DNA of 36,656 bases from Candidatus Peribacter sp. Its GTDB lineage: Bacteria; Patescibacteriota; Gracilibacteria; Peribacterales; Peribacteraceae. Made by a program: the position numbers and the translations under genes. The notes beneath the pieces were generated by a model. That model ran no database searches. It was given only the letters and a program-made list of their open reading frames with translations, and had not been told where the DNA came from. Positions 1 to 36,656 of this stretch are shown here, in pieces (positions within the stretch are counted from its first letter, which is position 1; each line of letters begins with the position of its first letter). Location of the stretch: contig JAUSKD010000006.1 of assembly GCA_030647195.1 (NCBI GenBank), positions 1-36,656 on the forward strand, written 5' to 3'.

Positions 1-387
1 GATGAGCTGTTCCAATTGAAGGCGGCTTGCCGAGAGAGCCAGGTACGCCTGGGTGACATCTGCCTGTGCGCTCGTGTGATCGAGTTCCGCGATCACTTGT
101 CCTTTTTTGACAGAGTCCCCTTCTTTCACACTCACTTTTGCCACCGTTCCCTTTGTGTTGAATTTCAGCTGTTGCTCGTTGGCGAATGTGACTGTGCCTG
201 TGGCTTTGACGGACGTGACGATATTCCTCCGTTCCACGAGTGTCAGATCATTGGTCACGGTTGATGTCTCGCTGCTACCATTGGCGAAGACGAAGTAGCT
301 GCTTCCAAGTACAACCATGACGGCTATGCCCATGATGTAGCTGCGTATCCTGATGCCGTGTACGAATCCCTGCACGCGCTGCCACAC
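1..387 (-). CDS. HlyD/RND-type efflux periplasmic adaptor, N-terminal part (cut by window edge)
   Basis: This is the N-terminal portion of a membrane-fusion (adaptor) protein; the rest lies beyond base 1. The minus-strand translation shows a basic N-terminus, one membrane segment (IMGIAVMVVLGSSYFVFA), then the lipoyl/barrel-sandwich signature of this family: LVERRNIVTSVKATGTV, TKGTVAKVSVKEGDSVKKGQ and VIAELD, followed by the start of a helical hairpin (AQADVTQAYLALSASRLQLE). Family members link an inner-membrane transporter or ABC exporter to the outside. The start is uncertain: the frame is open upstream to a stop near base 561 and holds no ATG before 333, so a GTG at 385-387 was chosen. It follows the small membrane gene ending at 438 and probably shares its promoter at 837-869. 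A partner permease or ATPase is expected further along but is not visible. Confidence 0.8.
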   Translation of the reverse strand, partial: MWQRVQGFVHGIRIRSYIMGIAVMVVLGSSYFVFANGSSETSTVTNDLTLVERRNIVTSVKATGTVTFANEQQLKFNTKGTVAKVSVKEGDSVKKGQVIAELDHTSAQADVTQAYLALSASRLQLEQLI

Positions 388-437
388 ACGCCGTGAGCGC
401 GAGAGAGGGTTGATCGGAGCTTCGAGAGGCAGAGTAC

Positions 438-794
438 TTATGGACGTGTGGGGGGAGGCAGTGAAGAACCAGTGGTCGACAATGTTGAGCCGCTCCCCGG
501 GCGCTTCTGTCCTGTCAGGGGGAACGGAATACCGTGCTCTTCGGCAAGGTCGCGCAGATTCTTACCACTCTTCAATGCCGTGCGAAGTTCCTCCTCCGTC
601 ATGCCGAGCTGCTCCGCAATCCCCTTCATGTTCTGTCCCATTCCGACACGTTGTCCCTGTTGCTGCCCTGTCCGGCCGCGCTGGATGACGGGGCCTTCGG
701 GTGCCAAGAGTCGCATCACTCCCCCGAAGAGGAAGAGGATGATTGCGCCCGAGATGAGGCCGTAAACGAAGGAAGAAGGATGAAAGGTCTTCAT
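438..794 (-). CDS. small membrane protein with a short helical repeat, unknown function
   Basis: A 118-residue protein with one N-terminal membrane segment (about residues 10-30, VYGLISGAIILFLFGGVMRLL), a Gln/Gly-rich linker, then a helical module: IAEQLGMTEEELRTALKSGK followed by NLRDLAEEHGI. That module resembles the short repeats in YckD-like secreted proteins (an LGxxxxELxxALxxGKxLxxIAxExG pattern). The C-terminus is Pro/Ser/Thr-rich. It is the first gene of a minus-strand unit, with the efflux adaptor immediately downstream, and diverges from the two-component system. A consensus TATAAT lies about 43 bp upstream, preceded at exactly 10 bp by a tandem response-regulator box, so it is probably a target of the neighbouring regulator. 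Its function is not recognised; a role in envelope stress or transport is inferred from context only. Confidence 0.7.
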   Translation of the reverse strand: MKTFHPSSFVYGLISGAIILFLFGGVMRLLAPEGPVIQRGRTGQQQGQRVGMGQNMKGIAEQLGMTEEELRTALKSGKNLRDLAEEHGIPFPLTGQKRPGSGSTLSTTGSSLPPPTRP

Positions 795-836
795 AGAAGA
801 ATGTTGTCAATAATCTAAAATATTGTACCACAAACG

Positions 837-869
837 ATTATACTGTGTGATGGTTAAGAGGAGATTAAG
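837..869 (-). promoter_or_regulatory. PhoB-like tandem box and -10 for the minus-strand membrane/efflux operon
   Basis: Read on the minus strand: CTTAAT, 5 bp, CTTAAC (11-bp periodicity), then exactly 10 bp, then TATAAT. This is the layout of activator-dependent promoters of OmpR/PhoB-family regulators, where the tandem box replaces the -35 element. It faces the small membrane gene at 794. Confidence 0.7.
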
Positions 870-906
870 GCCTGGTAGAGCGAATGCATACGCATGTTGG
901 TGGCTT

Positions 907-939
907 CTTAATCTCTCCTTAATCTTGCTGATCTACCCT
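907..939 (+). promoter_or_regulatory. PhoB-like tandem box and -10 for the response-regulator operon
   Basis: CTTAAT, 5 bp, CTTAAT, then exactly 10 bp, then a weak -10 (TACCCT). It has the same architecture as 837-869 but the opposite orientation, placed to drive the response regulator at 972. This predicts autoregulation. Confidence 0.65.
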
Positions 940-971
940 CTTACCGTACTTCTTACACATTGCGCATTTTC

Positions 972-1634
972 ATGCACATCCTCCTCATCGAAGACCAGCA
1001 GAAGCTGGCAGACAACATCCGGCAATTCCTTACGCTGGAGCACTACGCCGTGACGGTCGCGCACGATGGAAAAGAGGGGTTTGAAAAAGCCATGACGCAG
1101 GAGGTTGATCTGCTCATCCTCGATATCAATCTGCCGGGCATGGATGGTTACCTCATCTGTTCCATGCTCCGGAAGCAGAAAAAAGACATGCCGATCCTCA
1201 TGCTCACCGCGCGGACCGGGCAGCAGGAGATTGTGCATGGGCTCAACTTGGGCGCGGATGACTACCTCGGCAAACCTTTTGACCTGGATGAGCTGCTTGC
1301 ACGCGTACGTGCGCTGCTCCGGAGGCAGACAACTGAAAAGCAGCCGCACCTGACCGTGCGGTCCATCGTGCTCGATACGAACACGCATGAGGTGACGAAG
1401 GAGGAGAAGAAAATAAATCTCTCTCCCAAGGAGTATGCCCTTTTCGAATTCCTGCTCAGGAACAAAGGCATCGTGCAGGAGCGTCCGCGCATCATCGAGC
1501 ACGTGTGGGGCGGGCGGGATGACCTGATGTTCTCGCAGACGGTGGATGTGCACGTGGCGTACCTGCGGCGTAAGCTGGGCAAAGACGTCATCGTGACCGT
1601 CCCAGGCAAGGGGTATCTGATTCCTGCCGATTGA
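972..1634 (+). CDS. OmpR/PhoB-family response regulator
   Basis: A 220-residue DNA-binding response regulator. The receiver domain (about 1-118) carries the acidic pair E7/D8, the phospho-acceptor D51 in LLILDINLPGMDG, the switch Thr T79 (MLTA) and K101 in GKPF. The C-terminal winged helix (about 125-220) contains LSPKEYALFEFLL and ends in TVDVHVAYLRRKLG and TVPGKGYL, typical of the OmpR/PhoB subfamily. ATG 972 begins the canonical MHILLIED; an in-frame TTG at 960 is a less likely start. There is no clear Shine-Dalgarno sequence. It lies 2 nt upstream of the kinase ATG, so the two are co-transcribed and probably translationally coupled. Its predicted recognition site, a CTTAA tandem with 11-bp spacing, occurs before itself, before the divergent membrane gene and before the secreted protein at 2909. 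Confidence 0.93.
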   Translation: MHILLIEDQQKLADNIRQFLTLEHYAVTVAHDGKEGFEKAMTQEVDLLILDINLPGMDGYLICSMLRKQKKDMPILMLTARTGQQEIVHGLNLGADDYLGKPFDLDELLARVRALLRRQTTEKQPHLTVRSIVLDTNTHEVTKEEKKINLSPKEYALFEFLLRNKGIVQERPRIIEHVWGGRDDLMFSQTVDVHVAYLRRKLGKDVIVTVPGKGYLIPAD

Positions 1635-1636
1635 CC

Positions 1637-2827
1637 ATGACGCACCACGCAGCGAATTTCCGGCGCATCTCTCTGCGCATTGCGCTGCAGTTCATGGGGT
1701 TCGTTTTTCTGCTGTTCATCGTCAACGGTTCGATTTTTCTCGCAGCCGATTTCGGCAATGTCCGGCGGATGGCCCGCGGCCGCCTTCTGCGCGATGCACA
1801 AATGGTTTTGAATCAGGCAGAGCAAGTCTTTCAGGGTGGCACACTCGCCCTTCCACCGCCCGTTGAGGAGCGCATGAGAATTTTGGATGCCGACGGTCAG
1901 GTGTTGCACGCGGGGTGGATCTTCTCTGACATCCCTTCATTCATGACGGAAGGCTACTCCACCATCGAAGTGCGCGAGGAGTCGTACACGGTGCTCACGA
2001 TTCCGCTCGAATCGGACAACCGCGTGTACGGCTTCGCGCAGGTGGCCGGCATGGAGCGTCAGCCGATGCGGGATCTTCCGCTGCGGTGGGGACTGTACTT
2101 CTTCGTCAGCATTCTGGTGTCGGCGCTCACGTTCTTTGTCGGCCTTTTCTTCGCCCGTCGCAGCCTCAAGCCTGCAGAGCAGATGATGGAGCGGCTCGAG
2201 CAGTTTACGCAGGATGCCAGCCACGAGCTGAAAACGCCCCTTGCCGCGCTCTCATCCTCGCTCGATCTCGCCATGAAAAACGGGAAGTACCGCGAAGGCA
2301 TCCAGTCGGCCAAGACGGATTTGAAGCAGGTGACGGTGCTCGTCGAACGGTTGCTCGAGCTCGCACGGCTGGACAAGTTCGTGCGCGAGGACGAACCCGT
2401 TGATCTAACGGCGCTCGTTGAAACTTCTGTCGAACGGTACCAGCCGATCGCGAAGGAAAAACACGTCACGATCGAGTGCACGCCTGATCAGGGTGTGACG
2501 GTGAACGGGGATGTGATTCTGATCCAGCAGGTTCTGGGCAATCTGATCACCAATGCCATCAAATTCAGCAAGTCGGCAGGCGGCCGGATCCATGTGCGCC
2601 TTTCGCCCAAATCACTTTCCGTCGAAGATGCCGGTGTCGGCATCGAAGCATCGGCCCTGCCGCACATCTTTGACCGCTTCTACCAGGTGGAGCAGTCGCG
2701 CGCGCTGGGAGGATTCGGCCTGGGTCTGGCGCTGGTGAAGCGCATCGTGGAGTTGCACGGCTGGACCATTTCGGCACGCAGCACCTTGGGCGAGGGCACC
2801 ACATTCACGGTGCACTTCGACGCGTAG
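1637..2827 (+). CDS. sensor histidine kinase
   Basis: A 396-residue membrane kinase paired with the regulator upstream. It has two membrane segments (about residues 13-36 and 145-170) enclosing a roughly 110-residue extracytoplasmic sensor region. No HAMP domain is evident: the second segment runs within about 30 residues into the H-box DASHELKTPL (phospho-acceptor His). Then come the N-box NLITNAIKFS, a G1 box with DAGVGIE, an F-box (FDRFYQ) and a G2 box GGFGLGLALVKRIVELHG, giving a complete HisKA plus HATPase_c catalytic core. ATG 1637 is preferred; a TTG at 1631 overlapping the regulator stop is possible. The sensed signal cannot be read from sequence; linkage to an efflux adaptor and a Met-rich secreted protein suggests metal or envelope stress, by inference. 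Confidence 0.93.
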   Translation: MTHHAANFRRISLRIALQFMGFVFLLFIVNGSIFLAADFGNVRRMARGRLLRDAQMVLNQAEQVFQGGTLALPPPVEERMRILDADGQVLHAGWIFSDIPSFMTEGYSTIEVREESYTVLTIPLESDNRVYGFAQVAGMERQPMRDLPLRWGLYFFVSILVSALTFFVGLFFARRSLKPAEQMMERLEQFTQDASHELKTPLAALSSSLDLAMKNGKYREGIQSAKTDLKQVTVLVERLLELARLDKFVREDEPVDLTALVETSVERYQPIAKEKHVTIECTPDQGVTVNGDVILIQQVLGNLITNAIKFSKSAGGRIHVRLSPKSLSVEDAGVGIEASALPHIFDRFYQVEQSRALGGFGLGLALVKRIVELHGWTISARSTLGEGTTFTVHFDA

Positions 2828-2843
2828 TCGCGTTCCCCGGTCC

Positions 2844-2876
2844 CTTAACGCTCTCTTAAGGCCTCTCCCCTACGAT
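2844..2876 (+). promoter_or_regulatory. PhoB-like tandem box and -10 for the Met/Gly-rich secreted protein
   Basis: CTTAAC, 5 bp, CTTAAG, then exactly 10 bp, then TACGAT. It matches the two boxes at 837-869 and 907-939 in sequence, 11-bp periodicity and distance to the -10. It lies in the gap after the kinase stop and serves the gene at 2909. Confidence 0.7.
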
Positions 2877-2908
2877 GGGCACATGTATTTCTTTTCCCAT
2901 GTTCTCGT

Positions 2909-3439
2909 ATGAAGAAATTTTCGTTCGGCACCATCATCGGCATCTCGTCACTCATCCTCGTACCGCTGCTCGCGTCGGCAGCATCGGCCTCTTCCGTGGG
3001 TGCAGAAAAGCCCGCGCGCGAGCGCCCCATCCCCTCGCAGGAATGCCTGCAGGCGCAGGTCGCTATGCAGGACCTCATGTCCTCGACCATGGAGCAAACG
3101 CAGGCCGCTCGCACGGCAGCCATGCAGGCTCACCGCGATGCGCTCACCGCTGCTGCGAAGATCGCGGATGACACGCAGCGTCAGGAGGCTCTGACGCAGG
3201 CACATGAGGCGTTCCGCACGGCCATGGAGAATTTCAGACCAGCGGAGTCCGATGCATTCACGGAAGCCCGGGACGCCGTGCGCACTGCGTGCGGAGACGC
3301 GGGTGGACGGGGCATGGGCTTGGGAATGGGTATGGGTATGGGAGGCGGATTTGGCGTCGGACACACGATGGGCGGCGGCAAGGGCATGGGCCGCGGCATG
3401 CATCAGGGCTGTCAGCAGTCATCTGCAGCCCAGCAGTAA
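2909..3439 (+). CDS. secreted helical protein with Met/Gly-rich tail (Spy/CpxP-like in style)
   Basis: A 176-residue exported protein. A signal peptide (MKKFSFGTIIGISSLILVPLLASA) precedes a strongly helical, Ala/Gln/Glu-rich middle (about 45-125). The C-terminal tail (about 131-165) consists of repeated Gly-Met pairs with His residues (GMGLGMGMGMGGG, HTMGGGKGMGRGMH). Three Cys residues are present (in QECLQ, TACGD and QGCQQ). Met/His-rich tails bind soft metals such as copper or silver in other proteins, and small helical periplasmic proteins of the Spy/CpxP type report envelope stress, but no specific family is claimed. It lies just downstream of the two-component genes behind its own predicted regulator box and is closed by a terminator at 3472-3493, so it is likely a monocistronic target of that system. 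Confidence 0.75.
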   Translation: MKKFSFGTIIGISSLILVPLLASAASASSVGAEKPARERPIPSQECLQAQVAMQDLMSSTMEQTQAARTAAMQAHRDALTAAAKIADDTQRQEALTQAHEAFRTAMENFRPAESDAFTEARDAVRTACGDAGGRGMGLGMGMGMGGGFGVGHTMGGGKGMGRGMHQGCQQSSAAQQ

Positions 3440-3471
3440 AATCACTCTTGATGGAAGAGAGAGTAGAAGAG

Positions 3472-3493
3472 GCCGCCCACGAGGCGGCTTTTT
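3472..3493 (+). terminator. rho-independent terminator after the secreted protein
   Basis: GCCGCC and GGCGGC arms around a 5-nt loop, followed by TTTTT. Confidence 0.8.
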
Positions 3494-3552
3494 CTTTGGC
3501 AAAGCTTTGGGCAGGGGGGATCCCGGGAGTGGTATTGGTCCCACATTACCCG

Positions 3553-3558
3553 TATGAT
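3553..3558 (+). promoter_or_regulatory. possible -10 element of purT
   Basis: TATGAT lies 14 bp before the purT ATG, which would give a leader of under 10 nt. No good -35 or Shine-Dalgarno sequence is visible. Confidence 0.35.
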
Positions 3559-3572
3559 TCCGGTACTGTCCT

Positions 3573-4751
3573 ATGTTGAAAAAAATCATCCTGCTTGGTT
3601 CCGGCGAGCTCGGAAAAGAGCTCACGATCGCTTTGAAGCGCCTCGGGCAGACGGTCATTGCGGTCGATAGCTACGACGGGGCGCCGGCCATGCAGGTGGC
3701 CGATGGCAGAGAGGTCATCAGTATGCTGGATGGCGACGCGCTCGATCGCGTCATTGCGAAGCACGCTCCGGATATCATCATCCCCGAGATCGAGGCGATC
3801 CGCACCGAGCGGCTGTACGAACACGAGAAGCGAGGGGTCCATGTGGTGCCCAGTGCGCGGGCGGTGAATTTCACCATGAACCGCAAGGCGATCCGGGAGC
3901 TGGCAGCCAAGGAACTGAAACTCAAGACCGCGCAGTACGCCTATGCGACCACACCCGAAGAATTCCGCGCGGCAGTGACACAGATGGGTTTTCCCTGCGT
4001 CGTGAAACCGCTCATGTCCTCGTCCGGAAAGGGGCAATCGGTCGTGAAGGCGGAGAGCGATATCGAGAAGGCGTGGGAGTACGCGGTCACGAAGGGGCGT
4101 GGGGGCCTGCAGGAGGTCATCGTGGAGGAATTCATCCGCTTCGAGACCGAGATCACGCTGCTCACCGTGACGCAGAAGAACGGAAAGACGCTCTTCTGTC
4201 CGCCGATCGGCCACCGGCAGGAACGCGGCGACTACATGGAGAGCTGGGAGCCGGCCGCGATCAGCGCGGCACATCTCGCAGAGGCGCAGAAGATGGCTGA
4301 TGCTGTCACCAGGGCCCTCACGGGGGCGGGAATCTGGGGCGTCGAATTCTTCCTGTCTGACAAAGAGGGCGTGTACTTCTCGGAGCTCTCGCCGCGTCCG
4401 CACGACACCGGCATGGTGACGCTCTCGGGGAGCCAGAATTTTACGGAGTTCGAGCTCCATGCGCGCGCCGTTCTCGGCCTTCCGATTTCGGAGATTACGC
4501 TGGAACGTTTGGGAGCGAGCGCCGTGATTCTGGCGACGAAGGAAAGCAAGACGATCAGGGACTATGCCGGCCTGGAGCAGGCGCTTTCGATTCCCAAAAG
4601 CGATGTGAGGATCTTCGGCAAGCCCTTCACCCGCGTCCACCGGAGGATGGGGGTAGCTTTGGCCCACGACGATCTGAAGACAGGTTCCATCGAGGAACTG
4701 CGCAAGAGGGCCAAAGAAATAGCGGACTGCGTTACGGTGGTCACGGATTGA
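3573..4751 (+). CDS. purT: formate-dependent phosphoribosylglycinamide formyltransferase (PurT)
   Basis: A 392-residue ATP-grasp enzyme that makes formyl-GAR from GAR, formate and ATP in purine synthesis, without folate. The length equals that of E. coli PurT. Visible features are the N-terminal pre-ATP-grasp motif ([20 protein letters not shown] and [15 protein letters not shown]), the ATP-grasp region ([17 protein letters not shown], then [18 protein letters not shown]), and the metal/substrate region [30 protein letters not shown], all diagnostic of PurT rather than PurK. The gene stands alone; no other purine gene is in the window, so it may serve salvage-linked or partial purine synthesis. 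No Shine-Dalgarno sequence precedes the ATG. The stop overlaps a possible TTG start of the next gene. Confidence 0.95.
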
Positions 4752-4816
4752 CGGGTATCTCTACACTTCGGACTTTCGCTTGGACTCCATATGCAAACAC
4801 TTGCAGACTATGTGGT

Positions 4817-5113
4817 ATGAGTGCCATGCGTGCATGCAACGCGCAGGATCTGTATCTGCTCATGGAGCACTTGGACAGAAGCGTGATTGTCCTTTCGCCC
4901 CATGCTGCGGCCGTCTTTCGCGAGAGGATGCAGCAGGTCCTCGGCACCTCTCAGCGCATCGGACTGGCCAATTCCCCCTGCGGATTCTTTTCAGGCGAAA
5001 CCGTGGAAGAAATCGTGCGGCAGGCGACGGAGGTTTTTCGTTCTCTCCACCTGCCGGTCACCGTCGAACAACATTCGTCCCACTGGAGCGTGTATGTGGA
5101 TGTTCCTCAGTGA
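4817..5113 (+). CDS. small hypothetical protein
   Basis: An unrecognised 98-residue protein from ATG 4817 (MSAMRACNAQDLYLLMEH). The frame extends back to a TTG at 4748 overlapping the purT stop, which would give 121 residues and translational coupling. The sequence reads as a compact alpha/beta domain: helix (DLYLLMEHLD), strand (SVIVLS), helix (AAAVFRERMQQVL), a helix around EEIVRQATEVFRSL, and a final strand SHWSVYVDV. There is no membrane segment or signal peptide. It probably shares the purT transcript and ends before the hairpin at 5193-5228. No family is recognised. Confidence 0.55.
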   Translation: MSAMRACNAQDLYLLMEHLDRSVIVLSPHAAAVFRERMQQVLGTSQRIGLANSPCGFFSGETVEEIVRQATEVFRSLHLPVTVEQHSSHWSVYVDVPQ

Positions 5114-5192
5114 GTGGCGGGACACTCCGAACGTGATGCGAATATTTCTCGAAGCCTTTTCGACGCATGGTGAAACGGTTGCCAGAACGAAA

Positions 5193-5228
5193 ACTCCCCC
5201 CGGTCGGCAATTGCCAGTTGGGGGGAGT
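5193..5228 (-). terminator. terminator of the FGGY kinase gene (possibly bidirectional)
   Basis: Perfect arms ACTCCCCCC (5193-5201) and GGGGGGAGT (5220-5228) enclose a smaller palindrome GGCAATTGCC. On the minus strand the hairpin is followed by TTTTCG, so it terminates the kinase. It may also stop purT-side transcripts. Confidence 0.75.
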
Positions 5229-5256
5229 CAATTCTCTGAGAACGATTGGCTGAGAC

Positions 5257-6774
5257 TCAGACCGGGAATCGCTTGGCAAATTCCGCGGCGAGCTGCCTGT
5301 AGAAGTAGGCCCGTTGGGGATCGGGATCGATCCTCGTGCCGGTGGGGCAGAGGTTCGAGGCGACGATGCCCAGGGCCCGTCCTGTGGCCTGCGTCATGCT
5401 CCAGATGGCCGAGCCGTATGCGACGCGGTTCACTTCGGGCGCCACCGAAACGGGGCAGCCCCAGATGTCCGCGGCCATCTTCGCCACGCCGGGTTTTGCG
5501 AACCCACCCGTGGCAACGATGTATGGCGGCTTCCCGAGGAACGCCACGCGACGATGGATATCCGTGAGAATCGAGCGCGTGAGGGCCGCGGCGATGTTCG
5601 CGCCTCCGGCGAAGTAGAGAATCTGATCACGGTCGTCGACAAACACGCACTCCGTTGGATCCGTCCACTGGGGATTGTCCACGCTCCTATTGAAGACATC
5701 CCAGGAAAGCCTGCTCGCCTCCATCACCCTCTGGACAAGCTTGCCGCACTTATCCGTCACGTACATGCCCATGTATGCATCCTTGCCGTTGCGAAGCACG
5801 TGGCAGGCGTACGTGGGATCATAGGTGGCGGCGTCCAAGTCCTGGTAGAACGTTCCTGAGCTACCGAGACTCAGTTTCACGCCGCCCGCCGTCAAGTCGG
5901 CAGCGATGTTGTCGCCGAACCCCATGTGGACGATGAGTTCGGGGGAGAGGGCGTGGCGCTCCACCCAGTACCTCCACAGACGGCCCAGTTCGGCTCCTGC
6001 GGGAATGATCTTCGGGAGGCGCGAGCCGAGTCCCTTCGGATAGCACTGTCGTAGAAGCATCTTGCTCCACTGCCTGCGTCGCAGATTCATCCCGAGCGTC
6101 ATGCTCGCCTCATCCTCTCCGATACCCTGTCGCTGACCGGTGAGGAACGTGGCGCAGATGGAGGCCAACACATTGAATTCCTCCGTCTGCAGGAACGCGT
6201 CCGAATCCTCCTCGTGCAGACGCGTGGCTTGGGGAACGAGGAACCGGTGCGACACCTGCGGAGCCGATCCAGTGATCTGGGCATACCGGGCGGCGGGCAG
6301 GAAACGCAAAAACTTCTGGCACACCGCCTCGGAGGACGTATCCATCCAGCTCGTCGCCATGGGGGTGGAGAAGAGGCCATCCACCACATCAGATAGCAGA
6401 CGACGGGGATCGCTTCCCACGTCCTGCAGGCTGATGCCCTTCGGACGGCGTTTCCACGCTCCCATGCCATGCTGCTGGAGGCTATAGACCATCCTCCTCC
6501 AGTGCTTGCGGTCGTACCCCTTCGCCTCAATTTCTCTCGTGACCGCATCGAACGAGACGTCGATGCCATCCGTGAGGAGGCCGTACGGGATCCGCACCGC
6601 ACCGCCGTCCCCGCGGATGAAGCCGCCTTCCTGGAGCCTGTATTTGGCTCCGAAGGCTTCTTTCAGACTGATCGTCACGTCCGCTACCACCTCTCCGGTA
6701 GCCGCGTTCACGACGACGGTCTGTACTTTGTCCGTCGAGGAATCTGTCCCCGACACCAGGATCGGTTCGCTCAT
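5257..6774 (-). CDS. FGGY-family carbohydrate kinase (xylulokinase-like)
   Basis: A 505-residue sugar kinase of the actin-like ATPase (FGGY) superfamily, the usual length for xylulokinases. The N-terminal phosphate-binding segment is seen as VSGTDSSTDKVQTVVVN, a region around MVYSLQQHGMGAW takes the place of the xylulokinase SGQMHG motif, and the C-terminal FGGY domain has YIVATGGFAKPGVAKMAADIWGCPVSV followed by AYGSAIWS. Substrate is probably a ketopentose such as xylulose, but this is inferred. The start is set at ATG 6774 (MSEPILVSG) because AAGGAG lies 9 nt upstream; the frame is open further upstream without coding character. The leader contains several perfect inverted repeats (6799-6959). 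It is convergent with the purT unit and ends at a strong terminator. No isomerase or transporter partner is adjacent. Confidence 0.85.
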   Translation of the reverse strand: MSEPILVSGTDSSTDKVQTVVVNAATGEVVADVTISLKEAFGAKYRLQEGGFIRGDGGAVRIPYGLLTDGIDVSFDAVTREIEAKGYDRKHWRRMVYSLQQHGMGAWKRRPKGISLQDVGSDPRRLLSDVVDGLFSTPMATSWMDTSSEAVCQKFLRFLPAARYAQITGSAPQVSHRFLVPQATRLHEEDSDAFLQTEEFNVLASICATFLTGQRQGIGEDEASMTLGMNLRRRQWSKMLLRQCYPKGLGSRLPKIIPAGAELGRLWRYWVERHALSPELIVHMGFGDNIAADLTAGGVKLSLGSSGTFYQDLDAATYDPTYACHVLRNGKDAYMGMYVTDKCGKLVQRVMEASRLSWDVFNRSVDNPQWTDPTECVFVDDRDQILYFAGGANIAAALTRSILTDIHRRVAFLGKPPYIVATGGFAKPGVAKMAADIWGCPVSVAPEVNRVAYGSAIWSMTQATGRALGIVASNLCPTGTRIDPDPQRAYFYRQLAAEFAKRFPV

Positions 6775-6798
6775 GATGAGCATCTCCTTGAAACAACT

Positions 6799-6959
6799 GT
6801 GACATGTCACTCCGCGAACGCACCATGCGTTCGCCATCCACTGCGTTTCGCGACACGCAGCGACGGAGTCAGGAAAATCTGAACCCATCGCTGCGGTCGC
6901 AAAAAATATAATCTCAGCCGTTGCTCTCAAAGAACGGCCTAGATTCAGTTCGAATCTAG
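6799..6959 (-). promoter_or_regulatory. structured leader of the sugar kinase
   Basis: Three perfect inverted repeats lie upstream of the kinase Shine-Dalgarno: the 12-bp palindrome GTGACATGTCAC at 6799-6810, a 9-bp-stem hairpin GCGAACGCA/TGCGTTCGC at 6814-6834, and an 8-bp-stem hairpin CTAGATTC/GAATCTAG at 6939-6959. A TATATT on the minus strand near 6905 is a possible -10. The palindrome next to the Shine-Dalgarno could be an operator or an RNA element. Confidence 0.45.
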
Positions 6960-7036
6960 CTTGTCATTTTACAATAAATCCCATGTATAGCAATTTCTTC
7001 GCAAGCCACACTGCGAGTCAATGTATTGATGAATGC

Positions 7037-7114
7037 TGGCGGGGCTGACGGGACTCGAACCCGCGACCTTCCGCGTGACAGGCGGACGCTCTAAACCAGC
7101 TGAGCTACAACCCC
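7037..7114 (-). tRNA. tRNA-Asp (GTC), CCA encoded
   Basis: The reverse complement folds as a standard tRNA: acceptor GGGGTTG/CAGCCCC, D-arm GCTC...GAGC, anticodon stem TCCGC/GCGGA with loop CTGTCAC (anticodon GTC), TTCGAGT T-loop with GCGGG/CCCGT stem, discriminator G and an encoded CCA (complement TGG at 7037-7039). Its first 10 nt overlap the 3' end of the GIY-YIG gene, whose TAG stop is the tRNA's own TAG at positions 8-10. Confidence 0.96.
7097..7107 (-). repeat. direct repeat copy in tRNA-Asp (partner at 7384-7394)
   Basis: TAGCTCAGCTG on the minus strand is identical at 7384-7394. Both copies are preceded by GGGGTTG, but in the outer copy that heptamer is displaced by a 35-bp palindrome. 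The pair brackets the GIY-YIG gene. Confidence 0.75.
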
Positions 7115-7365
7115 ATGGATCGCTTCCGGAAACGTCTTCCGGCTGCCGACTTAAGGTACGTTTCTCTGCGTCTTGCTGCAAGCCTATCCGGGAACCTTTC
7201 TACGACAAGAAGTTGCCATGGACGGCCATTCTTGGTTGATCTCACCTGGCCCGCATTGTGCTCTCGCAGTCTTCGTTCCGGGTTGCTCGATAAACCAACA
7301 TACTGTTGGTGTTTTTTGCCACTCAGAAGAACATACACATAATACTGACGCTCCTTACTGCGCAT
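7105..7365 (-). CDS. GIY-YIG domain nuclease (UPF0213/YhbQ-like)
   Basis: An 86-residue single-domain GIY-YIG protein. The motif pair appears as YYVYVLLSG and QYVGLSSNPERRLREHN, the catalytic Arg lies in ERRLREHN, and the conserved Glu is in RRRETYLKSAAGRRF. This small family is widespread and common in CPR genomes; the members' biological role is mostly unknown. The gene is flanked by tRNA-Asp 5'-end sequence on both sides. It starts just inside the region after the broken copy and ends inside the intact tRNA, which supplies its TAG stop. This suggests insertion at the tRNA with regeneration of the tRNA 5' end. It is on the same strand as, and upstream of, the tRNA, so tRNA transcription may pass through it. 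Confidence 0.85.
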   Translation of the reverse strand: MRSKERQYYVYVLLSGKKHQQYVGLSSNPERRLREHNAGQVRSTKNGRPWQLLVVERFPDRLAARRRETYLKSAAGRRFRKRSMGL

Positions 7366-7383
7366 GATGAGTCAGAGAAATAA

Positions 7384-7436
7384 CAGCTGAGCTACCCGCC
7401 CGAACGTACCGACGTTCGGTACGGGCGGGCAACCCC
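7384..7436 (-). pseudogene. broken copy of the tRNA-Asp 5' end, split by a palindrome
   Basis: On the minus strand GGGGTTG (7436-7430) and TAGCTCAGCTG (7394-7384) together equal nucleotides 1-18 of the adjacent tRNA-Asp, but a 35-bp GC-rich palindrome (7395-7429) separates them. The similarity stops after this point, so no functional tRNA is present. Confidence 0.6.
7395..7429. repeat. 35-bp GC-rich palindromic insert
   Basis: It begins CCCGCCCG and ends CGGGCGGG, with an inner perfect stem CCGAACGT/ACGTTCGG around ACCG. It sits exactly between the two parts of the duplicated tRNA 5' end. It may be a small palindromic mobile element or a leftover of recombination. Confidence 0.65.
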
Positions 7437-7538
7437 TTTTGCCGCGGGAACGCTACCGCAAGAAGCGGGGCAAGACAATGAGACTGGCACGGTTCTTGCA
7501 GCCACTGCAGCCGCAGAGCTTCTGCGGGGCATGGTACG

Positions 7539-8726
7539 ATGGAGCGCATGCAATTCGGCTCTAATGCACTCATGACGGCCCTGGCCGCGTTCATTGCCCT
7601 CTCGATGCGGCAGCAACTTTTCCTGCCCACGGCGGGCCCCTCTTCAATACGTTCCCCGTCTTCCACCATGACATCTCAATCAGACACGACGGTGCCGGAC
7701 TCACCCTGGCAGGTGCGACAGGTTGCCACTGCCCGCGGGACAGTACGGTTCGTCGAGGGTTTCGCCGGCCCGTACGGCCTTACCGTATTCTCAGACGGGA
7801 CTCTCTACGTGATGGACGCGCTGCGCGGGCAGGTGGTCCGGTTTTCATCGTCACTGCAGCCGCTGGGAATACTCGATTCCAAGGCAGATCCATCGGAGTT
7901 CCTCCACTCCATCGCGCGCATTGCCGATGGAACACTGCTTCTCTCCGAACATCGCAAGGGATGGATCAGGCGGTACGCGGATGACGGGACGGTGCTCGGC
8001 TATTTCTTCGCGAGCCCTTCGGATCCCACACTCGCATTCGTCGGACCCGTGAATGTGTTCGTCGATGCGGCACGGAATATCTGGGTGACGGATTACCGTG
8101 CGCACCGCGTGTTGAAGTTCGATCCGCAGGGTGAGTTCATCGGTTGGATCGGGGCAAAAGCCGAAGGCGGCGTGACGAACGGATTTGCAGTGACGGGCAT
8201 GGCACAGGAATCTTCCGCTCCCGGCGGATTCAATCAGCCGCACATGACGACGGTGAATCGTGCGGGTGAAATCTTCGTCGTGGACGTGGCCAACCACCGC
8301 GTGCAGAAATTCAACGCACAGGGAAAGTTTCTCGGCTGGATCGGCGCACGCACGGACGGCACCGTGACACAGGGCTGGGCCAAAGAGGGGGCATCGGCCC
8401 CCACCGGGGAGCCGGGAGGGTTCCAGCGTCCCACATCCGTGACGCTGTCCGAAGGAGCGTCACGCGCGGAGGATGTGCTGATCGTTGCGGATACCTCCAA
8501 TAACCGCATCCAGAAGTTTCGGGCGTCGGACGGGCACTTTCTCGGCTGGATGGGCGAAAAGACCGATGGCACGGTGACGGACGGATGGGAGATGACGGGT
8601 AAAGCGCAGCCCGGGTCCAAGCCCGGCGCATTTATCGACCCTTTCGGCGCGCAGATCTGGAACGGGTTCCTGTATGTGGCCGACAGAGGCAACACGCGCA
8701 TACAGATCATTCCGGTCGGGCAGTGA
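7539..8726 (+). CDS. secreted NHL-repeat beta-propeller protein
   Basis: A 395-residue protein with a hydrophobic N-terminal segment (about residues 8-22), probably a signal peptide or anchor, followed by an NHL-type beta-propeller. Repeats are clear: GPYGLTVFSDGTLYVMDALRGQVVRF, then VFVDAARNIWVTDYRAHRVLKFDPQG, then EIFVVDVANHRVQKFNAQG, then VLIVADTSNNRIQKF and finally FLYVADRGNTRIQII. Three of the blades are joined by a near-identical spacer of the type FLGWIGA(R/K)TDGTVT followed by a Gly/Pro-rich stretch (PGGFxxP). NHL propellers usually bind proteins or polysaccharide at the surface; the ligand is unknown. ATG 7539 and ATG 7548 are both possible. It converges on the MBOAT/SGNH cluster, so a surface role is plausible but inferred. 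Confidence 0.8.
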   Translation: MERMQFGSNALMTALAAFIALSMRQQLFLPTAGPSSIRSPSSTMTSQSDTTVPDSPWQVRQVATARGTVRFVEGFAGPYGLTVFSDGTLYVMDALRGQVVRFSSSLQPLGILDSKADPSEFLHSIARIADGTLLLSEHRKGWIRRYADDGTVLGYFFASPSDPTLAFVGPVNVFVDAARNIWVTDYRAHRVLKFDPQGEFIGWIGAKAEGGVTNGFAVTGMAQESSAPGGFNQPHMTTVNRAGEIFVVDVANHRVQKFNAQGKFLGWIGARTDGTVTQGWAKEGASAPTGEPGGFQRPTSVTLSEGASRAEDVLIVADTSNNRIQKFRASDGHFLGWMGEKTDGTVTDGWEMTGKAQPGSKPGAFIDPFGAQIWNGFLYVADRGNTRIQIIPVGQ

Positions 8727-8743
8727 TCAGATGAGCGGGTCAA

Positions 8744-9946
8744 TCACTTCCTGCACCCGAGGTGCAGAAAATCCCCCTCTTTGGCGGTCGTCACCCGCGG
8801 ATCGCGCGCCATGGCGAGACCGGCATTCTCTTCGACGGTGCGCCGGAGCACTTCTGTGTTCCCGATCGGCGCAAGGCCGGCGCGTTGTCGCTCTCTGTCC
8901 AGTGCAAGGAGCATGCGGGCCATTGCCACGTCCCCCGGATGCACTCCATCAATGAACTCGCAATCCGAAGAGCCGAAGGCGGCCGGGTCCGTAGCGTCCA
9001 GCAGGAAGACGCCCGTTGCCCGTATTTGTTTCTTGAGGTCATCAAAGATGCCGTAATGGGCCTGTTCCTGCTTCAGCGCATCGGCCACGGACTCAGCGAA
9101 TGGCGGCAGCAGAACGATCACCTCGATATCCGCTTTGCGCAGCTTTTCGATGAGCTGCAGGAACGTCTGCATATGCCGGGGGTCCGCTTTATCTGCGAAG
9201 GTATAGCGGTCGACACCTGCTCTGATCTGTGCGGTCTCCCCGAAGGGATTTTCTTGCCTATCGGGTGCGTTGTCGGGATCCGGATCGATGAACGGGTACT
9301 GCGAACCGTCGGGGGCGAATCCGCTGCGTCGCTTCAGTGCCTGAATGCCGATGTTGCACCGCGTATCGCGCGCTGCGGGCCGAAGAATGGCGTGGATATA
9401 ATCCGCCGGTGTGATTTTTCCCTCCTTGAGCCACAGGAAAGGCTTGAAGACGAAGTAGCCTTCGAACTGATGCAGAGGCTCTAGGCGGGGGTGGTAGGCG
9501 ACAGGGGGAATGTACGAGCCGTTGAACCACCAGAAATCGATGCCGAAGATCACGATCTTTGGTTTATGCGGGCTGGCCAGAATCCCCTCCACCACATCCC
9601 GGCCTTCATTCAGGTTGGAGATGGTGTTGCTGAGGTTGTAGAAAGGCCGCACAAAGAACCGCTCACGCAGTTGCAGCATCCGCGATGAGCCGATCGTGAT
9701 GATCCCGGGTTTGTGCAGGGCAAGCGCATCCATCTTGTAGCGGAACGTGTCCCCGTAGAGTGCGGTGCCGTAGAGGCAGAAGGTTTCGGGGTCCTGCTGC
9801 AGGGCGAGGATCTGCGGAATGGGAGTGAGCTCCCCTGCGTTCCTGAGAAAGAGATAATTGAGACCCAGCAGCAGGAACAGCGGCACGGCAAACAGAGACA
9901 GGAAGATCAGGTAGCGCCGTTCAGAACTGGAAGTAGATGAAGACAT
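8744..9946 (-). CDS. SGNH-fold, AlgX/AlgJ-like acyl-transfer partner of MBOAT (copy 1)
   Basis: About 400 residues with one N-terminal membrane segment (YLIFLSLFAVPLFLLLGLNYLFL) and an extracytoplasmic SGNH-like domain. The nucleophile motif is TIGSSR (GSSR at residues 86-89) and the Asp/His pair sits in DGVHPGD (about D333/H336), the arrangement in AlgJ/AlgX/DltD-type proteins that work with MBOAT enzymes. ATG 9946 (MSSSTSS) is chosen; an upstream ATG at 9958 is in frame. The gene overlaps the end of the MBOAT gene by about 26 nt, indicating one operon. Predicted role: moving acyl (probably acetyl) groups onto a surface polysaccharide outside the membrane. Confidence 0.78.
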   Translation of the reverse strand: MSSSTSSSERRYLIFLSLFAVPLFLLLGLNYLFLRNAGELTPIPQILALQQDPETFCLYGTALYGDTFRYKMDALALHKPGIITIGSSRMLQLRERFFVRPFYNLSNTISNLNEGRDVVEGILASPHKPKIVIFGIDFWWFNGSYIPPVAYHPRLEPLHQFEGYFVFKPFLWLKEGKITPADYIHAILRPAARDTRCNIGIQALKRRSGFAPDGSQYPFIDPDPDNAPDRQENPFGETAQIRAGVDRYTFADKADPRHMQTFLQLIEKLRKADIEVIVLLPPFAESVADALKQEQAHYGIFDDLKKQIRATGVFLLDATDPAAFGSSDCEFIDGVHPGDVAMARMLLALDRERQRAGLAPIGNTEVLRRTVEENAGLAMARDPRVTTAKEGDFLHLGCRK

Positions 9947-11408
9947 GTTCCTGGGCAAGGAAGAGGGTAGTGACGGCGATCACGGCCATCACGGTCGAAC
10001 AGAGGGCAAAGAAAGCGGTGGGTTTCCAGCGCAGACGCAGGGTGAAAGGATCGGGTTGTTCCTCCGGGGTATCGGCGGGCAGGATTTCCTTCACGAAAGA
10101 CTGCGTTGGGGGCGCGAACCAGACGATGACAGCCAGCGCTGCCAGCAGCTCCAGACAGCGTTTCCACGCGAAGGCGCTCCCCAGCAAGCTCATCCCGGTC
10201 GGGAAGGCAACGCCGTGGAGTCCTGCCATGCTCTGGAGCAGCGTCAGGGCGGCAGCAAAGTCAGTGGCGCGGAAGAACACCCAGCCCACGGTGACCAGGA
10301 AGAAGGTGAGCGGCACCGCGAACAGGCGAATGGGTACGGCCAGGACGCGCAGCAGCGGGTATTCCGCGACCATGAGCCAAACGCGGTGCAGGACCAATAA
10401 CCCGCCGTGCCACGCACCCCACAGGACGAATGTCCAGCCGGCACCGTGCCAGAGCCCCCCGATGAGCATGGTGAGGAACAGGTTCAGCAGCGTGCGCACC
10501 GGTCCGCTGCGGCTCCCGCCCAAGGGAATGTAGAGATAGCTCATCAGGAACCGTGAGAGCGTCATGTGCCAGCGCTTCCAGAACTCGCGAATCGATGATG
10601 CACGGTACGGGGCGTTGAAGTTGATCGGGAGCCGGATGCCCAGCATCTGCGCGATGCCAATGGCCATGTCGGAGTAACCCGAAAAATCGAAGTACAGCTG
10701 GAACGAGTAGGCGATGACCCCCATCCACGCATCCGCAAGGCCGGGGGAGGTGCCCGCAGCCGCAGCATTGAAGACCAGGTTCGCGTAGGCGCCCACGGTG
10801 TCGGCGAGCAGGACTTTCTTGCAGAGTCCGATGATGAGGACCGTCAGGCCCACGGCCACATTCCGGCTGATGACCCCGGGTGCCTGCCTGAATTGCGGCA
10901 GGATCTCGGCATGGTGTGCGATGGGTCCGGCGAGGAGGTTCGGGAAGAAGGTGACGAAGAGCAGATAATTCAGCAGGTTACGTTCCCGCGTGATGCCGCG
11001 GTACGTATCGACGAGGTAGGCGATCTGCGTGAAGGTGAAGAACGAAATGCCGAGCGGCAGCATGATCGAAATCGCGGGGATCTGGCCCACGCCGAGTGAC
11101 CGCAGCGTCTCTGCGAAAAATCCCAGGTACTTGAAATACCCGAGCAGCAGCACGTTGCCGGTAATGGCGAAGGCGAGCAGGGCCGGACGACGCCAGCGGA
11201 TGAGCCCGAGCCCACAGAGGTAATTGAAGAGCGCCGATCCAAGCAGCACGACCAGGAAGACGGGCCTCCACCAGCCGTAGAAGACGAGGGACGCGACAAT
11301 GAGTACCGGCACGACCAGCCGCAGCTTGCCCATGTACTGCAGCGCAAGAACGACGAGCAGCACGACCGGGAGGAAGCCGAATAGGAAAAGCGGCGAATCA
11401 AATGCCAT
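9921..11408 (-). CDS. MBOAT-family membrane O-acyltransferase (AlgI-like, copy 1)
   Basis: A 495-residue polytopic protein of the MBOAT family. The AlgI-type N-terminus (DSPLFLFGFLPVVLLVVLALQ) is followed by many membrane segments. The family core includes LLFVTFFPNLLAGPI, FDFSGYSDMAIGIAQMLGI, FWKRWHMTLSRFL and the catalytic-His region LWHGAGWTFVLWGAWHG near residue 318. These proteins pass acyl groups across the membrane to secreted acceptors. ATG 11408 is chosen because the AlgI-like sequence begins there; the frame is open upstream. It is followed by an overlapping SGNH gene, forming a transmembrane acyl-transfer pair, and a second such pair lies next door. The acceptor polymer is not evident. 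Confidence 0.93.
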   Translation of the reverse strand: MAFDSPLFLFGFLPVVLLVVLALQYMGKLRLVVPVLIVASLVFYGWWRPVFLVVLLGSALFNYLCGLGLIRWRRPALLAFAITGNVLLLGYFKYLGFFAETLRSLGVGQIPAISIMLPLGISFFTFTQIAYLVDTYRGITRERNLLNYLLFVTFFPNLLAGPIAHHAEILPQFRQAPGVISRNVAVGLTVLIIGLCKKVLLADTVGAYANLVFNAAAAGTSPGLADAWMGVIAYSFQLYFDFSGYSDMAIGIAQMLGIRLPINFNAPYRASSIREFWKRWHMTLSRFLMSYLYIPLGGSRSGPVRTLLNLFLTMLIGGLWHGAGWTFVLWGAWHGGLLVLHRVWLMVAEYPLLRVLAVPIRLFAVPLTFFLVTVGWVFFRATDFAAALTLLQSMAGLHGVAFPTGMSLLGSAFAWKRCLELLAALAVIVWFAPPTQSFVKEILPADTPEEQPDPFTLRLRWKPTAFFALCSTVMAVIAVTTLFLAQEHVFIYFQF

Positions 11409-11554
11409 GTGCGCTTTTGGCGGCCTGCAGATCATCTCCCCGCTCTTGGGCGAAGACAAGCCCGCCTTTGGCCAGGGATGCAAAAGTGTTCATTCCTTCT
11501 TGTATTCCCTCCGTGCCCGGGTAGCCTTTTCGCAACTTTTTCCCACTTCTCGCT

Positions 11555-11962
11555 ATGCCGCAAGAATCTAGAGACGATGTGAACTATCTGGTCGTCGGAG
11601 AAGGGATTCTGAATAATACGGTTGGGATTCTCGATGTCGCAGGCAAAGGGGATGTTCCGGGTCTTCATGGGGGGAAAATAGTCTCACTCAGGGCGAAACA
11701 AGCGACGTGGGAACGGCTCAATCCCAGAATCCGGTCGGGGGAGTTTAAGAATACGGCTGCCATCTGGGCCGCTGCGCGTGAGGAGTTTGAGCGGACACTC
11801 CAGGATCCGGACGGCCCCGCAACGCACAGTGGTGAGGCATCGATGAGTGCGACAGGAGGCAATGGCCAGTCGACGAATCCTTTGCATTTGCCCGATGACG
11901 GAGAAGATATGCCGAAAACGCACAGGGGCGTTCTGCTCGGCGCCGAAGGTCCGAACGATTAA
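11555..11962 (+). CDS. hypothetical protein between the two MBOAT pairs
   Basis: An unrecognised 135-residue protein on the opposite strand to its neighbours. The first 85 residues look folded (YLVVGEGILNNTVGILDVAG, then a helical stretch AAIWAAAREEFERTLQ), while the last 50 are Gly/Ser/Asp/Pro-rich and probably disordered. There is no signal peptide or membrane segment. Its last bases overlap the 3' end of the convergent SGNH gene by 4 nt. No Shine-Dalgarno sequence is seen. It lies exactly between two paralogous operons, which might mean it was inserted there or regulates them; neither is shown by sequence. Confidence 0.5.
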   Translation: MPQESRDDVNYLVVGEGILNNTVGILDVAGKGDVPGLHGGKIVSLRAKQATWERLNPRIRSGEFKNTAAIWAAAREEFERTLQDPDGPATHSGEASMSATGGNGQSTNPLHLPDDGEDMPKTHRGVLLGAEGPND

Positions 11963-13044
11963 TATGCGGATGCCTTGTGTGTTTCGAGGTATTCCACGTG
12001 ATCAGCGCGGAATTTCGCAAGGCGCTCTTCAATATTTTCCGGAGTGAGTTGCACGCCGAAATCCGGTGGAATCGTACAGGGTTCTCTGCAGGTGCCGAAG
12101 ATCCGGTCCAGGATCATTGTTCCCGTCACCTCCTTGAAGTGTGAGATATCAGAGAACCACGGTGTTTCATAGATATCTCCGCTGGCAGGCATCGGCACGA
12201 GCGTGATCGTGTTATAGCCGGAAAAATCCCAGAGGGCGGCCGTCTTTCCCTTCTTGCGAGCCACTTCCGCGAAGATGCGCACCAGATCGCGCTTCCACTT
12301 TTCCAGCGTATCTATGCCAATGCGGGATATTTCCTGTTCCTCATATGGGACGAAGAGAGGTGAAATGAAAAAGTGCATCTCGATATCGTGTTCGGCACCG
12401 AATTCCAGAATTTTTTTCAGTTCCTCCATCGGCTGCTTTTGCTCCTGTTTCGTTCCGTCTGCGTGCATTCCAAATTTCTTTTTGAGCGATTCGATGCTGC
12501 CGTAGTAGTTGAGATGTTGCGTCCAGGGGACCTGGAGGAATGCCATGACGCCTTCCTGAATGGTATCTGCAGAATAGAGCGTTCTGGCAACGTCTGTCAC
12601 AATACTCAGATTGTAGCGGAACGGATGATTTGGTTCCGTCAGGTGGAGCAGGCGGTCAGGGCTGAATTGTGCGGGGATCGGATTTGTGACGTTCTCATGA
12701 CTCATTTCCACGATGATTTTTTTGATGGGATGGATTGCCTGTGCGTGCTCAAGGAATTGGCGTTCCTCGGTAAACGTAGCCGAAGGGAGAACTATTTTCA
12801 TCACGCGCAGGCCGCTCCATGCGGGATGGACCAGAGGAATGGTATCGGCGCGGGATGAGCCGAGCGTTAGGCCCTCCACCTTCATGCGCCGCAAGACGAA
12901 TGCGATAGAAATGCGCGGTTGATTCCACCAGATGAAATTTCCATTTCTGTTCCCGAAAATGTAGGTGGGATCCATGGTCCACTGAAAGGCAGCCACCATG
13001 GCGAAGGGGAGGAGTACGCCGGCGAAAAAAGGCAGTTTCTTCAT
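11959..13044 (-). CDS. SGNH-like acyl-transfer partner of MBOAT (copy 2)
   Basis: A 361-residue protein with an N-terminal signal or anchor (LPFFAGVLLPFAMVAAF) and an SGNH-like fold. The nucleophile motif is TLGSSRAD (GSSR at residues 62-65) and the catalytic Asp/His pair is probably in SDISHF (D299/H302). It is only distantly similar to the copy at 8744-9946, keeping little beyond the motifs. Its ATG shares one base with the stop of the upstream MBOAT gene (TGATG), a tight translational coupling. It probably receives acyl groups exported by that MBOAT and attaches them to an extracellular polymer; substrate unknown. Confidence 0.75.
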   Translation of the reverse strand: MKKLPFFAGVLLPFAMVAAFQWTMDPTYIFGNRNGNFIWWNQPRISIAFVLRRMKVEGLTLGSSRADTIPLVHPAWSGLRVMKIVLPSATFTEERQFLEHAQAIHPIKKIIVEMSHENVTNPIPAQFSPDRLLHLTEPNHPFRYNLSIVTDVARTLYSADTIQEGVMAFLQVPWTQHLNYYGSIESLKKKFGMHADGTKQEQKQPMEELKKILEFGAEHDIEMHFFISPLFVPYEEQEISRIGIDTLEKWKRDLVRIFAEVARKKGKTAALWDFSGYNTITLVPMPASGDIYETPWFSDISHFKEVTGTMILDRIFGTCREPCTIPPDFGVQLTPENIEERLAKFRADHVEYLETHKASAY

Positions 13045-14561
13045 CAGAAGTTTCCGTAAATGAAGGCGACTCCCTGCGACAGGAAGGCTGCCGCGCAGAC
13101 CCCAAGGCCTCCGATCATGAGCCCGCGGCCGAGGGAACGCAGCCCTGCGAAGCGTCCGGCTGAAGCCGTATCCGTGACCTGAGGCGCAATCGCGCCGGTG
13201 GGCTGAACGATGGCTGGCTCAGGTGTCTCATTGCCCGTGTATCCCAGCCACCGCTGCGTTGTGGGGAGGAACCAGACGATGATGAGCGGAACGATCAGCA
13301 CGGCTGCAGCCGGCAGGAATTCACCGGCAGAGGGGGCGCGCAGAGGCATGCTGAACATGGCGCGAAGCATACGCATGGCTGCAGACAGATTTTCCGCCCG
13401 AAAGAACACCCACAGCACGGTGATGGTGAAGAAGGTCAGGGCCCGCCCGAACAGGCGTCCCACACTGCCCCCTGTCGCATCCGTTCCTCCCAGTTTTTTC
13501 TTGAGCGCCACCCAGGCGGTGTGGATGCACATGCACAGACCGTGCAGGGCTCCCCAGATCGCAAACGTCACGCCGGATCCGTGCCAGATTCCCACGAGGA
13601 ACATGACGATGAGCAGATTGATCAGCTTCCGGAAGAATCCGCATCTGTTCCCCCCGAGAGGGATGTACACGTAATTGCGGAAGAACGAGCCGAGAGTGAT
13701 GTGCCACCTGCGCCAAAACTCCGCAATAGTGACGGAGGTGTAGGGGCTGTTGAAGTTCATGGGGAGCGCAATGCCGAAGAAGAGGGCAATGCCGATCGCC
13801 ATATCGGTGTATCCCGAAAAGTCGAAGTAGAGCTGCAGGCCGTAGGCGGTGGTTCCGAACCATGCCCGATAGAATGTCGGCACGGAACGCAGGGCGGATG
13901 CGAAGATCGGGGTGACGACGAGGGCGAGGTGATCGGCGATGACGACTTTTTTGAAGAGTCCGATGACGAGGAACGAGAGTCCCTGTATGAAACCGTCGCC
14001 AATCCGTACGCGCAGATTCTCCGGCGAGAGCTGGGGGAGCATGGCGGATGCGCGTGCGATCGGACCGGCAATCAGTTTGGGGAAGAAGAGGACGTACGTG
14101 CAGTAGTGCAGGATAGTCGGCTGCGTGATGTCGCCATTGGCCACCTCGATCAGGTAGGAGATTTGCGTGAAGGTGAAGAAGGAAATGGCGAAAGGCAGCA
14201 CAAGGGTTTCTGCAGACGGAGGCAGCGTTTCCTGTGGAAGAAGCAGAGAGAGCGTCGGAATGTATTTGAAGAACGCCAGGAGGAGGATGTTGCCGGTGAT
14301 GCTCACCGCGAGGAGGAGCTTTGTCGTAAGAGGGTGCTCAGTGGTGGAATTCTGATCAAGGAAGAAGCTCCATGAGTAGTTCCATACGAGCGATCCCAAC
14401 AGGACGGGCAGAGCGTTAACATCCTGCAGTGCGTAGAACAAAACGGAGGCTGCCGTCAGTACAACCAGTGCACCTGAAACATGCAGACGTTTTACGCACA
14501 CGAACGCCAGAAGCGTGAGTGGCAGGAAGACGAAGAGGAATCCGACTGAATGCAAAGCCAT
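13044..14561 (-). CDS. MBOAT-family membrane O-acyltransferase (AlgI-like, copy 2)
   Basis: A 505-residue polytopic MBOAT protein, paralogous to the one at 9921-11408. Shared landmarks are SFFTFTQISYLIEVANGDI, LFFPKLIAGPIARA, LQLYFDFSGYTDMAIGIALFFGI, FWRRWHITLGSFFRNYVYIPLGGN and the catalytic-His region GIWHGSGVTFAIWGALHG near residue 327. A Thr/Pro-rich loop (NETPEPAIVQPTGAIAP) precedes a last membrane helix. A possible -10 (TAAAAT, minus strand) ends only 6 bp before the ATG, so the message could be leaderless. It forms an operon with the SGNH gene downstream. Confidence 0.93.
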   Translation of the reverse strand: MALHSVGFLFVFLPLTLLAFVCVKRLHVSGALVVLTAASVLFYALQDVNALPVLLGSLVWNYSWSFFLDQNSTTEHPLTTKLLLAVSITGNILLLAFFKYIPTLSLLLPQETLPPSAETLVLPFAISFFTFTQISYLIEVANGDITQPTILHYCTYVLFFPKLIAGPIARASAMLPQLSPENLRVRIGDGFIQGLSFLVIGLFKKVVIADHLALVVTPIFASALRSVPTFYRAWFGTTAYGLQLYFDFSGYTDMAIGIALFFGIALPMNFNSPYTSVTIAEFWRRWHITLGSFFRNYVYIPLGGNRCGFFRKLINLLIVMFLVGIWHGSGVTFAIWGALHGLCMCIHTAWVALKKKLGGTDATGGSVGRLFGRALTFFTITVLWVFFRAENLSAAMRMLRAMFSMPLRAPSAGEFLPAAAVLIVPLIIVWFLPTTQRWLGYTGNETPEPAIVQPTGAIAPQVTDTASAGRFAGLRSLGRGLMIGGLGVCAAAFLSQGVAFIYGNF

Positions 14562-14567
14562 CAGAGT

Positions 14568-14573
14568 ATTTTA
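14568..14573 (-). promoter_or_regulatory. possible -10 giving a leaderless MBOAT message
   Basis: TAAAAT on the minus strand, with TGG just upstream, ends 6 bp before the ATG at 14561, so transcription would start at about the A of the ATG. No Shine-Dalgarno sequence is present. Confidence 0.35.
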
Positions 14574-14665
14574 CCATATTTTTCACTGTTTTCCCACGGG
14601 GAAGTCATGGGTCTCTGGCGCGCCGGGCGCGGCTAACGTCAGCGGAGAAATCGCAACGCAGAGCC

Positions 14666-16120
14666 CTACATCGTCGGCTTCTTTTCGTGCCACTCCGTAG
14701 CCTGCTCGTAGGCATAGCCTGCACGCAAGATCACCTCTTCTCCCCATTGCGGTCCCAGTAATTGCATGCCGATCGGCAAATTCTCTTTCGAGAACCCACA
14801 CGGGATCGAGAGACCCGGGATGCCGGCCAGGTTCACGGGTGCGGTAAAAATATCCTCCAGATACATCTGCACGGGATCACCCGTATGAGCACCGATCTTG
14901 AAGGCGGGCGTCGGCGCTACGGGGGCGAGCAGGCAATCCACCTGCTCGAATGCCTTCTCGAAGTCGCGCTTGATCAGCGTGCGCACTTTCTGTGCCTGCC
15001 GGTAGTACGCGTCGTAGTATCCGGCCGAGAGTGCGTAAGTACCGATCATGATGCGACGCTTTACTTCGTCGCCGAAGCCGCTTGAGCGCACGCGTTCGTA
15101 GTACTCGATCAGGCTGTCTCGTTCCGGGACGGTATGACCGAAGCGCACTCCGTCGTACCGGGCCATGTTCGAGCTCACCTCCGACGGAACGATGACGTAG
15201 TAGGTCGCGATGGCGTAGGGCGAGTGCGGCAGGCTCACATCCACAATCTTGGCGCCCAGTGAGGCATAGACTTTGGCCGCTTCGCGCACGGCAGTCTCCA
15301 CCTGCGGGTCCATTCCCTTGATGAAGTATTCCTTTGGTAATCCGATCTTGAGTCCCTTCACGCCGCTCTTGAGTGTTTGTGTGTAGTCGGGAACCGGCAT
15401 GTCGCCGGTGGTGGCATCGAGAGGATCCTTGCCCGCGATCGTGCCGAGGACGATCGCCGCATCCTCCACCGTCTTCGTGAGTACTCCGATGGAGTCGAGG
15501 GAACTCGCCATGCTCAGAACCCCGTAGCGGCTGGTGCGTCCATAGGTGACTTTCAGCCCTGTACATCCGCAAAAACCCGCAGGCTGGCGGATGCTTCCGC
15601 CCGTGTCCGTTCCCAGAGCGAACAGGCACTCATCCGCCGCTACGGCCGCTGCCGATCCGCCCGAAGATCCTCCCGCAACCCTCGTCTGATCCCACGGATT
15701 CTTCGTAACGCCGTAGCAGCTCGTTTCGGTAGAGGCCCCCATGGTGAATTCGTCGGTGTTCGTCTTGCCCATGCTTATGGCGTTTACAGTGTTGAGTCTT
15801 TTGGTGGTCGTGGAATCGAATGGCGGGACGAAGTCCTTATTTCGGAGAACATTCGAGCAGGCGGTGGTGGCAACACCCTCCTCGCAGAAGACATCTTTGG
15901 CCAGGTACGGGATGCCGGCCAGCGGATGGTCGAACGCCCCCTTCTTATCCGCTTTTTTGGCTTCCTCAAGGGCTCGGTCAAAATTTCGGTGCACCACCGC
16001 GTTGAGGGATTTATCCACGGATTCGATCCGCTCGATGCATGCGCGGGCAATCTCCACCGCCGAGAGCGACTTACTCTTCAGCCGTTCATGTGCCTGTGCA
16101 ATGGTGAGGGCAGAAATCAT
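14666..16120 (-). CDS. gatA: Asp-tRNA(Asn)/Glu-tRNA(Gln) amidotransferase subunit A
   Basis: A 484-residue amidase subunit of GatCAB, which converts Glu-tRNA(Gln) and/or Asp-tRNA(Asn) to the amidated forms. The amidase signature is complete: catalytic Lys in GIPYLAKDVFC (K75), the Gly/Ser-rich segment VAGGSSGGSAAAVAA with the cis-Ser, and the nucleophile in GTDTGGSIRQPAGFCG (S176). The C-terminus contains NLAGIPGLSIPCGF, typical of GatA. The ATG at 16120 overlaps the gatC stop by 4 nt (ATGA). The frame runs on upstream without real coding character, so that extension was discarded. gatB is not in the window. A glutaminyl- or asparaginyl-tRNA synthetase may therefore be missing from this genome. 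Confidence 0.96.
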   Translation of the reverse strand: MISALTIAQAHERLKSKSLSAVEIARACIERIESVDKSLNAVVHRNFDRALEEAKKADKKGAFDHPLAGIPYLAKDVFCEEGVATTACSNVLRNKDFVPPFDSTTTKRLNTVNAISMGKTNTDEFTMGASTETSCYGVTKNPWDQTRVAGGSSGGSAAAVAADECLFALGTDTGGSIRQPAGFCGCTGLKVTYGRTSRYGVLSMASSLDSIGVLTKTVEDAAIVLGTIAGKDPLDATTGDMPVPDYTQTLKSGVKGLKIGLPKEYFIKGMDPQVETAVREAAKVYASLGAKIVDVSLPHSPYAIATYYVIVPSEVSSNMARYDGVRFGHTVPERDSLIEYYERVRSSGFGDEVKRRIMIGTYALSAGYYDAYYRQAQKVRTLIKRDFEKAFEQVDCLLAPVAPTPAFKIGAHTGDPVQMYLEDIFTAPVNLAGIPGLSIPCGFSKENLPIGMQLLGPQWGEEVILRAGYAYEQATEWHEKKPTM

Positions 16121-16410
16121 CCGAGCGAGGAGGGGGTTTCGATCTGCTGATCCACGATGGGCAGGGGACTCGTCGCGAGCAGCGCCTCCGTCGTTGCGGG
16201 ACGCTCGATGACGGTATCCGTTCGAGTGACATTGTCCAGTCCCGTGATCTGACTCATGGGTTCCACCCCTTTCGTATCCACTTCTTTCAGCTTCTCGATG
16301 TAGTCGAGAATTTGGGTCAGCTCGCGGCTGAATTTCGAAACCTCCTTGTCTGAAAGGGTGAGCCGTGCGAGCTTGGCAATATGCCGGACTTGGGTGGGCG
16401 AAAGGGACAC
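16117..16410 (-). CDS. gatC: Asp-tRNA(Asn)/Glu-tRNA(Gln) amidotransferase subunit C
   Basis: A 97-residue GatC, the small scaffold subunit that wraps GatA and GatB. It has the family N-terminus LSPTQVRHIAKLARLTLSD, followed by FSRELTQILDYIEKL, VDTKGVEPMSQ and the conserved LRTD-like position seen as TRTDTV. A GTG at 16410 is the likely start because the family sequence begins there; the frame extends upstream to 16470 through a repeat-rich, non-coding-looking stretch. It is followed by gatA with a 4-nt overlap. It diverges from rnpA, and the roughly 115-bp gap holds heptamer repeats and a perfect inverted repeat. Confidence 0.93.
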   Translation of the reverse strand: MSLSPTQVRHIAKLARLTLSDKEVSKFSRELTQILDYIEKLKEVDTKGVEPMSQITGLDNVTRTDTVIERPATTEALLATSPLPIVDQQIETPSSLG

Positions 16411-16423
16411 GGGCGCGAGTATA

Positions 16424-16522
16424 CAGGGAACAGTATTCAGTATTGAGGGAAGATGAAAAAAAAATGACACGATGTGCGTCTATCTCTGTTCCCTGCGCAC
16501 TGCATACTTCATACTGCATACT
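16424..16522. repeat. heptamer tandem repeats and inverted repeat between gatC and rnpA
   Basis: CAGGGAACAG (16424-16433) and CTGTTCCCTG (16486-16495) are a perfect 10-bp inverted repeat. Next to the left arm is CAGTATT CAGTATT, and next to the right arm GCATACT TCATACT GCATACT (16502-16522); both arrays have a 7-bp period. The block fills the divergent promoter region. Confidence 0.7.
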
Positions 16523-16525
16523 ACA

Positions 16526-16942
16526 ATGAAGCTCCTCCACTTAAGCGGACGCAAAACATGCGACCATGTCCTGCGCAAGGGCACATCCTGGCGCGGCAAG
16601 GCCATGAACATCCGCTGGATGCCGGGGATTCCTGCAAGCACGAGACAGCGTCTCGGGGATCGTGCCCCGCAGGGTCTGTATATCGGCACATTCGCGCCTC
16701 TCTCCTTGAGCAAGCGTGCCGTAGAAAGGAACCGCATGCGTCGACGGTGCCGCGAGGCGCTGCGCATCACACTGCAGAAGGAAACCGCATTCCCGGCCTT
16801 TCAATTGTTAGTGTCGCCGCGTTCCTCTAGTCTTTCCTGCGACTTCACGGACATTCTCACCGATGTCCGCTCGTTCCTCACTCTCCTCCGCGCATGCCCG
16901 AAACCACCCGCAAAAGAAGCGCCGTCCTCGAATTCGCACTGA
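16526..16942 (+). CDS. rnpA: ribonuclease P protein component
   Basis: A 138-residue basic protein that helps RNase P RNA cut 5' leaders from tRNAs. The family motif is present as LSKRAVERNRMRRRCREALR (RNR box), with the N-terminal GRKTCDHVLRKGTSWRGKAMNIRW corresponding to the usual FxxxxxxGxxxxxxxxxLR region. ATG 16526 is used; the frame is open upstream only through the heptamer repeats. There is no Shine-Dalgarno sequence. Unlike most bacteria, rpmH (L34) is not directly upstream: only 55 nt separate it from the region used by gatC. The 3' end overlaps the yidC start by 49 nt, so rnpA and yidC form one unit. Confidence 0.9.
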   Translation: MKLLHLSGRKTCDHVLRKGTSWRGKAMNIRWMPGIPASTRQRLGDRAPQGLYIGTFAPLSLSKRAVERNRMRRRCREALRITLQKETAFPAFQLLVSPRSSSLSCDFTDILTDVRSFLTLLRACPKPPAKEAPSSNSH

Positions 16943-18153
16943 TCTTCGCCATCGTGTACCTGGGGACACAGCTCGTGTTTCGGTTGTTCTTTCCGCAGTC
17001 CGCGGCTCCCAACGGAACCTCCGGCATCATCCTGAAGCCAGCCTCCGCCAACGTAAAGGAGGGGCATTATCCCGTGCTCACGCTCAAGAATACGACGACC
17101 CAGACGCTCGTTCTCCCCGACCGCTGCCCCATGCCGCCGGTAGAGGTCTTCTCGATTGCGGGTGAGGGAACAGGCGCGCAGCTGACGCCCCTTTCGACGA
17201 CCGAGACTGCACTGCCGTGTGTCGCGCTGACGAAAGTCGATCCCGGAGCGCAGGTCTCGATCGATCTGGGACCGTGGAAGTATTCGCTCTTCGGCACGCT
17301 CGGAAAATACGAGGCAAGAGTACCCGCAGCAGCGAAGCTGGTTTCTGCTTCCGGAGCCACGGTCGAGCCCACCGGCACGCTGAGCGCGCAGGTGACCCTC
17401 GGCGAAGCCGGTCCGTTCACCAAGCTCTTCCGGGCTCTCATCACCAAGCCGTTCTTAAACTTCCTTATCTTCATTGCTTCCATTGCGCCCGGTCACAGCC
17501 TGGGGGTTTCGATCATCGTGCTGACACTGGTCGTGAAGTTCCTGCTCTTCATCCCCACACAGCACTCGCTGGAGGGCCAGAAGAAGATGCAGAAGGCCCA
17601 GCCGCTCCTCGATGAAATCCGGCGCAAGTACAAAGAGGACCCCAAGCGCATGCAGGAAGAGACGATGAAAATCTGGAAAGAGCACGGCATCAATCCGTTT
17701 CAGTCGTGCCTGCCGCTCCTGATTCAGATGCCGGTGCTCATCGGCGTGTTCTACGTGGTGCGCGACGGCTCGGTTCTCGCGCTCTCGCAGCACCTGATCT
17801 ACCCCTTCTACCAGCACCTGGACTGGACGTTCGGCACGACGTTTTTAGGTTTGAATCTGCTCCAGTCCCATGCGTTCATTTTTGCGCCGCTTCTCGTCAT
17901 TCTCCAGTTTATCCAGATGAAGCTGACGTTCGCGGCGGCGAAGAAAAAGCGCCAGCAGAACGGTGACAAGCCGAAGCCCGAAGCGGACAAGAGCCAGCAG
18001 ATGCAGCAGCAGATGATGCTCTACGGATTGCCGCTAATGATCGGCGTCTTTGCCTTCCAGTTCCCCGCTGCCGTGTCGCTGTACTGGGGGGTCTCCACGC
18101 TCTTCGCCATCGGGCAGCAGATGGTGGTGAACCGCGAGAAGATCAAGCTGTGA
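16894..18153 (+). CDS. yidC: membrane protein insertase YidC
   Basis: A 419-residue YidC/Oxa1 insertase, which places proteins into the cytoplasmic membrane. An N-terminal membrane helix (LEFALIFAIVYLGTQLVFRLFF) precedes an extracytoplasmic domain of about 150 residues. The conserved Oxa1 core follows: helix SLGVSIIVLTLVVKFLLFIPT, a cytoplasmic helical hairpin (KKMQKAQPLLDEIRRKYKED, then EHGINPFQSCLPLLIQMPVLIG), and three further helices ending MIGVFAFQFPAAVSLYWGVSTLF. The extracytoplasmic domain is shorter than in Proteobacteria and longer than in Gram-positive YidC. The gene starts inside rnpA (49-nt overlap). A Lys/Gln-rich loop (KKKRQQNGDKPKPEADKSQQ) lies before the last helices. Confidence 0.95.
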   Translation: MPETTRKRSAVLEFALIFAIVYLGTQLVFRLFFPQSAAPNGTSGIILKPASANVKEGHYPVLTLKNTTTQTLVLPDRCPMPPVEVFSIAGEGTGAQLTPLSTTETALPCVALTKVDPGAQVSIDLGPWKYSLFGTLGKYEARVPAAAKLVSASGATVEPTGTLSAQVTLGEAGPFTKLFRALITKPFLNFLIFIASIAPGHSLGVSIIVLTLVVKFLLFIPTQHSLEGQKKMQKAQPLLDEIRRKYKEDPKRMQEETMKIWKEHGINPFQSCLPLLIQMPVLIGVFYVVRDGSVLALSQHLIYPFYQHLDWTFGTTFLGLNLLQSHAFIFAPLLVILQFIQMKLTFAAAKKKRQQNGDKPKPEADKSQQMQQQMMLYGLPLMIGVFAFQFPAAVSLYWGVSTLFAIGQQMVVNREKIKL

Positions 18154-18174
18154 GATTTGCGATTTGAAGATTTC
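18154..18174. repeat. heptamer repeats left of the S23-type gene
   Basis: GATTTGC GATTTGA AGATTTC, directly after the yidC stop. Reverse-complement units (AAATCGC) lie on the other side of the S23-type gene at 18709-18742. Confidence 0.65.
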
Positions 18175-18222
18175 AAAAATTTGTGATTTTGTTGTGGCGT
18201 TCCATTAATGCTCGGAACTTAT

Positions 18223-18246
18223 TTTTGCTCTTACGTAAGAGCAAAA
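18223..18246. repeat. 24-bp perfect palindrome
   Basis: The left half TTTTGCTCTTAC is the exact reverse complement of the right half (GTAAGAGCAAAA), with no loop. A smaller hairpin CATTC/GAATG follows at 18250-18263. It lies between yidC and the S23-type gene and argues that the latter's true start is downstream. Confidence 0.7.
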
Positions 18247-18315
18247 TCACCATTCGTAAGAATGAATTTTGGAGTTGTGCTTTCGTCAATCACCGATGAT
18301 CGCAACCATATTCTT

Positions 18316-18732
18316 ATGGCAGATCTCCTATCACATCAACGAGCAGTTGCTCTTCAGGAACGATGCTTGCGTTATGCCTGTTGTGTGCGCTCATTCATTC
18401 GTTCATTGGCTCGGTACGGCGTCGATCGCGTAGACAATGAGCAGCTATGGCGCTCTTCAGGATCTATTGGTGCGAACTATATCGAGGCCAGAGAAGCAAT
18501 GAGCAGGAAGGATTTTCTCTACCGTATTCGTTTGTCCAGAAAGGAAGCCCGTGAGTCTCTTTTTTGGTTGCATGTCATCCATCCGAGCCTTCATCGGAAT
18601 GCTTTAGAAGCATGGAATGCAATAGTCACCGAAACCAACGAAATCATCAGCATCTTCACCGCAATTGCAAAAACAACTGAGAATAACAGCAGCCAGTTGG
18701 CACAAAATAAATCGCAAGTCGCAAATCGATAA
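18316..18732 (+). CDS. four-helix-bundle protein (S23 / 23S intervening-sequence type)
   Basis: A 138-residue protein of the four-helix-bundle family first found inside 23S rRNA intervening sequences. The hallmark segment is SSGSIGANYIEAREAMSRKDFLYRIRLSRKEARESLFWLHV. The family forms pentameric bundles and probably binds nucleic acid; its role is unknown. ATG 18316 (MADLLSHQ) is chosen; the frame runs back to 18208 through a palindrome. The last residues and the stop are encoded by the heptamer array at 18709-18742. Base composition is clearly more AT-rich than the surroundings. The AT-rich block (18154-18742) with repeats at both ends resembles a small inserted element outside any rRNA gene. 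Confidence 0.8.
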   Translation: MADLLSHQRAVALQERCLRYACCVRSFIRSLARYGVDRVDNEQLWRSSGSIGANYIEAREAMSRKDFLYRIRLSRKEARESLFWLHVIHPSLHRNALEAWNAIVTETNEIISIFTAIAKTTENNSSQLAQNKSQVANR

Positions 18733-18742
18733 ATCGCAAATC
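18709..18742. repeat. heptamer repeats right of the S23-type gene
   Basis: AAATCGC AAGTCGC AAATCGA T AAATCGC AAATC. It provides the C-terminal codons and stop of the S23-type gene and ends 2 bp before the aldolase stop codon. The same AAATCGC unit occurs inside the sod gene at 29330-29350. Confidence 0.75.
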
Positions 18743-18744
18743 CG

Positions 18745-19848
18745 TTATGCGATCGTGACCTCCCTGCACAGATACACATCTTGGATGGCGTGCAGGAGCT
18801 CCACTCCTTCATCCATGGGCTTCTGAAAGGCCTTGCGACCCGAAATGAGCCCCGTGCCACCGGCGCGCTTGTTGATCACCGCGGTCTTCACGGCCTGCGC
18901 CAGATCGTCCTTGCCCGAGGCGCCACCCGAATTGATAAGGCCGATGCGGCCCATGTAGCAGTTGGCCACCTGCCAGCGTGTGAGATCGATGGGGTGATCG
19001 GTGCTGAGGGTCGTGTACATCCGCTCGTCGGACTTTCCATATTTTCCTTCCGGGCTCATGGCTTTATAGCCGCCGTTACATTCCGGCAGCTTCTGCTTGA
19101 TGATGTCGGCCTCCAGCGTGACTCCCAAATGGTTCGCTTGTCCCGTCAGGTCCGCGGAGGTGTGATAGTCCACCCCGCGAAGCCCGGAGGGCGAAGTGGG
19201 GTCCTTCGCATCCTTCTTGAAGTCCTTGTTCCGGAGGTAGCACCACAGCACGGTGAACATGCCGAGGTCATGCGCCTTCGAAAACGCCTGTCCCACTTCC
19301 ACGATTTGCCTGCGCGATTCGGGTGACCCGAAGTAAATGGTGGCGCCCACTCCCGCCGCGCCCATGTTGTGCGCCTCCTCAATGGTGCCGAACATCACCT
19401 GGTCGAAGGCGTTGGGGTAGGTCAGGAGCTCGTTATGATTGATCTTCACGATGAAGGGGATTTTGTCCGCATACTTCTTCGCCACGATCCCGAGCACGCC
19501 GAAGGTGGAGGCAACCGCGTTGCAACCGCCATCCATAGCCAATTTCACGATGTTCTCCGGGTCGAAGTAGTCTGGGTTTTTGGCGAAGCTGGCCCCCGCC
19601 GAGTGCTCGATGCCCTGATCCACCGGCAGGATGCTCAGGTAACCGGTGCCCCCCAGTCTGCCGTGCTCATAGAGCTCCTGCAGGTGCTTCACGGTTTCCT
19701 TGGGCCGGTCCGAAATGCCGAAAATATCCTTCACATGCGTGGGGCTGGGAAGGTGCAGGCGATTCTTGGTGATTCCTTTGCAGGTGTAGTTGAGAAGCGA
19801 GTCGGCTTCGGAACCGAGGAGTTTTCTAATGTCGGCGGTGGTCATCAT
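18745..19848 (-). CDS. fructose-bisphosphate aldolase, class I (FbaB/DhnA type)
   Basis: A 367-residue class I (Schiff-base) aldolase that cleaves fructose 1,6-bisphosphate to the two triose phosphates in glycolysis. It resembles the FbaB/DhnA family rather than the class II metal enzyme: [15 protein letters not shown] near the N-terminus, [16 protein letters not shown] (with the probable Schiff-base region further on), [13 protein letters not shown], and C-terminal phosphate-binding [15 protein letters not shown] followed by GLISGRKAF. Two adjacent ATGs (19848 and 19845) are possible. It diverges from csrA, whose product often regulates glycolysis in other bacteria. The upstream region is very AT-rich and holds the csrA promoter on the other strand. 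No other glycolytic gene is adjacent. Confidence 0.92.
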
Positions 19849-19893
19849 GCGAAGGAAGGGGATAAGTGGGCGAATCCTACCATTGACAAGTAC

Positions 19894-19922
19894 TTGATTT
19901 ATTATGAATTTTATTACATAAT
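19894..19922 (+). promoter_or_regulatory. sigma-70-type promoter for the csrA locus
   Basis: TTGATT (19894-19899), a 17-bp spacer, and CATAAT (19917-19922). It predicts a start near 19929 and a leader of about 117 nt with several GGA motifs, the core of CsrA-binding sites. Confidence 0.5.
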
Positions 19923-20045
19923 GCCAGTTACGTTCCGTTCCTTTCCTTGGGCGCAATGGATGTGCCAACGCGGTCCCGCACTGCGTGACTCAAGAGGGAA
20001 GTGACTCTACGGAGCGATGCTCTTTCCACGGAAGGAGGTTAGGAC

Positions 20046-20363
20046 ATGCTTGTCCTCACCCGTTCTCTCCACCAAGTGATCCTGATCGGGGACAACATTG
20101 AAGTCGCCCCCGATCGGATCGGCACGAAGGTTGTTCGGTTCTCTGTCCGGGCATCGGGATATCCCGTTGCCCGAGGCGAATGCCCCTCTGCGGGTGATGC
20201 CTCAAAGGACGGGGTTCTCATCCTCGCACGTAAGTGCGGGGAGAAGATCCTCATCGGTGGCGACATCATCGTCACTCTGCTGAAGATCCAGGGCAATCGC
20301 GTGAAGGTGGGCGTCACCGCTCCTCCCACGGTAGTTATTCTCCGGGATGAGCTGGCGGCGTAA
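20046..20363 (+). CDS. tandem (fused double) CsrA-type RNA-binding protein
   Basis: A 105-residue protein made of two CsrA-like halves. The second half (about 57-105) is well conserved: VLILARKCGEKILIGGDIIV, then GNRVKVGVTAPPTVVILRDE, with the RNA-contact Arg at R100, equal to R44 of E. coli CsrA, and L60 equal to L4. The first half (1-49) starts with the canonical MLVLTR and IGDNIEV, continues VVRFSVRASG and ends PVARGE; it is more divergent but keeps an Arg at the end. CsrA normally works as a swapped homodimer that binds GGA motifs in mRNA leaders, so the fusion may be a built-in pseudo-dimer. A strong AAGGAGG lies 7 nt before the ATG. A strong terminator follows at 20392-20428, and a single-domain csrA lies downstream. 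Confidence 0.82.
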   Translation: MLVLTRSLHQVILIGDNIEVAPDRIGTKVVRFSVRASGYPVARGECPSAGDASKDGVLILARKCGEKILIGGDIIVTLLKIQGNRVKVGVTAPPTVVILRDELAA

Positions 20364-20368
20364 GAGCA

Positions 20369-20389
20369 GGCCACTGGAATTCGGTGGCC
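20369..20389 (+). other. hairpin with GGA in its loop after the double csrA
   Basis: GGCCAC and GTGGCC arms around TGGAATTCG. A GGA in a hairpin loop is the usual CsrA-binding arrangement, so feedback binding in the 3' region is possible. Confidence 0.4.
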
Positions 20390-20391
20390 AT

Positions 20392-20428
20392 CCCTGCAGT
20401 GACGGCGACGTTGCTGCAGGGTTTTTTT
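20392..20428 (+). terminator. rho-independent terminator of the double csrA
   Basis: CCCTGCAG (20392-20399) and CTGCAGGG (20414-20421) arms followed by seven T residues. Confidence 0.88.
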
Positions 20429-20458
20429 AGTATTTTCGACGAAAGTGAAGATTCTTTG

Positions 20459-20572
20459 TTATGTTCTCTATAGAGGCCAGATTCGTCTGGTCTCGCCCGT
20501 CATCCGGCTCACTTGTCGTGAGTCGGACCCCGGCAGGAAGGGACCTTGCCCTCCCTCTCCTGCCGGCTTTTC
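20459..20572 (+). ncRNA. candidate structured RNA between the two csrA genes
   Basis: This non-coding stretch folds by eye into three hairpins: CCAGA-TTCG-TCTGG (20477-20490, a UUCG tetraloop), CTCAC-TTGTC-GTGAG (20508-20522) and a terminator-like stem CCGGCAGGA/TCCTGCCGG (20530-20566) followed by CTTTTC. GGA motifs occur in and next to the last two. It begins after a strong terminator and ends before the csrA leader, so it may be a separate small RNA (perhaps a CsrA-sequestering RNA) or part of the second csrA leader. No known RNA family was recognised. Confidence 0.35.
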
Positions 20573-20753
20573 ATGGCCTTTTGCTTCACTTTACGGGGTG
20601 GTACGAGTACCTTCCCGGCTCTCTTAAAGGTTTTCTTTAAGGGATCGCTCTGTGGCAAATTCGGTTTCGTCGGGACAACCGATTTCCCCCGTCAAAAGAT
20701 GTATCCGTAGAGGAGATCAGTTGTCCCGATGTTTTCTCAGGAGGATTGTTCCC
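20573..20753 (+). promoter_or_regulatory. structured leader of the single-domain csrA
   Basis: It contains the inverted repeat CTTAAAG/CTTTAAG near 20623-20641 and a perfect 10-bp long-range stem TCGGGACAAC (20670-20679) with GTTGTCCCGA (20720-20729), the latter followed by TGTTTTC. The loop carries an AGAGGAGA (GGA) motif, and the Shine-Dalgarno AGGAGG at 20739-20744 is itself a CsrA-type site. Autoregulation or attenuation is plausible. Confidence 0.5.
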
Positions 20754-21005
20754 ATGCTGGTGCTCTCCCGAAAGAAGAACGAGAGCATCGTCATCAACGA
20801 CGACATTACGATCGTCGTGGTCGAGATCCGCGGGGACAAGGTACGACTTGGGGTGGAGGCCCCAAAAGAGGTACCTGTCCACCGTCGTGAGGTCTTCGAC
20901 GCCATTCGTCGCAATGAAGGGGCGGCTGGCGAGAAGACCGGCGACGGATCCACCGAGGATCCAACCGATGGCGATGCCGCTGCCAGTTCTTCTGAACAGC
21001 CGTAA
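20754..21005 (+). CDS. csrA: carbon storage regulator CsrA (single domain with acidic tail)
   Basis: An 83-residue CsrA. Residues 1-55 follow the classical pattern MLVLSRKKNESIVINDDITI, then VRLGVEAPKEVPVHRREV, including L4 and the RNA-contacting R44. CsrA binds GGA-containing hairpins in leaders and blocks ribosome access or alters mRNA stability. The C-terminal 28 residues are an added Gly/Asp/Glu/Ser-rich, probably disordered tail (GDGSTEDPTDGDAAASSSEQ), unusual for the family. ATG 20754 is supported by AGGAGG 9 nt upstream. It lies downstream of the fused double CsrA gene with its own structured leader, and is followed by a terminator. Confidence 0.92.
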   Translation: MLVLSRKKNESIVINDDITIVVVEIRGDKVRLGVEAPKEVPVHRREVFDAIRRNEGAAGEKTGDGSTEDPTDGDAAASSSEQP

Positions 21006-21035
21006 CCCAATGGGTTACCTACTGTCACTGAGTAA

Positions 21036-21067
21036 GGCCCAATGCATTCGTGCACTGGGCCTTCTCT
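21036..21067 (+). terminator. terminator after csrA
   Basis: GGCCCA...TGGGCC stem continued by TGCA-TTCG-TGCA (UUCG loop), followed by TTCTCTTC. Confidence 0.7.
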
Positions 21068-21099
21068 TCATATGCGTGTGTCACTGCTATGCTGTGCCC

Positions 21100-22584
21100 A
21101 TGGCCGACAAAACTGCATCTTCGCTCCGGCTCTACAACACGCTCACCAAGCGTGAGGAGGAGTTCACATCCATCACGCCCGGCAAAGTGCTGATGTACAC
21201 CTGCGGGCCCACGGTCTACGGGCGGCCGCACATCGGCAACTACGCCTCTTTCCTCATGGCCGACCTGCTCCGGCGCTGGCTGGAGGTGAGCGGTTACGAG
21301 GTGATCCATGCCAAGAACATCACCGACGTCGGGCATCTGCTCCACGACAGAGATCAGGGTGACGACAAGATCGAAAAGCAGGCGAAGAAGGAGCGGCTCG
21401 ATCCGCTCGAGATCGCGCGCAAGTACGAGGCGCAGTTTCTGGAAGATGAGAAGGCGCTCAACATTCTGGAGCCTTTTGCGCGGCCCCGCGCCACCGAGAC
21501 CGTCAAAGAGATGCTCGCGATGGTGCGCGTTCTGCTCGAAAAGGGCTTTGCCTACGAAACGGAGGACGGTATCTACTTCGCAGTCGAGAAGTTCCCCGCA
21601 TACGGCGCGCTCTCGGGCAACACGATCGAGGACCTGTGCGCCGGCATGCGTATCGAGGAGCGCGAGGGCAAGCACTGCAGCGCGGACTTTGCGCTCTGGA
21701 AGAAGTGCGTGGGCGAGAATGCGCCGCACCTGCTTCGGTGGAAGTACGAGACGGGCGAGCGAGTCTATACCGAGGGCGATGATGCCGGGGCCGGATTTCC
21801 GGGGTGGCACATCGAATGCTCAGCCATGAGCCGCAAGTTCCTCGCCGACCAGATCGACATTCACACAGGCGGCGAAGACAACATCTTTCCGCACCATGAG
21901 TGCGAGATTGCGCAGAGTGAGGCCAGTAGCGGCCGAAAACCCTTCGTTCGCACGTGGGTCCATCGTCGTCGCATCCAGATGGGGGAGGAGAAAATGAGTA
22001 AGAGCCTTGGCAACGTGTTAAGTTTGCCTGACGTGATTGCACAGGGTTTCAGCCCTTTGGACCTGCGGTACTACCTCCTTTCCGTTCATTACCGGACGAA
22101 TTTGAAGTTCACGGACAAAGGTTTGGATGATGCGAAGAAGGCGCGGCGGAAGATTATGGAGTGGATGACGGAAGTAGGAGGTATGGAAGGTAAGGTAAGT
22201 AAGGTAGGTAAGGAAGGTGAGGAAAACATGATCGAACCGTGGAAGGAGAAATTTTTTGCAGTGATGAATAACGATCTGAATACACCCGCCGCTCTCGGCA
22301 TTATTTTCGATCTCATGACGTGGTCACGAAACCAGTCTCAGTGGAGCAGTGGTGCGCTGGCAGCACTGAAGGTGCTGTCAGAACAGATCCGTCACACCTT
22401 CGGCTGCTTCGATGCGGAAGGGGAGTTGGATCTGCCCGCCGACGTTCTCACGCTCCTCACCAAGCGTGATGAAGCAAGGAAGTCGAAGGACTTCCATCGC
22501 TCCGATGAATTGCGCGCGGAAATATTGAAGAAGGGATATGAAGTGAAGGATACGGCGGAGGGCCAGCATGTGAGGAAGGCATAG
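21100..22584 (+). CDS. cysS: cysteinyl-tRNA synthetase
   Basis: A 494-residue class I synthetase that charges tRNA-Cys. It shows LYNTLTKREEEF, the Zn-site Cys in VLMYTCGPTVYG, the HIGH motif as PHIGNYASF, KNITDVGH, the WHIECSAMS and HHECEIAQSE zinc-site segments, and the KMSKS loop in EEKMSKSLGN. The C-terminal helical domain has FFAVMNNDLNTPAAL and LTKRDEARKSKDFHRSDELR. ATG 21100 is chosen because the family N-terminus begins there; the frame extends upstream into the csrA gene in another phase. An in-frame 9-nt repeat (about 22180-22215) encodes a short linker (MEGKVSKVGKEGEEN) in the helical domain not expected in the family. Confidence 0.96.
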   Translation: MADKTASSLRLYNTLTKREEEFTSITPGKVLMYTCGPTVYGRPHIGNYASFLMADLLRRWLEVSGYEVIHAKNITDVGHLLHDRDQGDDKIEKQAKKERLDPLEIARKYEAQFLEDEKALNILEPFARPRATETVKEMLAMVRVLLEKGFAYETEDGIYFAVEKFPAYGALSGNTIEDLCAGMRIEEREGKHCSADFALWKKCVGENAPHLLRWKYETGERVYTEGDDAGAGFPGWHIECSAMSRKFLADQIDIHTGGEDNIFPHHECEIAQSEASSGRKPFVRTWVHRRRIQMGEEKMSKSLGNVLSLPDVIAQGFSPLDLRYYLLSVHYRTNLKFTDKGLDDAKKARRKIMEWMTEVGGMEGKVSKVGKEGEENMIEPWKEKFFAVMNNDLNTPAALGIIFDLMTWSRNQSQWSSGALAALKVLSEQIRHTFGCFDAEGELDLPADVLTLLTKRDEARKSKDFHRSDELRAEILKKGYEVKDTAEGQHVRKA

Positions 22585-23141
22585 TGCATCGTTCACCGTT
22601 CCTTCCCTCTTCTTAATGATTTCTTATGGACCCGAAACAGGAGGAGGAGGACTGGAGGAAATATCACCGTGAATGTCAGGGCAACAAAACGCCATGTTAA
22701 GCAGGCCGAACGGAAAAAGAGCTTTACTAACACATATTTCCTATCGATCAAGGTGGTTTTTCCCCCTCTTTTTGGGTGAAATGGGTCTATTTTCTCTCCA
22801 ATTTACTCGGGAGAAAATGCTAATAAGTGCCTTTTTGAGCCATCAATTCCGGCACTGTAGGGCATGAATTGCCCTGTAACACTCCCTATCCCTCCCCGTT
22901 TCACTCAATGCACGGATCCGTGCGAGATCTTGCAGCCTGCTGCGGATTTCCATAGGATCCCCCCGATCCGCTTTCCTCGAGGAAAGGAAGGTGCGGTCCG
23001 TGTATACGCCCTTTGACAAGCCGGCGCCTTGCCTTTGTCCCGCGTATGCGGAACAAGACAAGTTTCACACTTCGCTTTCCGTATCCCGGAAAGAGGGGTC
23101 GTGTTCCATTCAGTGTCCGTCTAACCCTGGAAAGGATCTCC
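22585..23141. other. hairpin-rich non-coding region before the S-layer gene
   Basis: No convincing gene; an ATG at 22626 opens only 24 codons. The stretch is rich in perfect inverted repeats: AGGGCA-TGAAT-TGCCCT near 22859-22875, GCACGGATCCGTGC (22910-22923), CTTTCCTCGAGGAAAG (22971-22986) and CTTTCCG-TATCC-CGGAAAG (23075-23093). It may hold a small RNA or recombination sites; no known RNA family was recognised. Confidence 0.45.
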
Positions 23142-23169
23142 TTGGCCTCGTGACACCTCTTTATATATA
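23142..23169 (+). promoter_or_regulatory. promoter of the S-layer gene
   Basis: TTGGCC (23142-23147), 16 bp, TATATA (23164-23169). It predicts a leader of about 145 nt before ATG 23322. The leader contains an 8-bp tandem CATTTCCT repeat and no Shine-Dalgarno sequence. Confidence 0.5.
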
Positions 23170-23321
23170 AGGAGAAGAGTACCGCTCCGCGGAACTCGTT
23201 CTCACACACAAGAGCGCAAGGGGACAGGCGGCGCGTCACTGTCCACAATCACTTTCATACCATCATCGCATTTCCTCATTTCCTCAATTTTCGGTCTTTA
23301 TTTCCTCTCTACTCCATACTT

Positions 23322-26300
23322 ATGGATATTTCCCGCTTTAAGAGAGCCTGTGCGGGTCTGTCCGTCGCAGCGATCATGCTGACCCAGGTCGGCACGGCGT
23401 TTGCAGCGTACAGCGATGTCCCGTCAGGTGTGTGGTACAAGGATGCCGTTTCGGCCTTTACCGATGCCGGCTACCTCGATGCTACGCAACCGCGCTTCCG
23501 TGGTGGTGACACTGCCACGCGTGCGGAATTCACCAAGCTGATCGTCATGCTGAATGGCGGTCTCCTTTCTACTCCTCCTGCAGTTCCGAGCTTCAACGAC
23601 GTGCCGACCGGTGCGTGGTTCTACGCTTACATGGAAGAAGCAGCCAAGGAGGGATGGGTGCGTGGTGACAATAACTGCTACGGCAACAAGCCGTGCAACG
23701 CTCGCCCCAACTCGAACATCAATCGTGCTGAGGCAGCTTCCCTCATCGTCCGTGCCTTCGGCCTGGACTCGACTGGCGCTGCGGCGCAATTCGTCGACAA
23801 TCCTTCTGGCCAGTGGTACACGGAGGGCATCCAGACTGCTGCAGATCATTGCGTCTTGCAGGGTGACGATTCCACAGGTCGTGTGCGCCCCTCAGACAAC
23901 ATGAACCGCGCAGAAATGGTGGTCATGCTCCACCGCGTCGACCAAGGTTTGACCTTCGGTGTCGACTGCGGCAAGGGTCAGGTGACCGCCCCGGCTGTCA
24001 AGGCTGTCATGGCAACGTCCTCGACGACTGTTGAAGTCGAGTTCACGGTGGCCATGAAGAAAGCATCAGCCGAGGACAAGACGAACTTCACGATGACCGG
24101 CTCCCCGACGGTGCCGATCAATGCTGCCAAGCTCATCGCCAAGGACACGGTCGAGCTCACGCTCGGCGAAGAGATGGTTGCAGATCATGAGTACACCATG
24201 GCAGTGAAGGACGTCGAATCTGAGGACGGAGACACAGTCTCGGGCACCAAGACCTTCAAGGGTTATGCGACCATTGTGAAGGGCGACGGTGAACTCGAGG
24301 TTTCTCTCTCGTCCAAGAATCCCCGCGGTGACACCCTCCCGAAGGGCGCCGTGGGAGTCGTTCTGCTCTCCGCCGACTTCACCGCGTCCTGCAAGGACAA
24401 GGTGGAGATGGAGAACCTCACCGTCCTCCATGAGGGTTTCGGTGAGTCCACAGACATTGATGGCGTATACGCCGCCGTGAATGGCGCGCGTGTGACACGC
24501 AAGCGGACGATTGATGCGCAGGATCAGACCGCAGATCTGCGGTTTTCCTCCGCACTCGTGATCGATCCGTGTGAGACCGTGACGGTCGACCTCGTCGCGG
24601 ATTTCAGCTCCACAGCCGTCACGGCTTCGGAGCATGACTTCGTGGTCGAACTGCCGTCCGATGTCACCAGCAACGCCGCTTCTGTTACAGGGAATTTCCC
24701 CCTCCGGGGCGAGACCTTCAAGATGGCGGCTGTGACGTCCGGCATCATCACCATCACGTACCGCTCGGTGAACCCGAGCCAGGTGCAGGTGGGTGACAAG
24801 GGTGTCGTCATCGGCAAGTTTGAAGTCGATGCCGACTCCACTGAGGATCAGACGCTCTACTCGATGACCTTCGAGCAGAACAGTTCCGCTTCCGACGGAG
24901 ACTTCGTGAATATCGCAGTCCGCCGCACGGATGGAACAGTCCTCACGAACACCGTCGCGCAGACGGTCGGTGACTTCATCACGCTGGTCTTCGATCCTCC
25001 CTTCACGATTTTGGAGGGTGACAAGATCACGCTCGAAGTCGTCGCAGACATCCTCAATGGATCAGACAAGTCCATCCAGATGCACTTCGAAGAGAGCTCC
25101 GATCTCTTCGCAGTCGGTTCCCTCTACGGGTACGGAGTGAATGGCCAGCTCTACGGCTCACAGGTCGCTATCCCCACGGATAACGCCTCGACCGTCACCA
25201 TCGATGCAGGTGAATTCACCATCGGCATCAATGGCCCGGCCACCACGCAGTACACGAGCGACAGCAATGATGCCGTTCTCGCCAACATCGAGTTCTCGAC
25301 AGGCGGTGAGGATATCGACATCAAGAACCTCTACATCCTCGTGCATGGTACGACCTCCACCGGAGGCTACATGTGCTTGGCTGGCGGTTCTGCAACGACT
25401 GCAGCTGCATGCGACGCAACTGCAGGGGCAACGGACACATCGACCATCCAGTCCCAGATGGAAGGGATTGAAATCCGCAACAAGACCACGGGCCGCACGG
25501 TCACAGGCGTCCGCCTGACGACCTCTGCCGCCAGCGGCGATGCTGCGGCTGCCAACCCGGGCGAATTCCAGATCTACCGCTTCGACGACTTCGTCGTGAA
25601 GGGCAAGGAGACCTGGCAGTTCCGCGCGGACTTCGTCAGCAACTCCGGAACGCACCCGCGCAACGGAGACAAGTTCCGCATCTACATCTGTGGCGAGCCC
25701 ACCCAGGTGCTCGACACCGCTAACAACCTGTCGACGAACGCTTCTACCTGTTCGTTCGGCAGCGTGATTACGGGTGTGACGACCTACCAGATGATTGTGG
25801 AAGGTCTGACCACGGGTGACAAAGTCGGAGATGTCCGCCCGCGTGGCGACATCGCCGGTAACGTCATGGAAGTGATCGACGCCACCCTCACGGTGGAGGT
25901 GAAGGCCCTCTCTACGTCTGAAACAGCCGTCGAGAATGCCAAGGATATCAACCTCTTCCGCTTCGAGGCCAAGGCCAGCTCCGCCGAGGACCTGCTCTTC
26001 ACCAAGGCGGTGTTTGAGTCTGATTCCGGATCACTCGTGAACGTGAACAACTACGCCCTCTGGGTGGACACGGATGGCGACCGCGTGGTCGACACGGTCC
26101 TCGAGAACGGCGTGGCAACCCAGTCGAGTCAGGTGACCTTCGCCGAAATGGCCGGAGGCGGATACGTGCTCCCGAAGGAGCAGACGATCGTCTTCGAAGT
26201 CCACGGTGATGTGGCCTCCTCGCTGACAGGAAACGATCTGCGCATTGCCTTCGACACCGGGTCCACAGTGACCTACGTCGAGGCCGAGAAGCTTGCCGAT

Positions 26301-27626
26301 GGCACCAGCCTCTCTGGCATCAAGACGAACGGTGTCTGTTCTTCAACCTGTGATGTGACGGTGACGACTGTCAAGTCCACCAACTACACATTGAGGAACC
26401 AGGGAGACCTGTACGTCTCGCTTGACTCGCAGACAATCGGTGCACGCCAGCTCCTTGGTGGAACGCTTGGCGAGCCGGTCCTGCGCATCAAGTTCCACGG
26501 TGAGTACGAGGATATCGACGTGACGGACATGGTCCTGAACTCTTCAGGATCCACGGCCGCCTCCGTTGACTCTCTCGAACTCTGGCTGGACGGCGCCACC
26601 AAGGCCCTCGCGGTAAGCGGCGGCTGCGGCAGCGCTGATGTGCTGAACCGTTTGACCTCCGGCTTCCCGGGTGCATTGGCCTCCGGATCCGGAACATCTG
26701 CTTTCTGCTTCACGATGGATAACAAGCAACTCGTGGTGCCGAAGGGTACAGATGTGAAGGTGTTGGTTCGGCCCAGGATCAAGACCGATGTGACCGGTGC
26801 GACGAGCAACAACCAGTTCTCGTTCTTCATCGACCACACGGCTGCATCCAATGACTCTACCGGTACGGGATCCGTTCGTGCGCGCGGCACTGCTTCGAGC
26901 AACAACCTCGTCGCGAACAACGGAAACACGACTGCAGATGGTGAGGTCTTCATTGGTCTCACGGCTGCCGCCGCGGCAAATACCCGCCAGGTGAACGGCA
27001 ACGTCAACTTCACAGTTCTCTCGAAGCTTGCTTCGATCACGAACGGTGGAGCCGCCACGGGCACAGTCCCGAGCGGTGTCGACCGCGAGGTCGGTGCCTT
27101 CACTCTTACCGCTGCCACGAACAGCAACTCGAAGGATGGCACGAACCAGTGGGTGCTCTCGGGTGCCGTGTTCACGGTGAACGCCACGAACGTTGAGATG
27201 GCTACAGCTGCGAACAGCTTCAAGATCTACAACAAGGCTGCTTCCCAGTCGCAGTTCGTGGGTTGCACTCCCTACTCGACAGCAGGTGCTGCCATCGTTG
27301 GCGGTACTGTCGGTAGCGGAGTCTTCCTCGTTGACTGTCGCGGTCTTGTCGGATCTGCGGTGAACACCGCGGTTGATTCCGGCCAGTCCATTACGCTCGT
27401 GCTGCTCGCGAACGTCACGGATGCCAACACAGCTGCCGGATTGGGCGGCTCGAGCATCCTGCAGATTTCGCTGAACGACTTCACGAACGTGACGAAGTCG
27501 CAATTCGGTCAGGCTTCGGGTCAGAGCCGCCTCCAGTGGAGGGATACAGACAACGCTGCGAGCCAAAAGTTCCAGTGGGTTGAGTATCCTGACACGGCGG
27601 TCAACTCGACGACCTACCGTGGCTAA
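23322..27626 (+). CDS. S-layer protein with three SLH domains
   Basis: A 1434-residue exported protein, by far the largest gene here, likely the main surface-layer protein. A signal peptide (MDISRFKRACAGLSVAAIML, cut after TAFA) is followed by three SLH domains at about 28-77, 90-147 and 157-210 (YSDVPSGVWYKDAVSAFTDAGYL, FNDVPTGAWFYAYMEEAAKEGWV, FVDNPSGQWYTEGIQTAADHCV; each ends with an RAE(F/A/M) helix). SLH domains anchor to cell-wall polysaccharide. A bacterial Ig-like domain (about 225-310) and a long beta-rich Thr/Ser/Asp-rich region follow, with several sections of similar pattern (e.g. repeated LEGDKITLEVVADI / VDLVADFSS-type strands). Cys residues are few. Codon use is uniform, fitting high expression. 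It has a promoter at 23142 and a strong terminator at 27671. Confidence 0.92.
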   Translation: MDISRFKRACAGLSVAAIMLTQVGTAFAAYSDVPSGVWYKDAVSAFTDAGYLDATQPRFRGGDTATRAEFTKLIVMLNGGLLSTPPAVPSFNDVPTGAWFYAYMEEAAKEGWVRGDNNCYGNKPCNARPNSNINRAEAASLIVRAFGLDSTGAAAQFVDNPSGQWYTEGIQTAADHCVLQGDDSTGRVRPSDNMNRAEMVVMLHRVDQGLTFGVDCGKGQVTAPAVKAVMATSSTTVEVEFTVAMKKASAEDKTNFTMTGSPTVPINAAKLIAKDTVELTLGEEMVADHEYTMAVKDVESEDGDTVSGTKTFKGYATIVKGDGELEVSLSSKNPRGDTLPKGAVGVVLLSADFTASCKDKVEMENLTVLHEGFGESTDIDGVYAAVNGARVTRKRTIDAQDQTADLRFSSALVIDPCETVTVDLVADFSSTAVTASEHDFVVELPSDVTSNAASVTGNFPLRGETFKMAAVTSGIITITYRSVNPSQVQVGDKGVVIGKFEVDADSTEDQTLYSMTFEQNSSASDGDFVNIAVRRTDGTVLTNTVAQTVGDFITLVFDPPFTILEGDKITLEVVADILNGSDKSIQMHFEESSDLFAVGSLYGYGVNGQLYGSQVAIPTDNASTVTIDAGEFTIGINGPATTQYTSDSNDAVLANIEFSTGGEDIDIKNLYILVHGTTSTGGYMCLAGGSATTAAACDATAGATDTSTIQSQMEGIEIRNKTTGRTVTGVRLTTSAASGDAAAANPGEFQIYRFDDFVVKGKETWQFRADFVSNSGTHPRNGDKFRIYICGEPTQVLDTANNLSTNASTCSFGSVITGVTTYQMIVEGLTTGDKVGDVRPRGDIAGNVMEVIDATLTVEVKALSTSETAVENAKDINLFRFEAKASSAEDLLFTKAVFESDSGSLVNVNNYALWVDTDGDRVVDTVLENGVATQSSQVTFAEMAGGGYVLPKEQTIVFEVHGDVASSLTGNDLRIAFDTGSTVTYVEAEKLADGTSLSGIKTNGVCSSTCDVTVTTVKSTNYTLRNQGDLYVSLDSQTIGARQLLGGTLGEPVLRIKFHGEYEDIDVTDMVLNSSGSTAASVDSLELWLDGATKALAVSGGCGSADVLNRLTSGFPGALASGSGTSAFCFTMDNKQLVVPKGTDVKVLVRPRIKTDVTGATSNNQFSFFIDHTAASNDSTGTGSVRARGTASSNNLVANNGNTTADGEVFIGLTAAAAANTRQVNGNVNFTVLSKLASITNGGAATGTVPSGVDREVGAFTLTAATNSNSKDGTNQWVLSGAVFTVNATNVEMATAANSFKIYNKAASQSQFVGCTPYSTAGAAIVGGTVGSGVFLVDCRGLVGSAVNTAVDSGQSITLVLLANVTDANTAAGLGGSSILQISLNDFTNVTKSQFGQASGQSRLQWRDTDNAASQKFQWVEYPDTAVNSTTYRG

Positions 27627-27670
27627 TTGCATTCCAGCGATTCGTAGTATTTGACGCGTGCAACCAAACT

Positions 27671-27700
27671 AACCCCGCCCCTTCAAAAGGGCGGGGTTTT
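27671..27700 (+). terminator. terminator of the S-layer gene
   Basis: AACCCCGCCC (27671-27680) and GGGCGGGGTT (27689-27698) arms followed by a T run. Confidence 0.9.
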
Positions 27701-27704
27701 TGGT

Positions 27705-27795
27705 ATGAGGGAAAAACCGTGCGGTTTTTCCCTCATGGACACCCTTTTCCCTCAGCGGTGCGGCTCCAGGTTTGGGGCCCGCGAGACCCAAACCT
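27705..27795. repeat. two further perfect hairpins between convergent genes
   Basis: A 15-bp perfect stem ATGAGGGAAAAACCG (27705-27719) pairs with 27722-27736 across a 2-nt gap. A second stem AGGTTTGGG/CCCAAACCT lies at 27768-27776 and 27787-27795. They separate the S-layer and FemAB-like genes and could insulate both strands. Confidence 0.65.
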
Positions 27796-27845
27796 TCGCC
27801 GCAGGCTTATTGCATTCCTCACGGAGGCCTGTATTTGTTTTGTTG

Positions 27846-28820
27846 TTAGCCAAGCAGCTTCCGTTTGAGCTGCAGCAGCTTGTATGTGCGAGGTCTCAAG
27901 ACGATCTGCTGCTCCTGCGGGTACGTCACCACTTGGCCCCCGAACTTCTCTTTGAAGGTACTCACGCCCTGCCAGGGGTGGTCGGGCTGCGCATCCGGCG
28001 GGGAAACACCCAAGAGATCGTAGCTCGTGCATCCTTGGGCCTTGCAGAAGCGCATGGCAGCCCACTGGAGCGCATAAGGCGCCATAAGGGCTCTCTCGGC
28101 ATGATCGGAGGCTCCGTAGTAGTAATAGGCCTTCGAGGCCCAAATAACGCCAAGTAAGCCCGCTATAGGTACTCCCTGCTGAGAAAGGGCGAGAAACAGG
28201 AAACTCCCCGGTAATTCCTTCAAGAATGACTCGTAGTGCCGGGCGGAAAGAATAGTAAAGTTGTCACGCTGTCCAGTTTGCTTTAGGAGACCCATGAAGG
28301 CGGAAATATCGTGTGACTGCTCCACCCGGATGCCGTGTTTCCCGGCAACAGAGATGTTATACCGGCCTTTGGGCTTCATATGACTGAGTATTTCCTCCTC
28401 CGCGAGAGTCAGATCGATGATGCGCGTGGCGGCAGGTTGTTCGTGACGGGATGAAGCTGCTAGCTGGTAGCTGGTAGCTGGTAGCAGGGTAACGGGGGAG
28501 AGATACAGGCTGAGACAGTGGTTCGCCTTCGCATCCGAAACAATCGTTTCCAAAAAATGTCCTAAGTCCGAATTCCTATTCCCCAATCCCCAAACCGGTC
28601 CGCGCGGAATATCCCATGTCGAAAGTCCGAAAGACGTTCGATCGATGACCACGAGTGCGGCAGCAAGGATGTGTGTTCCTTCCATGAGGGCATAGATCCT
28701 TGTTTCCCGTCCGAGCGATGCCTGGTACTTCTTCCACTGGAGGGATTGCCAAAGATTCCCGCTTGGGTTCCCGCATACCCAGGCATCGTAGGACACCAAA
28801 TCTTGAGCCGCTTCGAGCAT
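27846..28820 (-). CDS. FemAB/FemX-type aminoacyltransferase (peptidoglycan bridge formation)
   Basis: A 324-residue protein of the FemAB-like GNAT-duplicated family, which adds amino acids from aminoacyl-tRNA to peptidoglycan precursors or other acceptors. Recognisable segments are NPSGNLWQSLQWKKYQASLG, STWDIPRGPVWG, MKPKGRYNISVAGKHGI (a FemAB hallmark), FKEKFGGQVV near the end, and the acceptor-side YYYYGASDHAERALMAPYALQW, MRFCKAQGCTSYDLLGV. ATG 28820 is preferred to ATG 28832 because GGAGG lies 5 nt before it. A 7-bp tandem repeat (28460-28487) inside the gene encodes the loop PATSYQLAAS between the two halves, which looks inserted. It is convergent with the S-layer gene, fitting a cell-wall role. 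Confidence 0.85.
   Translation of the reverse strand: MLEAAQDLVSYDAWVCGNPSGNLWQSLQWKKYQASLGRETRIYALMEGTHILAAALVVIDRTSFGLSTWDIPRGPVWGLGNRNSDLGHFLETIVSDAKANHCLSLYLSPVTLLPATSYQLAASSRHEQPAATRIIDLTLAEEEILSHMKPKGRYNISVAGKHGIRVEQSHDISAFMGLLKQTGQRDNFTILSARHYESFLKELPGSFLFLALSQQGVPIAGLLGVIWASKAYYYYGASDHAERALMAPYALQWAAMRFCKAQGCTSYDLLGVSPPDAQPDHPWQGVSTFKEKFGGQVVTYPQEQQIVLRPRTYKLLQLKRKLLG
28460..28487. repeat. four 7-bp tandem repeats inside the FemAB-like gene
   Basis: CTAGCTG GTAGCTG GTAGCTG GTAGCAG on the plus strand. It lies in frame in a predicted loop. Confidence 0.85.
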
Positions 28821-28927
28821 GCGAACCTCCATCGGCAGGAATCCTACCAGCTATTCAAAGCATGGTCTGCGTATTGCTGTCCAGAGTGGCGGGCAGGTAG
28901 TATCCCCTATTCCTTCCCCTTTCGCTC

Positions 28928-29557
28928 ATGCCTTACACTCTTCCCAAGCTGAATTACTCATTCGATGCATTGGAGCCGCACATCGATGCCCGCACGATGG
29001 AGATCCACTACGGAAAACACCACCAGACCTACTGTGACAATGCCAACAAGTTTCTCGCCGGAACCGCGCTGGAGGGCAGGCCCATCGAAGAAGTCCTGAA
29101 GAACCTCGATCAGATTCCGGCTGACAAGCGCACGGCGGTGCGCAATCATGGCGGGGGATTCGCCAATCACAATTTCTTCTGGACGTGTCTGAGCCCCAAG
29201 AGTGCTGCCCCAACCGGAAAGTTTTCGGAGGCCTTGCAGAAATCCTTTGGCAGCCTCGATACCTTCAAAGAGAAATTCGAGACGGTGGCACTGGGACAAT
29301 TTGGGTCCGGCTGGGCGTGGCTCGTGGTCAAATCGCAAATCGCAAATCAGGAAATTGCCAATCCTACACTCGAGGTTATCAATCTTCCCAACCAGGACTC
29401 TCCTCTCTCAATTGGTCAGACACCACTCCTCTGTTTGGACGTCTGGGAGCACGCGTACTACCTCAAATACCAGAATCGCCGGGCCGAGTACGTCAAAGCG
29501 TTCTGGAATATCGTGAATTGGGGGGAGGTGGAACGAAGATTTTCAGAGGCCTCTTGA
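28928..29557 (+). CDS. superoxide dismutase (Fe/Mn family)
   Basis: A 209-residue Fe/Mn superoxide dismutase. Metal ligands are H27 ([11 protein letters not shown]), H81 ([11 protein letters not shown]), D171 and H175 ([16 protein letters not shown]). The active-site Gln is supplied by NQDSPL (Q156), the position used in Mn-type enzymes, so Mn or cambialistic use is likely. A loop between GSGWAWLVV and NQDSPL is about 8 residues longer than usual, and its extra residues (about 135-141, KSQIANQ) are encoded by three 7-bp repeats. ATG 28928 begins the canonical [20 protein letters not shown]. Its start is roughly 100 bp from the divergent FemAB-like gene. Terminator-like hairpins follow the stop. 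Confidence 0.95.
29330..29350. repeat. three 7-bp tandem repeats inside sod
   Basis: AAATCGC AAATCGC AAATCAG: 21 bp, exactly seven codons, in the loop before the NQDSPL motif. The unit matches the array at 18709-18742. Confidence 0.85.
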
Positions 29558-29558
29558 G

Positions 29559-29604
29559 GGACAAGATTTTCTTGTCCTTTCTTTGTCAGGGCGACAAAGA
29601 AAGG
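29559..29604 (+). terminator. two stem-loops after sod
   Basis: GGACAAG/CTTGTCC (29559-29577) is followed by T-rich sequence, then a perfect 12-bp stem CCTTTCTTTGTC/GACAAAGAAAGG (29576-29604). The first is the likely terminator; the second overlaps it by 2 nt. Confidence 0.6.
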
Positions 29605-29789
29605 ACCAAAGAAAACGCTCCGCCTATGACCCCCGACGCTATCGCCGCCACATAGTCGGGTTTCCGGGATTTTGTATGGTGTTTTTGTTTCCAACCGGTG
29701 TTGTTTCTGTGTGTGTGTGTGTGTGTTTTGCCTTCCTTCCGCAGAGTTCTGAAAAGACGAAAAAACTGTGAGATTATTGATATTTTTCT
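29605..29789. other. non-coding region upstream of rpoB
   Basis: No gene is seen. It holds a (TG)n run at 29708-29726 in an otherwise pyrimidine-rich stretch, just before the rpoB promoter. Confidence 0.5.
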
Positions 29790-29817
29790 TTGACCTATTG
29801 CGGTTTTCTCCTACAAT
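29790..29817 (+). promoter_or_regulatory. promoter of rpoB
   Basis: TTGACC (29790-29795), 16 bp, TACAAT (29812-29817): a near-consensus sigma-70 promoter, predicting a leader of about 113 nt. Confidence 0.65.
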
Positions 29818-29936
29818 GCCCGCTGTTCGCAGCAGTGACGATTGTGTTGTGAGTGCTGCCCCCGTTTTAGCCACCGGAACCAGCCTTAAGAGGTCCTGCG
29901 TTTCCGTTGTGAGCACTCCCATTTCTCCTCTCTGCT

Positions 29937-32900
29937 ATGGCGAAGAAGGTAGCCAAGAAAGTTCAGAAGAAACCCGCATCCAAATCATCCCCGAAGAAAG
30001 TGGCGCACCGCTCCGGCGCTCGTGATCGTCATGAGCACAAGAAGGCGGCTCCTGCAGCGAAGAAAGCCGTGGTGGCTGCCGCAAAGAAGCCGGAAGCACT
30101 GCCTCCGGCAAAGAAGCCGATGCTGCCTCCCAAGAGGTCGTACCGGGTGCACGTGGAAGAGAAGATCCTGCCGCAGATCGAGCCGCCGATTGTGCCGACT
30201 GCGGGTCGTGCTCCGGCTTCCGTGAAGAACCTGCCCGCACACCTCGCCCCCAAGCGCATTTCCGAAGGCCGTGTGTACCTCACCAATGAAGAGAATATTT
30301 CCGAGATCCTGCCATCCTTGATCGAGATGCAGATTCTGAGCTACCGGTGGTTCCTGACCGAGGGCATCAAAGAGCTTTTGGAAGAGATCAGCCCGATCAC
30401 GGACTTCTCGGGCCGCAAGATGGAGCTGCGGATCCTCGGCCATGCCTTCGATCCTGCCAAGTACGACCCCGAGACGTGCCGCCGCCGCAATCTGACCTAC
30501 GAAGCGGCCATGAAGGGCCATGTGCAGCTGATCAACAAAGAGACCGGTGAAATCAAGGAGCAGGACGTCTTCCTTGGTTCGATCCCGCTCATGACGAACA
30601 CGGGTACCTTCATCGTCGGAGGCATCGAACGCGTGGTGGTGCACCAGCTCGTCCGATCGCCCGGCGTGTTCTTCAGTAAGATGCCCGACTATCCCAAGTA
30701 CCATGCCGCCAAGATCATTCCCAAACGCGGCGTGTGGCTGGAGATCGAGACGGACCGCCGCGGCATCATCACCTGCAAGATCGACCGCAAGCGCAAGATC
30801 CCCATCACGCAGCTCCTACGTGTGTTCGGCTACGCCACGGATCAGAAGATCCTCGACCTCTTCGCTTCCGTGAAAGGCAAAGATACCGATTACATCCTCA
30901 CCACGCTCGAGAAGGATTCCGTGCGCACCGTGGAAGAGGCCTACCAGAGCATCTATAGGAAGATCCGCCCCGGAGATCTGGCCACGCCCGAGAACGCCAA
31001 GCAGCTGATCGACTCGCTCTTCTTCGATTTCAAGAAGTACGACATGGGCCAAATCGCCCGCTACAAGCTCAACCGCCGCTTCGGCTTCAAGACAGACAAT
31101 GACGAGTCGCACCGCGTGTTCCAGGTATCCGACTTCACGGCGATCCTGAAAGAGCTGATCAACCTGAATAACGGTCTCGGCGTTCCCGACGATATCGACC
31201 ACCTCGCCAACCGCCGCATCCGTTCCGTCGGCGAGCTCGTCCAGAACAAGTACCGCGTCGGTCTCGTGCGCACCGAGCGCATCATCAAGGACCGCATGAC
31301 CGTCCTCGATATGGAGACAGTCACGCCGACCCAGCTGATCAACTGCCGTCCGATCACGGCTGCCATGCGCGAGTTCTTCGCGAGCTCGCAGCTATCGCAG
31401 TTTATGGATCAGACGAACCCCCTCGCGGAGCTCTCGCACAAGCGACGTCTCTCGGCCATGGGTCCGGGCGGACTCTCGCGCGAGCGCGCCAGCTTCGACG
31501 TCCGCGACGTGCATCCCAGCCACTACGGCCGCATCTGTCCGATTGCCACTCCTGAGGGTCCGAACATCGGTCTTGTGGTCCATCTGGCCGCACTGGCCCG
31601 CGTGAATCCCTACGGATTCCTCGAGACGCCGTATCGTGAGGTGAAAAATTCCGTGCCGCTGGATCCCGACAAGCTCCACGGCCGCATGATCGGCGATACG
31701 ATCCGCGAGGACCGTAAAGTTCTTCTGAAGGAGGGCGATGTCGTCGCCACCAAGGACCTTGCACGCAAGATCGTGACCATTTGCCGTCAGGAAGGAAAAT
31801 CTTCTGTGCCCGTGCGTCCCTATTGCACCAGCAAATTCATCTACATCGATGCGGAGCAGGAGCGTCACCTCACCATCGCTCAGGCGCAGACCAAGTATTC
31901 GGAGCTTGGGGAATTCCTGGTCACGACCATCTCGGCCCGCCGCAGCGGCGAGCCGGTGCTTGTGGATGGGCGCGATGTCACGCACGTCGACATGACCCCG
32001 AAGCAGATTCTTTCCGAATCCACTTCACTCATCCCGTTCCTGGAGCACGACGATAACACGCGCGCTTCGATGGGAACGAACATGCAACGCCAGGCTGTGC
32101 CGCTCATCCGACCCTCCGCCCCGCTCGTGGGCACGGGGATCGAGGGGCTCACGGCGCGGGCTTCCGGCCAGGCAGTTCTGGCCGATGAAGACGGAGAGGT
32201 GGTGAGCGTTGATGCCTCGCACATTGCCGTGGTGTACCGCTCCGGCCGCAAGCAGCAGCTTTCACTCACCACGTTCGTCCGCAGTAACCAGGGGACCTGT
32301 GTCCTGATGCGGCCGCGCGTGCACGTGGGTGAAAAGGTCCATCGCGGGTCCGTACTCGCGGACGGGTCGGCAGTGGAGAACGGCGAGCTTGCGCTCGGGC
32401 AGAACCTGCTCGTGGCGTACCTGTCATGGGAGGGTGCGAACTTCGAAGATGCCGTCATCATTTCGAGCCGCGTCGTCAGGGACGGCTGGTTCGATTCCAT
32501 CCATATCGAGTCGTACGTGACGGATGTGCGCGATACCAAGCTCGGGTCCGAGACGGTCACGCGCGATATCCCGAACGTGGGTGAGGCCAAGCTCAAGGAT
32601 CTCGATGCCGACGGCATCGTGCGCATCGGCGCCACGGTGCACGAAGGGGATATTCTCGTGGGTAAGATCACGCCCAAAGGCGAGACGGAGCTGACGCCGG
32701 AAGAACGCCTTCTGCAGGCGATTTTCGGAGACAAGGCGAAGGACGTGAAGGATTCATCGCTGCGGCTCCCGGGGGGTGCCGGCGGCAAGGTGGTGGATGT
32801 GCATATCTTCGATCGTGCCGAGGGCGACGAGCTCCCGACCGGCGTCATCAAGCAGATCAAGGTCTTCGTCGCACAGACGCGCAAAGTGCAGGTCGGTGAT

Positions 32901-33842
32901 AAGATGGCGGGCCGCCACGGAAACAAAGGCGTGGTCTCGCGCATCGTTCCGGCCGAAGACATGCCGTACCTGGAAGACGGCACGCCGGTGGATATCATTC
33001 TGAATCCTCTCGGTGTTACCTCCCGCATGAACATCGGTCAGATTCTCGAAACACACCTCGGCTGGGCGTGCGAAAAATTGGGAATCAGAGTCGCGACGCC
33101 GGCCCTGAACGGAATCTCGGTGGATCAGATCGAGGAATTCCTCAAGGCGGCCGGACTGCCCACGGACGGCAAGGTGCAGCTCTTCGACGGGCGCACCGGC
33201 GAACCGTTCGCTCACAAGACGACCGTTGGCATTGTGTACATGCTCAAGCTTCTCCACCTGGTCGAGGACAAGATCCACGCACGCAGCGTCGGACCGTACT
33301 CGCTCGTCACGCAGCAGCCTCTCGGGGGCAAGGCCCAGCACGGAGGCCAGCGCTTCGGAGAAATGGAAGTGTGGGCACTCGAAGCCTACGGCGCGGCCTA
33401 CACGTTGCAGGAAATGCTCACGATCAAGTCCGACGACGTCATCGGCCGCTCCAAGGCCTACGAAGCCATTGTGAAAGGCGAGCCGATCCGACGTCCCTCC
33501 ATCCCCGAATCGTTCAACGTTCTCGTGAAGGAATTGCAGGCGCTGGGACTCAAAGTCGAGCTCCTCAAGTTTAAGGACGAAGTACAGCCCGAGGAGAGAA
33601 CGTCGCTGGAGGCCGGTGAAGTGGAGCAGGTGGAGCTCAGGTCCCGCGTGGAGGCCGAGGTGGAGGCCGAAGAGATCCTCAATGCAACGGAGAAGATCTC
33701 GGAGCTGGAAGCTCCGGGCAGCGAATCTTCCGAGGAAGTGGTAGGAGGCATCGAGGAGGGCGAGCCGGTGGAGGCTTCGGGAGTCACGGCAAAAGAAGAA
33801 ATGAAAGAATCCGTTAGTGAAGAGGCGATGGATGATGCATGA
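29937..33842 (+). CDS. rpoB: RNA polymerase beta subunit with basic N-tail and acidic C-tail
   Basis: A 1301-residue beta subunit. The core (about 115-1215) has all expected landmarks: the rifampicin region SSQLSQFMDQTNPLAELSHK followed by RRLSAMGPGGLSRERA, CPIATPEGPNIGL (an Ala replaces the usual Glu, E562 in E. coli numbering), GQNLLVAYLSWEGANFEDAV, GRHGNKGVVSRI and the C-terminal GGKAQHGGQRFGEMEVWALEAYG. Rifampicin-contact residues D516, H526 and S531 are kept. Unusual parts: the first 70 residues are Lys/Ala/Pro-rich with about 22 Lys/Arg in the first 67 (MAKKVAKKVQKKPASK), like histone H1 tails; the last 86 residues carry 28 Asp/Glu. The gene has its own promoter and terminator, and rpoC does not follow. 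No Shine-Dalgarno sequence is present. Confidence 0.97.
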   Translation: MAKKVAKKVQKKPASKSSPKKVAHRSGARDRHEHKKAAPAAKKAVVAAAKKPEALPPAKKPMLPPKRSYRVHVEEKILPQIEPPIVPTAGRAPASVKNLPAHLAPKRISEGRVYLTNEENISEILPSLIEMQILSYRWFLTEGIKELLEEISPITDFSGRKMELRILGHAFDPAKYDPETCRRRNLTYEAAMKGHVQLINKETGEIKEQDVFLGSIPLMTNTGTFIVGGIERVVVHQLVRSPGVFFSKMPDYPKYHAAKIIPKRGVWLEIETDRRGIITCKIDRKRKIPITQLLRVFGYATDQKILDLFASVKGKDTDYILTTLEKDSVRTVEEAYQSIYRKIRPGDLATPENAKQLIDSLFFDFKKYDMGQIARYKLNRRFGFKTDNDESHRVFQVSDFTAILKELINLNNGLGVPDDIDHLANRRIRSVGELVQNKYRVGLVRTERIIKDRMTVLDMETVTPTQLINCRPITAAMREFFASSQLSQFMDQTNPLAELSHKRRLSAMGPGGLSRERASFDVRDVHPSHYGRICPIATPEGPNIGLVVHLAALARVNPYGFLETPYREVKNSVPLDPDKLHGRMIGDTIREDRKVLLKEGDVVATKDLARKIVTICRQEGKSSVPVRPYCTSKFIYIDAEQERHLTIAQAQTKYSELGEFLVTTISARRSGEPVLVDGRDVTHVDMTPKQILSESTSLIPFLEHDDNTRASMGTNMQRQAVPLIRPSAPLVGTGIEGLTARASGQAVLADEDGEVVSVDASHIAVVYRSGRKQQLSLTTFVRSNQGTCVLMRPRVHVGEKVHRGSVLADGSAVENGELALGQNLLVAYLSWEGANFEDAVIISSRVVRDGWFDSIHIESYVTDVRDTKLGSETVTRDIPNVGEAKLKDLDADGIVRIGATVHEGDILVGKITPKGETELTPEERLLQAIFGDKAKDVKDSSLRLPGGAGGKVVDVHIFDRAEGDELPTGVIKQIKVFVAQTRKVQVGDKMAGRHGNKGVVSRIVPAEDMPYLEDGTPVDIILNPLGVTSRMNIGQILETHLGWACEKLGIRVATPALNGISVDQIEEFLKAAGLPTDGKVQLFDGRTGEPFAHKTTVGIVYMLKLLHLVEDKIHARSVGPYSLVTQQPLGGKAQHGGQRFGEMEVWALEAYGAAYTLQEMLTIKSDDVIGRSKAYEAIVKGEPIRRPSIPESFNVLVKELQALGLKVELLKFKDEVQPEERTSLEAGEVEQVELRSRVEAEVEAEEILNATEKISELEAPGSESSEEVVGGIEEGEPVEASGVTAKEEMKESVSEEAMDDA

Positions 33843-33867
33843 GGCACACAGAAGTACTTCACGTAGA

Positions 33868-33893
33868 AACGGCTCCGAGAGGGGCCGTTTTTT
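33868..33893 (+). terminator. terminator of rpoB
   Basis: AACGGC...GCCGTT stem with a GAGA loop, followed by a T run (33888-33893), 25 bp after the rpoB stop. Confidence 0.85.
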
Positions 33894-33967
33894 GTTCCGT
33901 TCTGGATGGAAACAGAACGTTATTGATCCCTTCTGTAAGCCAAAAAGTGACATATGTAGAATTTTCG

Positions 33968-34015
33968 TTTGGGAGGATGTCTCCCAAAGGGCTATGGCCA
34001 TCCGTAGCCTTTGGG
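33968..34015 (+). promoter_or_regulatory. ssb leader with two mutually exclusive hairpins
   Basis: Hairpin 1: TTTGGGAG (33968-33975) with CTCCCAAA (33981-33988). Hairpin 2: CCCAAAGG plus CTA (33983-33994) with TAG plus CCTTTGGG (about 34005-34015). They share CCCAAA, so only one can form at a time, as in attenuators and riboswitches. It lies 27 bp before the ssb ATG. Confidence 0.5.
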
Positions 34016-34041
34016 GTCCGTATTTCTTTCCCCCTATTTTT

Positions 34042-34413
34042 ATGTTCAATGTGAACCGCGTCACTCTGCTCGGGAACGTCACGCGCGATCCTGAGGTACG
34101 GGCGACCAAGACCGGCGTTGCGGTCTCCTCAATCGGTTTCGCCACCAATCGCGCGTGGCGGGATACCGAAGGTAAATTGGAGCGCGAGCCGGAGTATCAC
34201 TCTCTGGTGTGCTTCGGTCCGCTGGCCGAGTTCGCCGGAAAACGCGTGAAGAAAGGCGTGCCCCTGTACGTCGAGGGCCGGCTGCATACCAGCCACTTCG
34301 AAACCAAGAAGGGGACTCCTGCGAGCCGTACCGAGATCCTGGTGGATCGCTTCGTTCTTCTTTCTTCCAAGAAGAAGGGGAATGTCGAAGCGGCAGCGTC
34401 GGAAGAAGAATAA
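34042..34413 (+). CDS. ssb: single-stranded DNA-binding protein (copy 1)
   Basis: A 123-residue SSB with one OB fold: MFNVNRVTLLGNVTRDPEVR, SSIGFATNRAWRD, EYHSLVCFGPLAEFAGKRVKKGVPLYVEGRL and RTEILVDRFVLL. It coats single-stranded DNA during replication and repair. The C-terminus (KKKGNVEAAASEEE) is acidic but lacks the DDDIPF-type tip that recruits partners in most bacteria. ATG 34042 begins the family sequence; a longer frame upstream runs into the rpoB 3' end and is rejected. It is preceded by a two-state leader and followed by a terminator. A paralog lies at 34522. Confidence 0.92.
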   Translation: MFNVNRVTLLGNVTRDPEVRATKTGVAVSSIGFATNRAWRDTEGKLEREPEYHSLVCFGPLAEFAGKRVKKGVPLYVEGRLHTSHFETKKGTPASRTEILVDRFVLLSSKKKGNVEAAASEEE

Positions 34414-34435
34414 AAATGCATGTGATGCACGGATG

Positions 34436-34460
34436 CCCCTCTCGTTTGGGAGGGGTTTTC
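34436..34460 (+). terminator. terminator between the two ssb genes
   Basis: CCCCTCTC and GGGAGGGG arms with a GTTT loop (one G-T pair), followed by TTTTCTT. Confidence 0.8.
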
Positions 34461-34521
34461 TTGAAGAGAAGATCCGGAGTGCCGTCTGGCCAAGCCCTCT
34501 TTTCCTATTTATCATTGAGGT

Positions 34522-34920
34522 ATGAAGTCCGTAAACAGCGTCACTCTTCTCGGCAACGTCACGCGCGATCCCGAAATGAAGCAGACGACGGGCGGTCAAT
34601 CGGTCTGCACGTTCGGCCTCGCGACGAACCGGGTCTGGCGCGATCCGAAGGGCGAGAAGCAGAGCCTGCCGGAATTCCACAACATCGTGGCGTGGGGTGG
34701 CCTTGCGGATTTTTGCAGTCAGTATGTCAAAAAAGGCAAGCCTCTGTATCTCGAGGGGTACCTGAAAACCCGCAGCTGGGATGGTCCCGAAGGGTCCAAA
34801 ATATTCCGCACTGAAATCGTGACGGAAAACGTGATTTTATTGGGCCCGCGGGAAGATGCGGAAAACGGCCTCAATATGGGCGTTTCTGCAGATCAGGAAG
34901 GGGCGTCGGATGGAGAGTGA
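34522..34920 (+). CDS. ssb: single-stranded DNA-binding protein (copy 2)
   Basis: A 132-residue SSB paralog: MKSVNSVTLLGNVTRDPEMK, TFGLATNRVWRD, EFHNIVAWGGLADFCSQYVKKGKPLYLEGYLKTRSW and FRTEIVTENVILLGP. The C-terminal 25 residues are acidic and Gly-rich (ENGLNMGVSADQEGASDGE) and again lack a DDDIPF-type tip. Similarity to copy 1 is strongest in the OB fold. GAGGT lies directly before the ATG, so initiation differs from copy 1. A terminator separates the two genes, so they are independently transcribed. Two ssb copies may form mixed oligomers or serve different processes (replication versus DNA uptake in CPR); this is inference. Confidence 0.92.
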   Translation: MKSVNSVTLLGNVTRDPEMKQTTGGQSVCTFGLATNRVWRDPKGEKQSLPEFHNIVAWGGLADFCSQYVKKGKPLYLEGYLKTRSWDGPEGSKIFRTEIVTENVILLGPREDAENGLNMGVSADQEGASDGE

Positions 34921-34962
34921 GGTTTACTTTGCAGGAGGATTTTCAGGTCCTGATCTTTCTTC

Positions 34963-34990
34963 TTGACTCACTGTTTCTCCACAGTAAACT
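34963..34990 (+). promoter_or_regulatory. promoter of the candidate small RNA
   Basis: TTGACT (34963-34968), 16 bp, TAAACT (34985-34990). It predicts a start near 34997, with a strong terminator about 95 nt later and no reading frame between. Confidence 0.5.
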
Positions 34991-34996
34991 GCGGAA

Positions 34997-35094
34997 GCTC
35001 TATGTTTCCTCGTGCCCACCCGTAGGATTCGGCCCCCGTATTTGCGGGGGAATTCTCGGATTCTGCGGGTGTGCATAGGCCACCCGCTCTTTTT
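34997..35094 (+). ncRNA. candidate small RNA of about 95 nt, class unknown
   Basis: A non-coding stretch bounded by a promoter and an intrinsic terminator. It contains a CCCCCG-CGGGGG hairpin (35033-35050) and ends in the terminator stem GCGGGTG/CACCCGC with TCTTTTTT. It lacks the SRP RNA GGAAG/GCAG core, the RNase P AGGAAAGTCC box and tmRNA ends, so none of these is claimed. It lies directly upstream of the 23S rRNA gene, in place of a 16S gene. Confidence 0.4.
35065..35094 (+). terminator. intrinsic terminator before the 23S region
   Basis: GCGGGTG (35065-35071) and CACCCGC (35081-35087) arms followed by TCTTTTTT. Confidence 0.85.
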
Positions 35095-35301
35095 TATTCA
35101 GGCCAATCCTGAATAGAAAACGAAGAGACAGAATGGAGTGCGGCGGGCGCCAAGTACATCGTGTTCCTTCGCATCACCGGCAGTGAAGAGAACATGAATG
35201 AATTGAAATAATCACGTGCGCAGTGTGCGGGCACATCCTGCCCGCTCCTTGCCCCGCATCGACAGGTGTTGGGGTCCTGCGACACGTGAACAGCAATAAT
35301 G
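35095..35301 (+). other. spacer upstream of 23S with hairpins
   Basis: No gene. Two perfect hairpins are seen: ATTCAGG-CCAAT-CCTGAAT (35096-35114) and GCGGGCA-CATCC-TGCCCGC (35227-35245). The stretch just before 35302 probably forms one arm of the 23S processing stem; its partner would lie beyond the window. No 16S rRNA or tRNA is present. A clear promoter was not identified. Confidence 0.5.

Positions 35302-36656
<1,355 letters not shown>

What the first reader, a model, noticed from the sequence alone, without database searches (positions are those of the whole stretch)
20046..20363. Fused double CsrA protein
Two CsrA-like halves are joined in one 105-residue chain. In the second, R100 and L60 occupy the RNA-contact positions R44 and L4; the first half is degenerate but keeps the MLVLTR start and a terminal Arg. 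CsrA normally works as a homodimer with two identical RNA sites, so this is a built-in, possibly asymmetric pseudo-dimer. It lies beside a normal csrA, raising the possibility of mixed regulation.
Basis: partly seen in the sequence, partly recalled or inferred. Interest (0 to 1): 0.75.

Follow-up and report, generated by a model that had tools for sequence, protein, structure and literature searches.

The report
Double CsrA with conserved leader RNA
A tiny-genome bacterium carries two copies of the RNA-binding regulator CsrA welded into one protein, probably a ready-made lopsided "dimer", and its messenger RNA begins with a folded leader that displays a typical CsrA docking site, so the protein may control its own production.

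Summary
Window 20046-20363 encodes 105 residues, and each half separately passes Pfam's CsrA cut-off. The gene is real: four Peribacteraceae genomes of one genus carry it with the same linker, and both halves are under purifying selection. The kind is recurrent: double CsrA proteins occur in 9 of 74 genomes of the order (5 genera) and in one genome of another family. Three of these ten genomes show no ordinary csrA.

The most likely reading is a covalent CsrA pseudo-dimer. By CsrA topology each RNA site mixes strand 1 of one half with strand 5 of the other: L4/R6+R100 would form a canonical site, L60/R62+R43 (with S37 and a shortened hinge) an altered one. AlphaFold2 supports two CsrA-like strand sets (pLDDT 79.5, pTM 0.74), not decisively.

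New here: the gene's ~120-nt leader is a three-way junction with a GGA-loop hairpin plus a hairpin hiding the Shine-Dalgarno. The same structure precedes the double csrA of a second genus (15 compensated pairs) and has no other strong match in 353 genomes. There the loop reads CAGGAUG, the CsrB-type CsrA site. Control of its own translation is likely but inferred; RNA binding is untested.

The parts
19894..19922 (+). promoter-like site TTGATT-17-CATAAT of the double csrA gene
   Evidence: consensus scan; conserved in four genomes of the genus; not tested
19926..20050 (+). structured leader RNA: three-way junction (P1 19931-19948 with 19994-20016; P2; P3) followed by P4
   Evidence: folds; found directly upstream of the double csrA of two genomes of another genus; 15 of 38 pairs changed on both sides
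19950..19966 (+). leader hairpin P2 (GGCGCA-AUGGA-UGUGCC), GGA in the loop: probable CsrA-type binding site
   Evidence: GGA unpaired in all six leaders; loop CAGGAUG in the second genus; stem covaries
19968..19986 (+). leader hairpin P3, loop CCCGC present in all six leaders
20020..20037 (+). leader hairpin P4, pairs with the Shine-Dalgarno sequence (20030-20038)
   Evidence: folding; no compensated pairs
20046..20363 (+). double CsrA protein, 105 aa (N half residues 1-45, linker 46-56, C half 57-105)
   Evidence: Pfam CsrA in both halves; orthologues; selection; model
20392..20421 (+). intrinsic-terminator-like hairpin with T-run after the double csrA gene
   Evidence: conserved in alignment
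20754..21005 (+). ordinary csrA (83 aa)
   Evidence: Pfam CsrA 90 bits

Best explanation
The gene encodes a single-chain CsrA pseudo-dimer. The two halves fold together like the two protomers of a CsrA dimer and make one canonical RNA site (beta1 of the first half with beta5 of the second: L4, R6, R100) and one altered site (beta1 of the second half with beta5 of the first: L60, R62, R43). The altered site probably binds weakly or differently, because the short linker runs beside it and the hinge of the first half is one residue shorter. The protein binds GGA hairpins and very likely its own mRNA leader: the canonical site takes the GGA loop of hairpin P2, and the other site or a second molecule acts at the Shine-Dalgarno held in P4, giving feedback control of its translation. 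Shown here: two CsrA halves, selection on both, recurrence, and a leader fold conserved with covariation. Inferred: the folded pseudo-dimer, RNA binding, autoregulation and its sign.
For: Both halves pass Pfam CsrA. Four orthologues with dN/dS below 1 in both halves. Double CsrA in 9 of 74 genomes of the order and in G468; G058, G071 and G468 show no ordinary csrA, so a double can probably work alone. L4, R6 and R100 canonical; L60, R62, R43 kept but A61, S37 and a shortened hinge differ. In G012 all four lost contact residues fall in one composite site, as strand swapping predicts. AlphaFold2 pLDDT 79.5, pTM 0.74 with CsrA strands in both halves; RsmN chains align across both halves. Leader: found only in front of double csrA in two genera, 15 compensated pairs, no shuffle of 500 as good, GGA in the P2 loop in all six, CAGGAUG in two.
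Against: No RNA-binding data. The second AlphaFold2 run, on three sequences, is poor (pLDDT 54.6), and the C half matches a CsrA chain only at 2.4-2.8 A over about 50 residues. G468 and the first G071 protein do not show the same site bias. P2 of g1 has a longer loop than the SELEX consensus. The regulator of the leader could be the neighbouring CsrA. The SD is already paired in P4, so the sign is open.
Confidence: 0.55

Rival explanations
1. The double CsrA is an anti-CsrA: with one good and one altered site it cannot bridge two sites, so it competes with the neighbouring CsrA for RNA or exchanges strands with it.
For: One site is canonical and the other altered; in seven of the ten genomes with a double, an ordinary csrA is present. 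Engineered one-site CsrA dimers fail to repress glgC fully (PMC7652899).
Against: Three genomes have doubles but no ordinary csrA found. Doubles of G058, G061 and G071 keep L4, R6 and R44 or close substitutes in both sites.
Confidence: 0.2
2. The two halves do not pack together; each exchanges strands with other molecules, so the protein forms larger assemblies or mixed dimers with the ordinary CsrA.
For: Domain-swapped folds can exchange partners; the linker is short (about 13 residues between R43 and L58); the AlphaFold2 model is not decisive.
Against: pTM 0.74 for the chain as one unit; doubles occur without ordinary csrA; loss of contacts in G012 is confined to one composite site.
Confidence: 0.12
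3. The leader is not a CsrA target but another kind of switch (for example a temperature- or ligand-sensing RNA) that opens the Shine-Dalgarno hairpin P4; the GGA loop in P2 is incidental.
For: The SD is paired in P4 in all six leaders; the loop CCCGC of P3 is present in all six; the junction is elaborate for a CsrA site; no Rfam family matches at the gathering score.
Against: GGA stays unpaired in the P2 loop in all six while the stem changes, and reads CAGGAUG in the second genus; such a hairpin is expected 0.14 times per 117 nt.
Confidence: 0.2
4. The fused frame is an artefact of assembly or a decaying csrA duplicate without function.
For: csrA genes often sit in arrays at this locus, and the first half is divergent.
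Against: Four genomes with the same linker, dN/dS below 1 in both halves, and its own conserved promoter-like site, leader and terminator.
Confidence: 0.02

Closest known systems
CsrA/RsmA family (PF02599), domain-swapped homodimers such as E. coli CsrA and Pseudomonas RsmA/RsmE
   Same: Both halves match the family profile and keep the RNA-contact residues L4, R6 and R44 or their equivalents.
   Different: Two domains in one chain instead of two identical chains; unequal halves; shortened hinge in the first half; no C-terminal helix or tail predicted after either half.
RsmN/RsmF of Pseudomonas aeruginosa (PMC3791407)
   Same: A CsrA relative with rearranged chain topology that keeps the RNA-binding surface.
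   Different: RsmN has a 16-residue helical insert between beta2 and beta3 and is still a homodimer of one-domain chains; here there is no insert but a duplication.
Engineered CsrA dimers with one R44A site (Mercante et al. 2009, as described in PMC7652899)
   Same: One good and one impaired RNA site in one dimer.
   Different: Those are laboratory constructs of two chains; this is natural and covalent, and R43 is kept.
glgC-type CsrA-repressed leader (PMC7652899)
   Same: Upstream hairpin with GGA in the loop and GGA at the Shine-Dalgarno.
   Different: Here a conserved three-way junction carries the hairpin, and the SD is itself in a hairpin; binding is untested.

Membership tests
CsrA/RsmA (PF02599) | profile match over the curated cut-off | tested here: met
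   N half 32.1 bits, C half 61.0 bits, cut-off 27; NCBIfam CsrA equivalogs only just passed by the whole chain, 73.3 against 73 and 71.6 against 70.1
CsrA/RsmA (PF02599) | RNA-contact residues L4, R6 and R44 | tested here: met
   L4, R6, R43 (R44 after the hinge gap) in the N half; L60, R62, R100 in the C half
CsrA/RsmA (PF02599) | one-domain chain of about 60 residues | tested here: not met
   two domains in 105 residues; so a variant of the family's architecture, not a standard CsrA
CsrA/RsmA (PF02599) | domain-swapped dimer fold | tested here: inconclusive
   AlphaFold2 pLDDT 79.5, pTM 0.74, poor with three sequences; fold matches
CsrA/RsmA (PF02599) | binds GGA hairpins in RNA | not testable with these tools
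   needs a gel shift
RsmN/RsmF type | helical insert between beta2 and beta3 | tested here: not met
   no insert in either half
CsrA-FliW flagellin switch | FliW encoded in the genome | tested here: not met
   no FliW match in 74 genomes of the order, own genome included; controls ring
CsrA-target leader | GGA in the loop of a hairpin near the Shine-Dalgarno | tested here: met
   P2 GGA unpaired in all six leaders, CAGGAUG in two
CsrA-target leader | bound and regulated by a CsrA protein | not testable with these tools
   needs a gel shift and a reporter

The most novel reading that the evidence does not exclude
A natural, covalently asymmetric CsrA that works as a self-contained switch with its own junction-shaped leader RNA: the intact site grips the P2 GGA loop while the diverged site acts on the Shine-Dalgarno hairpin. 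It would be a protein-RNA pair conserved across two genera of tiny-genome bacteria in which no FliW was found.
Probability: 0.35. Interest if true: 0.75.

Novelty: new variant of a known kind. Interest (0 to 1): 0.62.

Why it matters
Whether CsrA needs two equal sites has been asked with engineered dimers; natural single-chain, unequal versions make it directly testable and offer ready constructs. The leader RNA gives a defined target to assay, and a candidate Csr circuit in Peribacteraceae, where no FliW was found and how CsrA is controlled is unknown.

Tried and rejected
Papers: no text in the held library describes two CsrA domains in one chain, tandem CsrA, or CsrA in Peribacteria; subscription papers are not covered. 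Phages and plasmids: only matches to part of the query, none covering 80%. IMG/VR: none with the double query, and no tandem frame among 80 CsrA loci. FliW circuit: rejected. Rfam: only two chance-level matches, both on the other strand. Domain tree: 49 columns resolve too little to count fusion events. Second AlphaFold2 run on three sequences: low confidence. Structure matches outside CsrA (such as 3u2g at Z 7.1) are at background level. The leader was not found at the double csrA genes of G468, G058, G061 and G071. The idea that the RNA at 20473-20566 is a CsrA sponge: GGA is not conserved in it.

Full report
What is there. ORF 20046-20363 encodes 105 residues. Each half, scanned alone, passes the Pfam CsrA cut-off: 32.1 bits for the N half, 61.0 for the C half, cut-off 27. 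The genome belongs to Candidatus Peribacteraceae, judging from its nearest named relatives. The ordinary csrA is at 20754-21005. The double gene has its own promoter-like site (19894-19922), Shine-Dalgarno and terminator (20392-20421), so it is probably a separate unit. The second half begins with GTT, so it cannot be started separately at that codon.

It is real. Three further genomes of the genus carry it at 83-95% identity with the same linker; in the fifth genome of the genus no double was found. Both halves show dN/dS below 1, and variable sites fall mostly in third codon positions (12/6/24 in the N half, 13/8/28 in the C half), while the neighbouring csrA core hardly changes.

It recurs. 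In 74 genomes of the order, double CsrA frames occur in G000, G051, G053 and G054 (genus g1), G012 and G014 (g8), G058, G061 and G071 (two genes). Above the Pfam cut-off, CsrA in the 353 genomes of the class is confined to this family. A tenth genome, G468, in another family of the phylum, also has one. The csrA genes usually lie between a class I fructose-bisphosphate aldolase gene and cysS, several times as arrays of two or three, which suggests gene duplication followed by fusion. G058, G071 and G468 show no ordinary csrA; they are drafts of 90-96% completeness. The window type, g8 and G468 share a one-residue deletion in the hinge of the N half that none of 63 single domains has; whether that means one origin cannot be decided from the tree.

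How the protein would work. In CsrA the two outer strands (beta1, beta5) are swapped between protomers (beta5A-beta2B-beta3B-beta4B-beta1A; PMC3791407), and each RNA surface is made of parallel beta1 and beta5 strands of opposing monomers, with L4 and R44 critical (PMC7652899). In the fused chain this gives site A = L4, R6 + R100 and site B = L60, R62 + R43. The linker joins beta5 of the N half to beta1 of the C half, that is, it runs beside site B (inference from topology). Site B is the altered one here: A61 in place of S/T, S37 in place of P, shortened hinge. In G012 the four lost contact residues all fall in site B and none in site A, as the swapped pseudo-dimer predicts; but this is one genome, and G468 and the first G071 protein do not show the same bias. 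AlphaFold2 with 26 sequences gives CsrA strands in both halves (pLDDT 79.5, pTM 0.74); with three sequences it is poor. Solved CsrA chains align to the C half and RsmN chains across both halves. This supports but does not prove the fold.

The leader. RNA folding of 19929-20048 gives a three-way junction (P1, P2, P3) and a hairpin P4 that holds the Shine-Dalgarno. A covariance model from the four g1 leaders, searched over 74 whole genomes, finds only those four plus one place each in G014 and G012, both directly upstream of their double csrA, although there the gene lies on the other side of csrA. Folded on their own, these two diverged sequences give the same three-way junction followed by an SD hairpin; G054's own minimum differs in the outer helices. 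On the six-sequence alignment 96.8% of cells pair, 15 of 38 pairs are changed on both sides, and no shuffle of 500 reaches this; slid controls reach 5 at most. The alignment was fitted to the model, but the independent folds and the slid controls speak against an artefact. Covariation supports P1, P2 and P3; P4 is supported by folding only. A rebuilt model finds the same six in 353 genomes plus three marginal hits (E 0.006-0.07) that were not examined.

P2 carries GGA unpaired in its loop in all six. In g8 the loop region reads CAGGAUG, the CsrB repeat named in PMC7652899; in g1 CAAUGGAUG. A GGA hairpin this strong is expected 0.14 times per 117 nt. So the double-CsrA mRNA looks like a CsrA target. 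Autoregulation is the simplest reading; control by the neighbouring CsrA is possible, and the sign is open because the SD is already hidden in P4.

Standing. Family membership at domain level is met; the one-domain architecture is not. I rate it a new variant of a known kind. No paper in the held library describes tandem CsrA proteins, but sequence databases may already list the architecture, so the novelty of the fusion alone is moderate; the co-conserved leader is the stronger point.

Noticed in passing
window 20473-20566 (model span 20450-20587): Between the double csrA and csrA lies a second conserved structured RNA (three hairpins, then a T-run; 6 compensated pairs in 4 sequences). Found only in the four genomes with the double gene in this genus; no Rfam match; small RNA or csrA leader, function unknown.
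   Followed up: partly
L082 (G009) 1788-2138; L081 (G010) 2213-2410; L098 (G056) 1369-1704: CsrA relatives with inserted stretches near the beta1-beta2 region in other Peribacteraceae, at different positions from the RsmN insert; the one in G009 passes the Pfam cut-off.
   Followed up: no
L070 (G061) 1782-2150: A 123-codon frame with a weak CsrA match (25.3 bits, just under the cut-off) and a second very weak one: possibly a decayed further double CsrA.
   Followed up: no
window 18745-22584 and related loci: The csrA genes of Peribacteraceae usually lie between a class I fructose-bisphosphate aldolase gene and cysS, in several genomes as arrays of two or three csrA genes.
   Followed up: partly
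L102 (G468) 1319-1648: Double CsrA in another family of the phylum, with the same N-half hinge deletion, no ordinary csrA found and no match to the leader model.
   Followed up: partly
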